NCBI GenBank assembly: GCA_000985875.1
Contig: CCRI01000002.1
Location: 372,001-436,000 of the forward strand
Length of the DNA stretch: 64,000 nucleotides
DNA from: Neorhizobium galegae bv. officinalis
Lineage (GTDB): Bacteria > Pseudomonadota > Alphaproteobacteria > Rhizobiales > Rhizobiaceae
Direction: 5' to 3'
The first letter of the stretch is position 1. Every line of letters begins with the position of its first letter. Under the pieces are notes generated by a model, which worked only from the letters and a program-made list of their open reading frames with translations, was not told the DNA's origin and searched no databases. Of the stretch, positions 1-64,000 are shown piece after piece. The translations under genes and the position numbers were made by a program.

Positions 1-118
1 GCAGAAATACCACGTCGCTCGACTTGCACATCCGACGGCGGGCGTATCTGAGTGGAGACCAAGCGTAGATTCATCACCAAATGGCGCTATCTATAGCAGC
101 AGGTCGGGAAACCAAACG

Positions 119-319
119 ATGCGATCGACTATCAATATCGACGACACCCTCATCGAAAAGGCTAGGTCCCTAACCGGCACGAAAGAAACCGCCGCTCTAG
201 TCCGCCAAGCGTTGGAAGCGCTTGTGCGTGTGGAGTCGGGAAAACGCCTCATCGCGCTTGGTGGAACTATGCCGGATGCGGAGGCAGCCCCACGCCGCCG
301 GGGCGCAACTGACCGATGA
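119..319 (+). CDS. vapB: VapB-type antitoxin (DUF2191-like)
   Basis: This 66-residue protein opens with the short beta-strand plus helix pattern of VapB antitoxins (MRSTINIDDTLIEKA), which bind DNA through the N-terminus and mask a PIN-domain toxin through the C-terminus. The charged, proline-rich tail with PRRRG matches this subfamily. Its stop codon overlaps the ATG of the following toxin reading frame (ATGA at 316-319), the usual vapBC arrangement. The partner toxin is truncated, so this antitoxin is probably an orphan or a decaying pair. The family call rests on recognised sequence pattern and gene order. Confidence 0.8.
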   Translation: MRSTINIDDTLIEKARSLTGTKETAALVRQALEALVRVESGKRLIALGGTMPDAEAAPRRRGATDR

Positions 320-462
320 TACTTGCCGACACGTCCATCTGGATCGATCATTTCCGGCATACCGATTCAGAGCTGCTCAGGATTATTGAGGACGATCGTC
401 TCCTATGCCATCCAGCCGTGATCGGGGAGCTCGCAAAAGGCCGAAGGCTGACCTCTTCCTGA
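316..462 (+). pseudogene. vapC: Truncated VapC (PIN-domain) toxin remnant
   Basis: The frame begins MILADTSIWIDHFR, the canonical PIN-domain start in which Asp5 is the first acidic metal ligand, and continues through CHPAVIGELAKG, which carries the next conserved Glu (about residue 38). It then stops after 48 codons, whereas VapC toxins are about 130 residues. The later acidic ligands of the nuclease site are missing, and no continuation appears in the other frames up to the next gene at 549. It is therefore very likely inactive, broken by a deletion or recombination after about position 440. Confidence 0.75.
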
Positions 463-548
463 TCCCTGCACCAATGCCTCTCGGGACCGTTCCCTTGACG
501 CAAGCGGACACCCATCATCTCTCGGTGAGCAACTTCAAAGCGTGTAAT

Positions 549-1871
549 TCACACAGGTCGCGTATTTTGAGAACGCGGAGGTCTTGCGAGACCCATCCGA
601 TCGCGCAGCGTCGTGCCCTCGTATTTCGTGCGGTAGAGTCCACGCTGCTGCAGAATCGGCACGACCATATCGACGAAATCCGTCAATCCGCCGAGAAAGT
701 GAGACGGCATGATGTTGAAGCCATCGGCCGCGCCAGTTGTGAACCAAGTCTCAAGCGTGTCCGCCACGTAATCAGGGGTTCCGCAGAGAACCCAGTGGCC
801 GCGCGCCGCGGCGACCAGATTGTAGAGGTCCCGCAGGCGCATGTTTTCCCGCCTTGCCTTGTCCAGCATGACCCGCGCAAAGGCATGATAATTGTCCGAC
901 GGGTCGATATCGGGGATCGGCCCATCGAGGTCGAATTGGCTCATGTCCACGCCGAAGCGGTCGCTTAGAATGGAAAGCCCGTTGGTTTCGCTGATGAAGC
1001 CCTGCAACTCCGCGAGCTTGTCGTGGGCCTCGCGTTCGGTGCGCCCGACAATTGGCATAACGCCCGGCAAGACGACGATCGAATCCGCATTGCGGCCGTA
1101 TTTCGGAAGCCGCCCTTTAACGGAGGCGTAGAAAGAGCGCGCCTCGTCGAGATCCTGGGTGACGGAGAAGACGACATCGGCGGACTTGGCCGCGAGTTCC
1201 TGTCCCGGACCGGAGCCGCCGGCCTGGAGGATGATCGGTTGGCCTTGGGGCGAGCGGCCGATGTTGATGGGGCCCTTGACCTTGAAATGGGTGCCGTCGT
1301 GATCGAGCGCGCGGACTTTTGCCGCATCGATATAGACGCCGCTTTCCCGGTCGGCGACGATCGCGTCGTCGGCCCAACAGTCCCAAAGACCGCGAACCAC
1401 CGACAGGAATTCCTCGGCGATCTCGTAACGTTTGGAATGATCAGGATGAATCGTTCCGAAGTTTGCCGCTGCCGCCGGATTGGCCGTGGTGACTGCATTC
1501 CAGGCGGCGCGGCCACCGCTGATATGGTCGAGTGAAGCAAATGCGCGGGCGACCGTGAACGGATCGCTGTAGGTGGTCGACATCGTGGCGCCGAGGCCGA
1601 TATGGCGCGTCACGCCAGCAATCGCCGCGAGAAGTGTCAGCGGTTCGAGCCGCGCCGTGTAGGACGGGTGGGCGCCGGGGTCCGCATTGAGGTTGTCGCC
1701 CATGAAGATCAGGTCAAACAGACCACGCTCCGCCTCCTTGGCAACGCTGCGCATCATTTCGATATCCTGGAAGCTGTCCATCGCCCCTGGTATCCGCCAG
1801 CCGGCGACATGGCTGCCGGTGCCCAGAAGGAAAAGGCCCAAGTGGATGCTGCGCGTCATAGGATTGATCAT
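549..1871 (-). CDS. NtaA/SnaA/DszA-family flavin-dependent monooxygenase
   Basis: This 440-residue protein is a bacterial luciferase-like (LLM) monooxygenase of the NtaA branch, which uses reduced FMN supplied by a separate reductase to oxygenate substrates such as nitrilotriacetate, thiophene sulfones or related compounds. Supporting features are the N-terminal LGLFLLGTGSHVAGWR, HISGGRAAWNAVT near residues 115-127, a FKVKGPIN segment followed by QGQPIILQAGGSG, and full family length. It is the last gene of a minus-strand transporter operon, its start overlapping the end of the upstream permease (1868-1871). Relatives such as RutA open a pyrimidine ring, which is relevant to the neighbouring nucleoside-type enzymes. 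The substrate is unknown. Confidence 0.85.
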   Translation of the reverse strand: MINPMTRSIHLGLFLLGTGSHVAGWRIPGAMDSFQDIEMMRSVAKEAERGLFDLIFMGDNLNADPGAHPSYTARLEPLTLLAAIAGVTRHIGLGATMSTTYSDPFTVARAFASLDHISGGRAAWNAVTTANPAAAANFGTIHPDHSKRYEIAEEFLSVVRGLWDCWADDAIVADRESGVYIDAAKVRALDHDGTHFKVKGPINIGRSPQGQPIILQAGGSGPGQELAAKSADVVFSVTQDLDEARSFYASVKGRLPKYGRNADSIVVLPGVMPIVGRTEREAHDKLAELQGFISETNGLSILSDRFGVDMSQFDLDGPIPDIDPSDNYHAFARVMLDKARRENMRLRDLYNLVAAARGHWVLCGTPDYVADTLETWFTTGAADGFNIMPSHFLGGLTDFVDMVVPILQQRGLYRTKYEGTTLRDRMGLARPPRSQNTRPV

Positions 1872-2629
1872 CTCCAGAAAATGTAACGCTGCTCGATGAA
1901 ACTGATCACACCGAAGAAGCAGAGGCTGATCGCCGACGCGACAATGATCGCCGCCCAGACCTGGACGAAATCGATCTGCAGCACGGCCTGATAGATCACC
2001 CAGCCAAGCCCGCCATAAGCACCCAGCATTTCGGTGACGATGGCGACGATGACGCTGCGGACGGTGGACACACGCATGCCGGCAATGATCAGCGGCAAAG
2101 CCGTTGGGAGCCGCAGACGCCAGAGCACCGCCATCCGCCCTGCCCCGAACGAGCGGACCAGATCGATCGATTTACGATCGACGCGATCCAACCCCGCGAT
2201 GGTGCTGAGGAAGACGGTGAAGCTGACGGCGACGGCGACCATGACGATCTTGGACGTCATGCCGATGCCGAACCAGAGCAGGACGAGCGGCGAATAGGCG
2301 ACGACCGGCACCGAGTTGATGGCCGTCGCAACCGACATGACGGCGCTGCGGGTGCGAGGGACCATGCTGACCCCGACGGCAACCGCAATGCCGATGACGC
2401 AGCCCAGTAGATAGCCGGTCAGGGCCTCGGCGGCGGTGAAGCGGGCGGCGTCGGCGAGTTTGCCCGCATCGGCGAACATGCCGGTAATAATGCTGCTGAC
2501 CGAAGGCAGGACATAGGCCGGCAGGTTGAAACCGCGGACGCTCAGTTCCCAGATTGCCGCAAGGAGGAAGGCCCCGGCAAAACCCCGGCTGATGCGGCGC
2601 GCGTTGCTGCTTGCGGTGACGGAGCTCAT
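1868..2629 (-). CDS. ABC transporter permease (SsuC/TauC type)
   Basis: A 253-residue inner-membrane permease with about six hydrophobic segments and the cytoplasmic EAA-type loop (VDRKSIDLVRSFGAGR) that contacts the ATPase. It belongs to the BPD-type permease family used by nitrate, sulfonate, taurine and thiamine-precursor importers. The start at 2629 was chosen because it gives a 4-bp ATGA overlap with the preceding permease. The same frame stays open upstream inside that gene, but the extra residues look like out-of-frame translation. Two different permeases (this and 2626-3423) imply a heterodimeric channel. Confidence 0.88.
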   Translation of the reverse strand: MSSVTASSNARRISRGFAGAFLLAAIWELSVRGFNLPAYVLPSVSSIITGMFADAGKLADAARFTAAEALTGYLLGCVIGIAVAVGVSMVPRTRSAVMSVATAINSVPVVAYSPLVLLWFGIGMTSKIVMVAVAVSFTVFLSTIAGLDRVDRKSIDLVRSFGAGRMAVLWRLRLPTALPLIIAGMRVSTVRSVIVAIVTEMLGAYGGLGWVIYQAVLQIDFVQVWAAIIVASAISLCFFGVISFIEQRYIFWR

Positions 2630-3423
2630 TGTTCCGCTCCCCAGAAGACGATCCGCCTTTCCGCTTCGGAAACCGCGCCGTAAAGGCCGATCCCGAGGCA
2701 GGCGGAAGCGACGATGGTGACCCAGATGCCGACGACGTTCTCGTTGTACATGGCCTGCAGCAGCAGCACGCCGAGGCCGGTCGTATCCCCGAACCATTCG
2801 CCGACGATCGCTCCGATCAGCGACAGCGACGAGGCGAGCTTGAGGGCGACGAAGATCTGCGGCAGTGCGGCCGGCAGGTAGAGGCGCCGCAGGATCTGCC
2901 CCTCTTTTGCGCCGAAGCTGCGCATCAGCGCGACCTGGCGAGGATCGACCGTTGCAAAGCCGAGAAGCGCGTTCACCGTCACCGGCAGGAAGCTGATGTA
3001 GAAGGCGATGACGGCCTTGGCGAGCAGCGTATTGCCGAACCACAGGACGACGACGGCGCCGAAGGCGATGACCGGTATGGTTTGTGACACCACAAAGAGC
3101 GGAAAGAACAGCTCCCTGAGCAGGGTCCAGCGATGGAAAAGAACGCCCATGGCAACGCCGAAAAGGCTGCCCGCGACGAAGCCGATCACCGTTTCCAGCA
3201 GCGTGCGCCACATGCTCAACAGATAAGCCTGCGGCGTGGCAAGGAATGCGGCTGCGATCGCGCTTGGTCGTGGCAGGTAATAAGGTCTGATGCCTAGCGC
3301 CACGACGATCAGCTCCACCACCAGCAGCAATGCCGCGATCCAGATCAGGGACTTCAGGATCGAGACAAACCTGTCCGCCTTTACGGCGGACAGGGATACA
3401 CGAGACAGGCCCGAGAGGCTCAC
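2626..3423 (-). CDS. ABC transporter permease (SsuC/ThiX type)
   Basis: A 265-residue integral membrane protein of the same family as the next gene, with the coupling loop VDPRQVALMRSFGAKEG around residues 160-175 and hydrophobic helices throughout. Its start codon overlaps the stop of the solute-binding protein gene (3420-3423), and its stop overlaps the start of the second permease, so the three are translationally coupled. With the NMT1/THI5-type binding protein and the ATPase it forms a complete importer, probably for a small aromatic or heterocyclic compound. The substrate is inferred from the binding-protein family only. Confidence 0.88.
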   Translation of the reverse strand: MSLSGLSRVSLSAVKADRFVSILKSLIWIAALLLVVELIVVALGIRPYYLPRPSAIAAAFLATPQAYLLSMWRTLLETVIGFVAGSLFGVAMGVLFHRWTLLRELFFPLFVVSQTIPVIAFGAVVVLWFGNTLLAKAVIAFYISFLPVTVNALLGFATVDPRQVALMRSFGAKEGQILRRLYLPAALPQIFVALKLASSLSLIGAIVGEWFGDTTGLGVLLLQAMYNENVVGIWVTIVASACLGIGLYGAVSEAERRIVFWGAEQ

Positions 3424-4445
3424 AGGCGCTTTTCCGCAACCGGGATCTTCGACAGGAAGCTGTCGTTGAACGCGGCATCGAGATCGACGGGCTTAGAGAT
3501 CACCTTGTATTCAGCGAGCAGGCTGTTGGCGGAGCCAACGGCTGTTTTGTCAATGGCGAAGAGGCCATCCGTGCCGCCCTTGCCGGCGACCATCAGCTTC
3601 TTGATCTCGGACAGCATGACTGCTTGTTGGGCGCGGTCGAGAGTCGGCGCCACCTTCATGACGATGTCGATTGCTTCTTTTTCGTTGGTCAGGGCGTATT
3701 TCCACCCCTTGATGCTGGCACGCAGGAATTTCTCGACCAGTTCCGGCTTTTCCTTGGCGGTCTGTTCCGACACGATCAATGTGTCTCGCGGAAAGGAAAC
3801 ACCGCTATCTTCGGGCACGAAGATCCGCAAATTGTCCATGCCGGCACGTTGTGCGACGATCTGAAGTTCATTGTAGCGGGTTGCGGTCGCGACATCGACC
3901 TGCTTGTCGATGAATGGTGTCATCGAGACCTGCTGTGGCTGGACATCGACTTCGCCAGCCTTGATGCCTGCCTTGGCCAGCATGGCCGAGAGCACGTGGT
4001 TTGCGCCGGTGAACCAGGCGGTCACCTTCTTGCCCTTGAAATCCTGGATGGTTTTGATCGGGCCGTCCTTGTAGGTCACGAAGACGAACGGCGTCACCTG
4101 ATGCGCAACCCCGATGCAGACGATCGGCAGGCCCTTGTCGCGTGCGGCAAAGACGCTGTCGGTGCCGCCCGAAAGGCCGAACGTGTCGGAGCCGGTCGCT
4201 ACCAGGTTTTCCGTCAACAGATTGGGGCCGCCAGGGTTGATGGTGAGGTTGATGCCCTCATCCTTGTAATACCCCTTCTCCAGCGCGACGTAGAAACCGG
4301 CGAACTGAGCCTGGGTCAGCCATTTGAGACGCAGGCTGGCATTCACTGTCTGCTGGGCAGCAGCCGGGATTGCGCTGTAGCCCAAGCCCTGGACGCCGAT
4401 GAACGTTGCGGCAAGCGCCGCGAGAAGCTGTCGTTTTTTAAGCAT
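3420..4445 (-). CDS. NMT1/THI5-type ABC solute-binding protein
   Basis: A 341-residue periplasmic binding protein with a signal peptide (basic start MLKKRQ, hydrophobic core, cleavage near AIPAAAQQ at about residue 31). The mature start LRLKWLTQAQFAGFYVA and GYYKDEGINL is the NMT1/THI5 signature also seen in ThiY and RibY, which capture pyrimidine precursors or flavin, and in SsuA-like proteins. A glycine-rich GGPNL follows. It lies 58 bp downstream of the class II aldolase gene and overlaps the permease gene by 4 bp. The ligand cannot be read from sequence; a pyrimidine-like or other heterocyclic molecule is the leading guess. Confidence 0.87.
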   Translation of the reverse strand: MLKKRQLLAALAATFIGVQGLGYSAIPAAAQQTVNASLRLKWLTQAQFAGFYVALEKGYYKDEGINLTINPGGPNLLTENLVATGSDTFGLSGGTDSVFAARDKGLPIVCIGVAHQVTPFVFVTYKDGPIKTIQDFKGKKVTAWFTGANHVLSAMLAKAGIKAGEVDVQPQQVSMTPFIDKQVDVATATRYNELQIVAQRAGMDNLRIFVPEDSGVSFPRDTLIVSEQTAKEKPELVEKFLRASIKGWKYALTNEKEAIDIVMKVAPTLDRAQQAVMLSEIKKLMVAGKGGTDGLFAIDKTAVGSANSLLAEYKVISKPVDLDAAFNDSFLSKIPVAEKRL

Positions 4446-4503
4446 GGTCCCTCTCTGTCGATTCTTGGTTGGGTTATGGTTGCGTTAGTCGTTCTCCTCC
4501 CGA

Positions 4504-5289
4504 CTATCGGCGGTAATCCGATCCCTCCCGTTCGAGCTGGCGAAGGAAGGCCGGCCATTCCCGTTCCCCTGCAATCAGGATGTCACCCTTGTTCTCCCAG
4601 AACTGACGTGCCGCCTTCTCGCAAACCTCGTGCGGCGGGGTCAGAAGCTCGGCACCGGAAGCCTGCAGATCGAGCTGAATGCGCGCGGCGCGTTCGAAGT
4701 AATAAAGCAGCATGAATGCTTCGCCCGGCGTGCGACCGAGCGTCATGATGCCATGGTTGCGCATCAGCATCACCCGGTTGTCGCCCATGTCGGCGATGAG
4801 GCGAGCCTGTTCGTCCATGTCGATCGCCACACCTTCGTAATCGTGGAAGGCCTGGCGTTGGTAGAAGCGCATGGCAAACTGCGTCAGTGGCAGAAGTCCG
4901 TTCTTCTGGCAGGAGATCGCGGTGCTGGCATCGGAATGGGTGTGGAGAACGCAGGCTGCATCGTGCACGGCCTTGTGGATGGCGCCATGGATGACGAAAG
5001 CGGCCTTGTTGATCGTATAGGGCGTGTCGTCGAGCTTGTTGCCGTCGATATCGATGCGCACGAGGCTGGAGGCCGTTATCTCGCCAAACAGGAAGCCGTA
5101 GGGGTTGAGCAGGAACTGGTCGTCATGCCCCGGTACACGCATTGAAATGTGGTTGTAGATAAGGTCATCCAGGCCCAGCCGCGCGACCATGCGGTAGCAT
5201 GCGGCGAGATCGACGCGCGCCTTCCACTCGGCTTCGGGAATGTGGGCGGGACGTTCGGCATATTCACTGGCCACCGTGTTTCCTCTCAT
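4504..5289 (-). CDS. Class II aldolase/adducin-family protein
   Basis: A 261-residue protein with the zinc site of class II aldolases: HTHSD (His116 and His118) and a third histidine in MRNHG (His179). Glycine-rich substrate loops NHISMR and NPYGFLFGEI precede them. Family members carry out retro-aldol cleavage, epimerisation or decarboxylation on small hydroxy or keto acids such as fuculose phosphate, ribulose phosphate and related compounds. It sits between the ATPase gene (3-bp gap) and the solute-binding protein gene, so it belongs to the import operon and probably acts on the transported compound or a product. A fragment of a second such gene lies at 25.7-25.9 kb. Confidence 0.85.
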   Translation of the reverse strand: MRGNTVASEYAERPAHIPEAEWKARVDLAACYRMVARLGLDDLIYNHISMRVPGHDDQFLLNPYGFLFGEITASSLVRIDIDGNKLDDTPYTINKAAFVIHGAIHKAVHDAACVLHTHSDASTAISCQKNGLLPLTQFAMRFYQRQAFHDYEGVAIDMDEQARLIADMGDNRVMLMRNHGIMTLGRTPGEAFMLLYYFERAARIQLDLQASGAELLTPPHEVCEKAARQFWENKGDILIAGEREWPAFLRQLEREGSDYRR

Positions 5290-5292
5290 ATT

Positions 5293-6222
5293 CTAATGTC
5301 CTGAAGTCATGAACGACTTCATGCTTTCCTCCTCGATGGCGTCGAGGAGTGTCTTCTTCAACCCGATGAATTCGGGCGACGTGACGATGTCGGCCTTGCG
5401 GGGGCGCGGCAAGTCGATCTTCTGTTCAAGCTTCACCTTGCCCGGCCGGGCCGTCATGACAAGCACGCGGTCGCCGAGGAAGATCGCCTCGTCGACATCG
5501 TGGGTGATGAAGAGCACGGTGCGCCGGTGTTTCTGCCAAACGTCGAGCAGCCAGCGCTGCATCATGGTTCGTGTCAGCGCATCCAGCGCGCCGAATGGTT
5601 CATCGAGCAGCATGAGATCGCGCTTGAAGAGAAACGTACGCATCAGGGCCACGCGCTGGCGCATGCCGCCCGAGAGCTGATTGGGATATTGCGCCTCAAA
5701 TCCGGAAAGCCCGAATTCCGGCAGCATCTTCAGCGCCTCCGCCCGGGCCTGCACCCGCGGCATGCCTTCGATCTCCAGCGCCAGGATGGCGTTGTCGATG
5801 ACGTTTCGCCATGGCAGCAGCAGGTCCCTTTGCGGCATGAAGGAAACTTGTCCGAGCAGTTCCGAGGCCGCAGAACTCCTGCCTCGGAAACGCAGGATAT
5901 TGCCCGGATCCGGCTCTTCGAGGCCCGCGAGGATATTGAACAGCGTGCTCTTGCCGCAGCCGGAAGGGCCGACCACCGTCACCAGCTCACCAGGAAAGAT
6001 GGTTGCCTCCAAGTTATCCAGCGCCATCACAGGGCCAAAGCTCTTGGATACCTTGCGGAGTTCGATGAGCGGCCTGTCGCCCGATACGGTCCAGGCCGGT
6101 TCCGCGGCGGGTGCAGCAAGGGCTTTGGTCTTTACCGGCCGCAACAGGCCCGCGAGACCGCGCGCTCCCGGATTCAATCCGCATGCGTAGTCCTCACTCC
6201 AAGCAATCGACATGTCGGTCAT
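5293..6222 (-). CDS. ABC transporter ATP-binding protein (SsuB/TauB type)
   Basis: The ATPase of the NMT1-type importer. It has Walker [10 protein letters not shown], signature LSGGMRQR, Walker B LMLLDEPFGALD, and the H-loop histidine in FITHDVDEA. An extension of about 45 residues precedes the nucleotide-binding domain, which begins at LIELRKVSKSFG. The start at 6222 is preferred over an in-frame ATG at 6246 because AAGGAG lies about 10 bases upstream of the former. It is the first gene of a minus-strand operon ending at 549, divergent from the desulfidase-like gene at 6623. Confidence 0.88.
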   Translation of the reverse strand: MTDMSIAWSEDYACGLNPGARGLAGLLRPVKTKALAAPAAEPAWTVSGDRPLIELRKVSKSFGPVMALDNLEATIFPGELVTVVGPSGCGKSTLFNILAGLEEPDPGNILRFRGRSSAASELLGQVSFMPQRDLLLPWRNVIDNAILALEIEGMPRVQARAEALKMLPEFGLSGFEAQYPNQLSGGMRQRVALMRTFLFKRDLMLLDEPFGALDALTRTMMQRWLLDVWQKHRRTVLFITHDVDEAIFLGDRVLVMTARPGKVKLEQKIDLPRPRKADIVTSPEFIGLKKTLLDAIEEESMKSFMTSGH

Positions 6223-6622
6223 CGAGAGGCATCTCCTTGCATGCAATTATTACCATTAAGGATGCAAGCAAGCCTCGTGCCAAACACGCCAGCTTTACAA
6301 GTTGCTAAAGAATGCCACTAATCTAGGGGTTTTTCGGGCAGGATCGAACGATCAAGGTGCTACCATGCGACAAATCGCAGCTCAAATATCCAACAATCAA
6401 AAATATGCATACGCAATGCGCATATTTTGGACGCAGATTGACCGCTATTACGGCATTGTCGCGGGTGGCATTTCCAGCAAAGCGCTCAACTTGCCGGAAA
6501 CGCGAGGCGCAAGAATAGTGGCATGGCGATTGCATCGAGGACCAATCGGCATGTCGAGCCAACTGCATTGCAGACTTCGACTATCCGCATCGGGCAGATC
6601 AAGACATCGGGAGAAGCACATC
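6223..6622. promoter_or_regulatory. Divergent promoter region with inverted repeat
   Basis: About 400 bases separate the minus-strand transporter operon from the plus-strand desulfidase-like gene, and I see no convincing gene in it. It contains an inverted repeat at 6400-6428 with 9-bp perfect arms (AAAATATGC and GCATATTTT, 11-base spacer); each arm overlaps a small palindrome (TATGCATA, ATGCGCAT). The placement between two divergent transcription units suggests an operator controlling both. No regulator gene adjoins it, so the binding protein is unknown. The stretch is richer in A+T than the flanking genes. Confidence 0.45.
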
Positions 6623-7198
6623 ATGCAGGATGAACCAAGACGAGTAGCCTATGTGGCGCACTGTCTCATGAACCAGAATGCCAAGGTCAGTGAGTTCGCA
6701 AAATGCGCCGGCGTTTTTTCTCCATTGGTCGAGCGGCTGGTCAAGAACGGGTTCGAGCTGCAACAACTGCCCTGCCCGGAGATGAGCCATATGGGTGCCG
6801 TCCGGTGGTGGGCATCCCGAGAACAGTACGACACACCTGGTTACCGGCGCCACTGCCGCAACCTGGCAAAAAGCGTCGTGGATCTCGTGATCATGCATCA
6901 GGATGCCGGCTACGACGTCGTCATCGTCGGCCTGGACGGCAGTCCGTCAAGCGGCGTCCGTCTCACCAGCACCAAGGCATCCTGGGGTGGCCGACCGGAG
7001 GGCGCCGTCCACGGCGGGAGCGATCGCCGACCCGGCATGGGCATCTGGATGGAAGAGCTGAAATTCGAGTTCGAGGAACGCGGCCTTGCATTCCCGCGCG
7101 CGACGGGCGTCGCGATGGATGCGCAGGATTTCGATCTCCAGAAGGCAATGCTCGAGCTCGACGAGTTTCTGACCGAAGGCACGGAGAATGCAGCGTGA
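6623..7198 (+). CDS. TudS-related (DUF523-like) putative desulfidase, third Cys replaced
   Basis: A 191-residue protein. The pattern AHCLMNQNAKV, then LPCPEMSHMG, then LDGSPSSGV follows the TudS-related/DUF523 family, whose characterised members remove sulfur from thiouracil with a [4Fe-4S] cluster held by three cysteines. Here Cys14 and Cys51 are in the expected places, but the third position is Ser110 (GSPSSGV instead of GSPSCGV). Other cysteines (Cys28, Cys78) exist and might substitute. The start at 6623 follows a GGGAGAAG ribosome site; the frame is open further upstream but without family resemblance. Its stop overlaps the GTG start of the next gene. A desulfidase role is inference, weakened by the missing cysteine. 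Confidence 0.7.
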   Translation: MQDEPRRVAYVAHCLMNQNAKVSEFAKCAGVFSPLVERLVKNGFELQQLPCPEMSHMGAVRWWASREQYDTPGYRRHCRNLAKSVVDLVIMHQDAGYDVVIVGLDGSPSSGVRLTSTKASWGGRPEGAVHGGSDRRPGMGIWMEELKFEFEERGLAFPRATGVAMDAQDFDLQKAMLELDEFLTEGTENAA

Positions 7199-7605
7199 TC
7201 CGGGAAGACCTGAGAAGTCGCCGCATTGCGGTCATCGCCGATTTCGTCGTCAATCCCGGCTCGGCACTTTACGGCAGACAACAAGCACCGCCGAGCGGCT
7301 TCATGGATGCGCTGGTGGAGCGCGGCTGGGGCATCATGAAGATGCCGCCGCATGTGGCAAAACCGGAAAGCTGCGAAAGGCTGATCGAGGTTTCCGTGGG
7401 CGATCTCATCGATTACCGCAAGAACGGCTACGATATGGTGATCGCCGCCGTGGAAGACCTGCCGCAGCAAGGCGTCTGGCTGGATGCCATGGCGGCCTGC
7501 TTCAGGAAGGTCGGCAAGGACATGCCGCCGATCGTCACCATCCGAACGGATGCCACGGCGGCCGATGCCGACGCACTCTATGGCGCATTGGCGCCGGCGG
7601 CCTGA
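7195..7605 (+). CDS. Unrecognised protein coupled to the TudS-related gene
   Basis: A 136-residue soluble protein I do not recognise. It begins with GTG at 7195, overlapping the previous stop codon (GTGA), so the two genes are almost certainly co-translated. The sequence alternates strands and helices: RRIAVIADFVVNPG near the start, GFMDALVERGWGIMKMPP, SVGDLIDYRKNGYDMVIAAVEDLPQQG, then PPIVTIRTDA. This is an alpha/beta layout without signal peptide or membrane segment. GWGIMKMPPHVAKPE loosely parallels the FELQQLPCPEMSHMG stretch of its partner, which raises the possibility that it is a diverged, cysteine-poor paralogue forming a heteromeric complex with it. Confidence 0.6.
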   Translation: MIREDLRSRRIAVIADFVVNPGSALYGRQQAPPSGFMDALVERGWGIMKMPPHVAKPESCERLIEVSVGDLIDYRKNGYDMVIAAVEDLPQQGVWLDAMAACFRKVGKDMPPIVTIRTDATAADADALYGALAPAA

Positions 7606-7663
7606 GCCCTGCGGCAACATCGAAACGGATCGGCGGGATCGCTCCCGCCGAAACCGCAAGCCT

Positions 7664-8608
7664 TCAGTTTTCCGCGAAAGCCTGTTTCATCATCTGGAGA
7701 AAGCCGTCGGTCGATGCCTGTTCGATGACGCGTGCGTTGACCTTGAACTCCGGCCAGCGGGTGCCGAGTTTCGGCGGGTGGATGGCGGAAAAACCGCGGG
7801 TGATTTCACCCGACGTCTCGATGCGCACCACGGCCTCGCGCGAGGATTCGATCAGATCCGGGTCGAGAGCGCAGGCGCAGGTCAGCGAATCCGGATGGGT
7901 GCTGACCGGCCGGCCGTAGCGCGCTTCCGCAGTCTCGCGCGGCACCGCAGAAACCTTCCGGTAGAATTCCGAAAGAGGCGTCTGCATCGCGAAGATCTCG
8001 TCCAGCTGGTCGCCCTCCAGAAGCCCGGAACGCATGGTCAACGTCCAGGTGGACAGCGTGATATCGAAACCCGCCTCGAAGACGATACGGGCGGCTTCCG
8101 GATCGATGAAGAAATTGTATTCGGCGCAGGGCGTGATATTGCCGACCGCATTGTCGGTGCCGCCCATGATCCAGAGGTGGCGCACCGCCTTGGCGATCCG
8201 CGGCTCCTTCATGACCGCCAGGGCGATATTGGTGAGCGGCGCCTGGGCCAGGATATCAATCTCGCCCGGCTCTGCCATCACCCGTTCGATGATGGCATCG
8301 ACCGCATGCATGGTTTCCGGCCGCTGACGGGCGATCGGCAGGTTAGCACCGCTCATTCCATCGTTGCCGTGCATGGTGGATGCTTCCCAGGGCTTCACCA
8401 TGGGGCGGCGGGCGCCGAGATAGACCGGCACCTTTCCAGAGAAACCGGCCACCTCGATGGTCGCCAGAGCGTTTTCAACCTGCTGGTCGAAGGGCACGTT
8501 GCCGACGCAGATAGTCACCGCCTCCAGCGTCGAGCCGGGGGTGCGCATGGCAAGCAGGAGCGAATAGGTGTCGTCTCCCGCCGTATCGGTGTCTATGATC
8601 AGCCGCAT
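7664..8608 (-). CDS. Inosine-uridine-preferring nucleoside hydrolase family protein
   Basis: A 314-residue protein beginning MRLIIDTDTAGDD, the calcium-binding Asp cluster (Asp6, Asp8, Asp12, Asp13) that defines ribonucleoside N-ribohydrolases. Further family landmarks are ILAQAPLTNIALA, WIMGGTDNAVGNITPCAEYNFFIDPEAA and THPDSLTCACALDP, where the Asp is the last metal ligand. It hydrolyses the N-glycosidic bond of a nucleoside to free base and ribose. The start at 8608 sits one base after the stop of the cupin gene. It is the last gene of a six-gene minus-strand operon. The presence of Cys in the PCAEYNFFIDPEAA block is a detail for specificity comparison. Confidence 0.88.
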   Translation of the reverse strand: MRLIIDTDTAGDDTYSLLLAMRTPGSTLEAVTICVGNVPFDQQVENALATIEVAGFSGKVPVYLGARRPMVKPWEASTMHGNDGMSGANLPIARQRPETMHAVDAIIERVMAEPGEIDILAQAPLTNIALAVMKEPRIAKAVRHLWIMGGTDNAVGNITPCAEYNFFIDPEAARIVFEAGFDITLSTWTLTMRSGLLEGDQLDEIFAMQTPLSEFYRKVSAVPRETAEARYGRPVSTHPDSLTCACALDPDLIESSREAVVRIETSGEITRGFSAIHPPKLGTRWPEFKVNARVIEQASTDGFLQMMKQAFAEN

Positions 8609-8609
8609 A

Positions 8610-9539
8610 TCAGTAGAACTCGAAACCCATCGTGCGGGCATGATAGTGGAAACCGCCGTCCTGAACGATCAGGAATTCGGCCCGGGTATCTCCATCATTG
8701 TGGTGGCTATGCTTGGCAGCCGGAGGCGTCACCAGCGTCGCCCATGGCGACCACGCGCATTTGGCATCCGCCACCATCGAATAGGCCGGATCGCCGTTGA
8801 CCACCAGCGTGATCGCGGCGGAGTTGTGCTTGTGCGGCGGCTGGAAACTCCGCGGCTTCAGCGTGTTCAGCGACAGGGTCATCGTCGTTGCGATATTGCG
8901 GCTTGCTTCCGTCTTTTCAGCCGAAAAGATCAGCGCATGGCCGGATGTGCTGGCATTGGCGTTGGTCCCATAAACCACGTCGAGCTGATGGCTGATCTCG
9001 CCTGCCGGATAATGCACGAAGCTGACGGCAGCGCCCTCGCCGACGATCGGCGCCGAAGCATCGAACATCAACTGCGGATCATTGCCCACCAGCCAGAAGA
9101 TGCTGTCCTGGCTCGCAGTGATGGCAGAAGGCACCCCGCCGGGAAGAAGGAAGACGTCTGCCTTGCCCAATAGAGCCTTTTCGTCACCTACAGCGAGAGC
9201 GGCCTTACCCTTGATGACGTACCAGATCGACGCGGTGTTGGTGAGCGTCGTATCGAGGACTTCGCCGGACTTGACCACCGCATAGCGGGCCAGCATCAAC
9301 GGGGTCGTCGCCGGAAAGGGGCACTGCATTTCCGCGGACAGATCGCAGTTGATGAACCCGGTCTTTTCGAGCGCGAAAGCGCTGGTCGGTTCGTCGGTGA
9401 AGATCTTGCCCGGCACCGGCGGAAGCTTGATGTTGAAGGCATTGCCGGAGTTGAAATAGCGGCTGCGCGCCTCGGCAGCATTGGCTGGATTGCGAGGCAG
9501 CTGAACCGGCATTTCGGCCATGTCGTTGACGGTGCTCAT
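8610..9539 (-). CDS. Bicupin protein (gentisate dioxygenase-like fold)
   Basis: A 309-residue protein with two cupin barrels. The C-terminal one carries a metal-binding set (PHKHNS with His236 and His238; KHSHH at 277-281), whereas the N-terminal barrel (about 85-155) lacks the usual His pair and may be structural. The length and arrangement resemble gentisate 1,2-dioxygenase and related ring-cleaving or uncharacterised bicupins. It overlaps the upstream carbamoylase gene by 4 bp and is followed directly by the nucleoside hydrolase. A role in oxygenative ring opening or isomerisation of a heterocycle is plausible but unproven. Confidence 0.75.
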   Translation of the reverse strand: MSTVNDMAEMPVQLPRNPANAAEARSRYFNSGNAFNIKLPPVPGKIFTDEPTSAFALEKTGFINCDLSAEMQCPFPATTPLMLARYAVVKSGEVLDTTLTNTASIWYVIKGKAALAVGDEKALLGKADVFLLPGGVPSAITASQDSIFWLVGNDPQLMFDASAPIVGEGAAVSFVHYPAGEISHQLDVVYGTNANASTSGHALIFSAEKTEASRNIATTMTLSLNTLKPRSFQPPHKHNSAAITLVVNGDPAYSMVADAKCAWSPWATLVTPPAAKHSHHNDGDTRAEFLIVQDGGFHYHARTMGFEFY

Positions 9540-10795
9540 GATGCATCTCCATATTTCTGCGAAAGACCTGTCTGCTCCAGTAGCAGATCGAGAAGAACGG
9601 CCGCGCCGGCTGCGACGTGTTCCGGTTCAGCCCACTCGTCGGGATGATGGCTGAGACCGGCGCGACAGGGGATGAAAATCATCGCACTCGGAGCAAGCGA
9701 CGCCATCTGCCGGGCATCATGCCCTGCCGCCGAAAGCAAATCGAGCGCCCAATAGCCATGGCGGCCGGCGGAACGGCGTATCGCTGCCCGAAGCCCCTCG
9801 TCAAACGTGTTCGAGGGGGCATCGACCAGGCGTTTGATATGGAAGCTGCAGGGATGCGCCTCCTCGGCAGCGATCGCCTCCAGGCGCAGGCCGAGCCGGT
9901 CGAGCACAGCATTGTCCGGATGCCGGAGATCGATGCGGAAGACTGCGCTGGAAGGCACGACCGACGGCGCGTTGGGTTGGATTTCCAGCCGGCCGATAGT
10001 GAATTTCACCACGTCATCGACCGCCATGTCCTGCTGCATGCGCAGCGCCATGCGCACAAACGCCTGCAACGCGTCCTGGCGGCGCTCCATCGGCTCGGTG
10101 CCGGCATGCGCTTCACGTCCGGATATGATGATCTCGTAGGTTTTCTTGCCCTGAATGCCGGAAACGACGCCGATTACCGCACCGGCGCGTTCGAGCACGT
10201 CCGCCTGTTCGATATGCGGTTCGATATAGGCGTGGACGGGAAACCCGAGCGGCCGATGCTCTATATCCGGAAAGGCGGCATGCACGGCGGCCAGTGCCTC
10301 GGCCACGGTGATACCGGCGGCGTCCTTGACCGCCATGACCTCATCCATCGTTCGCTTGCCGGCGAAAAGCTCGGACCCCATCATTCCAGGCGCAAACCGG
10401 CTGCCCTCTTCATTCATCCATGCGACAACCGTGATGGGCCGCTCCGGTATCATGCCTGCCTCGGCTATAGCCGTTACGGCTTCGAGCGCCGCCAGCGTGC
10501 CGAATGCCCCATCAAAAAGACCGCCCGTCGGCTGACTGTCGACATGACTGCCGGCGACGACGGGCGACAGGTGGGGAAACTTGCCGTCGAGTGTCAGAAA
10601 AAGGTTTCCGGCCGCGTCCGTGGAGGGTTTCAAGCCTTCCTCGGCGCTCCATGCGATGATGCGGCGCCAGCTGAGAATTTCCTCGGCCGACAGGGCCTGG
10701 CGATTGACGCCCTTCTCGGGCAGGGCGCCATCTCTGCCGAGTTCCATGAGCCGCGACCACAGCCGCTCCGGGGATATCGAGGCCACGCCGGTCAT
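9536..10795 (-). CDS. M20-family amidohydrolase (N-carbamoyl-amino-acid hydrolase/allantoate amidohydrolase type)
   Basis: A 419-residue binuclear-metal amidohydrolase. Family landmarks are AGSHVDSQPTGGLFDGAFG (His84 and Asp95 as ligands), NEEGSRFAPGMMGS (the Glu pair), EPHIEQ near residue 193, and the dimerisation region with HAGTEPM. Members hydrolyse ureido groups: N-carbamoyl-L-amino acids, N-carbamoyl-beta-alanine (pyrimidine degradation), allantoate or ureidoglycolate. It lies four bases after the alpha/beta-hydrolase gene and overlaps the cupin gene by 4 bp. Together with a nucleoside hydrolase in the same operon, a ureido intermediate of base degradation is an attractive substrate. 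Confidence 0.87.
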   Translation of the reverse strand: MTGVASISPERLWSRLMELGRDGALPEKGVNRQALSAEEILSWRRIIAWSAEEGLKPSTDAAGNLFLTLDGKFPHLSPVVAGSHVDSQPTGGLFDGAFGTLAALEAVTAIAEAGMIPERPITVVAWMNEEGSRFAPGMMGSELFAGKRTMDEVMAVKDAAGITVAEALAAVHAAFPDIEHRPLGFPVHAYIEPHIEQADVLERAGAVIGVVSGIQGKKTYEIIISGREAHAGTEPMERRQDALQAFVRMALRMQQDMAVDDVVKFTIGRLEIQPNAPSVVPSSAVFRIDLRHPDNAVLDRLGLRLEAIAAEEAHPCSFHIKRLVDAPSNTFDEGLRAAIRRSAGRHGYWALDLLSAAGHDARQMASLAPSAMIFIPCRAGLSHHPDEWAEPEHVAAGAAVLLDLLLEQTGLSQKYGDAS

Positions 10796-10799
10796 TGCG

Positions 10800-11678
10800 C
10801 TATTCCGTCCGCATCACCTGTCCCGGATCGGCGCGCGGATCGCGCACTTTCCAGGCGCCCGCTTCCACCTGGCCGATAAAATCGGATACCAGCGTGTTGA
10901 ACAGGGCGGGTTCCTCGAGATTGAGCGTATGCCCGGTCTTCGGCAGGATCGCGAGGCCGCTGGCGGGAAGCGTCTTCTTCAGGAAGATGCTCGGCTGGAG
11001 GCAATGATCGTCCTCGTCGCCGGACATGATCAGGGTCGGAACCATCATCTTCTTCAGTTCGTCTTCCAGGTCCCAGAAAGATGGCCGGCGGCACTGTACG
11101 CCGCGCATGGTGTTGGCCGCGCCAACGGCGGAGTGCCGCGACAGCCGCTCCGCAAAGGCTGCCCAGCCGCGCGGATCCTTGTTCTGGAACTGCACGCGGC
11201 TTGCGCCGAGCGAATAGATCTTCGAGAAACCGACCGGATCCTTTTCGAAATTATCGGCGACCTTCAGCGACGTATTGCGGAAATAATCGGCCGTGGCGCG
11301 CTCCGTACCGTAACCGGCACCGGCGACCGTCAGCGATAGCGCCCGCTCAGGGAAGCGCAGGCCGAAATGCAGCGTCGCAAAACCGCCCATCGACAGGCCG
11401 ACGATATGGGCCTTCTCGATGCCGAGACCGTCGAGCACAGCCAGGGCATCTTCTGCCGCCAGCGCCTGCGAATACTGTTCGACATCCGCCGGGATATCGG
11501 ACGGAGCATAACCGCGGGCCGCATAGGTGATGCAGCGGTTGCGCCGGGGAAAAAAGCTCATCTGCGGTTCCCAGGCGTCGTAATTGCCGCCGAACTCGTG
11601 GATGAACAGGATCGGCGTTCCGGTCTCGCCTGCCGTTTCGTAATAGAGCTTGATGCCATCCTTGCTGGTCACGAACAT
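10800..11678 (-). CDS. Alpha/beta-fold hydrolase
   Basis: A 292-residue alpha/beta-hydrolase with the nucleophile elbow GLSMGG (Ser96), oxyanion region FIHEFGGNYDAW at residues 25-36, an acid following MVPTLIMSGDEDDH, and the catalytic histidine in KTGHTLNLEEP near residue 257. There is no signal peptide, so it acts in the cytosol. It is similar in organisation to enol-lactonases and aminoacrylate-type hydrolases, but specificity cannot be fixed. It follows the aminotransferase gene by 44 bases within the same operon. Confidence 0.85.
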   Translation of the reverse strand: MFVTSKDGIKLYYETAGETGTPILFIHEFGGNYDAWEPQMSFFPRRNRCITYAARGYAPSDIPADVEQYSQALAAEDALAVLDGLGIEKAHIVGLSMGGFATLHFGLRFPERALSLTVAGAGYGTERATADYFRNTSLKVADNFEKDPVGFSKIYSLGASRVQFQNKDPRGWAAFAERLSRHSAVGAANTMRGVQCRRPSFWDLEDELKKMMVPTLIMSGDEDDHCLQPSIFLKKTLPASGLAILPKTGHTLNLEEPALFNTLVSDFIGQVEAGAWKVRDPRADPGQVMRTE

Positions 11679-11722
11679 GAACCGGCTACTCCCGTATATG
11701 CTGCTGGGTCAAGAGACCGGCC

Positions 11723-12853
11723 CTAGAAGAGGGCCGGCACGTCGTTCAGTGTGCGCGCGGTCGCGATATAGCCGGGCAGGCCTTCGCAGAAGCGTTCGGC
11801 CCAGGCTGATGGCACCGAGGTCGAGACCTTGATGAACCGGTCGCCGAAACGCGCCGTGTGGTACCGACCCTGCCGGATCATGACGCCTTCGCGGCGGGCC
11901 GCCTCGACGATCGCTTCGGGCAAAACGCCGGTGGCCGCCGTTTCCAGCACGAGGAAATTGCCGTGCGACGGCTGGACCGGCACTGTGATGCCGGCAGCTT
12001 CCGCGGCCGCGACGATCATCGCCTTGTTCGCCCTGTCGATAGTCCGTACGTCCTTCATCCATTCGGTTTTGACCGAAAGCCCGGCCATCGCGGCGCGTTG
12101 GGCGACGACAGATGCACCGAGCACGGAGGTCGAGGCGGACGAAAACTCGTCGACCAGCGCGGGGGATGCGACGAGCGCGCCGATGCGCATGCCGGCGAGC
12201 CCCAGCCACTTGGAAAAGCTCAGCGAAACGACGGTACCTTCCGGCGCGACCTGCAGGACAGGCGTGTGGCCGTCGGCGAAATCGCGGTAGGTGCAGTCGT
12301 GGATCATCAAGGCGCCGACCGAACGGGCGATCTCGGCAAAGGCCTCGATTTCCTCGCGGTCGTAGCGGATGCCGAGCGGATTGTTGGGATCGACGATGTA
12401 GATCAGCGCGCAACGCTCATCGACGGCAGCCCGCAGGGCATCCGGGGTCAGCTTGTATTTGGTCGCAGGGTCATAGATCGGAATCTGGATGACTTCGGCG
12501 CCGGCCTGTTCGGCAAACATGCACGGCCATTTCCAGGTCGGGTCCGTCGTCACCAGTGTCGTGCCGGGCCTGGCGCGCGCCTTGCAGATCATCGCCAGCG
12601 CATTGACGCCGCCTTCCGTCACCAGCGCCTCTGCCGACAGGACGCCGAGATCGGCGACAATCCCGGCTCGAAGCGCCTCAAAACCCATCGGCGGCGCGTA
12701 GGCATTGAATTCACCTGCCTCGACCGAGCGGATCATGGCCTCGCGAACAGCGGGATGCGCGGGGATGTGGTTGGTGTTCTGCCCCATCCACGCCAGGTCC
12801 GGCGTGGAGAACAAGTCGTCGAAATAGCGGTTTCGAATGCGGGCGTCGCTCAT
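11723..12853 (-). CDS. PLP-dependent aminotransferase, class I/II
   Basis: A 376-residue fold-type I aminotransferase. Diagnostic residues are Asn158 in DPNNPLG, Asp186 in MIHDCTYRDF that pairs with the cofactor ring nitrogen, Lys215 in LSFSKWLGLAGMR that forms the Schiff base, and Arg223 near the phosphate. The C-terminal substrate-carboxylate Arg is likely in GDRFIKVSTS. The start at 12853 sits five bases downstream of the SDR gene; an upstream in-frame extension is translation through that gene and was rejected. It probably removes or exchanges the amino group of a product released by the carbamoylase in the same operon. The exact substrate is unknown. Confidence 0.87.
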   Translation of the reverse strand: MSDARIRNRYFDDLFSTPDLAWMGQNTNHIPAHPAVREAMIRSVEAGEFNAYAPPMGFEALRAGIVADLGVLSAEALVTEGGVNALAMICKARARPGTTLVTTDPTWKWPCMFAEQAGAEVIQIPIYDPATKYKLTPDALRAAVDERCALIYIVDPNNPLGIRYDREEIEAFAEIARSVGALMIHDCTYRDFADGHTPVLQVAPEGTVVSLSFSKWLGLAGMRIGALVASPALVDEFSSASTSVLGASVVAQRAAMAGLSVKTEWMKDVRTIDRANKAMIVAAAEAAGITVPVQPSHGNFLVLETAATGVLPEAIVEAARREGVMIRQGRYHTARFGDRFIKVSTSVPSAWAERFCEGLPGYIATARTLNDVPALF

Positions 12854-12858
12854 GATCG

Positions 12859-13659
12859 TCAGATCACCGAACCACGCGCCGCGATACCGCCGTCGATGGT
12901 GACGACCGTGCCGGTGATATAACCGGCCTTGGGCGAGGCGAGGAAGGCGCAGAGATCGGCGACTTCCTCGGCCGTAGCCGGGCGCTTGCCCGGATACTTG
13001 TCGTAGAGTTCCTTCCAACGGCTCTCATCACCGAGCATGTCGATCGCCTTGCGCTTCATGATCTTGAACATCCGCGCGGTATCGACCGGCCCGGGATTGA
13101 CGCCGATGACGCGGATGCCCTGATCGAGACTGCGGCCGCCGAGTGCCTTGGTGAAGCTCATCAGCGCTGCGTTACCGGTCGAGCCGGCAAAATAGGCGGC
13201 ATCCCAGTTTTCGCCGGAATTGCCGATGACGTTGATGATGACGCCGTCGCGACCCTTGCGGCGCTTCCAGAATTCGCGCGAAAGGGTAATGTAGCCGAAG
13301 ACCTTGAGATCGAAACCACGGCGGATGGCCTCGTCGGTGACGTCCTCGATCGAACCGGCGGGGATATCACCCGCGTTGTTGATCAGGATATCATAGTCGC
13401 CACAGGCCTTGTCGAGTGCGACCATTGCTTCGGTCGTGCTCAGATCCGCCTCGTGCACGGTAACGTTGACCGGATACTGGGCGAGTTCCTTCTTAAGGGC
13501 CTGCATGGCTGCGCCGTTGCGGGCGGCCAGGTGGAGGTGACATCCTTCAGCGGCCAGAACCTTCGCGATCGCGTAGCCGATGCCTTGGGATGCTCCGGTG
13601 ATGAGGGCCGTTTTGCCGGCAAGATTCAGTTCCACCTGCGTCTCCTGTGCTGAATACAT
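12859..13659 (-). CDS. SDR-family protein lacking the catalytic lysine
   Basis: A 266-residue classical SDR fold: cofactor loop TGASQGIG (21-28), ADLS after strand 4, NNAG at 94-97, and the C-terminal TGTVVTIDGG. The catalytic tetrad is disturbed: where YxxxK is expected the protein has YFAGS (Tyr156, Ser160), so the lysine that lowers the tyrosine pKa is absent. This STGNAAL variant may define a subfamily with altered or lost redox chemistry. It is the first gene of the operon running to 7664. The start at 13659 was chosen because little family sequence precedes it, but ATGs at 13683 and 13731 are possible and no site has a strong ribosome-binding sequence. Confidence 0.8.
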   Translation of the reverse strand: MYSAQETQVELNLAGKTALITGASQGIGYAIAKVLAAEGCHLHLAARNGAAMQALKKELAQYPVNVTVHEADLSTTEAMVALDKACGDYDILINNAGDIPAGSIEDVTDEAIRRGFDLKVFGYITLSREFWKRRKGRDGVIINVIGNSGENWDAAYFAGSTGNAALMSFTKALGGRSLDQGIRVIGVNPGPVDTARMFKIMKRKAIDMLGDESRWKELYDKYPGKRPATAEEVADLCAFLASPKAGYITGTVVTIDGGIAARGSVI

Positions 13660-13844
13660 ATTTATCTTTTTTGCATACGCCATTTCTGCGCTCTGTCCAT
13701 GGATTTTTTGCCAAGGCCTGAAATTTTCCACCTGATAAAGAGGGTTTAATGGCTATCTTATTCCAATATGCCGTCAATATAGGCAAAATGAGAAGGAAAT
13801 CAGCCAAATAAATAGGCGAAGCAGGTTGCGCGACAAAAAAGTAA

Positions 13845-13854
13845 TATACGTATA
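13845..13854. promoter_or_regulatory. Palindrome in divergent promoter (candidate GntR/FCD operator)
   Basis: The perfect palindrome TATACGTATA lies in the A+T-rich 296-base gap between the minus-strand catabolic operon and the plus-strand sugar-type ABC operon. GntR/FadR-type regulators bind short palindromes of this kind, and the last gene of the ABC operon (19034) encodes one. Related sequence (ACGTATA) recurs at about 19028-19034 just before that regulator gene, and GTATAC occurs near 18988. Common control of both operons by this regulator is inference. Confidence 0.35.
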
Positions 13855-13955
13855 CATTTATCTATTGCACGAATACATGTTCCGTCCCTTAATGTCCGGA
13901 TGGCAGGACCAGCAGGTCTCTGGAATTTTCAAGAGCAAAAGGCCTCAAAGCCGGC

Positions 13956-15041
13956 ATGGCAGACGTTCAGCTTAAAAAGGTGGGCAAGACCTACGAGAGT
14001 GCTTCGGCAACCACGATCGATGGACTTGACCTGCATATTCGCAGCGGTGAATTCGTGGTGCTTGTCGGCCCCTCGGGCTGCGGCAAGTCCACGACGCTGC
14101 GCATGATTGCCGGCCTGGAAGAGGTCAGCAGCGGCGAGATCTGGATCGGCGAGCGTCGGGTTGACGAGCTCGATCCGCGCGAGCGCGACATCGCCATGGT
14201 TTTCCAGAACTACGCGCTCTATCCGCATATGACCGTCGCCCAGAACATGAGTTTCGGCCTGCGACTCGCCAAAGTGGACAAAGCGGAAATACGCCGCAAG
14301 GTCGAGGAAGCCGCCAAAGTGCTGGAGATCTCCGCACTGTTGAACCGGCGGCCGAAGCAGCTTTCCGGCGGCCAGCGGCAGCGTGTTGCGATGGGGCGCG
14401 CCATGGTTCGTGATCCGGCAGTCTTCCTATTCGACGAACCGCTTTCCAATCTGGACGCCAAGCTGCGCGGACAGATGCGCACGGAAATCCGCCGGCTGCA
14501 CAAGCGCCTGAAGGCGACAACCGTTTACGTGACCCACGACCAGGTCGAGGCGATGACGCTCGCCGATCGCGTCGTGGTGCTGAACAACGGCAAGATCGAG
14601 CAGCAGGGCACCCCGCAGGAACTCTATGAACGTCCCGCCACCCGCTTCGTGGCCGGGTTCATCGGTAGCCCCTCGATGAACTTCCTCCCGGCGCAGGTTG
14701 CCCTGGACGGCGGGGCGCCGGTGCTGAAACTCAACAATTCCACCCTGCCGTCGCCAGCCGACCGGCGCGATGCTCTCCTTGCCTATGTGGGCAAGACGGT
14801 CGAAGTGGGTCTGAGGCCGGAACACTTCCTGGCCGGCGACGGCGAGCCGGATTTTTCGGTTCCCGTCGATATGGCCGAACTGCTCGGACCCACCACGCTG
14901 GTTCACTTCACCCTTGCCGGCGTGCCCTGCGCAGCCATGCTTGCGCCGCAGCACGCGCTCCCCGAAGGAGGTCAGCAGCCGCTCCGCATCGCCCAAGACC
15001 GCATGTCGCTTTTCGACCCCGATACCGGCGGCGCCATCTGA
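13956..15041 (+). CDS. ABC transporter ATP-binding protein (MalK/UgpC type)
   Basis: A 361-residue ATPase with Walker [10 protein letters not shown] near residue 37, Q-loop [13 protein letters not shown], signature [14 protein letters not shown], Walker [17 protein letters not shown] and H-loop [15 protein letters not shown]. The C-terminal third (about 235-361) is the OB-like MalK/TOBE regulatory domain. This class energises CUT1 carbohydrate importers. It is the first gene of a plus-strand operon continuing with the solute-binding protein (39-base gap) and two permeases. The substrate is not determined by this subunit. Confidence 0.9.
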
Positions 15042-15080
15042 AAGACGCTGTCCGTTAAAACACCAGAAGGAGAACGGCTG

Positions 15081-16385
15081 ATGAAGATCTATTCTATCGT
15101 TTTTGCCAGTCTGCTCGGCGCCACGGCGTTGGGTGCGACCGGCGCCAACGCGCAAAGCACGCCTGCCTGCACCGGCGAAACCGTGACGCTGCGCATCCTG
15201 CGCACGCCTGGCAACTACCCCTATCCCAAGCCGATGGAAGCGTGGCAGAAGGAAAACCCTTGCGTCAAGTTCGACGTCAACGAAGTCCCGTTCCCGCAGC
15301 TCGCGGACACGATTTCGGTTCAGGCAGCCAGCTCCAATCCGCCTGATATCATCGTTTATGACGGCCCGAACACCCAGTCCTACGCGGCTGCCGGCATCCT
15401 GCTGCCGATCACCAAATACCTGCCGAAGGGCTGGGATGACGACATCCTGCCGGCCACCAAGGCCGAGCACAGCTACAATGGCGAGGTTTATTCGCCAGGC
15501 ATCGAGCAGACCACCGTTGCCATGTACTACAACAAGAAGCTGGTCGAAGCCGCAGGCGTGAAGCCGCCGCAGACGCTTGCCGAGGCATGGACATGGCCCC
15601 AGGCGCTCGAAGCCTTCAAGAAGTGCCAACAGGGTCCGGCAGGTGCCGCCACGGTCTGGGGCCTCGGCCCGACCCGCTTCGGCAACGGGCAGCCGGGTCT
15701 CGTCTATCAGGACCTGATCTACCAGCGCTCCGCCGGCGACCCGAAGGCAGCCCCGACCAGCAGCGCCTACAAGACCTTTTGGGCGTTCGCGCCGGACGGC
15801 AAGACGGCTGAGGGCTATCTCAATACGCCGGAAGCCGTCGAAGCGCTGAAATTCTACCAGTCGATGTTCAATGCCGAAGGTGTTGCGCCGAAGGTCGGCA
15901 TTCCGAATGCCTTCTTCGACGCCAAGGCCTGCTTCTACATCGACACTCCGGCGGCCGGCAACGCGCTGATCAAGGATCCGAAGATCGAATGGGGTATCAC
16001 GCCGCTGCCGTATTTCAAGACGCCGGTCGTGCATACGGGCTCGACCACGTTCGGTGCGACCGCCCGCTCCAAACATCCCGAGATCGCCGCAAAGTTCGTA
16101 GTCGATATGTCATGGGGCGAATATGCCTATATGAACGTCAGCCAGCGCGGCAATCTGCCGACATTGAAGAGCCTGTTCTCCCGCTTCGATGTCTACAATA
16201 AATATCCGATGAAGGTGTTCGTCGATCAGCTGCAGTCCTGGGGCCAGCCGCGCCCGCCGGGCCCGAAATTCGCCCAGTATGACAAGATTGTCAGCGAGGC
16301 TCTTCGCGGCGTTGCCTTCGGTGGCAATCCGGCAGAACTGATGGCGGACGCTGAAAAGAAGGTTCAGCGTATCCTCGACCGATAA
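15081..16385 (+). CDS. Family 1 (sugar-type) ABC solute-binding protein
   Basis: A 434-residue exported binding protein with signal peptide ending near ANAQS (residue 25) and a good AAGGAG ribosome site. Family 1 features include AWQKENPCVKFDV, PDIIVYDGPNTQSYAAAG, MYYNKKLVEAAG and a KHPEIAAKFVVDM segment near the end. The mature protein has cysteines at three places (near the N-terminus, KKCQQG and KACFY), possibly forming a disulfide. It delivers its ligand to the permease pair that follows. The ligand is unknown; the neighbouring nucleoside hydrolase operon makes a glycoside or nucleoside-like compound conceivable. Confidence 0.88.
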   Translation: MKIYSIVFASLLGATALGATGANAQSTPACTGETVTLRILRTPGNYPYPKPMEAWQKENPCVKFDVNEVPFPQLADTISVQAASSNPPDIIVYDGPNTQSYAAAGILLPITKYLPKGWDDDILPATKAEHSYNGEVYSPGIEQTTVAMYYNKKLVEAAGVKPPQTLAEAWTWPQALEAFKKCQQGPAGAATVWGLGPTRFGNGQPGLVYQDLIYQRSAGDPKAAPTSSAYKTFWAFAPDGKTAEGYLNTPEAVEALKFYQSMFNAEGVAPKVGIPNAFFDAKACFYIDTPAAGNALIKDPKIEWGITPLPYFKTPVVHTGSTTFGATARSKHPEIAAKFVVDMSWGEYAYMNVSQRGNLPTLKSLFSRFDVYNKYPMKVFVDQLQSWGQPRPPGPKFAQYDKIVSEALRGVAFGGNPAELMADAEKKVQRILDR

Positions 16386-17347
16386 TGACAATGGACGCGA
16401 GAATGTCGACAGGCGAACAGGCCCTTACCGTTTCGGCGGGTGCAAAGACCCGGCCACGCAAGGCCGCCACCCGGCGGCAAAAGCAGGAGCGTCTGGTCGC
16501 TGTCGGCTTTCTCGCGCCTTTCATGCTGCTGCTGCTGATCTTCCAGTACGTTCCGCTGCTGGTGATGGCGAGAAACAGCTTCTACGATTATTCGCTGCTC
16601 AACCCGGCGGCGGAGAAATTTGTCGGCCTGCGCAACTTCGCCGACATGATCGAATACGACGATGCCGGGAGAAGTTTCGGCATCACCTTCCTCTTCGCTT
16701 TCGGCGTAGTGGTTTTCGTCATCCCGATCGCCTTCGCGATTGCCCTCTTCCTCAATTCGAAACTTCCGGCGCGCGGCCTGGTGCGCACCATGATCATGCT
16801 GCCGGTCGTCACATCCTCGGTGGTGATCGCGACGATGTGGTCCTTCCTGCTCGACCCGTCGAACGGATTGATCAACGGCGCGCTGGATATTGTCGGCATC
16901 GCCCGGCAACCGTTTCTGACCAGCACCACCCAGGCACTGCCGTCGCTGATCGCCATGACGCTGTGGCAACAGGTCGGGTTCGGGGCGATCCTGTTTCTGG
17001 CCGGCCTCCAGGGCGTGCCTTCCGAACTGGGCGAGGCGGCGCGCATCGATGGCGCCACGCGGTGGCAGGTGCTGTGGAACATCACCATACCGCTCCTGTC
17101 GCGGACCACGCTGTTCGTCGTGGTGATCATGACCGTGTTTTCGCTGCAAGCCTTCGCGCCCGCCTTCCTGATGACCCAGGGCGGACCACAAGAGGCGACG
17201 AACCTGATCGTCTACCACATCTACAATACCGCCTTCATCATGCAGCAGGCCGGTTATGCCTCGGCGCTTTCGGTCGTGCTGCTGCTCGTCGTCCTCGCCA
17301 TCTCGATGGTCCAGATGGCTCTCCTGCGATCGCGTTGGAACTACTGA
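16385..17347 (+). CDS. Sugar-type ABC transporter permease (MalF/UgpA type)
   Basis: A 320-residue permease with a cytoplasmic N-terminal tail of about 40 residues rich in Arg and Lys, six predicted membrane segments and the EAA loop GEAARIDGATRWQVLWNITIP. Its ATG shares one base with the preceding stop codon (TAATG at 16383-16387); in-frame ATGs at 16391 and 16403 are also possible starts. It pairs with the MalG-type permease encoded immediately downstream. Confidence 0.9.
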   Translation: MTMDARMSTGEQALTVSAGAKTRPRKAATRRQKQERLVAVGFLAPFMLLLLIFQYVPLLVMARNSFYDYSLLNPAAEKFVGLRNFADMIEYDDAGRSFGITFLFAFGVVVFVIPIAFAIALFLNSKLPARGLVRTMIMLPVVTSSVVIATMWSFLLDPSNGLINGALDIVGIARQPFLTSTTQALPSLIAMTLWQQVGFGAILFLAGLQGVPSELGEAARIDGATRWQVLWNITIPLLSRTTLFVVVIMTVFSLQAFAPAFLMTQGGPQEATNLIVYHIYNTAFIMQQAGYASALSVVLLLVVLAISMVQMALLRSRWNY

Positions 17348-17348
17348 C

Positions 17349-18194
17349 ATGACAACGACCCGCATCCGCCGCACCGCGCTTACTCTCGTGATCATCCTGT
17401 TGATCATCGCCTGTTTCCTGGCGCCCTATGCCTGGGTCGTGGCGTCGTCGCTCAAGAACCAGTTCACCGTGTTTGGCGACGTGACGCCGCTCTCCTGGCG
17501 CGCCTTCGTGCCGGTCGGCGCGACGATCGAAAACTATGTGTCGCTGTTCGAGCGCACGAATATCCTGAGAGCTCTGTTGAACACGGCGATCGTCGCGATC
17601 GGTCAGGTCGCGTTCACGCTGCTGCTGTGCTCGATGGCCGCCTATGCGCTGACGCGCATCAAGTTTCCTGGCGCCAACGTCGTCTTCATGCTGATCCTTC
17701 TGACCTTCCTTCTGCCGATCGAAGCGATGATGGTGCCCCTCTACCAGGTGGTTTCCGGGCTCGGCCTCTCCAACAGTCTGGTCGGGATCATGATCCCCTG
17801 GATCGCCAGCCCCTTCGGTCTCTTTCTGCTGAAACAGGCCTTCGAGGAACTGCCGACAGAGCTGGAGGATGCGGCGCGCATCGACGGTGCCGGACATGTG
17901 CGCATCTTCTTTTCCATCGTCCTGCCAAACGTCAAAGTACCGATGGTGACGCTCGGGCTCATCACATTCCTGTTCTGCTGGAACAGCTTCCTGTGGCCTC
18001 TGGTCATCGTCCAGGATCCTGCGCGCCAGATCATCCAGGTGGCGATCGCCCAGCAGGGTTCGCCGACCCAGCTGCCGAACTGGGGCGAGACATTCGCCGG
18101 AGCGACGGTCGCCACGGTGCCGCTCATCCTGCTCTTCCTGGTGCTCCAGAAGTACTTCACCCAGGGCATGGCCACCAGCGGGATAAAGGGCTGA
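17349..18194 (+). CDS. Sugar-type ABC transporter permease (MalG/UgpE type)
   Basis: A 281-residue permease with an N-terminal membrane segment after MTTTRIRR, a central hydrophobic domain and the EAA loop ELEDAARIDGAGHVRIFFSIVLP. The start at 17349 was chosen because the frame upstream translates through the previous gene as low-complexity sequence. The C-terminal GMATSGIKG is typical of this family. It completes the importer with 13956, 15081 and 16385. Confidence 0.9.
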   Translation: MTTTRIRRTALTLVIILLIIACFLAPYAWVVASSLKNQFTVFGDVTPLSWRAFVPVGATIENYVSLFERTNILRALLNTAIVAIGQVAFTLLLCSMAAYALTRIKFPGANVVFMLILLTFLLPIEAMMVPLYQVVSGLGLSNSLVGIMIPWIASPFGLFLLKQAFEELPTELEDAARIDGAGHVRIFFSIVLPNVKVPMVTLGLITFLFCWNSFLWPLVIVQDPARQIIQVAIAQQGSPTQLPNWGETFAGATVATVPLILLFLVLQKYFTQGMATSGIKG

Positions 18195-18198
18195 GCAG

Positions 18199-18996
18199 AT
18201 GAGCGATCTCCTTCTCCTGGACGCGCCTTTCGGCGGCCAGATCGGCTATCGTACGCTCGGCGCCGCAGGAGATTGGCTGGTGCTGATCCATGGCTGGTGC
18301 GGCAGCGCCGATCACTGGGATATCATCGGACCCGAACTCGCCCGCAATTTCCGGGTCCTTGTACTTTCACATCCCGGTTTCGGTGGCACAGCACCGCCGC
18401 CTGCAAGCGGGCAGACAATCGCGGCCATGGGCGCTGCGGTCGCGCATGTCCTCGATCATCTCGACATCTCGGGCGCCATCCTGGTCGGTCACTCCATGGG
18501 CGGCCCCATCTCCACGGAGACGGCGATTGCCGCACCGCAGAGAGTGGCCGCAGTGATCGGTCTCGATACGCTGTCCGACCGGGACTATTACGGACGTGTG
18601 CCTGATGACGAGATCCGGCGTCGGCACGAGGATTTCCAGCTGGATTATCCAGGCCGGATGCGGGCCATGGTCGATATGATCGTTCATCCGACCACCGAGG
18701 AGGCCATGCGAGCCCGGATCACCGAGGGCATGCTGGCCGCGGCACCGGGCGACTTCGCGCTGGATATCAAGGACGACCTGTTCTTCTGGAATGCCGAAGA
18801 TCGCTGGCCCCTGGTAACCTGTCCGAAAATGCTGCTGAATTCACCTTACGTGGCGCGTCTGGCGCATCCCGAGCCCATGCCTTGTTTCGCCCAAACCACG
18901 ATCGCCACCTACGATTCCGGCCACTTTCCCATGGTAGAGGCGCCGACGATGATTGTGGACAAGATCAGAAGTTGCATCGCCTGCTTGGTATACTGA
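18199..18996 (+). CDS. Alpha/beta-fold hydrolase
   Basis: A 265-residue cytosolic hydrolase: LIHGWCGSADHWD oxyanion region (about 29-41), nucleophile elbow GHSMGG (Ser near 99), and a C-terminal catalytic histidine in YDSGHFPMVEAP. It starts four bases after the permease stop, so it is part of the importer operon and probably acts on the imported compound, for example cleaving an ester or lactone. It is only distantly similar to the other hydrolase at 10800. The real substrate is unknown. Confidence 0.83.
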   Translation: MSDLLLLDAPFGGQIGYRTLGAAGDWLVLIHGWCGSADHWDIIGPELARNFRVLVLSHPGFGGTAPPPASGQTIAAMGAAVAHVLDHLDISGAILVGHSMGGPISTETAIAAPQRVAAVIGLDTLSDRDYYGRVPDDEIRRRHEDFQLDYPGRMRAMVDMIVHPTTEEAMRARITEGMLAAAPGDFALDIKDDLFFWNAEDRWPLVTCPKMLLNSPYVARLAHPEPMPCFAQTTIATYDSGHFPMVEAPTMIVDKIRSCIACLVY

Positions 18997-19033
18997 TTAT
19001 ATGATATTGAATGCAGCAGAGAAATGAACGTAT

Positions 19034-19798
19034 ATGCGCGCCACCAAAGCCCGACCGGTCACCAGCAACGCCGGCAGAGGAGCATTCGAATTGAACCAAG
19101 ATGCGGTTCGCATATCCAATGTCGTCGCGACACGCCAAGCGACACGATCGGACGAGTTGCGTGATCATCTCGAGGAGATGATCCTGGACGGCCGTCTGGC
19201 GCCCGGCGAGCGGCTGGACGAGATGGAATTGTCGCGCCGGTTCGGGCTTTCGCGAACTCCGGTCCGCGAAGCGATCAAATCGCTGCTCGCCATCGGCCTG
19301 ATCGAAACACGTGGGCGCCAGGGCACACATGTCGCCCTGTTGTCGATACCCGCGATCATCGAGATGTTCGATGTCATGGCCTCTCTTGAGGGACTATGCG
19401 CCAAGCTTGCAGCGCGCCGCGCGACGCCGACTGAGCGGGCCGCCATGCGCGCGGTCCATGAGGAACTCGTCAAGGCGTACGAAGCCGGCGATCCGGTGAA
19501 CTTCTACAAGATCAATCAGCAGTTCCACGATCTGCTCTATGAGGCAGCGCATACCCATTTCATCGCCGAACAAACTATCCAGCTCCGCCGTCGGATCGGC
19601 GCCTACAGGCTGCGCGCCACCTATCAGCCGGGGCGAATGCTGGGAACGCTGGCCGAGCATGTGCGGATCATGGATTCGATCGATGCGGGCGATCCCGACG
19701 CCGCGCAGAAGGCGGCAAGCGACCACGTCCAGCTTTTGGGCGACCAGCTGACCGACTTTATTTCGTCGCTTCCCCCTCGCCTCAACCTCTCCCAATAA
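19034..19798 (+). CDS. GntR-family regulator, FCD subfamily
   Basis: A 254-residue repressor-type protein. The winged helix spans about residues 33-100 with LRDHLEEMILDGRLAPGERLDE and SRRFGLSRTPVREAIKSL. The C-terminal FCD domain follows, with likely metal or effector ligands in INQQFHDLLYEAA and LAEHVRIMDSIDAGD. It closes the sugar-type importer operon and is the natural candidate to regulate it and the divergent catabolic operon through the palindrome near 13850. The ligand is unknown. Confidence 0.87.
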   Translation: MRATKARPVTSNAGRGAFELNQDAVRISNVVATRQATRSDELRDHLEEMILDGRLAPGERLDEMELSRRFGLSRTPVREAIKSLLAIGLIETRGRQGTHVALLSIPAIIEMFDVMASLEGLCAKLAARRATPTERAAMRAVHEELVKAYEAGDPVNFYKINQQFHDLLYEAAHTHFIAEQTIQLRRRIGAYRLRATYQPGRMLGTLAEHVRIMDSIDAGDPDAAQKAASDHVQLLGDQLTDFISSLPPRLNLSQ

Positions 19799-19821
19799 CG
19801 TTACGGCGGGGTAATCAGCAC

Positions 19822-20007
19822 TTGCCGCTGCGGAAACGGGAGCGGGTGATGCAGCAATTTCGCTTGCCAGGTGCGCTGCAACGGTTCGTCAGCGTCTTCT
19901 CTGCGGTCCGGAATCTGTTCGTCCTAACTCCCCTGAATAAGACAGCTATCGTCGTCCACTTGCATCGCCTCGGGCGATCGCACATCGGAGAAGCGTGGCA
20001 GGGATAG
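19822..20007 (+). pseudogene. C-terminal remnant of an IS6-family transposase
   Basis: A frame with no proper start translates to RERVMQQFRLPGALQRFVSV followed by FSAVRNLFV and ends HIGEAW. This matches the ending of IS6-family transposases (RERRMQRFKSPGSAQRFLS pattern), the part after the DDE catalytic core. Only about 55 residues remain; the helix-turn-helix and the catalytic acids are gone, and I could not see terminal inverted repeats. The rest of the gap to 20222 shows nothing I can assign. It marks an old insertion and deletion at the edge of the catabolic island. Confidence 0.6.
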
Positions 20008-20222
20008 CCGCATGACCGCTCCATGCCGGCCGATTGCCCATCCCTGCCGATTAACCTGACATCACCCTGCCCTGTCCGCTTTAGCGACGCCGCCGGGTAG
20101 ACCTTATGCCCGAGATGGAGGCGCCTAGCTGCTGCAAGAATCGTAGCATATCGTCAAGCCGCCAATCGGGGCCGACTTTCTTGCTAATTAATTCAAATAG
20201 CCGAACAGGCTCGGGATCGGAT

Positions 20223-21011
20223 TTACATCGCCGGAAGAATGGCGATATCCCGCACTTCGTTGTCCAGGCCGGAGATCGGGCCCACTTCGGTCGCGGTGCC
20301 GCTTTCGAGGTTAACAGTGTAGAGCATCTTGCCAGCCGCGAGATAGGCGGTGTTCTTGCCACTATCCTCGCCCTGAATGTCGAACGCGTAGGTGGCCGGG
20401 CTGTCCTTGATGCCTAGCTTGCCGATTGCCTTCAGCGTGCCGTCATTGGGCCTTGTCTGCTGGATAAGCGCACCGATGGTGGCATCAATATTGTACATCG
20501 CAGTCTTTTCCGGCTTGCCAATGGAATTTGTATAGGCCGCCGCGACGATATTGGGGACCTCGCCCTTGTGCATATCGCCATCTTCGAAGGCGAGCGCACC
20601 ATCGACGGTGACTGCCCCAGTGTCGGGATGGACGCGATGATTGGTGGTGCCAGTCATAAACCGTAGACGGTCCGCCATCGGGTTAAAATCGACCAGGACG
20701 GGCGTCTGGGTAGTGGTCAACATCTTGTCCATCTTCGCAACTTCGGTGGCTGCGCCGGTCTTGAGGTTGATCGTGACGATGCGGTGATCCGGGGTTACGC
20801 CGATCACGGTCTTGTTACCGGGACGGAAGTCGATGCCGACAAGTTTGTCGACGCCGGTGACCTTCATCGTCTTGGTGACGGCAGGCTTCGCCGTGTCGAA
20901 CATCACCAGCGTCTTGTCGCCTGTGAGGCCGACGACCGAGGCAGCGGATGCCGCCGAAACCGTTGCTGCAAAGGCTGAGGAGGCTATCAGAGCGAAACGA
21001 ATGGTCTTCAT
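20223..21011 (-). CDS. Secreted DUF4394 domain protein
   Basis: A 262-residue exported protein: signal peptide MKTIRFALIA to about SAASA, then repeated beta-propeller-like strands. Family features are VGLTGDKTLVMFDT, VGIDFRPGNKTVIGV, VDFNPMADRLRFMTGTTNHRV and EDGDMHKGEVPNIVAAAYTNS. DUF4394 proteins are of unknown function, often secreted and resembling repeat-based propellers. The start at 21011 follows a GGGAGAAAG ribosome site. The gene is divergent from an ECF sigma factor, which suggests it is a target of that system. Confidence 0.82.
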   Translation of the reverse strand: MKTIRFALIASSAFAATVSAASAASVVGLTGDKTLVMFDTAKPAVTKTMKVTGVDKLVGIDFRPGNKTVIGVTPDHRIVTINLKTGAATEVAKMDKMLTTTQTPVLVDFNPMADRLRFMTGTTNHRVHPDTGAVTVDGALAFEDGDMHKGEVPNIVAAAYTNSIGKPEKTAMYNIDATIGALIQQTRPNDGTLKAIGKLGIKDSPATYAFDIQGEDSGKNTAYLAAGKMLYTVNLESGTATEVGPISGLDNEVRDIAILPAM

Positions 21012-21099
21012 GTCTTTCTCCCGTGTTGATCCGTTGTGGAAGACACCAGCCACTCGGCTTTCGATGCTTCCTGAAAGGGAGACACGGGAGAACTGGCGC

Positions 21100-21138
21100 T
21101 TGGATGCAGGCACCTGAAAAATTTCATCATGCATCCAA
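21100..21138. promoter_or_regulatory. Inverted repeat between DUF4394 gene and ECF sigma gene
   Basis: The perfect 9-bp inverted repeat TTGGATGCA and TGCATCCAA with a 21-base spacer lies in the divergent promoter region. It could be an operator for a dimeric regulator, or a hairpin in the DUF4394 leader transcript. No known consensus was recognised. Confidence 0.35.
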
Positions 21139-21205
21139 ATTGGGTTCTATCGGGTATAGCTGGAGCCGCATGCTGGCCGGCGAGCGATGAGGAAGAGGTT
21201 AGTGG

Positions 21206-21757
21206 ATGTTGATAAGCCCAGTGTCGGATGATCTCGACAAAGCGCTTGTTGCCTGTGCCCGGGGGGATCAGATGGCCTTGCGCGCCATCTTCGAGTGCGA
21301 GGCCGCACACTTGGTGGCCGTCGCTCAACGGATCGTGCGACGGCGGGATCTTGCAGAAGAGGTCGTACAGGAAGCGTTCATCCGCATCTGGACCCATGCG
21401 CATCAATATCAGCCCGATCGCGGTTCCGCCCGCGGCTGGATCTATGCGATCGTCCGAAACAGGGCGCTCAACCTGTTGCGAGACAGCGGACGGGAACATA
21501 CCGTCGAGGAGGTTGAGGCACTGCAGGAACGCGACCAGGCCGACGAGGTGATGGCCGCGTGGCACAGGCTCGACCGCAATTCCCGCCTTCGTGAGTGCCT
21601 TGGTGCTCTGGACGAGATCCGGCGACGCGGTATCCTGATGGCTTATGTCGGTGGCTACTCCCATGGCGAGATCGCCGGGCGGTTGCAAATTCCACTCGGA
21701 ACGGCGAAATCCTGGATCAGGCGTGGGCTCGCCTCGCTGAGGGAGTGCATGGCATGA
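21206..21757 (+). CDS. ECF-type RNA polymerase sigma factor
   Basis: A 183-residue sigma-70 factor of the extracytoplasmic-function group. Region 2 includes AEEVVQEAFIRIWTHAHQY and GSARGWIYAIVRNRALNLLRD (about 50-95); region 4 includes RRRGILMAYVGGYSHGEIAGRLQIPLGTAKSWIRRGLASLRE, where the helix-turn-helix recognises the -35 element. It has no region 3, as expected. Its stop overlaps the start of the anti-sigma gene (21754), giving translational coupling. It likely controls its own operon and perhaps the divergent DUF4394 gene. Confidence 0.92.
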   Translation: MLISPVSDDLDKALVACARGDQMALRAIFECEAAHLVAVAQRIVRRRDLAEEVVQEAFIRIWTHAHQYQPDRGSARGWIYAIVRNRALNLLRDSGREHTVEEVEALQERDQADEVMAAWHRLDRNSRLRECLGALDEIRRRGILMAYVGGYSHGEIAGRLQIPLGTAKSWIRRGLASLRECMA

Positions 21758-22455
21758 TCTCCGACCGCAAGGACATTCCCGCAATCGCGGACGAGTACGT
21801 GCTGGGGTTGCTAGATCATGGCGAAGCCGCGCAACTCGAAGCTGACATGGAAGAGGACAAGGAATTGATGGCCGCGGTTGCCGCGAGCCGGGACCGCTTC
21901 CTGCCACTTGATATGAGTATCGAGCCGGCCGCGGTGAACGACAGCCTCTGGTCTCGTATCGAAGCAAGTCTTCAGCCGCAGGTGAAACCGGCTCAGCCGT
22001 CCCCACCTCCTGGCCTGAACGACAATCGCGCCGGGTGGCGGCTCACCGCGATCTCGGCAATCGCGGCCACGGTTATACTGGCCGTCGGTCTTGCCTTCAG
22101 CCTGATGCGGACGACGGAACCGGTTGTGGTCGCTGTCCTGGTCGATGAAGCCGGCGAGGTGCGGGCGGTGATCGAGGACTTCGGCAGCCAGCAGGCCGTC
22201 ATTAAAATGCTCGCCGACTTCGACGTCCCAGACGACAAGACGATCCAGGTCTGGACGCTGCCTTCCCGGGATATGGGACCTGTCTCGCTGGGCCTGATCG
22301 ACGGGATCCGCTCTGCGCGTCTCGATCGACCGAGCCTGCCCTTGCCACGCAACGGGCAACTTTACGAGATCACGTTGGAACAGGCCGGTGGTTCGCCTAC
22401 GGGGCGCCCAACCGGGCCGATCCTTGCCAAGGGCCTGGCCAAGTTACCGCGATGA
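21754..22455 (+). CDS. Membrane-anchored anti-sigma factor (RskA-like)
   Basis: A 233-residue protein with an N-terminal acidic helical part (DEYVLGLLDHGEAAQLEADM) that binds the sigma factor, one transmembrane segment around residues 108-130, and an extracytoplasmic RskA-type domain ending with strands of the kind VQVWTLP and LYEITLEQAGGSPTGRPTGP. No zinc HxxxCxxC motif is present, so it is of the non-zinc class. Position and overlap identify it as the cognate regulator of the upstream ECF factor. Confidence 0.88.
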   Translation: MISDRKDIPAIADEYVLGLLDHGEAAQLEADMEEDKELMAAVAASRDRFLPLDMSIEPAAVNDSLWSRIEASLQPQVKPAQPSPPPGLNDNRAGWRLTAISAIAATVILAVGLAFSLMRTTEPVVVAVLVDEAGEVRAVIEDFGSQQAVIKMLADFDVPDDKTIQVWTLPSRDMGPVSLGLIDGIRSARLDRPSLPLPRNGQLYEITLEQAGGSPTGRPTGPILAKGLAKLPR

Positions 22456-22649
22456 ACGGCGAGCGGCTGTATTGTGGACGTTGGAACCGGTCTGCATTTC
22501 GTGAACACGTGTCGGTGACTGAAATCGGCACGAAGTCGGCGTAGACCTCGCCAAGACGCTGTCTGCTTTAAAGCCCGCTCGACATCGGCGTCCGTGCCGA
22601 CTTGAAGACGCGAAGCCGACGTTCTCCCAGTGAGCGACTTCGACAGATA

Positions 22650-23492
22650 CTACTTCAATCGGTCCAGTAGCTCTTGGGCCACGGCCGGGGCGGAAGCGGG
22701 GTTCTGACCGGTGATCAGTTCCCGATCAGTCACGACATGTGCGGAGAAAGCTGCGTCAGCCTGACTGAATTGACCGCCCGCCCGTGTGAGCGCATCTTGC
22801 GGATAGAATTTCATCTCGCCGCCACCCAGCAGTCCCTTGGCCACTTCCTCTTCCTGGTTGCTGAAGGCCGTGAGCTTGTAGCCGGCATAGATCCAGTCCG
22901 TTTGTGCCTTTGCGGTTCCGCTCGTCTCGAACTGCGTAACGAACCCACGTGCATCCGGCAAAGTAGAGAGTAACGCGATGGGACCATGGCAGGCCAGCGC
23001 GGTCGTCTTGCCGTTTTCATGAAAATAGCGGAGCAGATTTCCGAGTTCGGAACTCACCAAAAGATCCTGCATGGGCGCATGCCCACCCGGAACGTAGACG
23101 GCGTCATAATGGTCGTAGCCGATCTGCTCGACGCGAGCGAGGCTGATGACCGGCGACTTCTCGCTCGACATCAGGCTCAGCTCCGACAGCTGTGCTTCGG
23201 CAGCGTTCATCGCCGCCTCGTCACCGCCAAAATACATCTTGTCAATAGAGGTCGCATCGACGGAAGGCACGGTTCCTTCCGGCGTGGCGAAGGTGATCTC
23301 ATGGCCGGCGTCACGCAGCGCCTTTACCGGCTGCATCAATTCGTTGAGGTAAAATCCGGTTTTGAACACCTTGCCGTCCTTCAGATCGAGGTGGTCGGAA
23401 CCGGACAGGACGATCAGCACGTCTCCGGCGTGGGCGCTTAAGGTGCTGGCGGCGAGTGCAAGAGAGATGGCAAGGCTGCGCGGAAGTTTCAT
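22650..23492 (-). CDS. Exported DJ-1/PfpI-family protein
   Basis: A 280-residue protein with a signal peptide (MKLPRSLAISLALAASTLSAHA) and a DJ-1/PfpI class I glutamine-amidotransferase-like domain. The nucleophile elbow is ALACHGP (Cys near 168), preceded by VYVPGGHAPMQDL and LLRYFHENGKT. Intracellular relatives act as glyoxalases, chaperones or hydrolases; export to the periplasm is the unusual aspect and suggests an extracytoplasmic detoxification or repair role. It follows the ABM and SDR genes on the same strand, 57 bases downstream. A 194-base gap to the convergent anti-sigma gene shows no clear terminator. Confidence 0.85.
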   Translation of the reverse strand: MKLPRSLAISLALAASTLSAHAGDVLIVLSGSDHLDLKDGKVFKTGFYLNELMQPVKALRDAGHEITFATPEGTVPSVDATSIDKMYFGGDEAAMNAAEAQLSELSLMSSEKSPVISLARVEQIGYDHYDAVYVPGGHAPMQDLLVSSELGNLLRYFHENGKTTALACHGPIALLSTLPDARGFVTQFETSGTAKAQTDWIYAGYKLTAFSNQEEEVAKGLLGGGEMKFYPQDALTRAGGQFSQADAAFSAHVVTDRELITGQNPASAPAVAQELLDRLK

Positions 23493-23549
23493 GGATTTAT
23501 CTCCAAAATGGATGAATGTTAGTCTTGGAAGCGACGGGTCGCGGCTCGG

Positions 23550-23852
23550 TCAGCCGACCACCTTGGTGAGACGATGCAGTGCGAAGTCGGCGAAATAGTC
23601 GCCCACGCCGCTCGCCTGAAAGCGCTGCATGGCGGCACCCTCCATATGTGCGCGCCACTGCGCCTCGCTGTGCCAGGTCTCGACGAAGATGCGGACGCGC
23701 CCATCATCGAGCGACTGGTGCAACTCGTAACGAAGGCAACCGTCTTCCACCAAGGTCTCCGCAACCAGCTTTTCCTGTGCGGCACCAAGGGCCGCTTCCT
23801 TGCCGGGCTTGGCGGTGGTGATGGCGATGATGGTCAAAGGCGTATTTGACAT
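23550..23852 (-). CDS. ABM-domain monooxygenase (quinol monooxygenase/YgiN-like)
   Basis: A 100-residue dimeric alpha+beta barrel domain: strand TIIAITTAKPGKEA, then CLRYELHQSLDDGRVRIFVETW and a helix MEGAAMQRF. This family includes cofactor-free quinol monooxygenases and antibiotic-biosynthesis monooxygenases. The start at 23852 leaves a 14-base gap to the upstream SDR gene. The frame stays open far upstream across that gene, but the translation there is not protein-like. It likely shares an operon with the SDR and the DJ-1 protein. Confidence 0.83.
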   Translation of the reverse strand: MSNTPLTIIAITTAKPGKEAALGAAQEKLVAETLVEDGCLRYELHQSLDDGRVRIFVETWHSEAQWRAHMEGAAMQRFQASGVGDYFADFALHRLTKVVG

Positions 23853-23866
23853 GGGGGAAGCCTTTC

Positions 23867-24658
23867 TCAGGCGATGGTGTTGACGAGACCGCCTTCGGCA
23901 CGAAGGGCTGCGCCGTTCGTGGCGGATGAGCGAGGGCTGGCGAGATAGGCAACGAGGTTTGCCACCTCTTCCGCTTCGACCATGCGCTGGAGGATCGAAG
24001 CAGAGCGGGCTGTGGCGAAGAATTCGGCCTCGATCTGCTTGATCGGCGCTGACGGATCGCTTGCCTGGCTGCGCAGGAAGCCTTCGATACCGTCCGAACG
24101 GGTCGGGCCCGGCAGCACGGAATTGACCGTGACATTGGTGCCGCGGGTCAATTGCGCCAGTCCACGAGAGACCGAAAGCTGCGCCGTCTTGGTGGTCGCG
24201 TAGTGAATCATATCGTGGGGAATGGCCAGGCCCGACTCGCTGGATATGAAGATGATCCGGCCCCAGTTGCGTTCCAGCATGCCGGGAAGATAGGTCCGTG
24301 ACAGGCGCACGCCGCTCATGACGTTGACATCGAACAGGTGGCTCCAGCCGGCGTCCGATATTTCGCCGAAGGCCTTGCTCTCGTAGATGCCGAGATTGTT
24401 GACGAGGATATCGACTGAAGCTTCGGCCCTGGCGATGACCCCGGCGCCCTCGGCCCCGGCGGCGTCCGCCAGAATGCCCGTTATGTCCGATCCGCCGGAT
24501 GCCTTGACGGCAGAGAGCGCGCTGTCGAGCTTGGCGCGGTCGCGTCCCGTGATGATGACACGCGCGCCTTCCACGGCGAGCGTGCGGGCGATTTCGAGCC
24601 CAATGCCAGCGGTGGCGCCGGTAACAAGGGCGGTTTTGCCTTTGAGTTGCAGATCCAT
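23867..24658 (-). CDS. SDR-family oxidoreductase
   Basis: A 263-residue classical SDR with all catalytic elements: TGATAGIG cofactor loop (14-21), NNLG in place of NNAG, Ser in ISSESG, and Tyr-Lys in YATTK. N-terminal MDLQLKGKTALVTG and C-terminal ALRAEGGLVNT agree with quinone or oxo-acyl reductase-type members. It is first in a three-gene minus-strand operon and divergent from a LysR regulator 96 bases away. Confidence 0.87.
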   Translation of the reverse strand: MDLQLKGKTALVTGATAGIGLEIARTLAVEGARVIITGRDRAKLDSALSAVKASGGSDITGILADAAGAEGAGVIARAEASVDILVNNLGIYESKAFGEISDAGWSHLFDVNVMSGVRLSRTYLPGMLERNWGRIIFISSESGLAIPHDMIHYATTKTAQLSVSRGLAQLTRGTNVTVNSVLPGPTRSDGIEGFLRSQASDPSAPIKQIEAEFFATARSASILQRMVEAEEVANLVAYLASPRSSATNGAALRAEGGLVNTIA

Positions 24659-24754
24659 GTCTATCTCCAGATTGTTGCTGGAGACAATTTATGATGTAGG
24701 AGCACAAGGCACTATTGCCCACAGAGGACATGCACCTGTGAATGAGGATCATCA

Positions 24755-25675
24755 ATGCCCCCTATCCTGATGGAGCGCTCCGGTGAGATGGAAGTGTTTG
24801 CACGCGTTGTACAAGACGGTGGCTTCTCTGCCGCCGCCCGTAATCTCGACATCACCCCCTCGGCGGTCAGCAAACTGATCGCACGTCTGGAAGCCAGGCT
24901 CGGCACACGTCTTCTGGTGCGGACAACCCGCGCTCTGACGCTGACGGAAGAGGGCGAGGCCTATCACCATGCGGCCCTGAGGATCCTGCAGGACTTGAAT
25001 GATGCGGATCAGGAGGCTGCGGGAGGAGCGGTTCGCGGGCGGCTGCGGATCAATACGACGATACCGTTCGGGACGATGTTCGTCGCACCGGCCATTCCGG
25101 ATTTTATTGCGCGCAATCCCAATCTGATCGTCGATCTCAGCTTCACCGACGGCATTGTCGATCTGGTCGCGGAAAAGACCGACGTCGCCATCCGCATGGG
25201 CAACCTGCCGGACAGCGGGTTGATCGCCCGCAAGCTGGGACAGAGCCGGCGGGTGGTCTGTGCAGCCCCCGGCTACCTTGCGCGCCAGGGGTCGCCGCAA
25301 ACTCCGGCGGATCTTGAGCATCACGACTGCCTGACATTCAATTTCCGGCGCGCAAGGCCGTCCTGGCCGTTTCGCAACGACGGTCGGGATATCGCGCAAC
25401 CCGTCAAGGGCAGCATCGTCGTCAACAACGGCGAGACGATGAAGCAAATGGCGCTGGCCGGCGCCGGCATTGCCCGGGTGGGGCTGTTTCACGTCGCAGA
25501 CGAGATTGCGGCGGGACGGCTGATCCCGTTGCTCGAAGACTTCAATCCAGGCGATCTTGAACTGGTGCATGCCGTCTACGTCGGTGGCGGCCCCCTGCCC
25601 CACCGCGTGCGCGCCTTCATCGAGCACATGGTCATAACGCTGGGTGAAACGCCCCTATTGAAAGCGACGTCCTGA
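24755..25675 (+). CDS. LysR-family transcriptional regulator
   Basis: A 306-residue LTTR. The winged helix covers residues 10-68 with MEVFARVVQDGGFSAAARNL and ITPSAVSKLIARLEARLG, the linker helix follows, and the effector domain starts near 92 (GRLRINTTIPFG). ATGs at 24770 and 24788 are alternative starts. The divergent SDR-ABM-DJ-1 operon is its probable target, as usual for LysR genes; the 96-base gap would contain the T-N11-A box. Related regulators often respond to quinones or aromatic compounds, which would fit the target enzymes. Confidence 0.9.
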   Translation: MPPILMERSGEMEVFARVVQDGGFSAAARNLDITPSAVSKLIARLEARLGTRLLVRTTRALTLTEEGEAYHHAALRILQDLNDADQEAAGGAVRGRLRINTTIPFGTMFVAPAIPDFIARNPNLIVDLSFTDGIVDLVAEKTDVAIRMGNLPDSGLIARKLGQSRRVVCAAPGYLARQGSPQTPADLEHHDCLTFNFRRARPSWPFRNDGRDIAQPVKGSIVVNNGETMKQMALAGAGIARVGLFHVADEIAAGRLIPLLEDFNPGDLELVHAVYVGGGPLPHRVRAFIEHMVITLGETPLLKATS

Positions 25676-25906
25676 CCCAGACGGAATGACGCCATGGTTT
25701 CTCATGAACAGGATGTCCCTGTCCCTGAGGACGGAGGCGATCCTGTCGCCTTCGCGTTCGTCCAGAGCAAGACCGTTGTAGTTCTGATCGACCGCGACGC
25801 GGCCATCGAACTTGAGTGCCGTCTGGCCTGCCCAGACCACTGGCTCGCCTTCCACCATGCTGAGGCCCCAATGGAAAATGCCGCCGGCTCCAGCCGGATC
25901 AAACAA
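25655..25906 (-). pseudogene. Class II aldolase gene fragment
   Basis: A short frame carries the middle part of a class II aldolase domain: VVWAGQTALKFDGRVA, NYNGLALDEREGDRIA and ILFMRNHGVI, the last with the third zinc histidine of the family. The N-terminal HxH zinc motif is lost and the C-terminal half is replaced by the end of the LysR gene, which this fragment overlaps. It is therefore a remnant, left when the LysR segment was joined here. It does not appear to derive from the intact aldolase at 4504, whose corresponding sequence differs. Confidence 0.6.
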
Positions 25907-26145
25907 AATCGGTGATCGCGCAAAAAGCTTGTCGTCGGTTTATGATTGCCGGCCACTCCATCATGGCTACGATTTATGCATATGAATCAATCGCCAAATT
26001 AAACGGCACACCCCTCACCGCCTTGGCCGGCAAAGAAATCTATATTCCATCAAAATATTTTCGATTGGACAGCTGACGGCAAGGAAGCTGGACTGATGGA
26101 ACAGACCGAAGCCGCACTTTCCCTCCCAACAAATTCGAGGTAGCT

Positions 26146-27687
26146 GTGACACCTTCCGATTGCCTGAACCCCACCAGACGCAAAGTATTGATCAGCCTCG
26201 GCACAGGTGTTGTCGCGCTCACCTTGCCGCAGGTCACCTTCGCACAGGCGCGCACCTCGGTGCTGAAATTCGGCCTGTCCACCTTCCCGCCGACGATCAA
26301 ACCTTTCGACAATACCGGCGGTGCCGCCAATACCGTCAAGCTGATGCTGTATCGCGGCCTGATGGGTTACGACGCGACCGGCAAGCTGGTCACGGAACTC
26401 GCCGAAAGCTTCGAGTGGAGCGACCCGACGACCGCCGTCTTCAAACTGCGTCAGAACGCCGTCTTCCATGACGGCAGCCCGGTCACCGCCGCCGACGTCG
26501 CCTACTCGCTCAACGAAATCACCAAGGATGGCTCCACTGCCTACCTGAAGAGCGACCTGAAGATCATCGCCGCCGTCGAGGCCGTCAATGACAAGACGGT
26601 GCATATCAAGCTGAAAGCGCCGAGCGCGATTTTCCTCGACCTGATGGCCAGCTATTGCTGCCCGGTCATTTCGAAGAAGAGCACCGACAGCGCGATCATC
26701 GGCGCCGGTCCGTTCACGCTGAAGGGCAGCGAAAAGAACGTCTATATCGAGGTTGCCCGCTTCAAGGACTTCTATCAGGCGGATCAGCCGAAGGTCGATG
26801 GCATCCGCTTCGTCGCCTATGCCGACGAAAACCTGCGTTATGCGGCACTCGAAGCAGGCGATGTCGACCTCATCGAATATCTTCCCTGGACCCAGTTCGA
26901 CGCGGTCGAAGCTTCCAAGGCGCTGAAGATGAAGACCACGATGGGACCGTTCATGTTCCTGCTGTTCAACGTTACCAGCGGCCCGTTCGCCAATCCAAAG
27001 GTGCGCCAGGCAGTCGGCTATGCGATCGAACGGCAGGACGTCGTCGATGCCGCCTTTGCCGGCCGTGGCGAGCCGCTTTACGGCCTCCCCAACCCGCGAG
27101 GGTCCAAATTCGATCTGGCCGATCCGGCCCATGAATGGAAATACGACGTCGAGAAAGCCAAGGCACTGCTCGCCGAGGCCGGTTATGCCAACGGCTTCGA
27201 ATGCCGCCTGCTTGCCACCGCAACCTACGGCATGCATCAGGACACTGCTTCCGTTGTTCAGGCCTATCTTGGCGCCATCGGCATCAATGCGACGCTCCAT
27301 CTTCCCGACTGGGGCACACGCGTCACGGCGGGCAAAGAAGGCAAATACGACATCGCCGTCCACGGCACGTCGGGCAACTACAATGATCCGGATGCGCTCT
27401 GGTCGCTGCTCTATTCCGGCAATCCGTCCTACCTACAGTCCTTCGGCTTCAAGAGCGCCCGCATCGACGGCCTGCTCGAACAGGGCCGCAACCAGGTCGA
27501 TCCGGACAAGCGCAAGGCGATCTACCAGCAACTGGTCGTCGCCTATTACGAGGAAGTGCCGCAAGTTCCGCTCAACTGGCGCATCCAGGCCTATGCGATG
27601 AAGCAGTCGGTCGAAGGGTTCGAACAGTTGCCCGGCTTCCTCAGCGGTTCATCAGGCTACGCGCTCGACGAGACCAAATTCGCATAA
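26146..27687 (+). CDS. Family 5 ABC solute-binding protein, Tat-type signal
   Basis: A 513-residue peptide/opine-type binding protein. The start is GTG at 26146 preceded by GAGG. The leader has a twin-arginine-like TRRKVLISLG followed by a hydrophobic stretch ending TFAQA, which suggests export in folded form. Family 5 motifs include LYRGLMGYDATGKLVTELAES, FHDGSPVTAADVAYS, and NPKVRQAVGYAIERQ. It heads a six-kb operon with two permeases, two ATPases and an amidohydrolase. Ligands of this family include di- and oligopeptides, nickel chelates and opines, so specificity is open. Confidence 0.9.
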   Translation: MTPSDCLNPTRRKVLISLGTGVVALTLPQVTFAQARTSVLKFGLSTFPPTIKPFDNTGGAANTVKLMLYRGLMGYDATGKLVTELAESFEWSDPTTAVFKLRQNAVFHDGSPVTAADVAYSLNEITKDGSTAYLKSDLKIIAAVEAVNDKTVHIKLKAPSAIFLDLMASYCCPVISKKSTDSAIIGAGPFTLKGSEKNVYIEVARFKDFYQADQPKVDGIRFVAYADENLRYAALEAGDVDLIEYLPWTQFDAVEASKALKMKTTMGPFMFLLFNVTSGPFANPKVRQAVGYAIERQDVVDAAFAGRGEPLYGLPNPRGSKFDLADPAHEWKYDVEKAKALLAEAGYANGFECRLLATATYGMHQDTASVVQAYLGAIGINATLHLPDWGTRVTAGKEGKYDIAVHGTSGNYNDPDALWSLLYSGNPSYLQSFGFKSARIDGLLEQGRNQVDPDKRKAIYQQLVVAYYEEVPQVPLNWRIQAYAMKQSVEGFEQLPGFLSGSSGYALDETKFA

Positions 27688-27697
27688 GGAGCGCTGC

Positions 27698-28647
27698 ATG
27701 CTGGCCTTCATCTCTCGTCGCATGGCAGCAGCTGCTGCCATGCTGCTGGTTATCGGCACGATCATCTTCTCGCTTCTCATCATTGTACCGGGCGACCCGG
27801 CCGAACTCCTGCTGTCGACGGGCGGCGGCTCCGCTTCCGCAGAAGCCATTGCCAATCTGCGGGCCAATATGGGGCTCGACCAGCCCGTCCTCACTCAATA
27901 CGTGACCTTCCTCTACAATACGGCACGGCTGGATTTCGGCACATCGATCGTCGATAACGGCTCGATCTCGTCCGTCATCGCACTGCGCCTGCCACGCACG
28001 CTGGAAATCATCGTCGCCGGTACGATTTTTGCGCTGCTGCTGGCAATTCCGGCAGGCACAGCGGCGGGATTGCGGGCCGGCGGCAAGTTCGACATTGCCA
28101 CGTCTGCCATCAACGCGCTCTTGACCTCCGTGCCGGGTTTCGTGCTCGGCACCCTGTTCATCTACTTCTTCGCGCAGATCCTGGGCTGGCTGCCGGCCGG
28201 CGGTTATGTCGCCTTCGCGACCAATCCCGCTCAACATCTGCAGATGCTGATCCTGCCCTCGCTGACCGTCGGCCTGCACCTGGCCACGATCGTGTTTCGC
28301 ATGACGCGGGCCAGCGTTCTCGAAATGCGCGGCCACGACTGGGTGCGCACCGCCGTTGCCAAGGGCCTTCGCCGCAAGCGCGTGGTCCGCCGGCACATCC
28401 TCTACAACGCGCTCGGCCCGATCATCACCGTGGTTGGCCTGCAGCTCGGCATCCTTCTCGGCTCCACCGTTCTCGTCGAGTTCATCTACAACTGGCCGGG
28501 CCTCAGTGGCCTGCTGGTCTCGGCGGTCGAACAGCGGGATTACCCGACGGTTCGCGCCGTCATCCTGACCGTCTCCACCATCTTCATCGGTATCAATCTG
28601 GTGATCGATATCCTGTCATCGCTGCTAGATCCGAGGATCCGCCTGCA

Positions 28648-28651
<4 letters not shown>
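27698..28651 (+). CDS. Dpp-type ABC transporter permease (DppB-like)
   Basis: A 317-residue permease with the DppB start MLAFISRRMAAAAAMLLVIGT, a periplasmic loop with the VLTQYVTFLYNTARLDFGTS segment, and the EAA-like loop RTAVAKGLRRKRVVRRHILYNAL near residues 220-240. It lies ten bases after the binding protein gene with an AAGGAG ribosome site, and overlaps the next gene by 4 bp (28648-28651). Confidence 0.9.
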
Positions 28652-30569
<1,918 letters not shown>

Positions 30570-30573
<4 letters not shown>

Positions 30574-31538
30574 CAGCCGCACCCCTTCTCGACGTCCAGA
30601 ACCTCGAGAAAAGCTATTCGATCGGACGAAGCGGCCTTTTCTCCAAGCGGTCGCTGAAAGTGCTGCACGATGTCAGCTTCAGCGTCGCACCGGGCGAAGT
30701 GCTTGGCCTCGTCGGCGAAAGCGGCTCCGGAAAAAGTACGATCGGCCGCGCCATCCTTCGCCTGATCGACTCCCAGAGCGACGTGATGCGTTTTGGCGGG
30801 CAGGATCTGAACAGCATCTCGCCGGCTCGGATGCGCATCCTGCGCAAGGAGATGCAGATCATCTTCCAGGACCCCTATGCCAGCCTCGACCCGCGCAAGA
30901 CCATCCGCGCGGTGCTGTCGGAAGCGCTCGACGCCCATGGGCTACACCAGGGTGCTGCCCGCGGACCGCGCCTGATCGAGCTCGTCACCCTCGTCGGGCT
31001 GGACCCGAGCTTTCTCGACCGGCGCCCACACGAATTTTCCGGCGGCCAGCGACAGCGCATCGGCATCGCCCGGGCGCTTGCCGTCGAGCCGAGCTTCATC
31101 GTTTGCGATGAGGCCGTGTCGGCACTTGACGTCTCCATCCAGGCGCAGGTTCTGAACCTTCTGGCCGACCTGCGCGCCAAGACCGGCGTCTCGCTGCTGT
31201 TTATCAGCCACGACCTTTCGGTGGTACGCTACATTTCCGACCGGGTGATGGTTCTCTATCTCGGCCGCGTCATGGAGGTCGGCCCCGCTGATCGGGTGCA
31301 TTTCTCACCCAAACATCCCTATACGGCGGCGCTTGTCTCGGCCGAGCCCAGCCTGCACCGCGAAAACCGCCGTATCCGCCTGACCGGCGAGATCCCTTCG
31401 CCACTCGCCCTGCCCTCAGGCTGCATCTTCCGCAGCCGCTGCCCCTATGCCCAGCCCGCCTGTGCCGAAACCGTCCCACCGTTGCAAACGGTTGGCGATC
31501 AGCATCAGTCGGCCTGTCTTAGAACCGACATCCTGTAA
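30570..31538 (+). CDS. Dpp-type ABC transporter ATP-binding protein (DppF-like)
   Basis: A 322-residue ATPase, the second nucleotide-binding subunit. It shows Walker A GESGSGKST, QIIFQDPYASLDPRKT, signature FSGGQRQRIGIARAL, and VCDEAVSALDVSIQAQV as a variant Walker B. The C-terminal CIFRSRCPYAQPAC cysteine motif corresponds to that in Dpp/Opp ATPases. It starts within the last codons of the fusion gene (ATGA overlap) and is eleven bases before the amidohydrolase gene. Confidence 0.9.
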
Positions 31539-31548
31539 GGAAATCAAC

Positions 31549-32361
31549 ATGCTGACTGAAAAAATCAAGATCGCCGAACTGACCAGCGAAGAAGCCCGCC
31601 AGTTCCTCAACGACGACGCCGTCATCCTTTTGCCGATGGGCTCGCTGGAAGACCAGGGCACTCATGCGCCGATGGGCGACTATCTCGCGGCTGAAGCCGT
31701 TGCGCTCGACATTGCCCGCGCCGCGCGTGCCGAAGGCGTCCCCACCTTCATTGCCCCCGTGATCCCCTTTGGCGGCGCCGACTATTTCGGCTCCTCGCAT
31801 GGCGGCATCGCGCTCAGCCAGTCGACGCTCGTCGCCCTCCTGAACGACATGTTTGCCAGCCTGGCCCGCCACGGCCTGACCAAGGTTCTGGTCATCAACG
31901 GCCATGGCGGCAACGTCAGCGCGATCAATGAGGTTTCCCTGAAATGGCGCCAGGCCAACGGCATGTTCGTGGCTTCGATGTATCTGTGGCAGATCAGCTA
32001 TGAACTGCTGAAGGAGATCCTTGGGCCGGAAGCAGCTGCAAAGTCCTCCGGTCACGGCGGCGATCCGCTGACATCGGTCGGCCTGCATTATTACCCCGAA
32101 ATCCTGCGCATGGATCTCGCCAAGGCGCCACCGAAGGGCCGGAAGGCGATGGGCGTGGATGTCGCGGGTTTTGCCGCGCTGAAATATGCCGGTGCCCGCC
32201 TGCAGGCACCGATCGAGGCCATGGAAACTGCGCCCCATGGCGTATGGGGCGGCGATCCGGCCTATTGCACGGCCGAAACGGGGGCAGCACTGACCGAGCG
32301 CCTGGTCAAGATCGGCGCCGGCTTCATCCGCGACCACGTCTCCAAGCGCTTTGCCGCCTGA
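31549..32361 (+). CDS. Creatininase-family amidohydrolase
   Basis: A 270-residue metal-dependent amidohydrolase. Conserved ligand groups are PMGSLEDQGTHAPMGDYLAA (Glu, His, Asp), SSHGGIALS and INGHGGN, with a later Glu. Creatininase-fold enzymes hydrolyse cyclic or linear amides, for example creatinine, and formamide intermediates in riboflavin/F420 and thiazole metabolism. It is the last gene of the Dpp-type operon, so it probably acts on the imported compound once inside. The start at 31549 follows TAAGG. Confidence 0.85.
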   Translation: MLTEKIKIAELTSEEARQFLNDDAVILLPMGSLEDQGTHAPMGDYLAAEAVALDIARAARAEGVPTFIAPVIPFGGADYFGSSHGGIALSQSTLVALLNDMFASLARHGLTKVLVINGHGGNVSAINEVSLKWRQANGMFVASMYLWQISYELLKEILGPEAAAKSSGHGGDPLTSVGLHYYPEILRMDLAKAPPKGRKAMGVDVAGFAALKYAGARLQAPIEAMETAPHGVWGGDPAYCTAETGAALTERLVKIGAGFIRDHVSKRFAA

Positions 32362-32374
32362 TCACTTACCGTCT

Positions 32375-32404
32375 GGAATGCGGTGCCGTTCGGTGCCGCA
32401 TTCC
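32375..32404. terminator. Stem-loop between convergent genes
   Basis: The 9-bp perfect arms GGAATGCGG and CCGCATTCC enclose a 12-base loop that itself can pair (CCG/CGG around TT). It lies between the convergent ends of the amidohydrolase and LysR genes, a good place for a bidirectional terminator. It lacks a following T-run on either strand, so intrinsic termination is uncertain; it may stabilise the 3' end of the mRNA instead. Confidence 0.5.
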
Positions 32405-32457
32405 GGAAGAACATCCGCGGCATGCCCCGGGGATTCCCGAAGCGATCCGTTGGGAAC

Positions 32458-33375
32458 TCAGGTCTTGCGAAAGCTGACATAACGCGGATGGGCTGCCACC
32501 CATTCCTCGGCCGCCTGTCGGGCCAGCTGAAATATCTGCTCGGTCTGCGCCTTGCGCGCCCTGTTCTGGTGAACGCAGCGGATATCGAGAGGGGCAAGCT
32601 GGACCGTGGTCGGGATCTCGACCAGCATTCCGGTGGCGATTTCCGGCTCCAGCGACACCAGAGGCATTGCCGAGGCGCCATAGCCGGCCCTGACCATCTC
32701 GCAGATGGTGGCCAGCGAATTGCCGGTGTGGCGGGAATTGGGGCGGCGTTTCGTCTCTTCGATCAGGTCGGCAACAGGCCCGAACAGCGGCGATGTATGC
32801 GGGTAGAGTACCAGCGGCAACTCGCGCAGTTCATCCGGTGTCAGAGGGCGGTTGATCTCGCCGACCACATCCGGCCGAGCCACCCAACCGACATGATACT
32901 GGACCGAAAAGCTGTCCACGATCTGCGGTAGCCCGGCTTCTCCGGTGACGAACGCCATGTCCAGCGCGCCGGACTTTACCATGGGTCGCAGATCGAGATT
33001 CGAGCCGGAATAGAAATCGACCAGCGGCGGGTCCGGCAGGGCGGCAATCTTGTGGCGCAAGGTGACCGCCCAGGTCTGGGTGACCATGGAAACCACGCCG
33101 ATCGTATAACGTCTTTTTTGCTTCGACTTCAGACGGCTTGTCAACGTCTCACTGAGATTGAGAAAGGTCTCGGCATATTCGGCGACTTCGTACCCCTGTT
33201 CAGTCAGAGTGAAGTCGGATTGGGCACGATCGACAAGCGGGATGCCCAGACTGTCTTCCAGCCCGGATATCCGCGCTGAAACAGCCGGTTGCGTTAAACC
33301 GATATGATCGGCAACGCGCTGATAGCTCTTGAGACGAGTGAGCCAGTAAAAGGCTTCCAGCTGTTTGAAATTCAT
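32458..33375 (-). CDS. LysR-family transcriptional regulator
   Basis: A 305-residue LTTR: MNFKQLEAFYWLTRLKSYQRVADHIG then TQPAVSARISGLEDSLG as recognition helix, linker helix near 60-85, effector domain from about 92. It is divergent from the GhrA-type dehydrogenase gene, with the inverted repeat at 33402-33421 between them. The gene is convergent with the Dpp operon, so its target is more likely ghrA-like or the Pot-type operon beyond it. Confidence 0.9.
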   Translation of the reverse strand: MNFKQLEAFYWLTRLKSYQRVADHIGLTQPAVSARISGLEDSLGIPLVDRAQSDFTLTEQGYEVAEYAETFLNLSETLTSRLKSKQKRRYTIGVVSMVTQTWAVTLRHKIAALPDPPLVDFYSGSNLDLRPMVKSGALDMAFVTGEAGLPQIVDSFSVQYHVGWVARPDVVGEINRPLTPDELRELPLVLYPHTSPLFGPVADLIEETKRRPNSRHTGNSLATICEMVRAGYGASAMPLVSLEPEIATGMLVEIPTTVQLAPLDIRCVHQNRARKAQTEQIFQLARQAAEEWVAAHPRYVSFRKT

Positions 33376-33401
33376 GATCAGAGCCTAGATCAATGCGATC
33401 A

Positions 33402-33421
33402 AAAATCTACATAAAGATTTT
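33402..33421. promoter_or_regulatory. Candidate LysR-box inverted repeat
   Basis: AAAATC and GATTTT arms with an 8-base spacer lie 26 bases upstream of the LysR start and about 95 bases before the divergent dehydrogenase start. LysR regulators bind T-N11-A sites with ATC-N9-GAT-like dyads. Another dyad (TAGAT/ATCTA, about 33386-33409) overlaps it. Confidence 0.45.
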
Positions 33422-33515
33422 CTATGAAAGAGACAGGAATTTTTGCTTTGACCTGCGCGCCTCTCCTGCGGTGAATGGAGGCACACCGTGACGCATGAGC
33501 CAATGAGGATGCTCC

Positions 33516-34448
33516 ATGAACATTGTCGTTTCGCTGCCCGCCGCAGACAAGACCGAGTGGTGGTGCCAGATGCTGCGCGATCTGATGCCGGACTGGAACG
33601 TCTACCCGATCGACAAGGTGCCGGATCCTGATGCGGTCACCTATTCCGTGCTCTGGCGTCCAGCAACCGGTTCCATGAAGCCATTCCGGAACCTGAAGGC
33701 CATCGTCTCGCTGGGGGCAGGCATCGACCACGTCCTGGCCGACGAGCAGTTGCCGACACATGTGCCGATCATCCGCACCGTCGGCACCGACCTGACGCAG
33801 CGGATGAAGGAATACGTGGCTCTGCATGTCCTGCGCCACCACCGCGAACTTCCGGCCATCCAGGCGAATCAGGCGCGACAGCTCTGGGAGCAGATCGTCG
33901 TACCACCCGCCACCCAGCGCCGCATCGGCGTGATGGGGCTGGGCAATCTCGGCGCCGTCGCAGCCGATCTCCTGAAGCAGATCGGCTTCGAGGTCCGCGG
34001 CTGGTCGCGATCTCAGAAGGACCTGCCGGGCATACAATGCTTTTCCGGCACCGAGGGTTTCGGAGCCTTTCTCGAGGGCACGGAAATCCTGGTCTGCCTG
34101 CTGCCCTTGACCGAAAGCACGCGCGGCATTCTCAATGCCGACACCTTCAACCGGCTGAAGCGTGGCGCCAGTATCGTCAACGCGGCTCGTGGTCCGCACT
34201 TGGTGGACAGCGATCTCGTCGAGGCGCTGAATTCGGGCCAGATCAGCAGCGCGACGCTCGATGTCTTCCATGTCGAACCGCTGCCCAAGACGCATCCGTT
34301 CTGGACCAACCCGAAGATCACGGTCACGCCGCACGTGGCGTCACTGATCGACGCACCGACGGGCAGCAAGATCGTCGCCAAGAACATCAGGACCTTCCAG
34401 GAGACCGGAACGGTCGCCGATCTCGCGGATGCCAAACGCGGCTACTAA
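33516..34448 (+). CDS. D-2-hydroxyacid dehydrogenase (GhrA-type)
   Basis: A 310-residue NAD(P)-dependent reductase of the glyoxylate/hydroxypyruvate reductase A type. The cofactor loop is GVMGLGNLGAVAADLL (about 137-152). The catalytic residues are Arg in NAARGPHLVDSDL, Glu in DVFHVEPLP, and His in VTPHVAS. The short N-terminal domain and WWCQMLRDLMPDWNV are typical of GhrA. It reduces 2-keto acids such as glyoxylate, hydroxypyruvate or other small keto acids. It is divergent from a LysR gene and is followed by the Pot-type importer operon after 357 bases. Confidence 0.87.
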   Translation: MNIVVSLPAADKTEWWCQMLRDLMPDWNVYPIDKVPDPDAVTYSVLWRPATGSMKPFRNLKAIVSLGAGIDHVLADEQLPTHVPIIRTVGTDLTQRMKEYVALHVLRHHRELPAIQANQARQLWEQIVVPPATQRRIGVMGLGNLGAVAADLLKQIGFEVRGWSRSQKDLPGIQCFSGTEGFGAFLEGTEILVCLLPLTESTRGILNADTFNRLKRGASIVNAARGPHLVDSDLVEALNSGQISSATLDVFHVEPLPKTHPFWTNPKITVTPHVASLIDAPTGSKIVAKNIRTFQETGTVADLADAKRGY

Positions 34449-34805
34449 CCCCATAGATTTCATTTTCAGATCTTCCCTGACCTTCTGGCCGCCATCGTGA
34501 CGGCTGGAGGTCTCAGTTCAAAGAATCATCACAATTCAGTCGCTTAGTTCGGCAATCGGCTAAAAAATCAGGCAATTTTCTCCAAAATTTTTCTGATGTT
34601 GGACTTAAGAAAATTCGATTGGACAATGCCGGCCGCAGATCGTTGCATCGTGGGGCAGTGGATCGTTTGAAACGCCCACCAGCTTCGCCAAGACGGACAG
34701 GCCGGGCGAAGAAGGCTCTGGCCGATCCACGTCTCACCGTGCCGCCTGCCATCCTGGCAGCCACCTCGACAACCGGGCCGCTTCACCCGACAGGAGAATG
34801 TGCTG
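34449..34805. promoter_or_regulatory. Intergenic leader of the Pot-type operon, no gene seen
   Basis: This 357-base gap contains no convincing open frame on either strand. It has an A+T-rich block (about 34540-34620) that probably carries the promoter for the Pot-type operon and ends with an AGGAG ribosome site at 34792-34796. I recognised no riboswitch. Confidence 0.4.
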
Positions 34806-35855
34806 ATGATTACCCGTCTTCTTGCCCCCGTCATCTTTGCCGCGCTGATCTCAACCGCCACGCATGCCCAGTCCGCCGATGTTTCGGGTGAGATCACTCT
34901 CGCCGCCTATTCGGGGGTCTTTCAGGACAAATACAACGATGCGGTGATCAAGCCATTCCTGGCGAAATATCCCAATGTGAAGGTGAACTATTTCGCCTCC
35001 AATGCCTCCTCGGCCATGCTCGGCAACCTGCGCTCGCAGGCCGGCGACCCGCAGACCGACGTGGTGATCTTCGACGTTTCCACCTCGCTGATCGGCGACA
35101 AGGAAGGCCTGCTGGCACCGCTGACAAAAACCGACGTTCCAAACCTCGTAGACCTGGTACCGCAGGCCATCGTAAAGGAAGGTTATGGCCCGGCCGTCAC
35201 CTTCGACAACCTCGTGGTGATCTACAACAAGGAAGCCTTCCCGACCGCCCCCACCTCGCTCGCGGTTCTCTGGGACAAGGCCTATGCCGGCAAGTTGGCC
35301 GTCACCTCAATGCCGTCCATTCTCGGCTCCGGCCTGATGGTGATGACCTCGGCCATGCTGGGCGAGGACTATACGAAGTCGGTCAAGCAGTCCGCGGCCA
35401 AGCTCGCCGAGATGGCGCCGGGCGTACAGACCTTCGACCCCAAGCCCGATTCCTACACGCTGGTCATCAACGGCACCGATGTGCTGGGCACCGGCTGGAA
35501 CGCCCGCGGCCAGTATTATGCCGACGAATCCAAGGGTAAGCTTGGCGTGATGGTGCCGAAGGAAGGCACCATTCTGCAGATCAACACGATCAACCTCGTG
35601 CAGGGCTCCAAGAACCCGGTCGCCGCCAAGGCCTTCATCGACTATGCGCTGTCGCCCGAGGCACAGGCCGCCTTCACGGAAGCGATGTTCTACGCACCGG
35701 TCAATGCCAAGGCCAAGGTCAGCGCCGCCGCCACCGCGCGCACCGTTTCAGGCCAGATCGACAAGACGCTGCCGCTCGATTGGGGCTGGGCTGCCACGAA
35801 GTCGGATGAGTGGAACCAGATCTGGAAGCGCCAGATCATCTCAGCCGGCAAGTGA
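34806..35855 (+). CDS. Polyamine/iron-type (PotD-like) ABC solute-binding protein
   Basis: A 349-residue exported binding protein with signal peptide MITRLLAPVIFAALISTATHAQS. The mature part starts GEITLAAYSGVFQDKYNDAVI and continues FLAKYPNVKVNYF, VVIFDVSTSLIGDKEGLL, PAVTFDNLVVIYNKEAF and FIDYALSPEAQAAFTEA. This resembles family 1 binding proteins of Pot/spermidine-putrescine-type importers. The ATG at 34806 has an ideal spacing to AGGAG; a GTG at 34800 is too close. The ligand may be a polyamine or other small charged compound, supported only by family. Confidence 0.87.
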   Translation: MITRLLAPVIFAALISTATHAQSADVSGEITLAAYSGVFQDKYNDAVIKPFLAKYPNVKVNYFASNASSAMLGNLRSQAGDPQTDVVIFDVSTSLIGDKEGLLAPLTKTDVPNLVDLVPQAIVKEGYGPAVTFDNLVVIYNKEAFPTAPTSLAVLWDKAYAGKLAVTSMPSILGSGLMVMTSAMLGEDYTKSVKQSAAKLAEMAPGVQTFDPKPDSYTLVINGTDVLGTGWNARGQYYADESKGKLGVMVPKEGTILQINTINLVQGSKNPVAAKAFIDYALSPEAQAAFTEAMFYAPVNAKAKVSAAATARTVSGQIDKTLPLDWGWAATKSDEWNQIWKRQIISAGK

Positions 35856-35872
35856 AACAGCAGGACGGACCC

Positions 35873-36967
35873 ATGAAGCTCGCCTCATCGCCCGCCCATA
35901 TCACCATCGACAAGCTGACCTTCGACTATGGCGGCGAACGCCCGGCCGTCGACGCCTTGTCCTTCGATATCGCCAGGGGCGAATTCATCGGGCTTCTGGG
36001 TCCCTCCGGCTGCGGGAAATCCACCACGCTGCGGATGTTCGCGGGGCTTCTCGCCCCGACATCCGGACAGATCATCATGGGCGGCGAGAACATCGTGTCT
36101 CGCCCCCCGTGGGAGCGCAATCTCGGCCTGGTCTTCCAGTCCTATGCGCTGTTTCCACACATGACGGTGGCCCAGAACGTCGCCTTCGGCCTGCGCCTGC
36201 GCAAGGTCGGCAAGGAAGAGAGTGCTTCACGGGTAGCCGAGGCATTGCGAGCGGTTCGGCTCGAAGGGTTTGGCGGCCGGCGTCCGGCCGAGCTTTCGGG
36301 CGGCCAGCAGCAGCGTGTCGCGATTGCCCGCGCCATCGTCATCGAGCCGGAAATCCTGCTGCTCGACGAACCCCTGTCGAACCTCGATGCCCGCCTGCGC
36401 GACGAGATGCGCTTCGAGATCCGCGATATCCAATCCCGCACCGGCATCACCACCTTGTTCGTCACCCATGACCAGCAGGAAGCGCTGACCATGTGCGACC
36501 GCATCGCCGTGATGAACGGCGGCCGGCTCGAGCAGATCGGAACCCCGGTCGAGGTCTATGACAAGGCCGCGACGCCATTCGTTGCCGGCTTCATCGGCCG
36601 AGCCAACAGCGTGCCGGCGACCCTCAGCTTCGGAACCGGCGCGCCGCGGCTCGATCACGAAGGCCAGGCGTTGCCCGCGCCAGGCGTCGACGAACTGCCG
36701 AAAGACGCCGGTGAAGGCGCAAAAATGTCCGCCATGGTGCGACCGCATGCCATCCAGCTTTCCAGGCCGGATGCCGGCGGACTGACGGCACGCGTCATCC
36801 GCAGCGTCTTCGTCGGCAGCGTGATCGAGGTGGAGCTGGAACTGGGCGGCGGCCAGAAGCTGGTGGCCGAACTTCGCCCCGGCAGCGAGGAAGCGCAGCT
36901 TGCCCAACCGGGCGCCGATGTGGCGCTGAGCTGGCGCTCCACAGACATGCGGATCTTTGCCGCATGA
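35873..36967 (+). CDS. Pot-type ABC transporter ATP-binding protein
   Basis: A 364-residue ATPase with Walker [23 protein letters not shown], signature [15 protein letters not shown], Walker [15 protein letters not shown], and H-loop [15 protein letters not shown]. The C-terminal TOBE region covers about 240-364. The start at 35873 is 17 bases after the binding-protein stop. The stop overlaps the first permease (ATGA at 36964). Confidence 0.9.
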
Positions 36968-37833
36968 ACCGCTTCACCGTTCCCGGCACCAGCACGAGAA
37001 TGACACCCTGGCTGCTTCTCGCGCCGGTTCTGATCGTGCTGGCGATCTCATTCATCGGCCCGATCGTCTGGCTGTTCCGCATGTCGCTGAACATTTCGGA
37101 TTATGGGGCAATCACCAAGGCGATCAGCCTGCAGACCTATCTCGGCATCCTCCAGGACAGCTATTACCTGGACCTTCTGGGCCGGACGCTGCGCGTATCG
37201 ATCACATGTTCCGTAGTGGCATTGTTGCTGGCCTATCCGATGGCGCTGTCGCTGTCGCGGATGACGTCGCGCTGGCGCACGCCGCTGACCGTGCTCGCCG
37301 CATCGCCGCTGCTGATCTCGGCCGTGGTACGGTCCTTCGGCTGGCTGGTGACGCTTGGCGATGCCGGCCCGGTCAACCACCTGCTGCGCCTATTGGGGCT
37401 GACGAGCGCGCCACTGCAGATGGTCAACAACTTTTCGGGCGTGATTATCGGCCTGTCGGAAAGCATCATGCCCTACATGTTCCTCACCATCGCGGCCGGG
37501 CTGGGCAAGCTCGACAGGCGGCTGGATGATGCCGCCATGTCGCTCGGCGCGCCGCCGCAGAAGGTCTTCTGGCACGTGACGCTGCCGCTCAGCCTGCCGG
37601 CCATACTTGCCGCGCTGACGATCGGCTTCGTGCTGTGCGTATCGTCGTTCATCACGCCATCGCTGCTGGGGGGCGGCCGGGTGTTCCTGCTGGCGACCGA
37701 AGTCTACGATCTTGCGCTGGTCTCGCTCGACTGGCCGACGGCGGCGGCGCTGTCCTTCCTCATGCTGGCGTTTTTCGTCCTCGCCATGGGGCTGACCGGT
37801 CTCGTGCTGCGACTGCTGACCCGGAGGGCATAA
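36964..37833 (+). CDS. Pot-type ABC transporter permease (PotB-like)
   Basis: A 289-residue permease with six hydrophobic segments; the EAA loop reads [25 protein letters not shown]. The N-terminal part [21 protein letters not shown] begins the first membrane helix, and [22 protein letters not shown] is characteristic of the PotB/CysT-type fold. The gene overlaps the ATPase gene and is six bases before the second permease. Confidence 0.9.
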
Positions 37834-37839
37834 GGGCGC

Positions 37840-38631
37840 ATGACACGTTTCCTCTCCTTCATCTCTCGCACCTACGTCACGCTGGTATTCTGCATCGTGT
37901 TCATGCCGATGGCGATCATCCTGGTGATCTCCTTCAGCGCCGACAGCTACCTGTCCTTCCCACCCTCGGGCTGGAGCCTGAAATGGTACGGAACGGTGCT
38001 TGGCAATACCAGCTTCATGCAGGGTTTCCGCAACAGCGCCATTATCGCGGGGGTCGTAGCTGCGCTTAGCCTTGCCCTCGGCCTGCCGGCCGCCTATGCA
38101 CTGGTGCGGCTGGATTTCCCGGGCCGCGCGCTGATCCGCAGTCTGGTGATCGCGCCGCTTGTCTTGCCGGCGATGATGCTGGGCCTGGGCATCTTGATGG
38201 TGTTCACGCCGGCCGGCCTTGTCGCCACCTATCCCGGCCTGGTGCTGGCGCATCTGGTGATGACGCTGCCCTTCAGCATCCGCATCCTGCAGACGGCGCT
38301 CAGCAATCTCGGCACCGATGTCGATGAGGCGGCGATGACGCTCGGTGCCCGGCCGCTGCAGGTGTTCATGCAGATCACCCTCCCCCGGCTGACGCCCGGC
38401 GTGATCGCGTCCAGCGCCATCGCCCTCATCCTGTCCTTCGACGAGATCGTGCTTTCACTGTTCATCGTCGGGCCGCGGCTGCAGACCTTGCCGGTCGCCC
38501 TCTACCGTTATGTCGATGAGCGCACCGACCCGATGGTGGCAGTTCTGGCCGTTCTGATGATCGCGCTTTCGCTTGCCATCGTACTCGTCGTCGAACGCAG
38601 CGTCGGTTTCGCCAAGGCCTTTGGCCGCTAA
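37840..38631 (+). CDS. Pot-type ABC transporter permease (PotC-like)
   Basis: A 263-residue permease with EAA loop DVDEAAMTLGARPLQVFMQITLPRL and FDEIVLSLFIVGP near the C-terminus, typical of PotC partners. Six hydrophobic helices are apparent. It is followed by the RraA-family gene with a 27-base gap, keeping the same operon. Confidence 0.9.
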   Translation: MTRFLSFISRTYVTLVFCIVFMPMAIILVISFSADSYLSFPPSGWSLKWYGTVLGNTSFMQGFRNSAIIAGVVAALSLALGLPAAYALVRLDFPGRALIRSLVIAPLVLPAMMLGLGILMVFTPAGLVATYPGLVLAHLVMTLPFSIRILQTALSNLGTDVDEAAMTLGARPLQVFMQITLPRLTPGVIASSAIALILSFDEIVLSLFIVGPRLQTLPVALYRYVDERTDPMVAVLAVLMIALSLAIVLVVERSVGFAKAFGR

Positions 38632-38658
38632 TTTTCACGTCACAGATTGGATCCGAAA

Positions 38659-39327
38659 ATGGCTTACAAAATCAATCCGATGCCGGCACAGATCGCCAAG
38701 CAGGACCTCGACCTTCTGGCACAGGTCGAAACCGCGACGCTTGGCCACTGGCGGCATTTCGGCTTCCTGCACCGGCAGATCCAGCCGCTGATACCGGGCC
38801 GCCGCGTCGTCGGCACCGCCGTCACCATTGCCATTCCCGGACCGGACTCCACCCTGCTGCACCATCTTCTCAGCCTCATCCGTCCGGGCGACTTCGTCAT
38901 CGTCGACCGGTTGCATGATGACCGTTATGCCTGCTGGGGCGGCGGCGTGACGGTCGGCGCCAAGGCAGCCGGTGCCGTCGGCGCCGTGGTCGACGGCCCT
39001 TGCACCGACCTTGAGGAAATCGTCCAGTCGGATTTCCCGATGTGGTGCCGCGGCATCTCGCCGATCACCACCCGCATCTATGACCTCGGCGGCGCGATCA
39101 ACATACCGGTTTCTGTCGGCAATACCGTGGTCATGCCGGGCGACGCCGTGCTGGCCGATGAGAGCGGCGTCATCGTCCTGCCGCCGGAAGAAGTGGCATC
39201 GGAGGCACAGAAAGCCATCGACATCCAGATCCGCGGCAAGGCGCGCGAGGCAAGCGTGCGCGAAACCGGCGTCAAGCTTGGCGATCTGTCGGGTGCGACC
39301 GCCAAAGTTCTGGCAAAGCTCGGCTGA
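38659..39327 (+). CDS. RraA-family protein (HMG/CHA aldolase-oxaloacetate decarboxylase superfamily)
   Basis: A 222-residue protein with the RraA fold signatures GRRVVGTAVTI, HLLSLIRPGDFVIVDR, WGGGVTVGAKAAGAVGAVVDGPCTDLEE and MPGDAVLADESGVIVLPPEE. The family covers the RNase E regulator RraA and metal-dependent aldolases or oxaloacetate decarboxylases, where Arg-Asp after GxxxDG binds metal; here the segment reads VDGPCTDLEE, so the usual RD is replaced. In a catabolic operon an aldolase or decarboxylase role is more likely than RNase control. ATG at 38659 is preferred over an upstream TTG. Confidence 0.8.
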   Translation: MAYKINPMPAQIAKQDLDLLAQVETATLGHWRHFGFLHRQIQPLIPGRRVVGTAVTIAIPGPDSTLLHHLLSLIRPGDFVIVDRLHDDRYACWGGGVTVGAKAAGAVGAVVDGPCTDLEEIVQSDFPMWCRGISPITTRIYDLGGAINIPVSVGNTVVMPGDAVLADESGVIVLPPEEVASEAQKAIDIQIRGKAREASVRETGVKLGDLSGATAKVLAKLG

Positions 39328-39401
39328 TCCATGCTCTCTAGCCGGAGTGTTTGCTCCGGCCAGTTTCCGACGACTGCCATACCCATCGAATTGAGAACGC
39401 C

Positions 39402-41093
39402 ATGACCGCTTCCCGTCTGCCATTTACCTGCGAAAAATCCCCTGCCAGTGGTGCTGGTGGCATGGTGGTCACCAACCATCCGCTGGGCTCGGCAGCTGGC
39501 TTCGAGATACTGGCGGCAGGCGGCAATGCGGTGGATGCCGCGGTCGCCTCGCTTCTGGCATTGACCGTGGTCGAGCCGATGATGGTCGGCATTGCCGGCG
39601 GCGGCCTGTCACATCTGCGAATAGCCGACGGTACGCATGTGGTGATCGACGCGCTTTCTTCGGCGGCAGCGACCATGCACCCGGAAATCTACGAACCGGT
39701 TTCGGACGAGCCGGCGCGCTACATGGACGCCAAGGGGCGGCGCAACATCATCGGCGCATCCTCCGTTGCCGTTCCCGGCAACCTTGCGGGCTGGTGCGAC
39801 ATGCAGTCGCGTTATGGCAAGCTGCCCTTCGCCGATGTCGTCGAACCGGCGATCCGGCTGGCCTCGCGCGGTTTCGCCGTCACCCATTATCTTTCGGGCG
39901 CGATTGGCGAGGCAGCCAGCGAGCTTTCGCAGGACAAGGAAATCGCCACGATCCTCATGCCGGGTGGCGCGGCGCCGGCACCCGGCGACCGCCTTGTCAT
40001 GGGCGATTATGCCGGAAGCCTGCGGCTGATCCAACGTGAGGGCGCCGCGGCGCTGCATGGCGGTGCGCTTGGCGCGGCGCTGGCCGCGCGAATGTTGACC
40101 GGCGGTGATGATGCCGGCTGGGTTACCGAAGCCGACCTGCGCGCCTATCGCCCGATCGAGCGCAAGCCGATCATCGGCAGCTATCGCGGCTTCGAGATCG
40201 CCGGACCGCCGCCGCCGGCATCTTCCGGCGTACATGTCACCCAGATGCTCAACATGCTGGAGGCCTATGACATCGAGGGCATGGGTTTTGGCAGTCCTCA
40301 ATCCCTGCATCTTCTCGTCGAGGTGATCCGCATCGCCTTTGCCGACCGGCGGGCCTATTCGGGCGATCCGGCCTTTGTCGACGTGCCGGTCGAGCGGCTG
40401 ACCTCGAAAGCCTATGCCGCCGAATGCCGCGCCCTGATCCGCCAGGCTGCCAGCCTGCCGGCACCGAGGGCGCCCGGCCATGAAAGCCACGACACCACGC
40501 ATGTCACCGTGGCCGATCGCGACGGCAACATCGTCACTGCCACGCATACCATCAACGGGCTGTTCGGGGCGCGACTTGCAGTGCCGGGCACCGGCATCAT
40601 TCCCAACAACTACATGAGCAATTTCGATCCGCATCCCGGCAACGCCTTGTCGGTGGTTCCGGGGAAGCGTGTGCCGACCTCGATGGCGCCGATGATCCTG
40701 ATGAAGGATGGCGCGCCGGTGTTTGCCCTCGGCCTTCCGGGCGGCCTCAGGATTTTCCCCTCGGCCATGCAGGCGATCGTCAACCTGATCGACCACAAGA
40801 TGAGCCTGCAGGAAGCCGTGGAAGCTCCCCGCATCTGGACCCAAGGCCAGGAAGTGGAAATCGAGCAGGCCTATGCGCCGCAACAGGCAAAACTCGAGGA
40901 ACTCGGGCACGAGGTACTGGTGATGCCGCATATCGGCGGCGGCATGAACGCCATCGCCTTTGGCGACACGATGACTGGTGCCGCCTGCTGGCGCGCCGAC
41001 GGCACGGTGGCAGCACTCGGTGGCGGGCTGGCCCGTCCGGGCGTACGGTTCTGGCCGGACAAGGCGCCGGCAAAGCCCGCATCAAACCGATGA
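39402..41093 (+). CDS. Gamma-glutamyltransferase-family protein without evident signal peptide
   Basis: A 563-residue Ntn-hydrolase. It has NHPLGSAAGFEILAAGGNAVDAAVAS at the start, SSGVHVTQMLNMLE, and the autocleavage site at DTTHVTVADRDGN, where Thr365 becomes the nucleophile of the small subunit, followed by NNYMSNFDP and LGLPGGLRIFPS. The family cleaves gamma-glutamyl bonds of glutathione-like molecules or acylates acceptors. Unlike most bacterial GGTs it starts MTASRLPFTCEK with no evident export signal, so a cytosolic role on imported gamma-glutamyl compounds is possible. Located at the end of the Pot-type operon, 74 bases after the RraA gene. Confidence 0.87.
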   Translation: MTASRLPFTCEKSPASGAGGMVVTNHPLGSAAGFEILAAGGNAVDAAVASLLALTVVEPMMVGIAGGGLSHLRIADGTHVVIDALSSAAATMHPEIYEPVSDEPARYMDAKGRRNIIGASSVAVPGNLAGWCDMQSRYGKLPFADVVEPAIRLASRGFAVTHYLSGAIGEAASELSQDKEIATILMPGGAAPAPGDRLVMGDYAGSLRLIQREGAAALHGGALGAALAARMLTGGDDAGWVTEADLRAYRPIERKPIIGSYRGFEIAGPPPPASSGVHVTQMLNMLEAYDIEGMGFGSPQSLHLLVEVIRIAFADRRAYSGDPAFVDVPVERLTSKAYAAECRALIRQAASLPAPRAPGHESHDTTHVTVADRDGNIVTATHTINGLFGARLAVPGTGIIPNNYMSNFDPHPGNALSVVPGKRVPTSMAPMILMKDGAPVFALGLPGGLRIFPSAMQAIVNLIDHKMSLQEAVEAPRIWTQGQEVEIEQAYAPQQAKLEELGHEVLVMPHIGGGMNAIAFGDTMTGAACWRADGTVAALGGGLARPGVRFWPDKAPAKPASNR

Positions 41094-41240
41094 AGTTCGA
41101 TCCCATAAAAGCGCATTGATTACCGCCGGCCGGCGCGAGGCTGCTGGCAACCGGCAAATTCAGCACCACATCTTCATGGACCGCTATCGGAAAACGACGT
41201 TCAGACATTTGATGCCTCTGGCATCCGGAGAAGGCCACCA

Positions 41241-41975
41241 ATGACACAACACTACATGCTCTTGACGGGTGCCAGCCGGGGTATCGGCCACGCGACGGTC
41301 AAACTGTTTTTGGAAAAGGGCTGGCGCGTTCTGACCGTTTCAAGGCAACCTTTCTCCGAGGAGTGCCGCTGGCCGTCAGCCCGCGAAAGCCATATCCAGG
41401 CCGATCTGGCCGATCTCACGCAAATCGACAAGCTGGTGGCAGAAGTGCGCGAGCGGCTGGATGGGGCAGCCCTGCATGCGCTGGTCAACAATGCCGGCAT
41501 TTCTCCGAAAGGTCCCGGGGGCACGCGTCTGGGCGTCATCGCTTCCGACGCGCTGACGTGGACGACGGTCCTCAACGTCAATCTCGTCTCGATCGCCCTG
41601 CTTGCCCGAGCATTGCTGCCCGAACTGGAGGCGGCGAAGGGATCGATCGTAAACGTGACATCGATTGCCGGGTCGCGCGTACACCCCTTTGCCGGCGTCG
41701 CCTATGCTGCCTCCAAGGCTGGCCTGTCAGCTCTGACGCGCGAGATCGCCCACGAGTTCGGCCCGCATGGCGTTCGCGCGAATGCCATTGCACCAGGTGA
41801 AATCGCAACCTCGATCCTGTCTCTCGGTACCGATCAGCTGGTGGAAGCAACCGTTCCCATGAAAAGGCTCGGTACGCCGCGGGAAGTCGCCGAAACCATC
41901 CACTTCCTGTGCAGCGAGACATCAGCCTACATCAATGGCGCGGAAATCCACATCAATGGCGGACAGCACGTCTGA
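41241..41975 (+). CDS. SDR-family oxidoreductase
   Basis: A 244-residue classical SDR with an intact active site: TGASRGIG at 9-16, NNAG near 89, Ser in VTSIAGS and Tyr-Lys in YAASK. C-terminal NGAEIHINGG agrees with the FabG-like branch. It is 147 bases after the GGT gene on the same strand and may belong to the same catabolic unit or to an independent one. Convergent with the FGGY kinase gene. Confidence 0.87.
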   Translation: MTQHYMLLTGASRGIGHATVKLFLEKGWRVLTVSRQPFSEECRWPSARESHIQADLADLTQIDKLVAEVRERLDGAALHALVNNAGISPKGPGGTRLGVIASDALTWTTVLNVNLVSIALLARALLPELEAAKGSIVNVTSIAGSRVHPFAGVAYAASKAGLSALTREIAHEFGPHGVRANAIAPGEIATSILSLGTDQLVEATVPMKRLGTPREVAETIHFLCSETSAYINGAEIHINGGQHV

Positions 41976-42052
41976 TCCCGCAAGAACTCCCTGCGATCCC
42001 ACCGCTTGCTGGCCTCAACGTGCGAGTGCGTTACCGTCTGCGGCGCCTGCGG

Positions 42053-43468
42053 CTAGCTGACGGGGCCTAAATGCCAACCTTTGGCCCTGTCCACGGCCTG
42101 GGAAAATCGCGATAGCCGCGCGGGCGCGTCACACGGGTTCGGCTCGATAATCTGCGATGGTGCCGGCGTGGAGAGCGTTTCGCCAAGCGCACGGGCCGCC
42201 AGTTGGGCCGTGCCGTAGGCAGTCAGTTCATCGACACTCGGAATGACGACGGTGCAACCCGTCGTGTCGGCGAGAAACTGGCATAGGTAACGCGAACGGC
42301 TGACGCCACCATCCACCGAGATCCGGGTGACCGGCGCATCCAACGCCATGGCCGCCACGATTTCGCTGGCACGCAAGGCGATGCCTTCGATCAGCGCCTG
42401 TTGCATGTCCTGTCGCGTCGTTGCGCCGGTCATGCCGATGAAAAGCCCGGCTGCACTGTCATCCCAATGCGGGCTGCCAAGCCCCGCCAGGGCCGGCACG
42501 AAAGCCAGGCCGCGGTCGATGGCCGGTCCCGCCTCGAAAGCATTGAGTTCCGAAGGGTCATTCAGCAGCCCGATCCTTTGCGCCCAGTTGATCGCCGCGC
42601 CGGCTGCATGGACACCGCCATCCGTGGCATAACTTGTCTCGCCGCCGATCGACCATGCGACGGTCGGCAGCAGGCCATTTTGGCCATCCAGACGCAGGTG
42701 CGGGCCGGTCAGCGACAGCGCGAACGCACCGGTACCGAAGGTGATCTTGGTATCGCCGGCAACCCGGCAACCATGGCCGTAAAGGGCAGCCTGCTGGTCG
42801 ACCACCGAGGCCGTCAGCGGCGTGCCATCGATGCCACCGAAATCGCCGACGGTCGGCAGAATGGGCGGCAGGCACTCGATCGGCACGCCGAAAAGCTGGC
42901 AGAGCGTACTGTCCCACTGGCCGGTCGCGATATTCATCAAGGCGGTGCGCGAAGCGGTGGTGATGTCGGTCGCAGCGCGTCCGGTCAGGCGCTGCAGGAA
43001 GAACGCATCCGTGGTGCCGAGCATCAATCTGCCGGCACGCCGGGCAGCCTTGACCTCGTCATTGTTCTCCAGCAGCCAGGCCAGTTTGGCGGCCGAGAAA
43101 TAAGGGCTGAGCGGCAGCCCGGACAGCGTCTTGATCTCGGCTTCCGCATGGGAAAGGGCCGCAACCTGCGCGGCGGTGCGACGATCCTGCCAGACGATGA
43201 CGGGAGAGAGCGGCCTGCCATCAATCGCATCCCAGGCAAGACAGCTTTCACCCTGATTGGACAGACCGATCGCCGTGGCTTCGCCGGCGGCAGAAAGCGC
43301 TGCGCAAAGATTGGCGAGCAGTTCCTCCGGATCATGTTCGACCCGATCCGTGCCGGAAAAATGCTGCTTGTGCGCGGCGGAAAAAACGACACTGGCGTCG
43401 CCATCGGCCGTGACCCGCAAGGCGCGTGTCGATGTGGTGCCCTGATCGAGGGCGAGGAAAATGCTCAT
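42053..43468 (-). CDS. FGGY-family carbohydrate kinase (GlpK-like)
   Basis: A 471-residue kinase starting MSIFLALDQGTTSTRALRV, the first phosphate-binding loop of FGGY kinases. SPVIVWQDRRT (substrate side), DQQAALYGHGCRVAGDTKITFGTGAFAL (second phosphate loop) and ISVDGGVSRSRYLCQFLADTTG follow. It phosphorylates a polyol or sugar; similarity to glycerol kinase is strongest, but the length is somewhat shorter than GlpK. It overlaps the preceding oxidoreductase gene by 4 bp (43465-43468) and is last in a three-gene operon. Confidence 0.87.
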   Translation of the reverse strand: MSIFLALDQGTTSTRALRVTADGDASVVFSAAHKQHFSGTDRVEHDPEELLANLCAALSAAGEATAIGLSNQGESCLAWDAIDGRPLSPVIVWQDRRTAAQVAALSHAEAEIKTLSGLPLSPYFSAAKLAWLLENNDEVKAARRAGRLMLGTTDAFFLQRLTGRAATDITTASRTALMNIATGQWDSTLCQLFGVPIECLPPILPTVGDFGGIDGTPLTASVVDQQAALYGHGCRVAGDTKITFGTGAFALSLTGPHLRLDGQNGLLPTVAWSIGGETSYATDGGVHAAGAAINWAQRIGLLNDPSELNAFEAGPAIDRGLAFVPALAGLGSPHWDDSAAGLFIGMTGATTRQDMQQALIEGIALRASEIVAAMALDAPVTRISVDGGVSRSRYLCQFLADTTGCTVVIPSVDELTAYGTAQLAARALGETLSTPAPSQIIEPNPCDAPARLSRFSQAVDRAKGWHLGPVS

Positions 43469-44709
43469 GGTCGTGGCTCCAGTCGCAGCTGAAGATCGCT
43501 GCTATCGACGGCAAGGTTCAGCCCCGCCAGAGAAAAGCGGATCGACTTCTGCGGCGCGGTATTGACGCTTTGGGTGCGCAGGACCGTACCGCTGCCGTCC
43601 GAGAGGATCAATCGGCCGCGCGCGGCCCCGATAGCGCGTATGTTCAGAGCCGGCACAGTGCCCCTGCCTTCGAGCGTCAGTCGCTGCGGAACCACATATT
43701 TCAGCCCTGCGCCGGCGATGATGCGACGGCCGGGCGTCTTATCGGGTTCGGCATTTCTCGCGTTGGCAAGTTCGGCAGCAATCAAGCGGGCCACGCGGCG
43801 CCCCTCGGCCCAGCAATAGCCGGCCGTCTCGATCGGGTGGATCATGTTGCCGACAACAAAGATGTTGGGGTCGGAGCTACGGCCGTGCTGGTCGATCACC
43901 GGGCCTCCGGTTCCGAGATCGAGCGCAAGGGCGCTTGCCTCAGCCAATGCCGCCTCCGGGATGAAGCGACCGGAAAAGATCAGCCCGTCGCAATCCAGCA
44001 CCGTTTCCTTGCCGTCAGCCAAGCGCAAACGCACGGATGTCACCCGCGGGCTGCCTTCGATGGCGAGCACCTGCGCACCGGTCATCACCGGCACGCCGAG
44101 CACTCGCGGCAGCGCAAAAAATGCCGGGCGAGCCTGCACCTCGTGCTCCGTCTCCACCATGGCGACGGGCCGGATTCCGTGGCTTCGACAGGTGAGGATC
44201 GCCGACAGCGACACCAGTTCGCTGCCGACGATGACCGGGCGACGAAACGGAATACGCCCCTCCTGGTAGACGAAAGCCTGAAGCGCTGCGGTATTCATCA
44301 CGCCAAGCGGCCGCACGCCCGGCACCAGCAACTGCGCGCGGGTCGCCTCGCGGGCGCCCGTGGCGATCAGGATGCGGGCGGCCTGGATGGTCTGGATGCC
44401 GGCGGGGCTGGCGACCGTCAGCAGGCCGTCTGGACCCGTATGGACGACGGTATATTTCGCCAGGATCGTCACACCGGCCGCCACGGCCGCGCCCGCCAGG
44501 CGACGGGCATAGGCCTGGCCCGTGAGAATGCGGCCGAACTCGCGCATGCCGAAAGGTGGATGGCCACAATGGCGGGGGATGCCACCGAGCTCGGTACCAC
44601 GCTCGAAGAGTGCGACTTTGGCCACGCCCCGACGTTTCAGCTCGATGGCGGCAGACAAGCCGGCAGGGCCACCGCCGACGATTGCGACGTCATACGTTTC
44701 CGCGCTCAT
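43465..44709 (-). CDS. FAD-dependent pyridine nucleotide-disulfide-type oxidoreductase
   Basis: A 414-residue flavoprotein: FAD-binding VAIVGGGPAGLSAAIEL (8-24), a second dinucleotide-binding region around PVIVGSELVSLSAIL, and FVVGNMIHPIETAGYCWAEGRRVA near 300-325 close to the flavin. It resembles the alpha subunits of opine/proline dehydrogenase and HcnB-type complexes. An acidic or metal-binding cysteine set is lacking, so electrons probably pass to the partner subunit (44706), whose stop it overlaps. The first 63 residues of a longer open frame were dropped as translation through the upstream gene. Confidence 0.83.
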   Translation of the reverse strand: MSAETYDVAIVGGGPAGLSAAIELKRRGVAKVALFERGTELGGIPRHCGHPPFGMREFGRILTGQAYARRLAGAAVAAGVTILAKYTVVHTGPDGLLTVASPAGIQTIQAARILIATGAREATRAQLLVPGVRPLGVMNTAALQAFVYQEGRIPFRRPVIVGSELVSLSAILTCRSHGIRPVAMVETEHEVQARPAFFALPRVLGVPVMTGAQVLAIEGSPRVTSVRLRLADGKETVLDCDGLIFSGRFIPEAALAEASALALDLGTGGPVIDQHGRSSDPNIFVVGNMIHPIETAGYCWAEGRRVARLIAAELANARNAEPDKTPGRRIIAGAGLKYVVPQRLTLEGRGTVPALNIRAIGAARGRLILSDGSGTVLRTQSVNTAPQKSIRFSLAGLNLAVDSSDLQLRLEPRP

Positions 44710-46133
44710 GGATCGACCTCCGGTGCGATCGGCACGGACAACCGGCCCTCCGTCAGGCTCGCCAGACGGGCCAGGCAGTTGAACCCCTGACATCGCCCCA
44801 TGGCGCAACGCGTACGCCGACGCAGCCCGCCAAAATCTCCGGGCGGCAAGGGGCTGCCAAGCGCAGCCTCTATCTCTCGACCGGTCACCATTTCGCAATG
44901 ACAGACGATGCCGTCATGCCCGGGCGTCTGCCAGTCACGCGGCAGGTGCTCGGCCAGATTGGGCAGCGGGAAGGTCGGCGGCGCTGCGAACCGTTCGCCG
45001 CCGGCAGTCCGGCTTTGTGCCCATAGCCCATGGACATGACGGGCAATACCCAGCGCGGCGGTCAGCCCGGTGGAGCGTATGCCGCCGGCGCAGAAATAGC
45101 CCTTTTCCGGAAGGCAGTGGACCCGGTAATGCTTTTCCTCGGAAGCCGGTCGCAAGCCGGCATAAACGGCCGTCACCTGGGCCTGCGCCAGCGCCGGCAC
45201 AAGCTCGACGGCCTTGGCGATCAGCATGTCGAGTTCCGGCCGGGTGACGTCCGGGCGCTCGCGTTCTTCCTGTTCTTCCGCCGTCGGTCCGACCAGCAGG
45301 TTGCCGAAGATCGTTCGCGTCAGCACCACACCCTTGGTGCGGGCCGTCGGCACCGGCAGCAGGATCGTTCGCAGATGCTTGGCAGCAGCCTTGTCGAACA
45401 CCACGAACTGCCCCTTTCGCGGACGAATCTCGAACTGCGCCTCGCCGAGCAACATCCGCTCGACGCTATCGCCCTGAATACCCGCAGAGTTGATGACGCT
45501 ACGCGCGGCCAGCGTGCCGCTGGGCGTCTCCAGGTGCCAAAGGTCGCCATCGAAACGGGCCGACAACAGCCCGGCATTGAACTGGAACCGGGCGCCCAAC
45601 GCCTTGGCCTGCATCGCATAGGCCAATGGCGCCGACCAGGGATCAATGATGATCTCGCGTGGCACCAGCAGTGCGGCGCGCACATGTGTCCCCAATGCCG
45701 GCTCGCGGGCAAGCACTTCGGCGCGGCCGAGAAGCCGGGCGTCGGCAACGCCGTTCAAGAGCGCTTGGTCCAGCAATTCGGGAAGCCTGCCCTCCTCGCT
45801 GTCGTCCCATGCGGCAACCATCGCGCCAGTCTCCAGGATAGGCAGGTTGAAACTCTCGCGGATCTGCATGTATTCGTCGTAACCCGACTGCATGCATTGC
45901 AGCTCGACGCTGCCGGGCGGCGCATCGAAACCGGTATGCAGGATGGCGCTGTTGGCTTTCGATGCACCGGACAGGATGTCGGGTGCCCGCTCTAAAACGA
46001 CGACACTGGCCCCTTCCACCGAAAAGCGGCGCGCCATGGCGCAGCCGACGACGCCTGCACCGATAATGACTGCATCCACAAGATCGCCGAAAGCAGTCAA
46101 AATCGTACTCCGTTGCCAGCGAGCAACCGCCAT
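44706..46133 (-). CDS. GlpA-like FAD oxidoreductase with BFD-type [2Fe-2S] domain
   Basis: A 475-residue protein: DAO-type FAD domain with VIIGAGVVGCAMARRFSVEGASVVVLE (22-48), SKANSAILHTGF and RSVINSAGIQGD, and a C-terminal BFD-like domain with Cys411, Cys413, Cys443 and Cys448 (CHC and RCAMGRC) for a [2Fe-2S] cluster. This order matches GlpA of the anaerobic glycerol-3-phosphate dehydrogenase and related opine oxidase subunits. It is the first gene of the operon with a second flavoprotein and an FGGY kinase. The true start may be internal: an in-frame GTG at about residue 19 directly precedes the FAD motif. Confidence 0.85.
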   Translation of the reverse strand: MAVARWQRSTILTAFGDLVDAVIIGAGVVGCAMARRFSVEGASVVVLERAPDILSGASKANSAILHTGFDAPPGSVELQCMQSGYDEYMQIRESFNLPILETGAMVAAWDDSEEGRLPELLDQALLNGVADARLLGRAEVLAREPALGTHVRAALLVPREIIIDPWSAPLAYAMQAKALGARFQFNAGLLSARFDGDLWHLETPSGTLAARSVINSAGIQGDSVERMLLGEAQFEIRPRKGQFVVFDKAAAKHLRTILLPVPTARTKGVVLTRTIFGNLLVGPTAEEQEERERPDVTRPELDMLIAKAVELVPALAQAQVTAVYAGLRPASEEKHYRVHCLPEKGYFCAGGIRSTGLTAALGIARHVHGLWAQSRTAGGERFAAPPTFPLPNLAEHLPRDWQTPGHDGIVCHCEMVTGREIEAALGSPLPPGDFGGLRRRTRCAMGRCQGFNCLARLASLTEGRLSVPIAPEVDP

Positions 46134-46204
46134 ATCGACGGCTAGGTGAACAGGTCCCCTACGCTTACCGCGACACCGCTCTTTTGACGAGCTAAAATTG
46201 TACG

Positions 46205-46226
46205 TTCGGTCATCTTGATGACTGAA
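46205..46226. promoter_or_regulatory. 22-bp near-perfect palindrome, candidate DeoR-family operator
   Basis: TTCGGTCATC-TT-GATGACTGAA lies between the divergent GlpA-like operon and the YdiJ-like dehydrogenase gene. Only one base pair of ten is mismatched. The nearby DeoR-type regulator (49243) is the obvious candidate to bind it. The following A+T-rich stretch (46230-46252) could hold promoter elements for either direction. Confidence 0.55.
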
Positions 46227-46378
46227 TGTGTTATTTTATGGCCTAAACAATCATGCTAGTGAAGAGCGAGGCGGTTCGATTTCGAGACCGGTGCGGCAGG
46301 CGCTGTATCGTCCCAGTCACCGCACGAAAAACGGCATGCGGCCCATGGCCGCCAATTTTCTGCGCTAAGGTAACGAAC

Positions 46379-49231
46379 GTGAAGTCTCCAGTCCTCCTGC
46401 AATCCGCGGACTACAGCGCATTTGTGAAAACCCTGAAATCGAAGGGTTTCCGTGGCGAGGCGACCATCGCCGCATCTGACCGCGTCGTGCTGGCAACCGA
46501 CAACTCCATCTACCAGCTTCTGCCGGATGCCGTGGCCTGGCCGATGGACGAGCAGGATCTCGTGCTGATCGCTCAGCTGCTTGACGAGCCGCGTTTCCAC
46601 GGCATCGTCCTGCGGCCACGCGGCGGCGGCACGGGCACCAACGGCCAGTCGCTCGGCAACGGCCTGGTGGTCGACTGCTCGCGCCACATGACCGGGATCC
46701 TCGAGATCAACGCTGAACAAGGCTGGGTGCGGGTCCAGCCCGGGGTAATCAAGGACCAGTTGAACGCAGCGCTGAAACCGCTCGGCCTATTCTTTGCTCC
46801 GGAATTGTCGACGTCGTCGCGCGCGACGCTCGGCGGCATGATCTCCACCGATGCCTGCGGACAGGGATCCTGCGTCTATGGCAAGACCTCCAACCATGTC
46901 CTCAACCTGCGGGCGGTGCTGGTCGGCGGCGAGATCCTGGAAACCCGCCGGGCACCGCTCGATCGGACGATCATGGGCCGTGCCGGCGAGGTTCTCGCCT
47001 GTCTCGACGACATCTCGGCCAGCCAGGCGGACTTGATCGCGGCGCGTTTCCCAAAACTCAACCGATCGCTGACCGGGTACGATCTCGCCCATATCCGTGA
47101 CGGCGACACGATCGATCCGGCGGCCGTGCTGTGCGGCTCGGAAGGTACGCTCGGGCTGATTGCCGAGGCGAGGTTGAATGTCCTGCCGATTCCCAAGGCT
47201 GCGGCGCTGATCCTGATCTTCTACCCCGATTTCCAGTCGGCGCTGCGGGACGCGCGCGAAATGGCCGTGCTCGGCGCCACGTCGGTCGAAACCATCGACA
47301 GCCGCGTGCTCGGCCTGGCACGCGAGGAGCCTACCTTTTCCGCCGTCGCACACCTCTTCCCGCAGGCGGGTGTCCAAGGGGTCAACATCGTCGAATTCAC
47401 CGACGACGACCCGGCAACGCTTGCTGAACGGGTGATAACGCTGGTGGCACAACTCGCAAGCATGCCCGCGCGACTGGCGATGACGGTTGCCAACGGCCGC
47501 GAGGTCGAGCTGGTCTGGGTGCTGCGCAAGACGGCCGTCGGGCTGCTCGGACGTGCGATCGGCGACAAACGGCCGATCCCCTTCGTCGAGGACTGCGCCG
47601 TTCCCCCTGAGAATCTTGAGCCCTTCATTGCCGGTTTCCGGGCAATCCTCGATCGCGAAGGACTGGCCTACGGCATGTTCGGCCATGTCGATGCCGGCGT
47701 CCTGCATGTTCGGCCGGCGATCGACCTTACCGATCCCGCCCAGGAACCACTTATCCGCCGCATTACCGAAGCGGTAGAGGCGTTGGCGCGCAGCCATGGC
47801 GGCCTTCTCTGGGGCGAGCATGGCAAGGGCGTCCGATCGGAATTCGTGCCCGAGGTTTTTGGCCCGCTCTACCCGTCGCTGCAGCGGATCAAGGCGGCCT
47901 TCGATCCGCGCAACCAGATGAACCCCGGCAAGATCGCCACGCCCGACAATGGCCCCTTGTGGAAGATCGACGGGGTGCCCTTGCGCGGCCAGAACGACCG
48001 CACCGTCCCGGCCGACCTGCGCACTGAATACGCCTCCGCATTCGGCTGCAACGGCAATGGCGCCTGCTTCAACCGCACGCTCGACGACGTCATGTGTCCT
48101 TCCTACAAGGTCACCGGCGACCGGCGTCACTCGCCGAAAGGGCGCGCCGGGCTGGTGCGCGAATGGCTGCGGCAGGGCGGGCCGGGCGGTCACGCCGATC
48201 CGCAGTTCGAGATCGAGGTCAAGCAGGCGATCGACGGTTGCCTCAGTTGCGGCGCCTGCGCCAGCCAATGTCCGGTGCGTGTCGATGTTCCCTCGATCCG
48301 GTCGCTGTTTCTCGACAGCTTTTATCGCCGCCATCGCCGGCCCCTGCGTGACACCGCACTCGCCCATCTGGAAGGCTTGCTGCCGCTTGCCGCAAAATTC
48401 CGATGGGGTTTCAATCTGATGACCGACGGCCCCGGCGCGGCATTGATGGCCGCGATCGGCCTGACGGCGCTGCCGAGCATGCCGAAACAGGCCCGAGACC
48501 TTCGATGGCTGAGACAGGCCGATATCGCCCGGCTCGACCCAAAGGTCGACGTGGTTCTGGTACCCGACGCTTTCACCCAGTTTTTCGAGCCGCAGGTCGT
48601 CGCGGATCTCGACGTCGTACTGGCCCGCCTGCAGAAAAAACTTTGGCTGGCGCCCTACCGGCCTTCCGGCAAGGCTCGCAAGGTTCTCGGGCGGCTGGCA
48701 GGGTTTTCACGCCAGGCGGAAAAACAGAAAAACAGCCTCAAGGCGATAGCCGCGACAGGCGTGCCGCTGATGGGGCTCGAACCGCCAGTGACGCTCTCCT
48801 ATCGCACCGACTATCCGGACGACATGCCGGCAGTGGCACTGCCGCAGCAGATCCTCGCGCCCCTGATTGCCGCATTGCCGGCCCGGACGTCAGAGATGGC
48901 GGTGCGGCTTTTGCCGCATTGCAGCGAACGGGTTCTGGGTGCCGGAGCCACCGCAGAATGGCGCATTATTTTCGATCGCCTCGGCATCAAGCTCGACATG
49001 CCTGCCACCGGCTGCTGTGGCATGGCGGGGATGTGGGGGCATGAGGCCACCAATCGAACCAAGTCCAATGAAATCTTCGGACACAGCTGGAAGGCTGCGA
49101 CGGCACCCGGCGCCGACGCCATTCTCGCAACGGGCTTTTCGTGCCGATGTCAGACCAAACATATGACCGGCACCGAGTTGCAGCATCCGGTCTCGCTGCT
49201 GCGGCAGTTACTGGAAGCACCTGCACGATGA
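46379..49231 (+). CDS. YdiJ/GlcD-GlcF-type FAD and Fe-S fusion dehydrogenase
   Basis: A 950-residue protein combining a VAO-type FAD domain (PRGGGTGTNGQSLGNGLVVD near 80-98; GMISTDACGQGSCVYGKTS) with oxidase C-terminal domain (to about 540), a 4Fe-4S ferredoxin-like domain with CLSCGACASQCPVRVD around 620, a further FGCNGNGACFN cysteine set, and CCG-type motifs HCSER and TGCCGMAGMWGHE in the last 120 residues. This matches E. coli YdiJ, a membrane-associated D-2-hydroxyacid (D-2-hydroxyglutarate type) dehydrogenase. The GTG at 46379 after CTAAGG is preferred; an ATG at 46253 would add 42 unrelated residues. It precedes the DeoR gene. Confidence 0.85.
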   Translation: MKSPVLLQSADYSAFVKTLKSKGFRGEATIAASDRVVLATDNSIYQLLPDAVAWPMDEQDLVLIAQLLDEPRFHGIVLRPRGGGTGTNGQSLGNGLVVDCSRHMTGILEINAEQGWVRVQPGVIKDQLNAALKPLGLFFAPELSTSSRATLGGMISTDACGQGSCVYGKTSNHVLNLRAVLVGGEILETRRAPLDRTIMGRAGEVLACLDDISASQADLIAARFPKLNRSLTGYDLAHIRDGDTIDPAAVLCGSEGTLGLIAEARLNVLPIPKAAALILIFYPDFQSALRDAREMAVLGATSVETIDSRVLGLAREEPTFSAVAHLFPQAGVQGVNIVEFTDDDPATLAERVITLVAQLASMPARLAMTVANGREVELVWVLRKTAVGLLGRAIGDKRPIPFVEDCAVPPENLEPFIAGFRAILDREGLAYGMFGHVDAGVLHVRPAIDLTDPAQEPLIRRITEAVEALARSHGGLLWGEHGKGVRSEFVPEVFGPLYPSLQRIKAAFDPRNQMNPGKIATPDNGPLWKIDGVPLRGQNDRTVPADLRTEYASAFGCNGNGACFNRTLDDVMCPSYKVTGDRRHSPKGRAGLVREWLRQGGPGGHADPQFEIEVKQAIDGCLSCGACASQCPVRVDVPSIRSLFLDSFYRRHRRPLRDTALAHLEGLLPLAAKFRWGFNLMTDGPGAALMAAIGLTALPSMPKQARDLRWLRQADIARLDPKVDVVLVPDAFTQFFEPQVVADLDVVLARLQKKLWLAPYRPSGKARKVLGRLAGFSRQAEKQKNSLKAIAATGVPLMGLEPPVTLSYRTDYPDDMPAVALPQQILAPLIAALPARTSEMAVRLLPHCSERVLGAGATAEWRIIFDRLGIKLDMPATGCCGMAGMWGHEATNRTKSNEIFGHSWKAATAPGADAILATGFSCRCQTKHMTGTELQHPVSLLRQLLEAPAR

Positions 49232-49242
49232 AGGAATAGACG

Positions 49243-50028
49243 ATGAAACCGGCAGCCAGGCGGGAGGAAATTCTCAGGCTTCTCGATGAGACCGGCGAAG
49301 TCACGGTCGAGGATCTGGCAGAACGTTTTGATGCGTCCCGCGAGACCATCAGGCGTGATCTCTCGGATCTGGACACCGGCGGCCACATTCGCAAGTTCCA
49401 TGGCGGCGCGCGCGCCATGAAGTTGACGGATGCCTCGCCTCACGAAAGCGAATTCGACACGCGCATGAAGGAGCGAAAGGCGGAGAAGACCGCCATCGCC
49501 CGCAAGGCCGCAACCTTGTTCCCTGAGGGCTCTGTGCTGTTCATCGACACGGGCTCGACGACGATCGCCTTCGCGCAGGCGCTGGCCAAGCGGCGCAACA
49601 TGACGGTGATCACCAATTCTCCGCAGATCGCCAGGATCATGGCTCAGGCGGAGATGCGCCATCATGTCTATCTGGTCGGCGGCGAAATCGCGGCCGAGGG
49701 CCGCGAAACATTGGGGGCGATGGCCACCGCACAGATCGCCCAGTTCAAGGCCGAGCATGTCGTACTGACTGTTGGCACGATCACCGCGACCGCTATCATG
49801 GACTACGACCTGCGGGAAACCGAGATGGCCCGCGCCATGATCGCCCAGGCGCAGAGCATCACGGTTCTGGCCGATCATACCAAACTTGGTCGTCCAGCCG
49901 TTTTTCAGGTGGCGGAGCTGAGCCAGATCGCACGCCTGATAACCGACCGCATGCCTGACACGGAGATGGCAGCGGCCCTGACAGCGGCCGGTGTCGATAT
50001 CGTCATGACCGATCCCGATCTCTCGTAA
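49243..50028 (+). CDS. DeoR/GlpR-family transcriptional regulator
   Basis: A 261-residue repressor. The DeoR helix-turn-helix includes REEILRLLDETGEVTVEDLAERFDASRETIRRDLSDL at 6-42, and the sugar-phosphate sensor follows with FIDTGSTTIAFAQAL, VYLVGGEI and ETEMARAMIAQAQSITVLADHTKLGRPA. DeoR-family proteins are relieved by phosphorylated sugars or polyols, which matches the FGGY kinase product. It begins 12 bases after the dehydrogenase gene. The palindrome near 46215 is its probable operator. Confidence 0.88.
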   Translation: MKPAARREEILRLLDETGEVTVEDLAERFDASRETIRRDLSDLDTGGHIRKFHGGARAMKLTDASPHESEFDTRMKERKAEKTAIARKAATLFPEGSVLFIDTGSTTIAFAQALAKRRNMTVITNSPQIARIMAQAEMRHHVYLVGGEIAAEGRETLGAMATAQIAQFKAEHVVLTVGTITATAIMDYDLRETEMARAMIAQAQSITVLADHTKLGRPAVFQVAELSQIARLITDRMPDTEMAAALTAAGVDIVMTDPDLS

Positions 50029-50638
50029 GCGCCTATCACACGCTTTGTAGTTTTTGATCCGGTCCTGCGCACACGAAACAAGGCGAACAGGCGATCATTT
50101 TTTTCAAATTTATCAGCAACATAACCGACGAAAAGGCCTTCTGAAATGGAATGCATCACATACCGCGTACCTTCGGATCTAGTCAACGCCATCAGCCAGA
50201 ATGTCTTCCGCAGCTGCCCGTGACGTGATCGGATTTTTCTGCTGCGCCGCCGCAACATTTCTGTTGCGGCGCAGCGCAAAACGACGCATATCGTTTAATG
50301 TAATACGGGCAGCGCATTTGCGTGTTTGCCGCTCGCTCCTGCCTAAAACGAGTCTGCCATACATCCATCATTCGCTTTGAATGGTTCCTTCTTAAGGGCC
50401 GTATCAGGGCTCTTTAAACATATTAGCATGAATTCAGGCGTTCTTTTCTGCGACTTCCACTTTTTTGCTCTCGGGCAGAATGACCGATGTCCCACCGGTA
50501 ACTGCCGGCCCGAAGCTATATGGGCCACGCCGCAAGGTGCCCGGCGCGATTGGTGCGCGTCTTCATGACATCTCCGAATTCATCGCATCGCCTCGTGGCG
50601 AGGTATTTCCTGACGCATAGGGCCATGAAAGGTGCTCC
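50029..50638. other. 610-base intergenic region with GC-rich hairpin
   Basis: No convincing gene is present on either strand. A hairpin at 50241-50275 (GCTGCGCCG..CAAC with GTTGCGGCGCAGC, three-base bulge) is strong, but no U-run follows on either strand, so it is not a standard terminator. The final part, richer in A+T around 50370-50460, likely holds the promoter of the dehydrogenase operon beginning at 50639. The ribosome site before that gene (AAAGG) is weak. Confidence 0.4.
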
Positions 50639-51385
50639 ATGACTGAACAAAGTGACTCTCTCGTAAAGCGCAGGGGCTTTTTGCTCGGTACGGCGGCGAT
50701 CGGCGCACTTGCCGTCGCGGCCGCAATCAAGATTGGAAAGCCATTTGAGGCCGTCGCTGCCTCCGACATCCTGCGGCAGGCCGCTCCCGAGCTTCATAGC
50801 TACCAGCCGTCTTTTTTCACCGAAGACGAGTTCCGCACGCTCAGCGCCATGGTCGATCGATTCATACCGGCCGGTGACGAAGGTCCTGGGGCTTTGGAAA
50901 CGAATGTCCCGATCTTTCTCGATTTGCAGGTCGGCGGCGATTACGGCCACGAAATCTATCTCGAAGGGCCGTTCGTGAAGGACCCGAGCCCTCTGATGGG
51001 CTACCAGCTGCCCTACCTGCCCTCCGACATCTACCGAAAGGGTCTGGCGATCTTCTCCGCCGAGGCGAAGAAGATCTACGGCAAGGACTTCGCCGATCTC
51101 GCCGATGCGCAGAAGGACGAATTCCTGACCGCCTGCGAAAAGGGCAAGATCGATTTCGCCGCCCATGGCGAGGAATATCTGACCTCCAGCGGCTTCTTCG
51201 GCCACGTCCTCGGCGACACGAAGAACGGTTACCTGGCCGACCCTATGTATGGCGGCAACAAGGGCATGGGGGCGTGGGCCATGATCGGGTATCCCGGCGC
51301 CCGCGCGAGCTTCCGCGAATGGGTGAAGCAGCACAACGTCCCCTATCCGCTGGGGCCTGTCAGCGTCATGGGCGAGCGCGCCTGA
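50639..51385 (+). CDS. Gluconate 2-dehydrogenase subunit 3-family protein (Tat-exported)
   Basis: A 248-residue small subunit. The twin-arginine leader (LVKRRGFLLGTAAIG) is followed by a mature part with FFTEDEFRTLSAMVDRFIP, the family signature, GEEYLTSSGFFGHV and MIGYPGARASFREWV. In membrane-bound gluconate, sorbitol and glucose dehydrogenase complexes this subunit carries the Tat signal and brings the flavoprotein subunit into the periplasm. It is the first gene of a three-gene operon, 28 bases before the flavoprotein gene. Confidence 0.88.
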   Translation: MTEQSDSLVKRRGFLLGTAAIGALAVAAAIKIGKPFEAVAASDILRQAAPELHSYQPSFFTEDEFRTLSAMVDRFIPAGDEGPGALETNVPIFLDLQVGGDYGHEIYLEGPFVKDPSPLMGYQLPYLPSDIYRKGLAIFSAEAKKIYGKDFADLADAQKDEFLTACEKGKIDFAAHGEEYLTSSGFFGHVLGDTKNGYLADPMYGGNKGMGAWAMIGYPGARASFREWVKQHNVPYPLGPVSVMGERA

Positions 51386-51413
51386 GACCACGGCGGCACG
51401 AAGGAGATTTCAA

Positions 51414-53186
51414 ATGGCCATTATCAATGATGAAGTAGATGCCGTCGTCGTCGGCCTCGGCTGGAGCGGCTCGATCATGAGCATCGAACTTGCCCGTGCC
51501 GGACTGAAGGTGCGGGCGCTCGAGCGCGGCAGCGACCAGACGAGCAAGGATTTTGCCTATCCCATGCCTGCCGACCAGTACGGCTATGACGTTCGCAACA
51601 AGATTTTCGCCAAGCCGAAAGACGCCGCGATGACCGTTCGCCATACCGTGGACGATACAGCGCTCCCGACCCGCAAATGGGGCTCCTTCGGACCAGGCAG
51701 CAATGTCGGTGGTGCGGGCCTTCATTGGACCGCCGTCCTGATCCGTCCGACGCCGACCGATCTGAAGCTGAAGACCTATGCCGACGAGACCTACGCGCCC
51801 CGACAGCTTCAGGAAGACATGCAGCTCCAGGACTTTCCCGTTACCTGGGAGGAGATGGAACCGCATTTCGATTATTTCGAAAAGGTCTGCGGCCAGTCCG
51901 GAAAGGCGGGCAACGTCAAGGGCGAAATCCTGCCCGGCGGCGACCCCTTCGAAGGACCGCGTTCGAACCCCATGCCGCTTCCGGCGCTAGAGGACACGCT
52001 GAACTGCAGCATGTTCAAGGAAGCCGCGACGAAGCTCGGCTACCATCCGTTCCCCAACCCCTCCGCCAATGCGAGCCAGGCCTGGACCAATCCCTACGGA
52101 CAGCAGATCGCGCCCTGCAACTATTGCGGCTTCTGTTCGAAATATCCCTGCCTGAACTATTCCAAGGCATCGCCGCAGACCACGATCCTCGACGCGTTGA
52201 AGCGGCATCCGAATTTTTCCTACCGGACCAATGCTGAGGTCGTCCGCGTCGACCTGCATGACGACAAAAAGACCGCACGCGGCGTGACATACTACAACGA
52301 AAACGGCGAAGAGGTCTTCCAGCCGGCGAAGATCGTCCTGCTCTGTTCCTTCCAGTTCCAAAACGTCCGGCTGATGCTCCTGTCGGGCATCGGCACGCCC
52401 TACGACCCAATGACCGGCGAGGGCGTGGTGGGGCGCAACTACGCCTTCCTGTCGAATGGCAACGCCACGCTGTTCTACAAGGACAAGAACTTCAATCCCT
52501 TCGCGACGGCCGGCGCGACCGGGCAGATGTTCAACGACATCTCGCCGCGCCCGGGCTTCGAGGACGGCGTCAAATACGGCTTCATCGGCGGCGCGAAGAT
52601 CCATTCCTCCCAGGCCACCGGCAATCCCATCGGCACCTCGCTTCCCAAGGGCACGCCCAACTGGGGTGCAGGCTGGAAGAAGGGCATGAAGGATTGGTAC
52701 GGGCATTCGATGAAGGTGTCGATCACCACGACCTGCATGTCCTATCGCGGCAACTACATGGATCTCGATCCGACCTACAGGGACAAGTACGGCAATCCCC
52801 TCGCCCGCATCACCTTTGACTGGAAGGAGAACGAGCTGAAGCTGCAGCAGTATTTGCGTGACATCGTCTTGAACATCACCAAGGAACTGCAGCCGGATTC
52901 CTTCACCGAGAGTTTCCTGAAGATGGACTCGCATTACGACCTCAGGCCCTACGTATCGACGCACAATGTCGGCGGCGCAGTCATGGGCGACGATCCGAAG
53001 ACCTCCGCCATCAACAAGTACCTGCAGAGCTGGGACGTCCACAACGTCTTCGCGGTCGGCGGCAATGCCTTCCCGCAAAACTTCCAGGCCAATCCGACCG
53101 ACATGATCGGGGCGCTGTCGCTGTTCTCCGCCGAAAAGATCGTCGGAGAGTACATCAAGAACCCCGGCGCGCTGGTCCAGGCCTGA
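51414..53186 (+). CDS. GMC-family dehydrogenase flavoprotein subunit (gluconate 2-DH type)
   Basis: A 590-residue GMC oxidoreductase with FAD motif VVVGLGWSGSIMSIELAR (13-30) and C-terminal active-site region STHNVGGAVMG and FAVGGNAFPQNFQANPTDMIGA. A cysteine-rich insert, APCNYCGFCSKYPCLNY (about 233-249), has four to five cysteines, resembling the site where FAD-dependent glucose and fructose dehydrogenases bind a [3Fe-4S] cluster. No signal peptide is present, so export would be by hitchhiking on the Tat subunit. The natural sugar or aldonate substrate is undetermined. Confidence 0.87.
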   Translation: MAIINDEVDAVVVGLGWSGSIMSIELARAGLKVRALERGSDQTSKDFAYPMPADQYGYDVRNKIFAKPKDAAMTVRHTVDDTALPTRKWGSFGPGSNVGGAGLHWTAVLIRPTPTDLKLKTYADETYAPRQLQEDMQLQDFPVTWEEMEPHFDYFEKVCGQSGKAGNVKGEILPGGDPFEGPRSNPMPLPALEDTLNCSMFKEAATKLGYHPFPNPSANASQAWTNPYGQQIAPCNYCGFCSKYPCLNYSKASPQTTILDALKRHPNFSYRTNAEVVRVDLHDDKKTARGVTYYNENGEEVFQPAKIVLLCSFQFQNVRLMLLSGIGTPYDPMTGEGVVGRNYAFLSNGNATLFYKDKNFNPFATAGATGQMFNDISPRPGFEDGVKYGFIGGAKIHSSQATGNPIGTSLPKGTPNWGAGWKKGMKDWYGHSMKVSITTTCMSYRGNYMDLDPTYRDKYGNPLARITFDWKENELKLQQYLRDIVLNITKELQPDSFTESFLKMDSHYDLRPYVSTHNVGGAVMGDDPKTSAINKYLQSWDVHNVFAVGGNAFPQNFQANPTDMIGALSLFSAEKIVGEYIKNPGALVQA

Positions 53187-53200
53187 GAGGGATGACGACG

Positions 53201-54478
53201 ATGAAAAGCATCTTCGCAAGTTTCGCGGCCCTGGCCTGCCTGACCGGATCCGCCTTCGCCCAGGACGATCAGGACCTGATCGCCCGCGGCGCCTACATCT
53301 CGCGCCTTGGCGATTGTGTCGCCTGCCATACGGCGCCGGGCGGCACGCCTTATGCCGGCGGCCGGGCGATCATCAGCGATCTCGGCACGATCTTCTCCAC
53401 CAATATTACGCCGGACCCAAGGAGCGGGATCGGCAGCTATACGCAAGCGCAGTTCTCGGATGCCGTTCGCCATGGTCTGCGGGCCGACGGGGCGCATCTC
53501 TATCCGGCCATGCCCTATCCGTCCTATAGCAAGATCACCGATGAGGACATGCACGCGCTCTATGCCTACTTCATGAAGGGTGTGGAGCCGGCAGCACAGG
53601 CCTCGCCGCAGACCGATCTCGGCTTTCCCTTCAACCAGCGCTGGGGCATGGTCTTCTGGAACGCCGTCTTTTCCAGCAGTACCTCCTTTGCACCCCAAAC
53701 CGCGGCATCCGATGCGATCAACCGCGGTGCCTATCTCGTCGAAGGGCTCGGCCATTGCGGCAGCTGCCATACCAAACGCGGCTTCGGCATGCAGGAAAAG
53801 GCGTATGATGCAAAGTCTGACGCATTCCTGGCCGGTGGTGAGCTGAACGGCTGGCCCGTTCCCTCCCTGCGCGCAAAGGCTGCGACCGGCCCCGGTATCG
53901 CCGGCTGGAGCGAGCAGGATATCGTCGACTATCTTGCCGAAGGGCGGAACCGCTTCGCGGCCGTCGGCGGCGAGATGAAGGACGTCGTTGCCCATTCGTC
54001 GAGCTATATGAGCGACCAGGATCTTCATGCCATCGCCGCCTATCTGAAAACGCTGACGCCGTCAGCACCCGAAAACGCCAAGCCCGCCTCGGCCGCCGCG
54101 GAGACGGCCAGCCGGCTTACGGCGGCGAAGAACCTGACGCTCGGCGAACGGGTCTATATCGACAATTGCGGCGCCTGCCACTTCGTCGACGGCCGCGGCG
54201 GTCAGAAGATCTTCCCCACACTGGACGGCGCCTCCATCGTGACTGGCAAGAGCCCGGTCGGCCTGATCACCACCATCCTTGCCGGCGCCAGCACCCCGTC
54301 GACCCCGAAGGGCCCATCGGTCAATCTTATGCCCGGTTTTGCCAATCGCCTTTCCAATGAAGAGATTGCCGCACTGGCGACCTTCGTTCGCGGCGCGTGG
54401 ACCAACGACGCCGACGCCGTATCGGACAAGCAAGTCGGTGAAATCCGCACACATCTTGAGGCAGGTTCGTCACATTAA
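53201..54478 (+). CDS. Triheme cytochrome c subunit of the dehydrogenase complex
   Basis: A 425-residue exported cytochrome c with signal peptide MKSIFASFAALACLTGSAFA and three heme-binding motifs: CVACH (39-43), CGSCH near 186 and CGACH near 324. Distal methionine ligands are plausible in HLYPAMPYPSYSKI and LMPGFANRLSNEE. This is the standard electron-transfer subunit that passes electrons from the flavoprotein to the ubiquinone pool in alcohol, gluconate and sorbitol dehydrogenase complexes. The start at 53201 has GAGAGGG at a proper distance; an ATG at 53192 is adjacent to that site and less likely. Confidence 0.9.
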   Translation: MKSIFASFAALACLTGSAFAQDDQDLIARGAYISRLGDCVACHTAPGGTPYAGGRAIISDLGTIFSTNITPDPRSGIGSYTQAQFSDAVRHGLRADGAHLYPAMPYPSYSKITDEDMHALYAYFMKGVEPAAQASPQTDLGFPFNQRWGMVFWNAVFSSSTSFAPQTAASDAINRGAYLVEGLGHCGSCHTKRGFGMQEKAYDAKSDAFLAGGELNGWPVPSLRAKAATGPGIAGWSEQDIVDYLAEGRNRFAAVGGEMKDVVAHSSSYMSDQDLHAIAAYLKTLTPSAPENAKPASAAAETASRLTAAKNLTLGERVYIDNCGACHFVDGRGGQKIFPTLDGASIVTGKSPVGLITTILAGASTPSTPKGPSVNLMPGFANRLSNEEIAALATFVRGAWTNDADAVSDKQVGEIRTHLEAGSSH

Positions 54479-54555
54479 TAGCTGGATTTATGGCATCGCA
54501 AACTCAAAGGCAAAGATGCCAGACCATGACGCCGGCCAATTTTGTCGGCCATGCC

Positions 54556-54572
54556 CGGGCGATTTTCGCCCG
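54556..54572. terminator. Hairpin downstream of the dehydrogenase operon
   Basis: CGGGCGA-TTT-TCGCCCG is a perfect 7-bp stem with a three-base loop, 78 bases after the cytochrome stop. A second weaker dyad, TGGCATC/GATGCCA, lies at 54491-54521. No U-run follows, so these may act as mRNA 3'-end stabilisers or Rho-assisted termination sites. Confidence 0.45.
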
Positions 54573-54667
54573 CGGGTCGATCGCCGCTGAACGCAATTCG
54601 CGATGATGGTTGGAGGGGATGTCGTGGCGCGGGATCTGCAAGAGAGAGCTGGCTCGGTTTGTCTGAA

Positions 54668-54853
54668 CAGTTTCGAGCGTTTTGCTAGTGGATTTCCGCC
54701 TCGATTATCCCGCCACCATCATCGGTGCCAGCGCGTTGAAGCATCCCGATCCGACGTTTGCTGGTCAAGTGATGAATGTGGGCGTCAACTGCGTGCCAAA
54801 GCCAATGTTTTCCGGCCGCCGATGGAAATCACCATCTCGTCCAAATGCTTGAA
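54668..54853 (+). pseudogene. Unidentified protein-like fragment
   Basis: Between the cytochrome gene and the diguanylate cyclase, a short frame without a good start translates to protein-like sequence containing VDFRLDYPATIIGASALK, HPDPTFAGQVMNVGVNC and VPKPMFSGRRW. Composition is balanced, and the pattern of strands and turns suggests a remnant of a larger enzyme. A second frame just upstream (54603 onward, GGDVVARDLQERAG) may be its frameshifted front part. I cannot name the family. The rest of the 54479-54883 gap holds nothing else recognisable. Confidence 0.3.
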
Positions 54854-54883
54854 TCTGTTTGCGAAATGATCTGGGGCATTCCC

Positions 54884-56944
54884 TCATCCCGGCGATCCGT
54901 GCGGAACCAGATGTGAGCCACGAACGACGGTGTTTCGACCATTGTCTTTCGCGCGGTAGAGCGCTTGGTCGGCGTTGCGCAAAAGAGCCTCAGGTTCGGC
55001 CGGCCCCCCTTCAGCCAGTGAGACGGCTCCGACACTGATAGTCGCGACGTGTTTCGGACTGGCTTCGTGTTCGATCGCCAAGCGGAACACGGCCTGTCGA
55101 ATCCGCTCTGCGATTGACGCTGTTCCGATTTCATCGGCATCCGGCAAGAGCACGGCAAATTCTTCCCCGCCATAGCGCGCGACGACGTCACCAGGCCGGC
55201 AGACTGTGTTTTTGATTGCCGCGCCGATCCTCTTCAAGCATTCATCGCCGGCCGGGTGACCATAGCGATCGTTGAAGGATTTGAACCAGTCGACATCGAT
55301 CATGAGCAGCCCGAGGCACTTTTTGTCTCGTCGCGCGCGCCCATACTCGCGTGAAAATGCGTTATCGAAAGACCGCCGGTTGGCCAGGCCGGTCAGTCCG
55401 TCCTGCTCCTCGAGCGCTTGCAAACGCCGATTGGCGTCCTGCAGTTGATCCTCGATGGCCTTTCGAGCCGAGATGTCCCTAAGGGTTCCAATAATGCCTG
55501 ACGGCAGGCCTGTCTGGGGATCCTTGAGCGCCTTGAGTTGCGCCTCCACCCAAATGCAATGTCCGTCACGATGGCGAAAGCGATTGATGATCGAGTGGCG
55601 ATCCACATGGCCGCTCAGCAGCGATTGGAAAGCCAACGTGACAGCCCCCGCGTCCTCCGGATGAACCATGCTGACGGGTTTTATCCCGATCAATTCTTCC
55701 GGGGCGTAGCCAAGAATTTCGCGGCAAGCCGGCGATACATATCGGCGCACCAGGTCGAGATCGAGCTGAAACACCAAATCCGTCCCGTTATCCGCCAGCA
55801 GGCGGTAGCGGGCCTCGCTTTCTTTGAGGCGCTGCTCCGCTGCCAGGCGCTGTTCGATGTCGCGAACAACGACAAGCCGCTGTGGCAATTGCCCCGGCTC
55901 GGCCGCAATTGCCCTCGAAACGCTCTCGACCCAAACGTAACTGCCGTCCTTGTGGCGCATTCGATAGCGGTAAGTCGTCGCTTCATCGTCGATGTAGGCC
56001 CGCCGATCGGCCAGAAAGCCGATGTCGTCGGGATGGATCGCATCCTTGGTCCGGATCTGAAGCATCTCTTCGGGTTCATAGCCCAGAAGCGCTGCGCATA
56101 CTGGAGAGGCATAGGTCCGTTTTCCATCGCGGCCAACAAGAAGAATCATGTCGGTCGAATTATCCGCCAGGAGGCGGTAGCGCGCTTCGCTCTCCTGAAG
56201 GCGCCGCTCGACAGCAACGCGTTCGTCGATGTCGCGACCGACCGAATGAATAGCCGTTACTCGTCCTTCGGCGTCGGTGAGCGCTCTATTCGTCCAAGCC
56301 ATCCATCGCGTTTGGCCATTTGGCAGAACCACCTGATTTTCGCTTTCGACGCTTCGATCGATGCTGCATACTTGCTTCAAGTGCTCCGCTACGGCGGCGC
56401 GGCCCTCGTCGGGGACGAAGTCGAAAAGGCTCCTGCCCACCATTTCGTCAGGCAGCCGGCCATATTGCCGCGCATAGGCATGATTGACGAAGCGCAATTC
56501 GCCCTCCGGGCTGGCGAGCGACACCAGTTCCGACTGGCTCTCGACCAATTCCCGGTAACGCGCCTCGCTCAAGGTCAACTGCCGCTCGGCGGTCTTGAGC
56601 GCGGTCACATCCGTGACGACAGCCAGCGAAACACCGCCCCCCGGGGAATTGTCGTCCAGAACGGCGGACAACAGGACGTCGATCACCCGTCCGTCCTTGC
56701 ACACCATCTGGTACTCGACGTCATCAATGCGACCGGTCCGAAAAAAACCGGGCAACACATCCCTGATCGCATATTCTCGCGATTCCGGAGTCAGGAACTC
56801 GGATGACCGCCTCCCGATAACCTCCTCGCGGAGTAACCGAGCCTCGATAACCAGGCGTCGCTCACCGCGATCAATCGTCCCTCCTTGTTGATCGAATGAA
56901 GCATTGCGGGCGTGACTCTGGTCCGATGCTCGAGCTCGGCCCAC
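54884..56944 (-). CDS. Multi-PAS diguanylate cyclase, N-terminus frameshifted
   Basis: A 686-residue cytosolic sensor. Three complete PAS repeats (each introduced by SEARYREL or SEARYRLL, about 120-480) precede a GGDEF domain that starts LTGLANRRSFDNAF and has the active-site GGEEF with an RPGD inhibitory site five residues before. It should make cyclic di-GMP. The first PAS domain is split: a different frame from a GTG at 56994 encodes its front (AMLHSINKEGRLIAVSDAW, LSRLGYSA) and this frame resumes with EEVIGRRSSEFLTPESREYA. A single missing base near 56829-56832 would restore GYSREEVIGR. It is therefore either a sequencing slip or a mutated gene with a possible internal restart. Confidence 0.8.
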   Translation of the reverse strand: MGRARASDQSHARNASFDQQGGTIDRGERRLVIEARLLREEVIGRRSSEFLTPESREYAIRDVLPGFFRTGRIDDVEYQMVCKDGRVIDVLLSAVLDDNSPGGGVSLAVVTDVTALKTAERQLTLSEARYRELVESQSELVSLASPEGELRFVNHAYARQYGRLPDEMVGRSLFDFVPDEGRAAVAEHLKQVCSIDRSVESENQVVLPNGQTRWMAWTNRALTDAEGRVTAIHSVGRDIDERVAVERRLQESEARYRLLADNSTDMILLVGRDGKRTYASPVCAALLGYEPEEMLQIRTKDAIHPDDIGFLADRRAYIDDEATTYRYRMRHKDGSYVWVESVSRAIAAEPGQLPQRLVVVRDIEQRLAAEQRLKESEARYRLLADNGTDLVFQLDLDLVRRYVSPACREILGYAPEELIGIKPVSMVHPEDAGAVTLAFQSLLSGHVDRHSIINRFRHRDGHCIWVEAQLKALKDPQTGLPSGIIGTLRDISARKAIEDQLQDANRRLQALEEQDGLTGLANRRSFDNAFSREYGRARRDKKCLGLLMIDVDWFKSFNDRYGHPAGDECLKRIGAAIKNTVCRPGDVVARYGGEEFAVLLPDADEIGTASIAERIRQAVFRLAIEHEASPKHVATISVGAVSLAEGGPAEPEALLRNADQALYRAKDNGRNTVVRGSHLVPHGSPG

Positions 56945-57013
56945 AGTCTCACGCTACGATGAGTTTCGATTTCATTTGGGAGGGCGTGGGTCACTCAGAA
57001 CCGATCTACTCTG

Positions 57014-57301
57014 ATGGAAGTTGGAACCGGGAATTCGTCAACATTGATCCACCGCACGCTCGTAAGGAACGATCAACTCGATCGCAGATTACGATATCCG
57101 ACATCTTACTGGTGGCGACTTATCAAAACATTAACCTGCGGAGAATCCCACTTCGACCCCAATGGAATCGCCAAGGGGTACGGTGTCGATCGGCTGACGG
57201 AGGCCGCGCGCGAACACGGTATCGAAGCCGGCCTCTTCGGCGAGCTGCGAGCGCTCGGCACTCAACCTCCCGAAACGGCGGCTGCTGTCCGCGAGCCCTG
57301 A
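57014..57301 (+). pseudogene. ApbE (FAD:protein FMN transferase) fragment
   Basis: From about 57150 this frame reads FDPNGIAKGYGVDRLTEAA then EHGIEAGLFGELRALGTQP, the central block of ApbE that covers the FAD-binding DPxGIAKGY signature. The front 150 residues and the C-terminal third are missing, and the middle is compressed (GLFGELRALG where about two residues are normally inserted). It sits between the damaged cyclase and a metal ATPase gene and has no upstream start with family resemblance. It is a remnant. Confidence 0.6.
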
Positions 57302-57406
57302 AGTGGGCGGCAAATGTTCCTGATCAGGAAGAAGTCGCTCGCCTGCCTCATTGAGGTCGGACTTCCGGTCGATGCGGGTGATCTATATGGATGCGGACCA
57401 CCGGGC

Positions 57407-59284
57407 CTAAAGGGCCTGCGGATGCGAATGGATCAATCCTTCCAAAGCATCGGGCTCGATACGCAAGGCCCGGAGGGCGTTCAGAATGACAGCCACATCG
57501 ATCAGTTCCTGCAGCAGGGCCCCCTGAACGGGCGTCAGATAGCCGAGCGCGGCCGCAATCATTCCGCAGACGGACATTCCGATCCCGGCTATCACGCTTT
57601 CCAGTGCAATACGCCGCGCACGCTTGGCAATTTCGATGCCCGGCAGCAAGCGATCCAGATGATCGACGAGAAGAACGATATCCGCTGCCTCGGCCGACGC
57701 AGCCGAGCCTCGGGCCCCCATGGCAACACCCAGATCAGCGGCAGCAAGCGCGGGCGCATCGTTGACACCATCGCCGACCATCATCACCGGTCCATTTTTT
57801 CGCTCGGTCAGCACCAGAAGAACCTTCTGGTCCGGCGTCAGGTCCGAGCGGACCGCATCCAGCCCCAGACCTTTGGTCACTGTTTCGGCGACCGCCCGTC
57901 GGTCGCCAGTCGCCAACAAAATGCGGTTGACGCCTAATCGCCGCAAACCGGCAATAAGCTCGGCAGTGCCGGATCGGAGTGTGTCCGCCATGGTAAGATA
58001 GCCGGCGATCCTGTTATCGACGGCAAGGGCAACAACCACGGTTCCCGCGTTCATGATCGGGCTCGCCGCTGCTCTCACGCCGACGGCTGCACTGACGAAT
58101 GCGACCGCTCCCACGACGACCTCCCGACCGGAGATGTTTCCGGCAAGGCCCTCCCCGGGCCGCTCGGCGACGTTTTCAGGGGTTGGCAGTACCAGACCCT
58201 GCCGGCGCGCCGCCGTGACGATCGCTTGGGCCATCGGGTGTTTCGACGCCTGTTCCAGAGCGGCCGCGAAGTATAAGACCTCGCTGGCCGACATTCCGTC
58301 GTGTGTTTCGATAGAAACGATCTGAGGGCGTCCGTCCGTGAGCGTACCGGTCTTGTCGAGGATCAAGGTGCTGATCCGCGCCAAAACCTCCAACGGCTTT
58401 GCTCCTTTGATGAGAATGCCAAAGTGTGCCGCCCTGGAGAGACCTGCCACCAGGGCCACCGGAACGGCAAGGATCAGCGGGCAAGGTGTCGCGACAACCA
58501 AAACAGCCACCGCACGAATAGGGTCGCCGGTGAGCCACCATGCCGCTGTTGACAATGCAATGGTGACGGCCAGAAACAGCAGGGAGTACCGATCGGCCAA
58601 CCGGCTCATCGGCGCCTTGGAGGCCTGGGCGGCCTCAACCAGCCGAACGATGCCGGCATAGGTGCTGTCGGCTGCACGATGCCGGACCCGCAGATCAAAG
58701 GCATCTCCTGCGTTGGTCGATCCGCTCATTGCTTCTTGACCGCGATCCAGTCGCACGGGCATGGATTCTCCCGTGAGAGCGGATTTGTCGAGGATCGCCC
58801 GCTGGCTTTCGATGTCGCCGTCTGCCGGCACGACCGCACCCTGGTGTATCAAAAGCAGATCGCCCGGTTTGATATCCTCGAGGGTGACGTCCTCGAGCCT
58901 CCCGTTGGCATAACGCGTGGCGAATCTCGGTACCCGCGACAGTAGCGCGCTCATTTCCCGCCTGGCCCGCCCTTCAGCGAAACTTTCCAGAAATGTACCG
59001 CCGGAGTACATCACGGCGACCACCGATGCGGCGAGCGTCTCGCCAAACAGGAGTGCCGCTGACATCGAAAGCGCGGCCACGATGTCCAGTCCAACCTCGC
59101 CCCGCCAGAGGCTGCGCAGAATTTCGGAGACCAAAACGGCAAGAACGGGGACGACACCCATTTGCCAGGCGCGCTCAGCCGCATCCGGCCTGTCCATGAG
59201 ATGGAAAAGAAGTCCGAGTGCGAGACCCAGCGCGGCCAATACGAGCAGGGCGGATTTGAATCGGTCCGAGTTTGTATAAGCCAT
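57407..59284 (-). CDS. P1B-type heavy-metal-translocating ATPase, TPC motif
   Basis: A 625-residue P-type ATPase. Key parts are TGES (171-174, actuator), ATPCPLILAVP with TPC at 266-268 in the membrane metal site, LILDKTGTLTDGRP with phosphorylated Asp310, KHPMAQAIV carrying the HP motif, and MVGDGVNDAPALA. There is no N-terminal HMA or other soluble metal-binding domain. A TPC instead of CPC or SPC motif is associated with P1B-5-like pumps (nickel/iron), but those usually have a C-terminal hemerythrin domain that is absent here, so the exported metal is uncertain. The start at 59284 is an ATG preceded by GGCGATGAACACGAACC with weak ribosome site. Confidence 0.85.
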   Translation of the reverse strand: MAYTNSDRFKSALLVLAALGLALGLLFHLMDRPDAAERAWQMGVVPVLAVLVSEILRSLWRGEVGLDIVAALSMSAALLFGETLAASVVAVMYSGGTFLESFAEGRARREMSALLSRVPRFATRYANGRLEDVTLEDIKPGDLLLIHQGAVVPADGDIESQRAILDKSALTGESMPVRLDRGQEAMSGSTNAGDAFDLRVRHRAADSTYAGIVRLVEAAQASKAPMSRLADRYSLLFLAVTIALSTAAWWLTGDPIRAVAVLVVATPCPLILAVPVALVAGLSRAAHFGILIKGAKPLEVLARISTLILDKTGTLTDGRPQIVSIETHDGMSASEVLYFAAALEQASKHPMAQAIVTAARRQGLVLPTPENVAERPGEGLAGNISGREVVVGAVAFVSAAVGVRAAASPIMNAGTVVVALAVDNRIAGYLTMADTLRSGTAELIAGLRRLGVNRILLATGDRRAVAETVTKGLGLDAVRSDLTPDQKVLLVLTERKNGPVMMVGDGVNDAPALAAADLGVAMGARGSAASAEAADIVLLVDHLDRLLPGIEIAKRARRIALESVIAGIGMSVCGMIAAALGYLTPVQGALLQELIDVAVILNALRALRIEPDALEGLIHSHPQAL

Positions 59285-59408
59285 GGTTCGTGTTCATCGC
59301 CGTTTGAGGCAACCCCATGCCGAATTTGGGATCCAGTATTCGCAGGGTTGAATTCTGGCAAAGAGGACTGCTATCGGGACATCGTTACCATGTCTCGCTG
59401 GAGTGGCC

Positions 59409-59762
59409 TTGACGCGCATCAAGCAGACGGAGCGACGCCGAGGAGCCGCAAAACTAGTCTCCGCTCGATACTCGGGATTTTTCTACGGGCGAGGCGAAGC
59501 CTATCGCGAGCAGTATCCGGAAATTACCGGCTGTGCGCCGCACGACCCTCTGGCGGTCGTCGTCACGCCCGCCCCCGGCCTCGTTACAGTCGAGTCCATG
59601 CAGGTGGATGTCGAATGCGCCGCGAGCTTTCGCGCGGTCAGGTGATCCCGGATCGCCGCAAGACCGGGACCACCACTCCTAATGTAAACGTTTGCATCGA
59701 CGTCGATGTCGAGTTCTTCATGAACGGCTTTGGCCAGACGCTCTGCAAATTCCACCGGGACC
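59409..59762 (+). pseudogene. Frameshifted C-terminal fragment of a nucleoside hydrolase
   Basis: One frame carries GEAYREQYPEITGCAPHDPL, AVVVTPAPGLV and MQVDVEC, the C-terminal metal-site segment (HDP) of inosine-uridine nucleoside hydrolases. Near 59620-59623 the match moves by one base into another frame: ELSRGQVIPDRRKTGTTTPN, VNVCIDVDVEFF, which is the normal ending (DRRxxxGxxPNVxVxxxVD). The front two thirds of the gene are missing. It is not part of the intact hydrolase gene at 7664, which has different sequence here. It is a decayed copy. Confidence 0.65.
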
Positions 59763-59777
59763 GCCCACAGTCATCCC

Positions 59778-60752
59778 TCAGACATGGCCGGCAATCGGCT
59801 TCGGCAGATAGTCCCGCTCGAGATCCGCCACATCCTCGGGGCTGAGGTTGATCTCCAGCGCCCTGACAGCATCCTCGAACTGCGCCGGCTTGGAGATGCC
59901 GACGATCGGTGCCGTCACCGACGGACGGCTCGCGACCCAGGCATAGGCGACCTGCGCCATCGGCCTATCGTGTCGCTCGGCGACTGCCTTGAGGGCGCCA
60001 ATCACCGCGTCGTCGGCGGCCTTGGTCCGGTCGTAGAGCGACCGAGCCGTGTTGTCAGTCTGCCCGCGGGTCGTCTCGCCGTCAGCCCGACCTGCCAGCC
60101 GGCCACGGGCAAGCGGACTCCAGGGCACGACGCCCACGCCTTCGCTCATGCAGAGCGGCAGCATTTCGCGCTCTTCTTCACGATAGATGAGGTTGTAGTG
60201 CGGCTGCATCGAAACGAACGGCGCCCAACCATTCTGCCTCTGCATCCCGATCGCCTTCATGAACTGCCACGCATGCATGGAGGAGGCGCCGAGGTAACGC
60301 ACCTTGCCGGCGCGCACCACATCGTTCAAGGCCTCCAGCGTCTCCTCCAATGGCGTGCCGTAGTCGAACCGGTGCAACTGGTAGAGGTCGATATAGTCGG
60401 TACCGAGGCGCTTCAGGCTGCCGTCGACCGCGTCGAGGATATGCTTGCGTGACAGGCTGCGGTCGTTGATGTCGCTGCTCATCGGATGGAAAAGCTTGGT
60501 GGCGATCACAAGCTTGTGGCGGGGAACGAGGTCCAGCAACACCTTGCCGGTGATCTCCTCGCTCTTGCCGAGCGAATACATGTCCGCCGTGTCGAAAAAG
60601 TTGATGCCGAGATCGACCGCCTGCCGGAGGATCTTGGCACTGTCTTCGAAATCCAGCACCCAAGGCGCCCATTCGCTCGATCCGAAGGTCATGCAGCCGA
60701 GCGCGAGACGCGAAACCTTCAGGCCAGTCCGACCAAGATTGACATAATCCAT
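59778..60752 (-). CDS. Aldo/keto reductase family protein
   Basis: A 324-residue NADPH-dependent oxidoreductase. The catalytic set is Asp/Tyr in FFDTADMYSLGKSEE, Lys in LVIATKLFHP and His in DYIDLYQLHRFD; the cofactor-binding end is SVTAPIVGISKPAQ and similar. Full family length, similar to YajO/Gfo-type ketoreductases. It starts divergent from a GntR regulator gene (180-base gap). The sequence GTGTATCAA occurs just before its start and again before the regulator gene, pointing to a shared operator. The substrate is unknown. Confidence 0.88.
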   Translation of the reverse strand: MDYVNLGRTGLKVSRLALGCMTFGSSEWAPWVLDFEDSAKILRQAVDLGINFFDTADMYSLGKSEEITGKVLLDLVPRHKLVIATKLFHPMSSDINDRSLSRKHILDAVDGSLKRLGTDYIDLYQLHRFDYGTPLEETLEALNDVVRAGKVRYLGASSMHAWQFMKAIGMQRQNGWAPFVSMQPHYNLIYREEEREMLPLCMSEGVGVVPWSPLARGRLAGRADGETTRGQTDNTARSLYDRTKAADDAVIGALKAVAERHDRPMAQVAYAWVASRPSVTAPIVGISKPAQFEDAVRALEINLSPEDVADLERDYLPKPIAGHV

Positions 60753-60908
60753 TGATACACCTCGCCTTCAAGAAGCGCCACCTGCCGCGCGGCCGGCTTG
60801 GAAAAAGCCATATAATTGGAATCTTTCAAGGCATTCAATCGCCTTGCTGTTGAAATATGCAAATTTTTATCAGGGGGATTGTCATCCTCGCATCTCGTGT
60901 TACGGTTC

Positions 60909-60930
60909 GTGTATCAAACGAGTAATACAC
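60909..60930. promoter_or_regulatory. Inverted repeat just upstream of the GntR gene
   Basis: GTGTAT and ATACAC arms with a 10-base spacer end two bases before the GntR start at 60933. GTGTATCAA also occurs on the minus strand right before the divergent aldo/keto reductase start (about 60752-60760). This suggests autorepression and coregulation of both genes by the GntR protein. Confidence 0.45.
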
Positions 60931-60932
60931 AT

Positions 60933-61970
60933 ATGTTCACCATCGACGCCTCCAGCATCGACCGCTCCCTCCCGGTTCCGGTCGGCAAACAGCTCTACGG
61001 ACTGCTGGCCTACATGCTGTCCTTTGGCGACATGCCGAAGGGCGTGAAACTGCAGTCGGTGCGCCAGCTGGCCGCCGAACTCGACATCGCGCCGATGACG
61101 GTGGCCGAAGTCTACAAGCAGCTTCGGGCCGAAGGGCTGGTGGAGATCCGGGCCGGCCTCGGGGCTTTTACCGCCTATGAGCCAAACCGGCAGATCGGCC
61201 GCGTGGCACCGGCGAACGTGCTGAGCGCGGATATCGACAGCCTGCTCGAAAAGGCGGAACGGCTCGGAATTTCGCCGGTCACGCTCGCCTCCATGGTACA
61301 GGCCCAGGCGCGGCTCAGGAAACCGCGGGTTCATCTGAACATCGTCTTCGTCGGCATCTTCGAGGCGCCGGCGCGCGACTACGTCGAGCAGATCCGCCCG
61401 ACGCTTGCTGCGAACGATGTGATCAGCCTGGTCACAGCCGATCAGGTGCGCGACAGCGCCGAAGTCCGCGAGCAGTGCCGCAATGCCGACCTCGTGCTCA
61501 CCTTCGTGCATCGCGAGGTGGAGATCCGCGGTTTTGTGCCGGAGGCCAACATCCTGGCGATCCGCTTCATCCCGTCGGAGCGGACCCGGCAGTCGCTCGC
61601 ACTTCTCGATCCGCGCACGCGGGTCGCCGCCGTCACGCAGCTCAAGGACTATATCGCCATCATGCGCCCGAGCGTGCGCGAGTTCGCGCCGCATATTTCC
61701 GACATCACCGTCGCATGGTCCTATGCCGACGATCTCGCCGACATCATCGCCCGTTGTGATGTCGTCATTTTCGCCTCCGGCGCCGACCATGTCGCCGATC
61801 TCGCCGGACCGAACAAACGCTGCTTCGAATACCGCCATTCGCCCGATCCCGGCGTGCTTGAGAACCTTCTTGCACCGGCACTTGCCGAACTGCGCCACAA
61901 CAAGATCACGGACGGCGAAGCGCCGGCCAGGGTTTCCGAACTCGCGTCGCGGAGGACCAAGACCCGCTGA
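60933..61970 (+). CDS. GntR-family regulator with unassigned C-terminal domain
   Basis: A 345-residue regulator. Residues 10-85 form the winged helix: VGKQLYGLLAYMLSFGDMPKG and SVRQLAAELDIAPMTVAEVYKQLRAEGLVEIRAG, as in YtrA/YhcF-type members. The remainder (about 130-345) has alternating strands and helices such as LNIVFVGIFEAPARDYVEQI and DLVLTFVHREVEIRGFVP; it is not FCD or UTRA, and I do not recognise the family. The upstream frame is open, but ATG at 60933 fits the domain start; there is no strong ribosome site. It is 45 bases before the solute-binding protein gene. Confidence 0.82.
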   Translation: MFTIDASSIDRSLPVPVGKQLYGLLAYMLSFGDMPKGVKLQSVRQLAAELDIAPMTVAEVYKQLRAEGLVEIRAGLGAFTAYEPNRQIGRVAPANVLSADIDSLLEKAERLGISPVTLASMVQAQARLRKPRVHLNIVFVGIFEAPARDYVEQIRPTLAANDVISLVTADQVRDSAEVREQCRNADLVLTFVHREVEIRGFVPEANILAIRFIPSERTRQSLALLDPRTRVAAVTQLKDYIAIMRPSVREFAPHISDITVAWSYADDLADIIARCDVVIFASGADHVADLAGPNKRCFEYRHSPDPGVLENLLAPALAELRHNKITDGEAPARVSELASRRTKTR

Positions 61971-62015
61971 TACGAGCAACGCTTTGAATGAACCAAACCA
62001 ATAAGGGGAACAGAC

Positions 62016-63551
62016 ATGAGCAAAGCACTATCGATCACAGCCGCGTTCCTGCTTGCAGGACTTTCCTTCACCGCCCTTTCGTCCGCGCAAGCCGCGACCG
62101 TCACCATCGGGACAGACGTCGATGCCGGCACGCTGGACCCGCGCCTTTCGCGCGACACGACCGCTTACCGCGTGATCGACCTCATCTATTCCGGCCTGGT
62201 CCACACGACACCAAGCCTGGAAGCGAAACCGGATCTCGCCGAAAGCTGGGAAACCCCCAATCCGACGACCTGGATCTTCAAGCTCCGCCCGAACCTCAAG
62301 TTCTCGGACGGCAGCCCGCTGACAGCGGCTGACGTCGTCTTCACCTTCAACTCGATCCTGAACAAGGATTTCAACGCGCCGATGCGGGCGCTTTATACGC
62401 CGATTTCGGCCGTGGAGGCGGTCGATCCCCAGACGGTGAAATTCACGCTTTCCGCACCTTATGCACCGCTGCTCAGCTATCTCGACATCGGCATCGTTTC
62501 AAAGGCGCTGGTCGAAGCTGGCACGGACATTGCGCTGAAGCCGGTCGGCGCAGGCCCGATGAAATTCGCCTCCTGGACACGCGGCAGCGCCATCCAGCTC
62601 GAGCCCAATCCGAATTACTGGGGCGAGAAGCCGAAGGTGGACAAGGTCACCATCAAGATCATCGGTGACGGCTCGGCCCGCGCCCAGGCCTTCGAAGCCG
62701 GCGACCTCGACATTATCCAGTCGCCGCTGGCACCGCAGGACATAAAGCGGCTGCAGGCGGACAAGCGCTTCGGCGCCGTCGTTCAGCCGGGCCTCGGCGT
62801 GACTTACATCAACTTCAACACCAAGGATCCGCTGCTCTCGAGCCCGAAGATGCGGCAGGCCTTCTCGATGCTGATCGACCAGAAGACCATCGTTAACGAC
62901 ATCTACCAGGGTGTCGATGCAGTGGCTTCCTCGATCGTCCTTCCCTCATCCTGGGCCTATTCGAAGGACATCAAGCAGCCGGTCTTCGACGTCGAGGGTG
63001 CCAAGAAGCTCTTCAAGGAAGAAGGCTGGGCGGACACCAACGGCGACGGCATCCTCGACAAGGGGGGCAAGCCGCTAAGCATCGTTCTGTCCACCCATAG
63101 CGAAGACAGCAACCGCGTCCAGACGGTCGAATTCATGCAGGCGAATTTCCAGGCCGCGGGCGTCGATGCCAAGACGCAGGTCAGCGACTGGCCGTCCTTC
63201 TCCACCAATTACGTGCAGAAGAGCCAGCACCAGATCGCGCTGCTCGGCTGGCTGAACATCGTCGATCCGGACCGTCTCCTGTTCGCCCAGCTGACCACGG
63301 GCGGCTCGACCAACTGGGGCGGATATTCCAATCCGGCAGTCGATGATCTCCTGAAGCAGGGCCGTTCGGCAACCACCCAGGCGGACCGCACCGCAGCCTA
63401 CCAGAAGGTCGCAACGCTGCTGGCGAGCGACCTGCCCTACTACATCGTCTCCTACCAGGGCTACCAGCTCTTCTACTCGAAGAAACTGCCCTTCGAGGTG
63501 CAGGCGACCTCGCGCGGCAACATGCGCGGCATGATCGGCCTCAAGGACTGA
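62016..63551 (+). CDS. Family 5 ABC solute-binding protein (peptide/nickel type)
   Basis: A 511-residue exported binding protein: signal peptide MSKALSITAAFLLAGLSFTA to about SSAQA, then VTIGTDVDAGTLDPRLSRDT, FSDGSPLTAADVVFTFN, PVGAGPMKFASWTRG and NPNYWGEKPKVDKVT, and a repeated NTKDPLLSSPKMRQAFSMLID. Good AAGGGG ribosome site. The permease and ATPase genes of this system are not in the window and may follow the M24 peptidase gene. Ligands of this class include di- and oligopeptides, and the adjoining Xaa-Pro-type peptidase fits a peptide or amide substrate. Confidence 0.9.
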   Translation: MSKALSITAAFLLAGLSFTALSSAQAATVTIGTDVDAGTLDPRLSRDTTAYRVIDLIYSGLVHTTPSLEAKPDLAESWETPNPTTWIFKLRPNLKFSDGSPLTAADVVFTFNSILNKDFNAPMRALYTPISAVEAVDPQTVKFTLSAPYAPLLSYLDIGIVSKALVEAGTDIALKPVGAGPMKFASWTRGSAIQLEPNPNYWGEKPKVDKVTIKIIGDGSARAQAFEAGDLDIIQSPLAPQDIKRLQADKRFGAVVQPGLGVTYINFNTKDPLLSSPKMRQAFSMLIDQKTIVNDIYQGVDAVASSIVLPSSWAYSKDIKQPVFDVEGAKKLFKEEGWADTNGDGILDKGGKPLSIVLSTHSEDSNRVQTVEFMQANFQAAGVDAKTQVSDWPSFSTNYVQKSQHQIALLGWLNIVDPDRLLFAQLTTGGSTNWGGYSNPAVDDLLKQGRSATTQADRTAAYQKVATLLASDLPYYIVSYQGYQLFYSKKLPFEVQATSRGNMRGMIGLKD

Positions 63552-63560
63552 TGCTCAGAT

Positions 63561-63598
63561 CGCGGGCCGGCCAATCCAGTATTGGAGGTCGGCCCGCG
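63561..63598. terminator. Strong intercistronic stem-loop after the binding-protein gene
   Basis: CGCGGGCCG and CGGCCCGCG form a perfect 9-bp outer stem, with an inner CCAAT/ATTGG stem around CCAGT. It lies 9 bases after the stop codon and before the peptidase gene, without a T-run. In ABC operons such hairpins typically stabilise the binding-protein mRNA and reduce readthrough, giving excess binding protein; that role is inferred here. Confidence 0.6.
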
Positions 63599-63631
63599 CC
63601 ATAGCCGAAATTGTAGTTCCAGGGTGACCCG

Positions 63632-64000
63632 ATGGCTTTCTCACAGCGTCTCGGCGCGGACTTCTACGCGAAAATTCAGGCCGACATCCGCAAGCGGATG
63701 GACGCGGCCGGCATCGATCTGCTGCTTCTCGATTCCAACGACGACGTCATCTACACGACCGGATTTTCGCACTACACGACAGAGCGGCCGGTGGTCGTGG
63801 CGATCACGGCGACGAATGCTTTCCTGCTGCTTCCGGAACTGGAGCGCACCCACGCGGCACACCAGCATATAGCCGCAGAGGCGATCGTCTATTTCGAGTT
63901 TCCAGGGATCGACCCGTGGCACGCGGTGCTCGGCCGGAAGTTTGCCGGGCTCAGGGGAACCGTCGCCTATGGCCACGCGATCTCGCTTGCCCGGGTAAAA
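63632..64000 (+). CDS. M24-family peptidase (Xaa-Pro aminopeptidase/creatinase type), partial
   Basis: The first 123 residues of a protein cut by the window end. MAFSQRLGADFYAKIQADIRK, MDAAGIDLLLLDSNDDVIYTTGF and TERPVVVAITATNAFLLLPELE are the N-terminal creatinase-like domain of M24 metallopeptidases such as Xaa-Pro dipeptidases. The catalytic metal-binding half lies beyond 64000. It follows the family 5 binding-protein gene by 80 bases, including a hairpin, and likely belongs to the same operon, cleaving the imported substrate. Confidence 0.8.
   Translation, partial: MAFSQRLGADFYAKIQADIRKRMDAAGIDLLLLDSNDDVIYTTGFSHYTTERPVVVAITATNAFLLLPELERTHAAHQHIAAEAIVYFEFPGIDPWHAVLGRKFAGLRGTVAYGHAISLARVK

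Follow-up and report, generated by a model that had tools for sequence, protein, structure and literature searches.

In a 64,000-nucleotide stretch of Neorhizobium galegae bv. officinalis DNA (here called the window), the gene for a TudS-like protein with serine at its third cluster-ligand site overlaps a second gene, whose product is, by sequence comparison, a shortened, cysteine-poor paralogue of the first (Table 1). With moderate confidence, we read the pair as a two-subunit TudS-type enzyme in which the degenerate subunit makes the third ligand dispensable, encoded in clusters for N-heterocycle or nucleoside breakdown. The observations behind this reading are the paralogy and linkage of the two genes, a naturally fused form, the way cysteine loss is distributed among relatives, the TudS fold of the predicted model, and a heterocycle and nucleoside catabolic context.

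Table 1. The gene pair and its neighbors in the window
Feature	Positions	Strand	Remarks
TudS-like gene	6623..7198	+	191 aa, ATG start; CD3072-type
Partner gene	7195..7605	+	136 aa, GTG start
GTGA overlap, two reading frames	7195..7198	+
Ser110 codon	6950..6952	+	AGC; third-ligand site
ABC transporter with NMT1/THI5-like binding protein, and aldolase-family gene	2626..6246	-
ABC permease	2626-3423	-
NMT1/THI5-like binding protein	3420-4445	-
Class II aldolase-family gene	4504-5289	-
ABC ATPase	5293-6246	-
IUNH-type nucleoside hydrolase	7664..8641	-	also in Tropicimonas (L007)
M20 hydantoinase/carbamoylase-family amidase, alpha/beta hydrolase, PRK06225-type aminotransferase	9536..12868	-

A TudS-like protein and its third ligand site

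Searched against NCBIfam, the TudS-like protein matched a single family, NF045597 ("CD3072 family TudS-related putative desulfidase"), at 125.3 bits, a score that does not reach the cut-off of 130. Against Pfam PF04463 (DUF523, 2-thiouracil desulfurase) it scored 15.1 bits (E 0.023), and the gathering score of 34.7 was not reached. In the window genome, PF04463 had no match at E 0.001, and this protein was the only NF045597 match at E 0.1. An archaeal form with serine at the same site (L028) scored 138.8 bits against NF045597, over the cut-off, so automatic naming may miss the absent ligand.

A sequence search against solved structures gave nothing credible. The predicted model (pLDDT 80, pTM 0.81) was compared with the PDB by Foldseek, and the top five matches were TudS crystal structures (probability 1.00, TM-score 0.45 to 0.47 by query length), with entries 6z92, 6z96, 6zw9, and 6z93 among the matches at probability 1.00. 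VIA placed four TudS entries at Z 9.3 to 9.5, with the next row at 7.4; the best had 144 residues aligned at an rmsd of 3.7. The fold of the protein, as modeled, is the TudS fold, and the relationship to TudS proposed in the earlier note is upheld.

The cluster of TudS-type enzymes is bound by three cysteines, which leaves one iron open. In TudS, the ligands are Cys10, Cys43, and Cys104 and the catalytic residues are Glu45, Ser101, and Ser103, according to the available part of the report (PMC10611767). Mapped by sequence motif and spacing, not superposition, the ligands correspond to Cys14, Cys51, and Ser110 and the catalytic residues to Glu53, Ser107, and Ser109, the latter at the same spacing to the ligand sites as in TudS. 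The GSPSC motif of relatives reads GSPSS in the window, with Ser110 at the site of the third cluster cysteine; the absence of that cysteine, with Cys14 and Cys51 in place, is thus as first described. The only cysteines are at positions 14, 28, 51, and 78. Cys14, Cys51, Glu53, Arg61, and Ser107 were invariant across an alignment of 49 relatives, which includes the window, and Ser109 was kept in 35 of these, with Thr or Asn in the others.

Serine also occupies the third site in the Neorhizobium/Rhizobium loci L001, L002, and L004 and in L003, L007, L008, and L009. The TudS-like proteins of L001 (99%) and of L002 and L004 (97%) are nearly identical to the window copy. Purifying selection acts on both genes within Neorhizobium; dN/dS for the TudS-like gene was 0.02 to 0.06 there and 0.10 to 0.20 against Pinisolibacter. 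A point mutation or sequencing error at Ser110 was ruled out by the serine in these seven related loci and the low dN/dS.

Upstream of its ATG, the TudS-like gene has an open frame back to position 6302 (6302 to 6622 of the window). The ATG at 6623 is favored as the start because the stop-to-stop frame of L002 begins just 12 bases 5' of its ATG. In N. galegae VafX2 (CP090555.1; L059:9001-9575), the TudS-like gene is annotated as two hypothetical proteins and matches in two pieces with the partner ORF open, which suggests a frameshifted copy. The partner gene of N. galegae DS1978 (L004:8573-8965) is six codons shorter at its end than that of the window. One annotated plasmid record labels the genes "hypothetical protein."

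A degenerate partner and the pattern of cysteine loss

The GTGA overlap suggests translational coupling of the pair. The tight coupling noted earlier is also seen in the adjacency of the genes in relatives and in Tropicimonas (L007), where both proteins are fused in one reading frame.

The partner had been described in the earlier note as a protein of unknown family with a segment loosely parallel to its neighbor. It has no Pfam match at E values up to 10. The parallel segment reflects real homology, and the partner is, by sequence, a degenerate TudS-like paralogue, not an unrelated protein. BLASTP of the TudS-like protein against the partner gave 24% identity at E 2e-5 and 28.1 bits, compared with a maximum of 20.4 bits over 200 shuffles. 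The hhalign probability was 96.8 to 97.2 over runs (97.1 with a 38-row profile) and at most 1.2 over 50 column shuffles. Profiles of the partner family also matched TudS-like proteins that have no partner (e.g., L005, L033, L036, and L037), and in NCBIfam the partner itself weakly matched the TudS-related family (E 0.043). It lacks the cluster cysteines, the CPE loop, and the SPSC loop. Its predicted model (pLDDT 82.7, pTM 0.79) resembles the TudS-like model in the order of strands and helices, with the active-site loops missing. Two fold searches with that model returned generic Rossmann-like folds, with TudS not among the best 50 matches listed in either, and the case for paralogy therefore comes from sequence.

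Arg7, Asp16, Gly44, Gly46, and Pro51 were invariant in 18 two-gene-type partners, and no Cys or His column was conserved in them. The partner gene is under looser constraint than the TudS-like gene, with dN/dS of 0.07 to 0.31 within Neorhizobium and 0.46 to 0.57 against Pinisolibacter. Fusion-model alignments A3 and A5 were excluded, MAFFT having placed the partner rows on the wrong half; A4 was correct and contained no TudS-like rows.

The pair is rare and scattered over Alphaproteobacteria and Thermoproteota archaea. The partner adjoins the TudS-like gene in the window and in L001 to L004, L008, L009, L016, L020, L021, L027 to L032, and L059. The alphaproteobacterial holders are Neorhizobium/Rhizobium, Pinisolibacter (L003), Tropicimonas (L007), Zavarzinia (L008), and Rhodobacter (L009); the six fetched Thermoproteota loci with a partner downstream are L027 to L032. 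Archaeal long ORFs carry a remote partner-like C-terminal domain in L041, L042, L043, L047, and L066 (by profile) and in L040 and L053 (by alignment only). The archaeal sample consists of 30 fetched places from a list of 51, with L005 and L006 appearing in it a second time. No relative was confirmed in any of 121 candidate stretches from viral contigs.

Prevalence figures are lower bounds, because only part of the candidates were scored in the large genome searches (e.g., 8 of 26 for G000). TudS-like genes occur in at least 4 of 385 genomes of the window's class, at least 1 of 199 of its family and at least 1 of 398 of its phylum (in both cases the window's own genome), and at least 1 of 295 genomes of the family around the Rhodobacter locus (likewise that locus's own genome). 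In Thermoproteota, the phylum of the L005 organism, the figure is at least 49 of 250. Among 372 genomes of the class, at least two matched the partner profile, and the two found also have a TudS-like gene; two other holders of TudS-like genes in the class (G073 and G285) keep the third cysteine and gave no partner match.

Among 49 sampled places, the third cysteine was kept in all 25 without a partner, where "without" means none in the fetched stretch (about 1.5 kb per side for most loci from the genome searches; in L039 the downstream side covered about 0.46 kb), and in 10 of the 24 with one, L020, L030, L031, and L032 included. Loss was thus found in 14 of 24 places with a partner and 0 of 25 without. 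The co-occurrence of the cysteine-to-serine change with the partner, raised in the earlier note, holds in one direction: the loss was seen only with a partner, but a partner does not need the loss. The contrary case, that all partner-bearing relatives keep the third cysteine, is contradicted by the 14 losses. These counts treat the C-terminal partner-like domains of the archaeal long ORFs as partners; L040 and L053 were counted as fused by alignment, being unreported by profile, and without these two, 8 of 22 partner-bearing places keep the cysteine. Loci L011 to L015, L017, L018, L024, L025, and L026 were left out as the same places as other loci, with L016 kept; also outside the count are one frameshifted piece of L059; L066, which is a second TudS-like gene in G1442; and L067, which coincides with L008.

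The residue at the third site in the 14 losses is Ser in 12 and Met in 2, encoded by AGY in nine (Alphaproteobacteria), TCN in three (archaea), and ATG in two (Met); AGY and TCN are more than one base change apart. Five of the 14 rows are near-identical Neorhizobium. In a tree of the 49 rows with the third-site column removed, the 18 two-gene-type rows grouped together (support 90/93), and L020, which keeps the third cysteine, was sister to the two Met rows. Forcing the 14 loss rows into one clade was rejected (AU p 8e-88); holding the 24 partner rows together was not (p 0.37). The minimum number of changes was two for Cys/non-Cys, with reversal allowed, and four for codon class. These results point to at least two losses of the third cysteine, and probably more, with the archaeal loss apparently separate. 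Partner presence and cysteine loss are both clustered on the tree, which offers two independent pairs, and the association between them therefore carries no formal significance.

Readings of the two-cysteine site

Under the favored reading, the 191-residue protein would be the catalytic subunit, a presumed [4Fe-4S] desulfidase of the CD3072 type, and the 136-residue protein, a degenerate copy that lost the active-site loops and the cluster cysteines, would be a structural or substrate-positioning subunit. With the degenerate subunit in place, the third cluster cysteine may have become dispensable and given way to Ser or Met on more than one occasion. Cys14, Cys51, and a weak ligand (the Ser110 oxygen, solvent, or substrate) would then bind the cluster, which, enclosed in the complex, would remove sulfur from a thio-N-heterocycle. 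Within this scheme we infer complex formation, an Fe-S cluster, desulfidation, and the class of substrate; indirect signs of physical association are the gene overlap, the adjacency, and the L007 fusion. Tolerance of two cysteines has precedent: alone among cysteine variants that were otherwise inactive, RudS_TT C47A was still active, and the RudS authors cite a Bacteroides thetaiotaomicron fumarase without the third cysteine (available part of PMC11417400). Several points count against the two-subunit reading: most of the other RudS variants assayed were inactive once a cluster cysteine was gone (same source, as far as available), the partner is under weaker constraint, the fold matches listed for its model are generic and do not include TudS, and the losses, five of them in near-identical Neorhizobium rows, need as few as two changes on a tree where both they and the partner are clustered.

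In the archaeal genome G950, an orphan partner-like ORF (L019:10075-10365) lies just 3' of two small ORFs, the first of them nucleotidyltransferase-like by eye, and no TudS-like match was found on its 11.7-kb contig. The TudS-like gene of G950 (L010) is on a far larger contig and keeps the third cysteine, and the orphan also counts against a two-subunit enzyme. Tentatively, and with less confidence than we place in the two-subunit reading itself, the pair may represent a class of two-subunit desulfidases in archaea and Alphaproteobacteria, with a cluster-less twin and a [4Fe-4S] cluster on two cysteines, in which the third ligand was lost several times after the twin appeared.

It is unlikely that three protein ligands from the same subunit were kept, with Cys28 in Alphaproteobacteria and Cys78 elsewhere, or Ser110, taking over and the partner incidental. 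Cys28 and Cys78 had both been put forward earlier as reassigned ligands. All 12 alphaproteobacterial pair proteins have Cys28, as against 1 of 25 partner-less rows (L045), and the residue lies in a stretch of the predicted model with pLDDT below 50; Cys78 is present in 46 of 49 rows. Position 28, however, is Tyr in the archaeal Ser forms L027 to L029, so Cys28 is no general substitute; it is Tyr or Arg in L030 to L032, and in L020 both Cys28 and the third cysteine are present. Cys78 is kept with or without the third cysteine and is therefore no specific replacement, and two of the loss rows have Met, not Ser. Given these patterns, no single residue gained with the loss offers a general explanation.

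We also consider it improbable that the pair now lacks a desulfidase cluster and serves in binding or sensing or as a non-Fe-S enzyme, the third cysteine having decayed. Such decay would fit the repeated loss of one of three defining ligands, the scores below both the Pfam and NCBIfam cut-offs, and the inactivity of most of the RudS cysteine variants described above. Against it stand the five residues invariant in 49 rows, Cys14, Cys51, and Glu53 among them, the Ser form L028 that passes the family cut-off, and the low dN/dS of the TudS-like gene. Very unlikely is a partner that donates an oxygen ligand in trans for the third cysteine, e.g., from Asp16: this residue is found in 18 of 18 two-gene-type partners, a group that includes all 14 losses, and in none of seven orphan or remote fused forms, for which the TudS-like protein retains its cysteine, but it is also present in L020 and L030 to L032, where the third cysteine is kept, and it aligns beside the Cys14 position, away from the third site. 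A partner Cys or His in that role, which the earlier suggestion of a ligand in trans would allow, finds no conserved candidate in the 18 partners.

Relatives with three cysteines, with a partner and three cysteines, and with a partner and two cysteines plus Ser or Met form a natural series. It allows direct comparison on the role of the third ligand and on whether a pseudoenzyme subunit can make that ligand unnecessary.

Genomic context and known systems

The amidase encoded near the pair matches TIGR01879 at 371 bits (cut-off 204), and the amidase, hydrolase, and aminotransferase genes also adjoin the pair in Pinisolibacter (L003), Tropicimonas (L007), and Rhodobacter (L009). A neighbor in L016 is of the caprolactamase-alpha type (499.6 bits, below the cut-off of 1000), which we take to be related to hydantoinase A. 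The archaeal pairs L062 and L063 lie near genes for AllG (in L063 also AllH) oxamate carbamoyltransferase subunits and for molybdenum hydroxylase large subunits, and carbamoyltransferase and amidohydrolase genes are near L065. A CoA-ligase-domain gene and a putative cyclase are also found around L062 and L063, which possibly represent an undescribed N-heterocycle breakdown cluster. These contexts vary between groups and point to N-heterocycle or nucleoside breakdown; an uncharacterized desulfidase family tied to such clusters offers a narrower substrate search.

CD3072 genes adjoin CD3073 on Cetobacterium and Enterococcus plasmids (three plasmid genes), and an ECF transporter S component in L007 resembles CD3073 (136.8 bits, below the cut-off of 180). 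Among the window neighbors, no CD3073-type ECF transporter is present, and the NMT1-type ABC system is found instead. On plasmids of Enterococcus gilvus and E. raffinosus (L056 and L057), CD3072/CD3073 lie directly 3' of selB, an aminotransferase-fold gene, and selA; a link of the TudS-related family to selenium metabolism is possible.

The window protein shares with TudS (PF04463; PDB 6Z92-6Z96) the predicted fold, two of three cluster cysteines, the CPE glutamate, and both catalytic serines at the same spacing. Unlike TudS, it has Ser110 at the third-ligand site, is encoded with a paralogue, and falls far under the Pfam cut-off; the TudS thiouracil/4-thio-UMP desulfidase is reported, in the part of PMC10611767 available, to be a monomer with three Cys ligands. 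The CD3072 family (NF045597) is its sole NCBIfam match, and the Tropicimonas relative adjoins a CD3073-like ECF S component as the plasmid genes do; the window protein differs in scoring just under the cut-off, in lacking the third cysteine, and in having a partner gene and an NMT1-type ABC system, not ECF. The literature as searched (titles and abstracts, with subscription journals thinly covered) yielded no description of a TudS-like/partner pair and no paper on the activity or Fe-S content of CD3072 proteins.

In RudS, a TudS-type domain is likewise coupled to a second domain, but that domain is DUF1722, not a TudS paralogue, and the RudS proteins in the available part of the report have three cysteines each (PMC11417400). 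The 2-hydroxyacyl-CoA dehydratases and class I benzoyl-CoA reductases show weak fold similarity (3o3n_B and 7yyl_A, Z 6.9), and their heterodimers consist of homologous subunits with diverged clusters; unlike the pair, they carry clusters in both subunits and catalyze other reactions. TudS has been assigned to this family, which includes heterodimers (PMC11971306, available in part). The nearest precedent found for pairing an Fe-S enzyme with a degenerate homologue is the tRNA thiolase Ctu1/Ctu2 (Ncs6/Ncs2), whose subunits are homologous and whose second subunit lacks cluster cysteines (PMC10067955, available in part). The window pair resembles this arrangement in both respects, with a homologous second protein that is without cluster cysteines; the thiolase differs in its PP-loop ATPase fold, in its reaction, and in a catalytic subunit that keeps its cluster cysteines.
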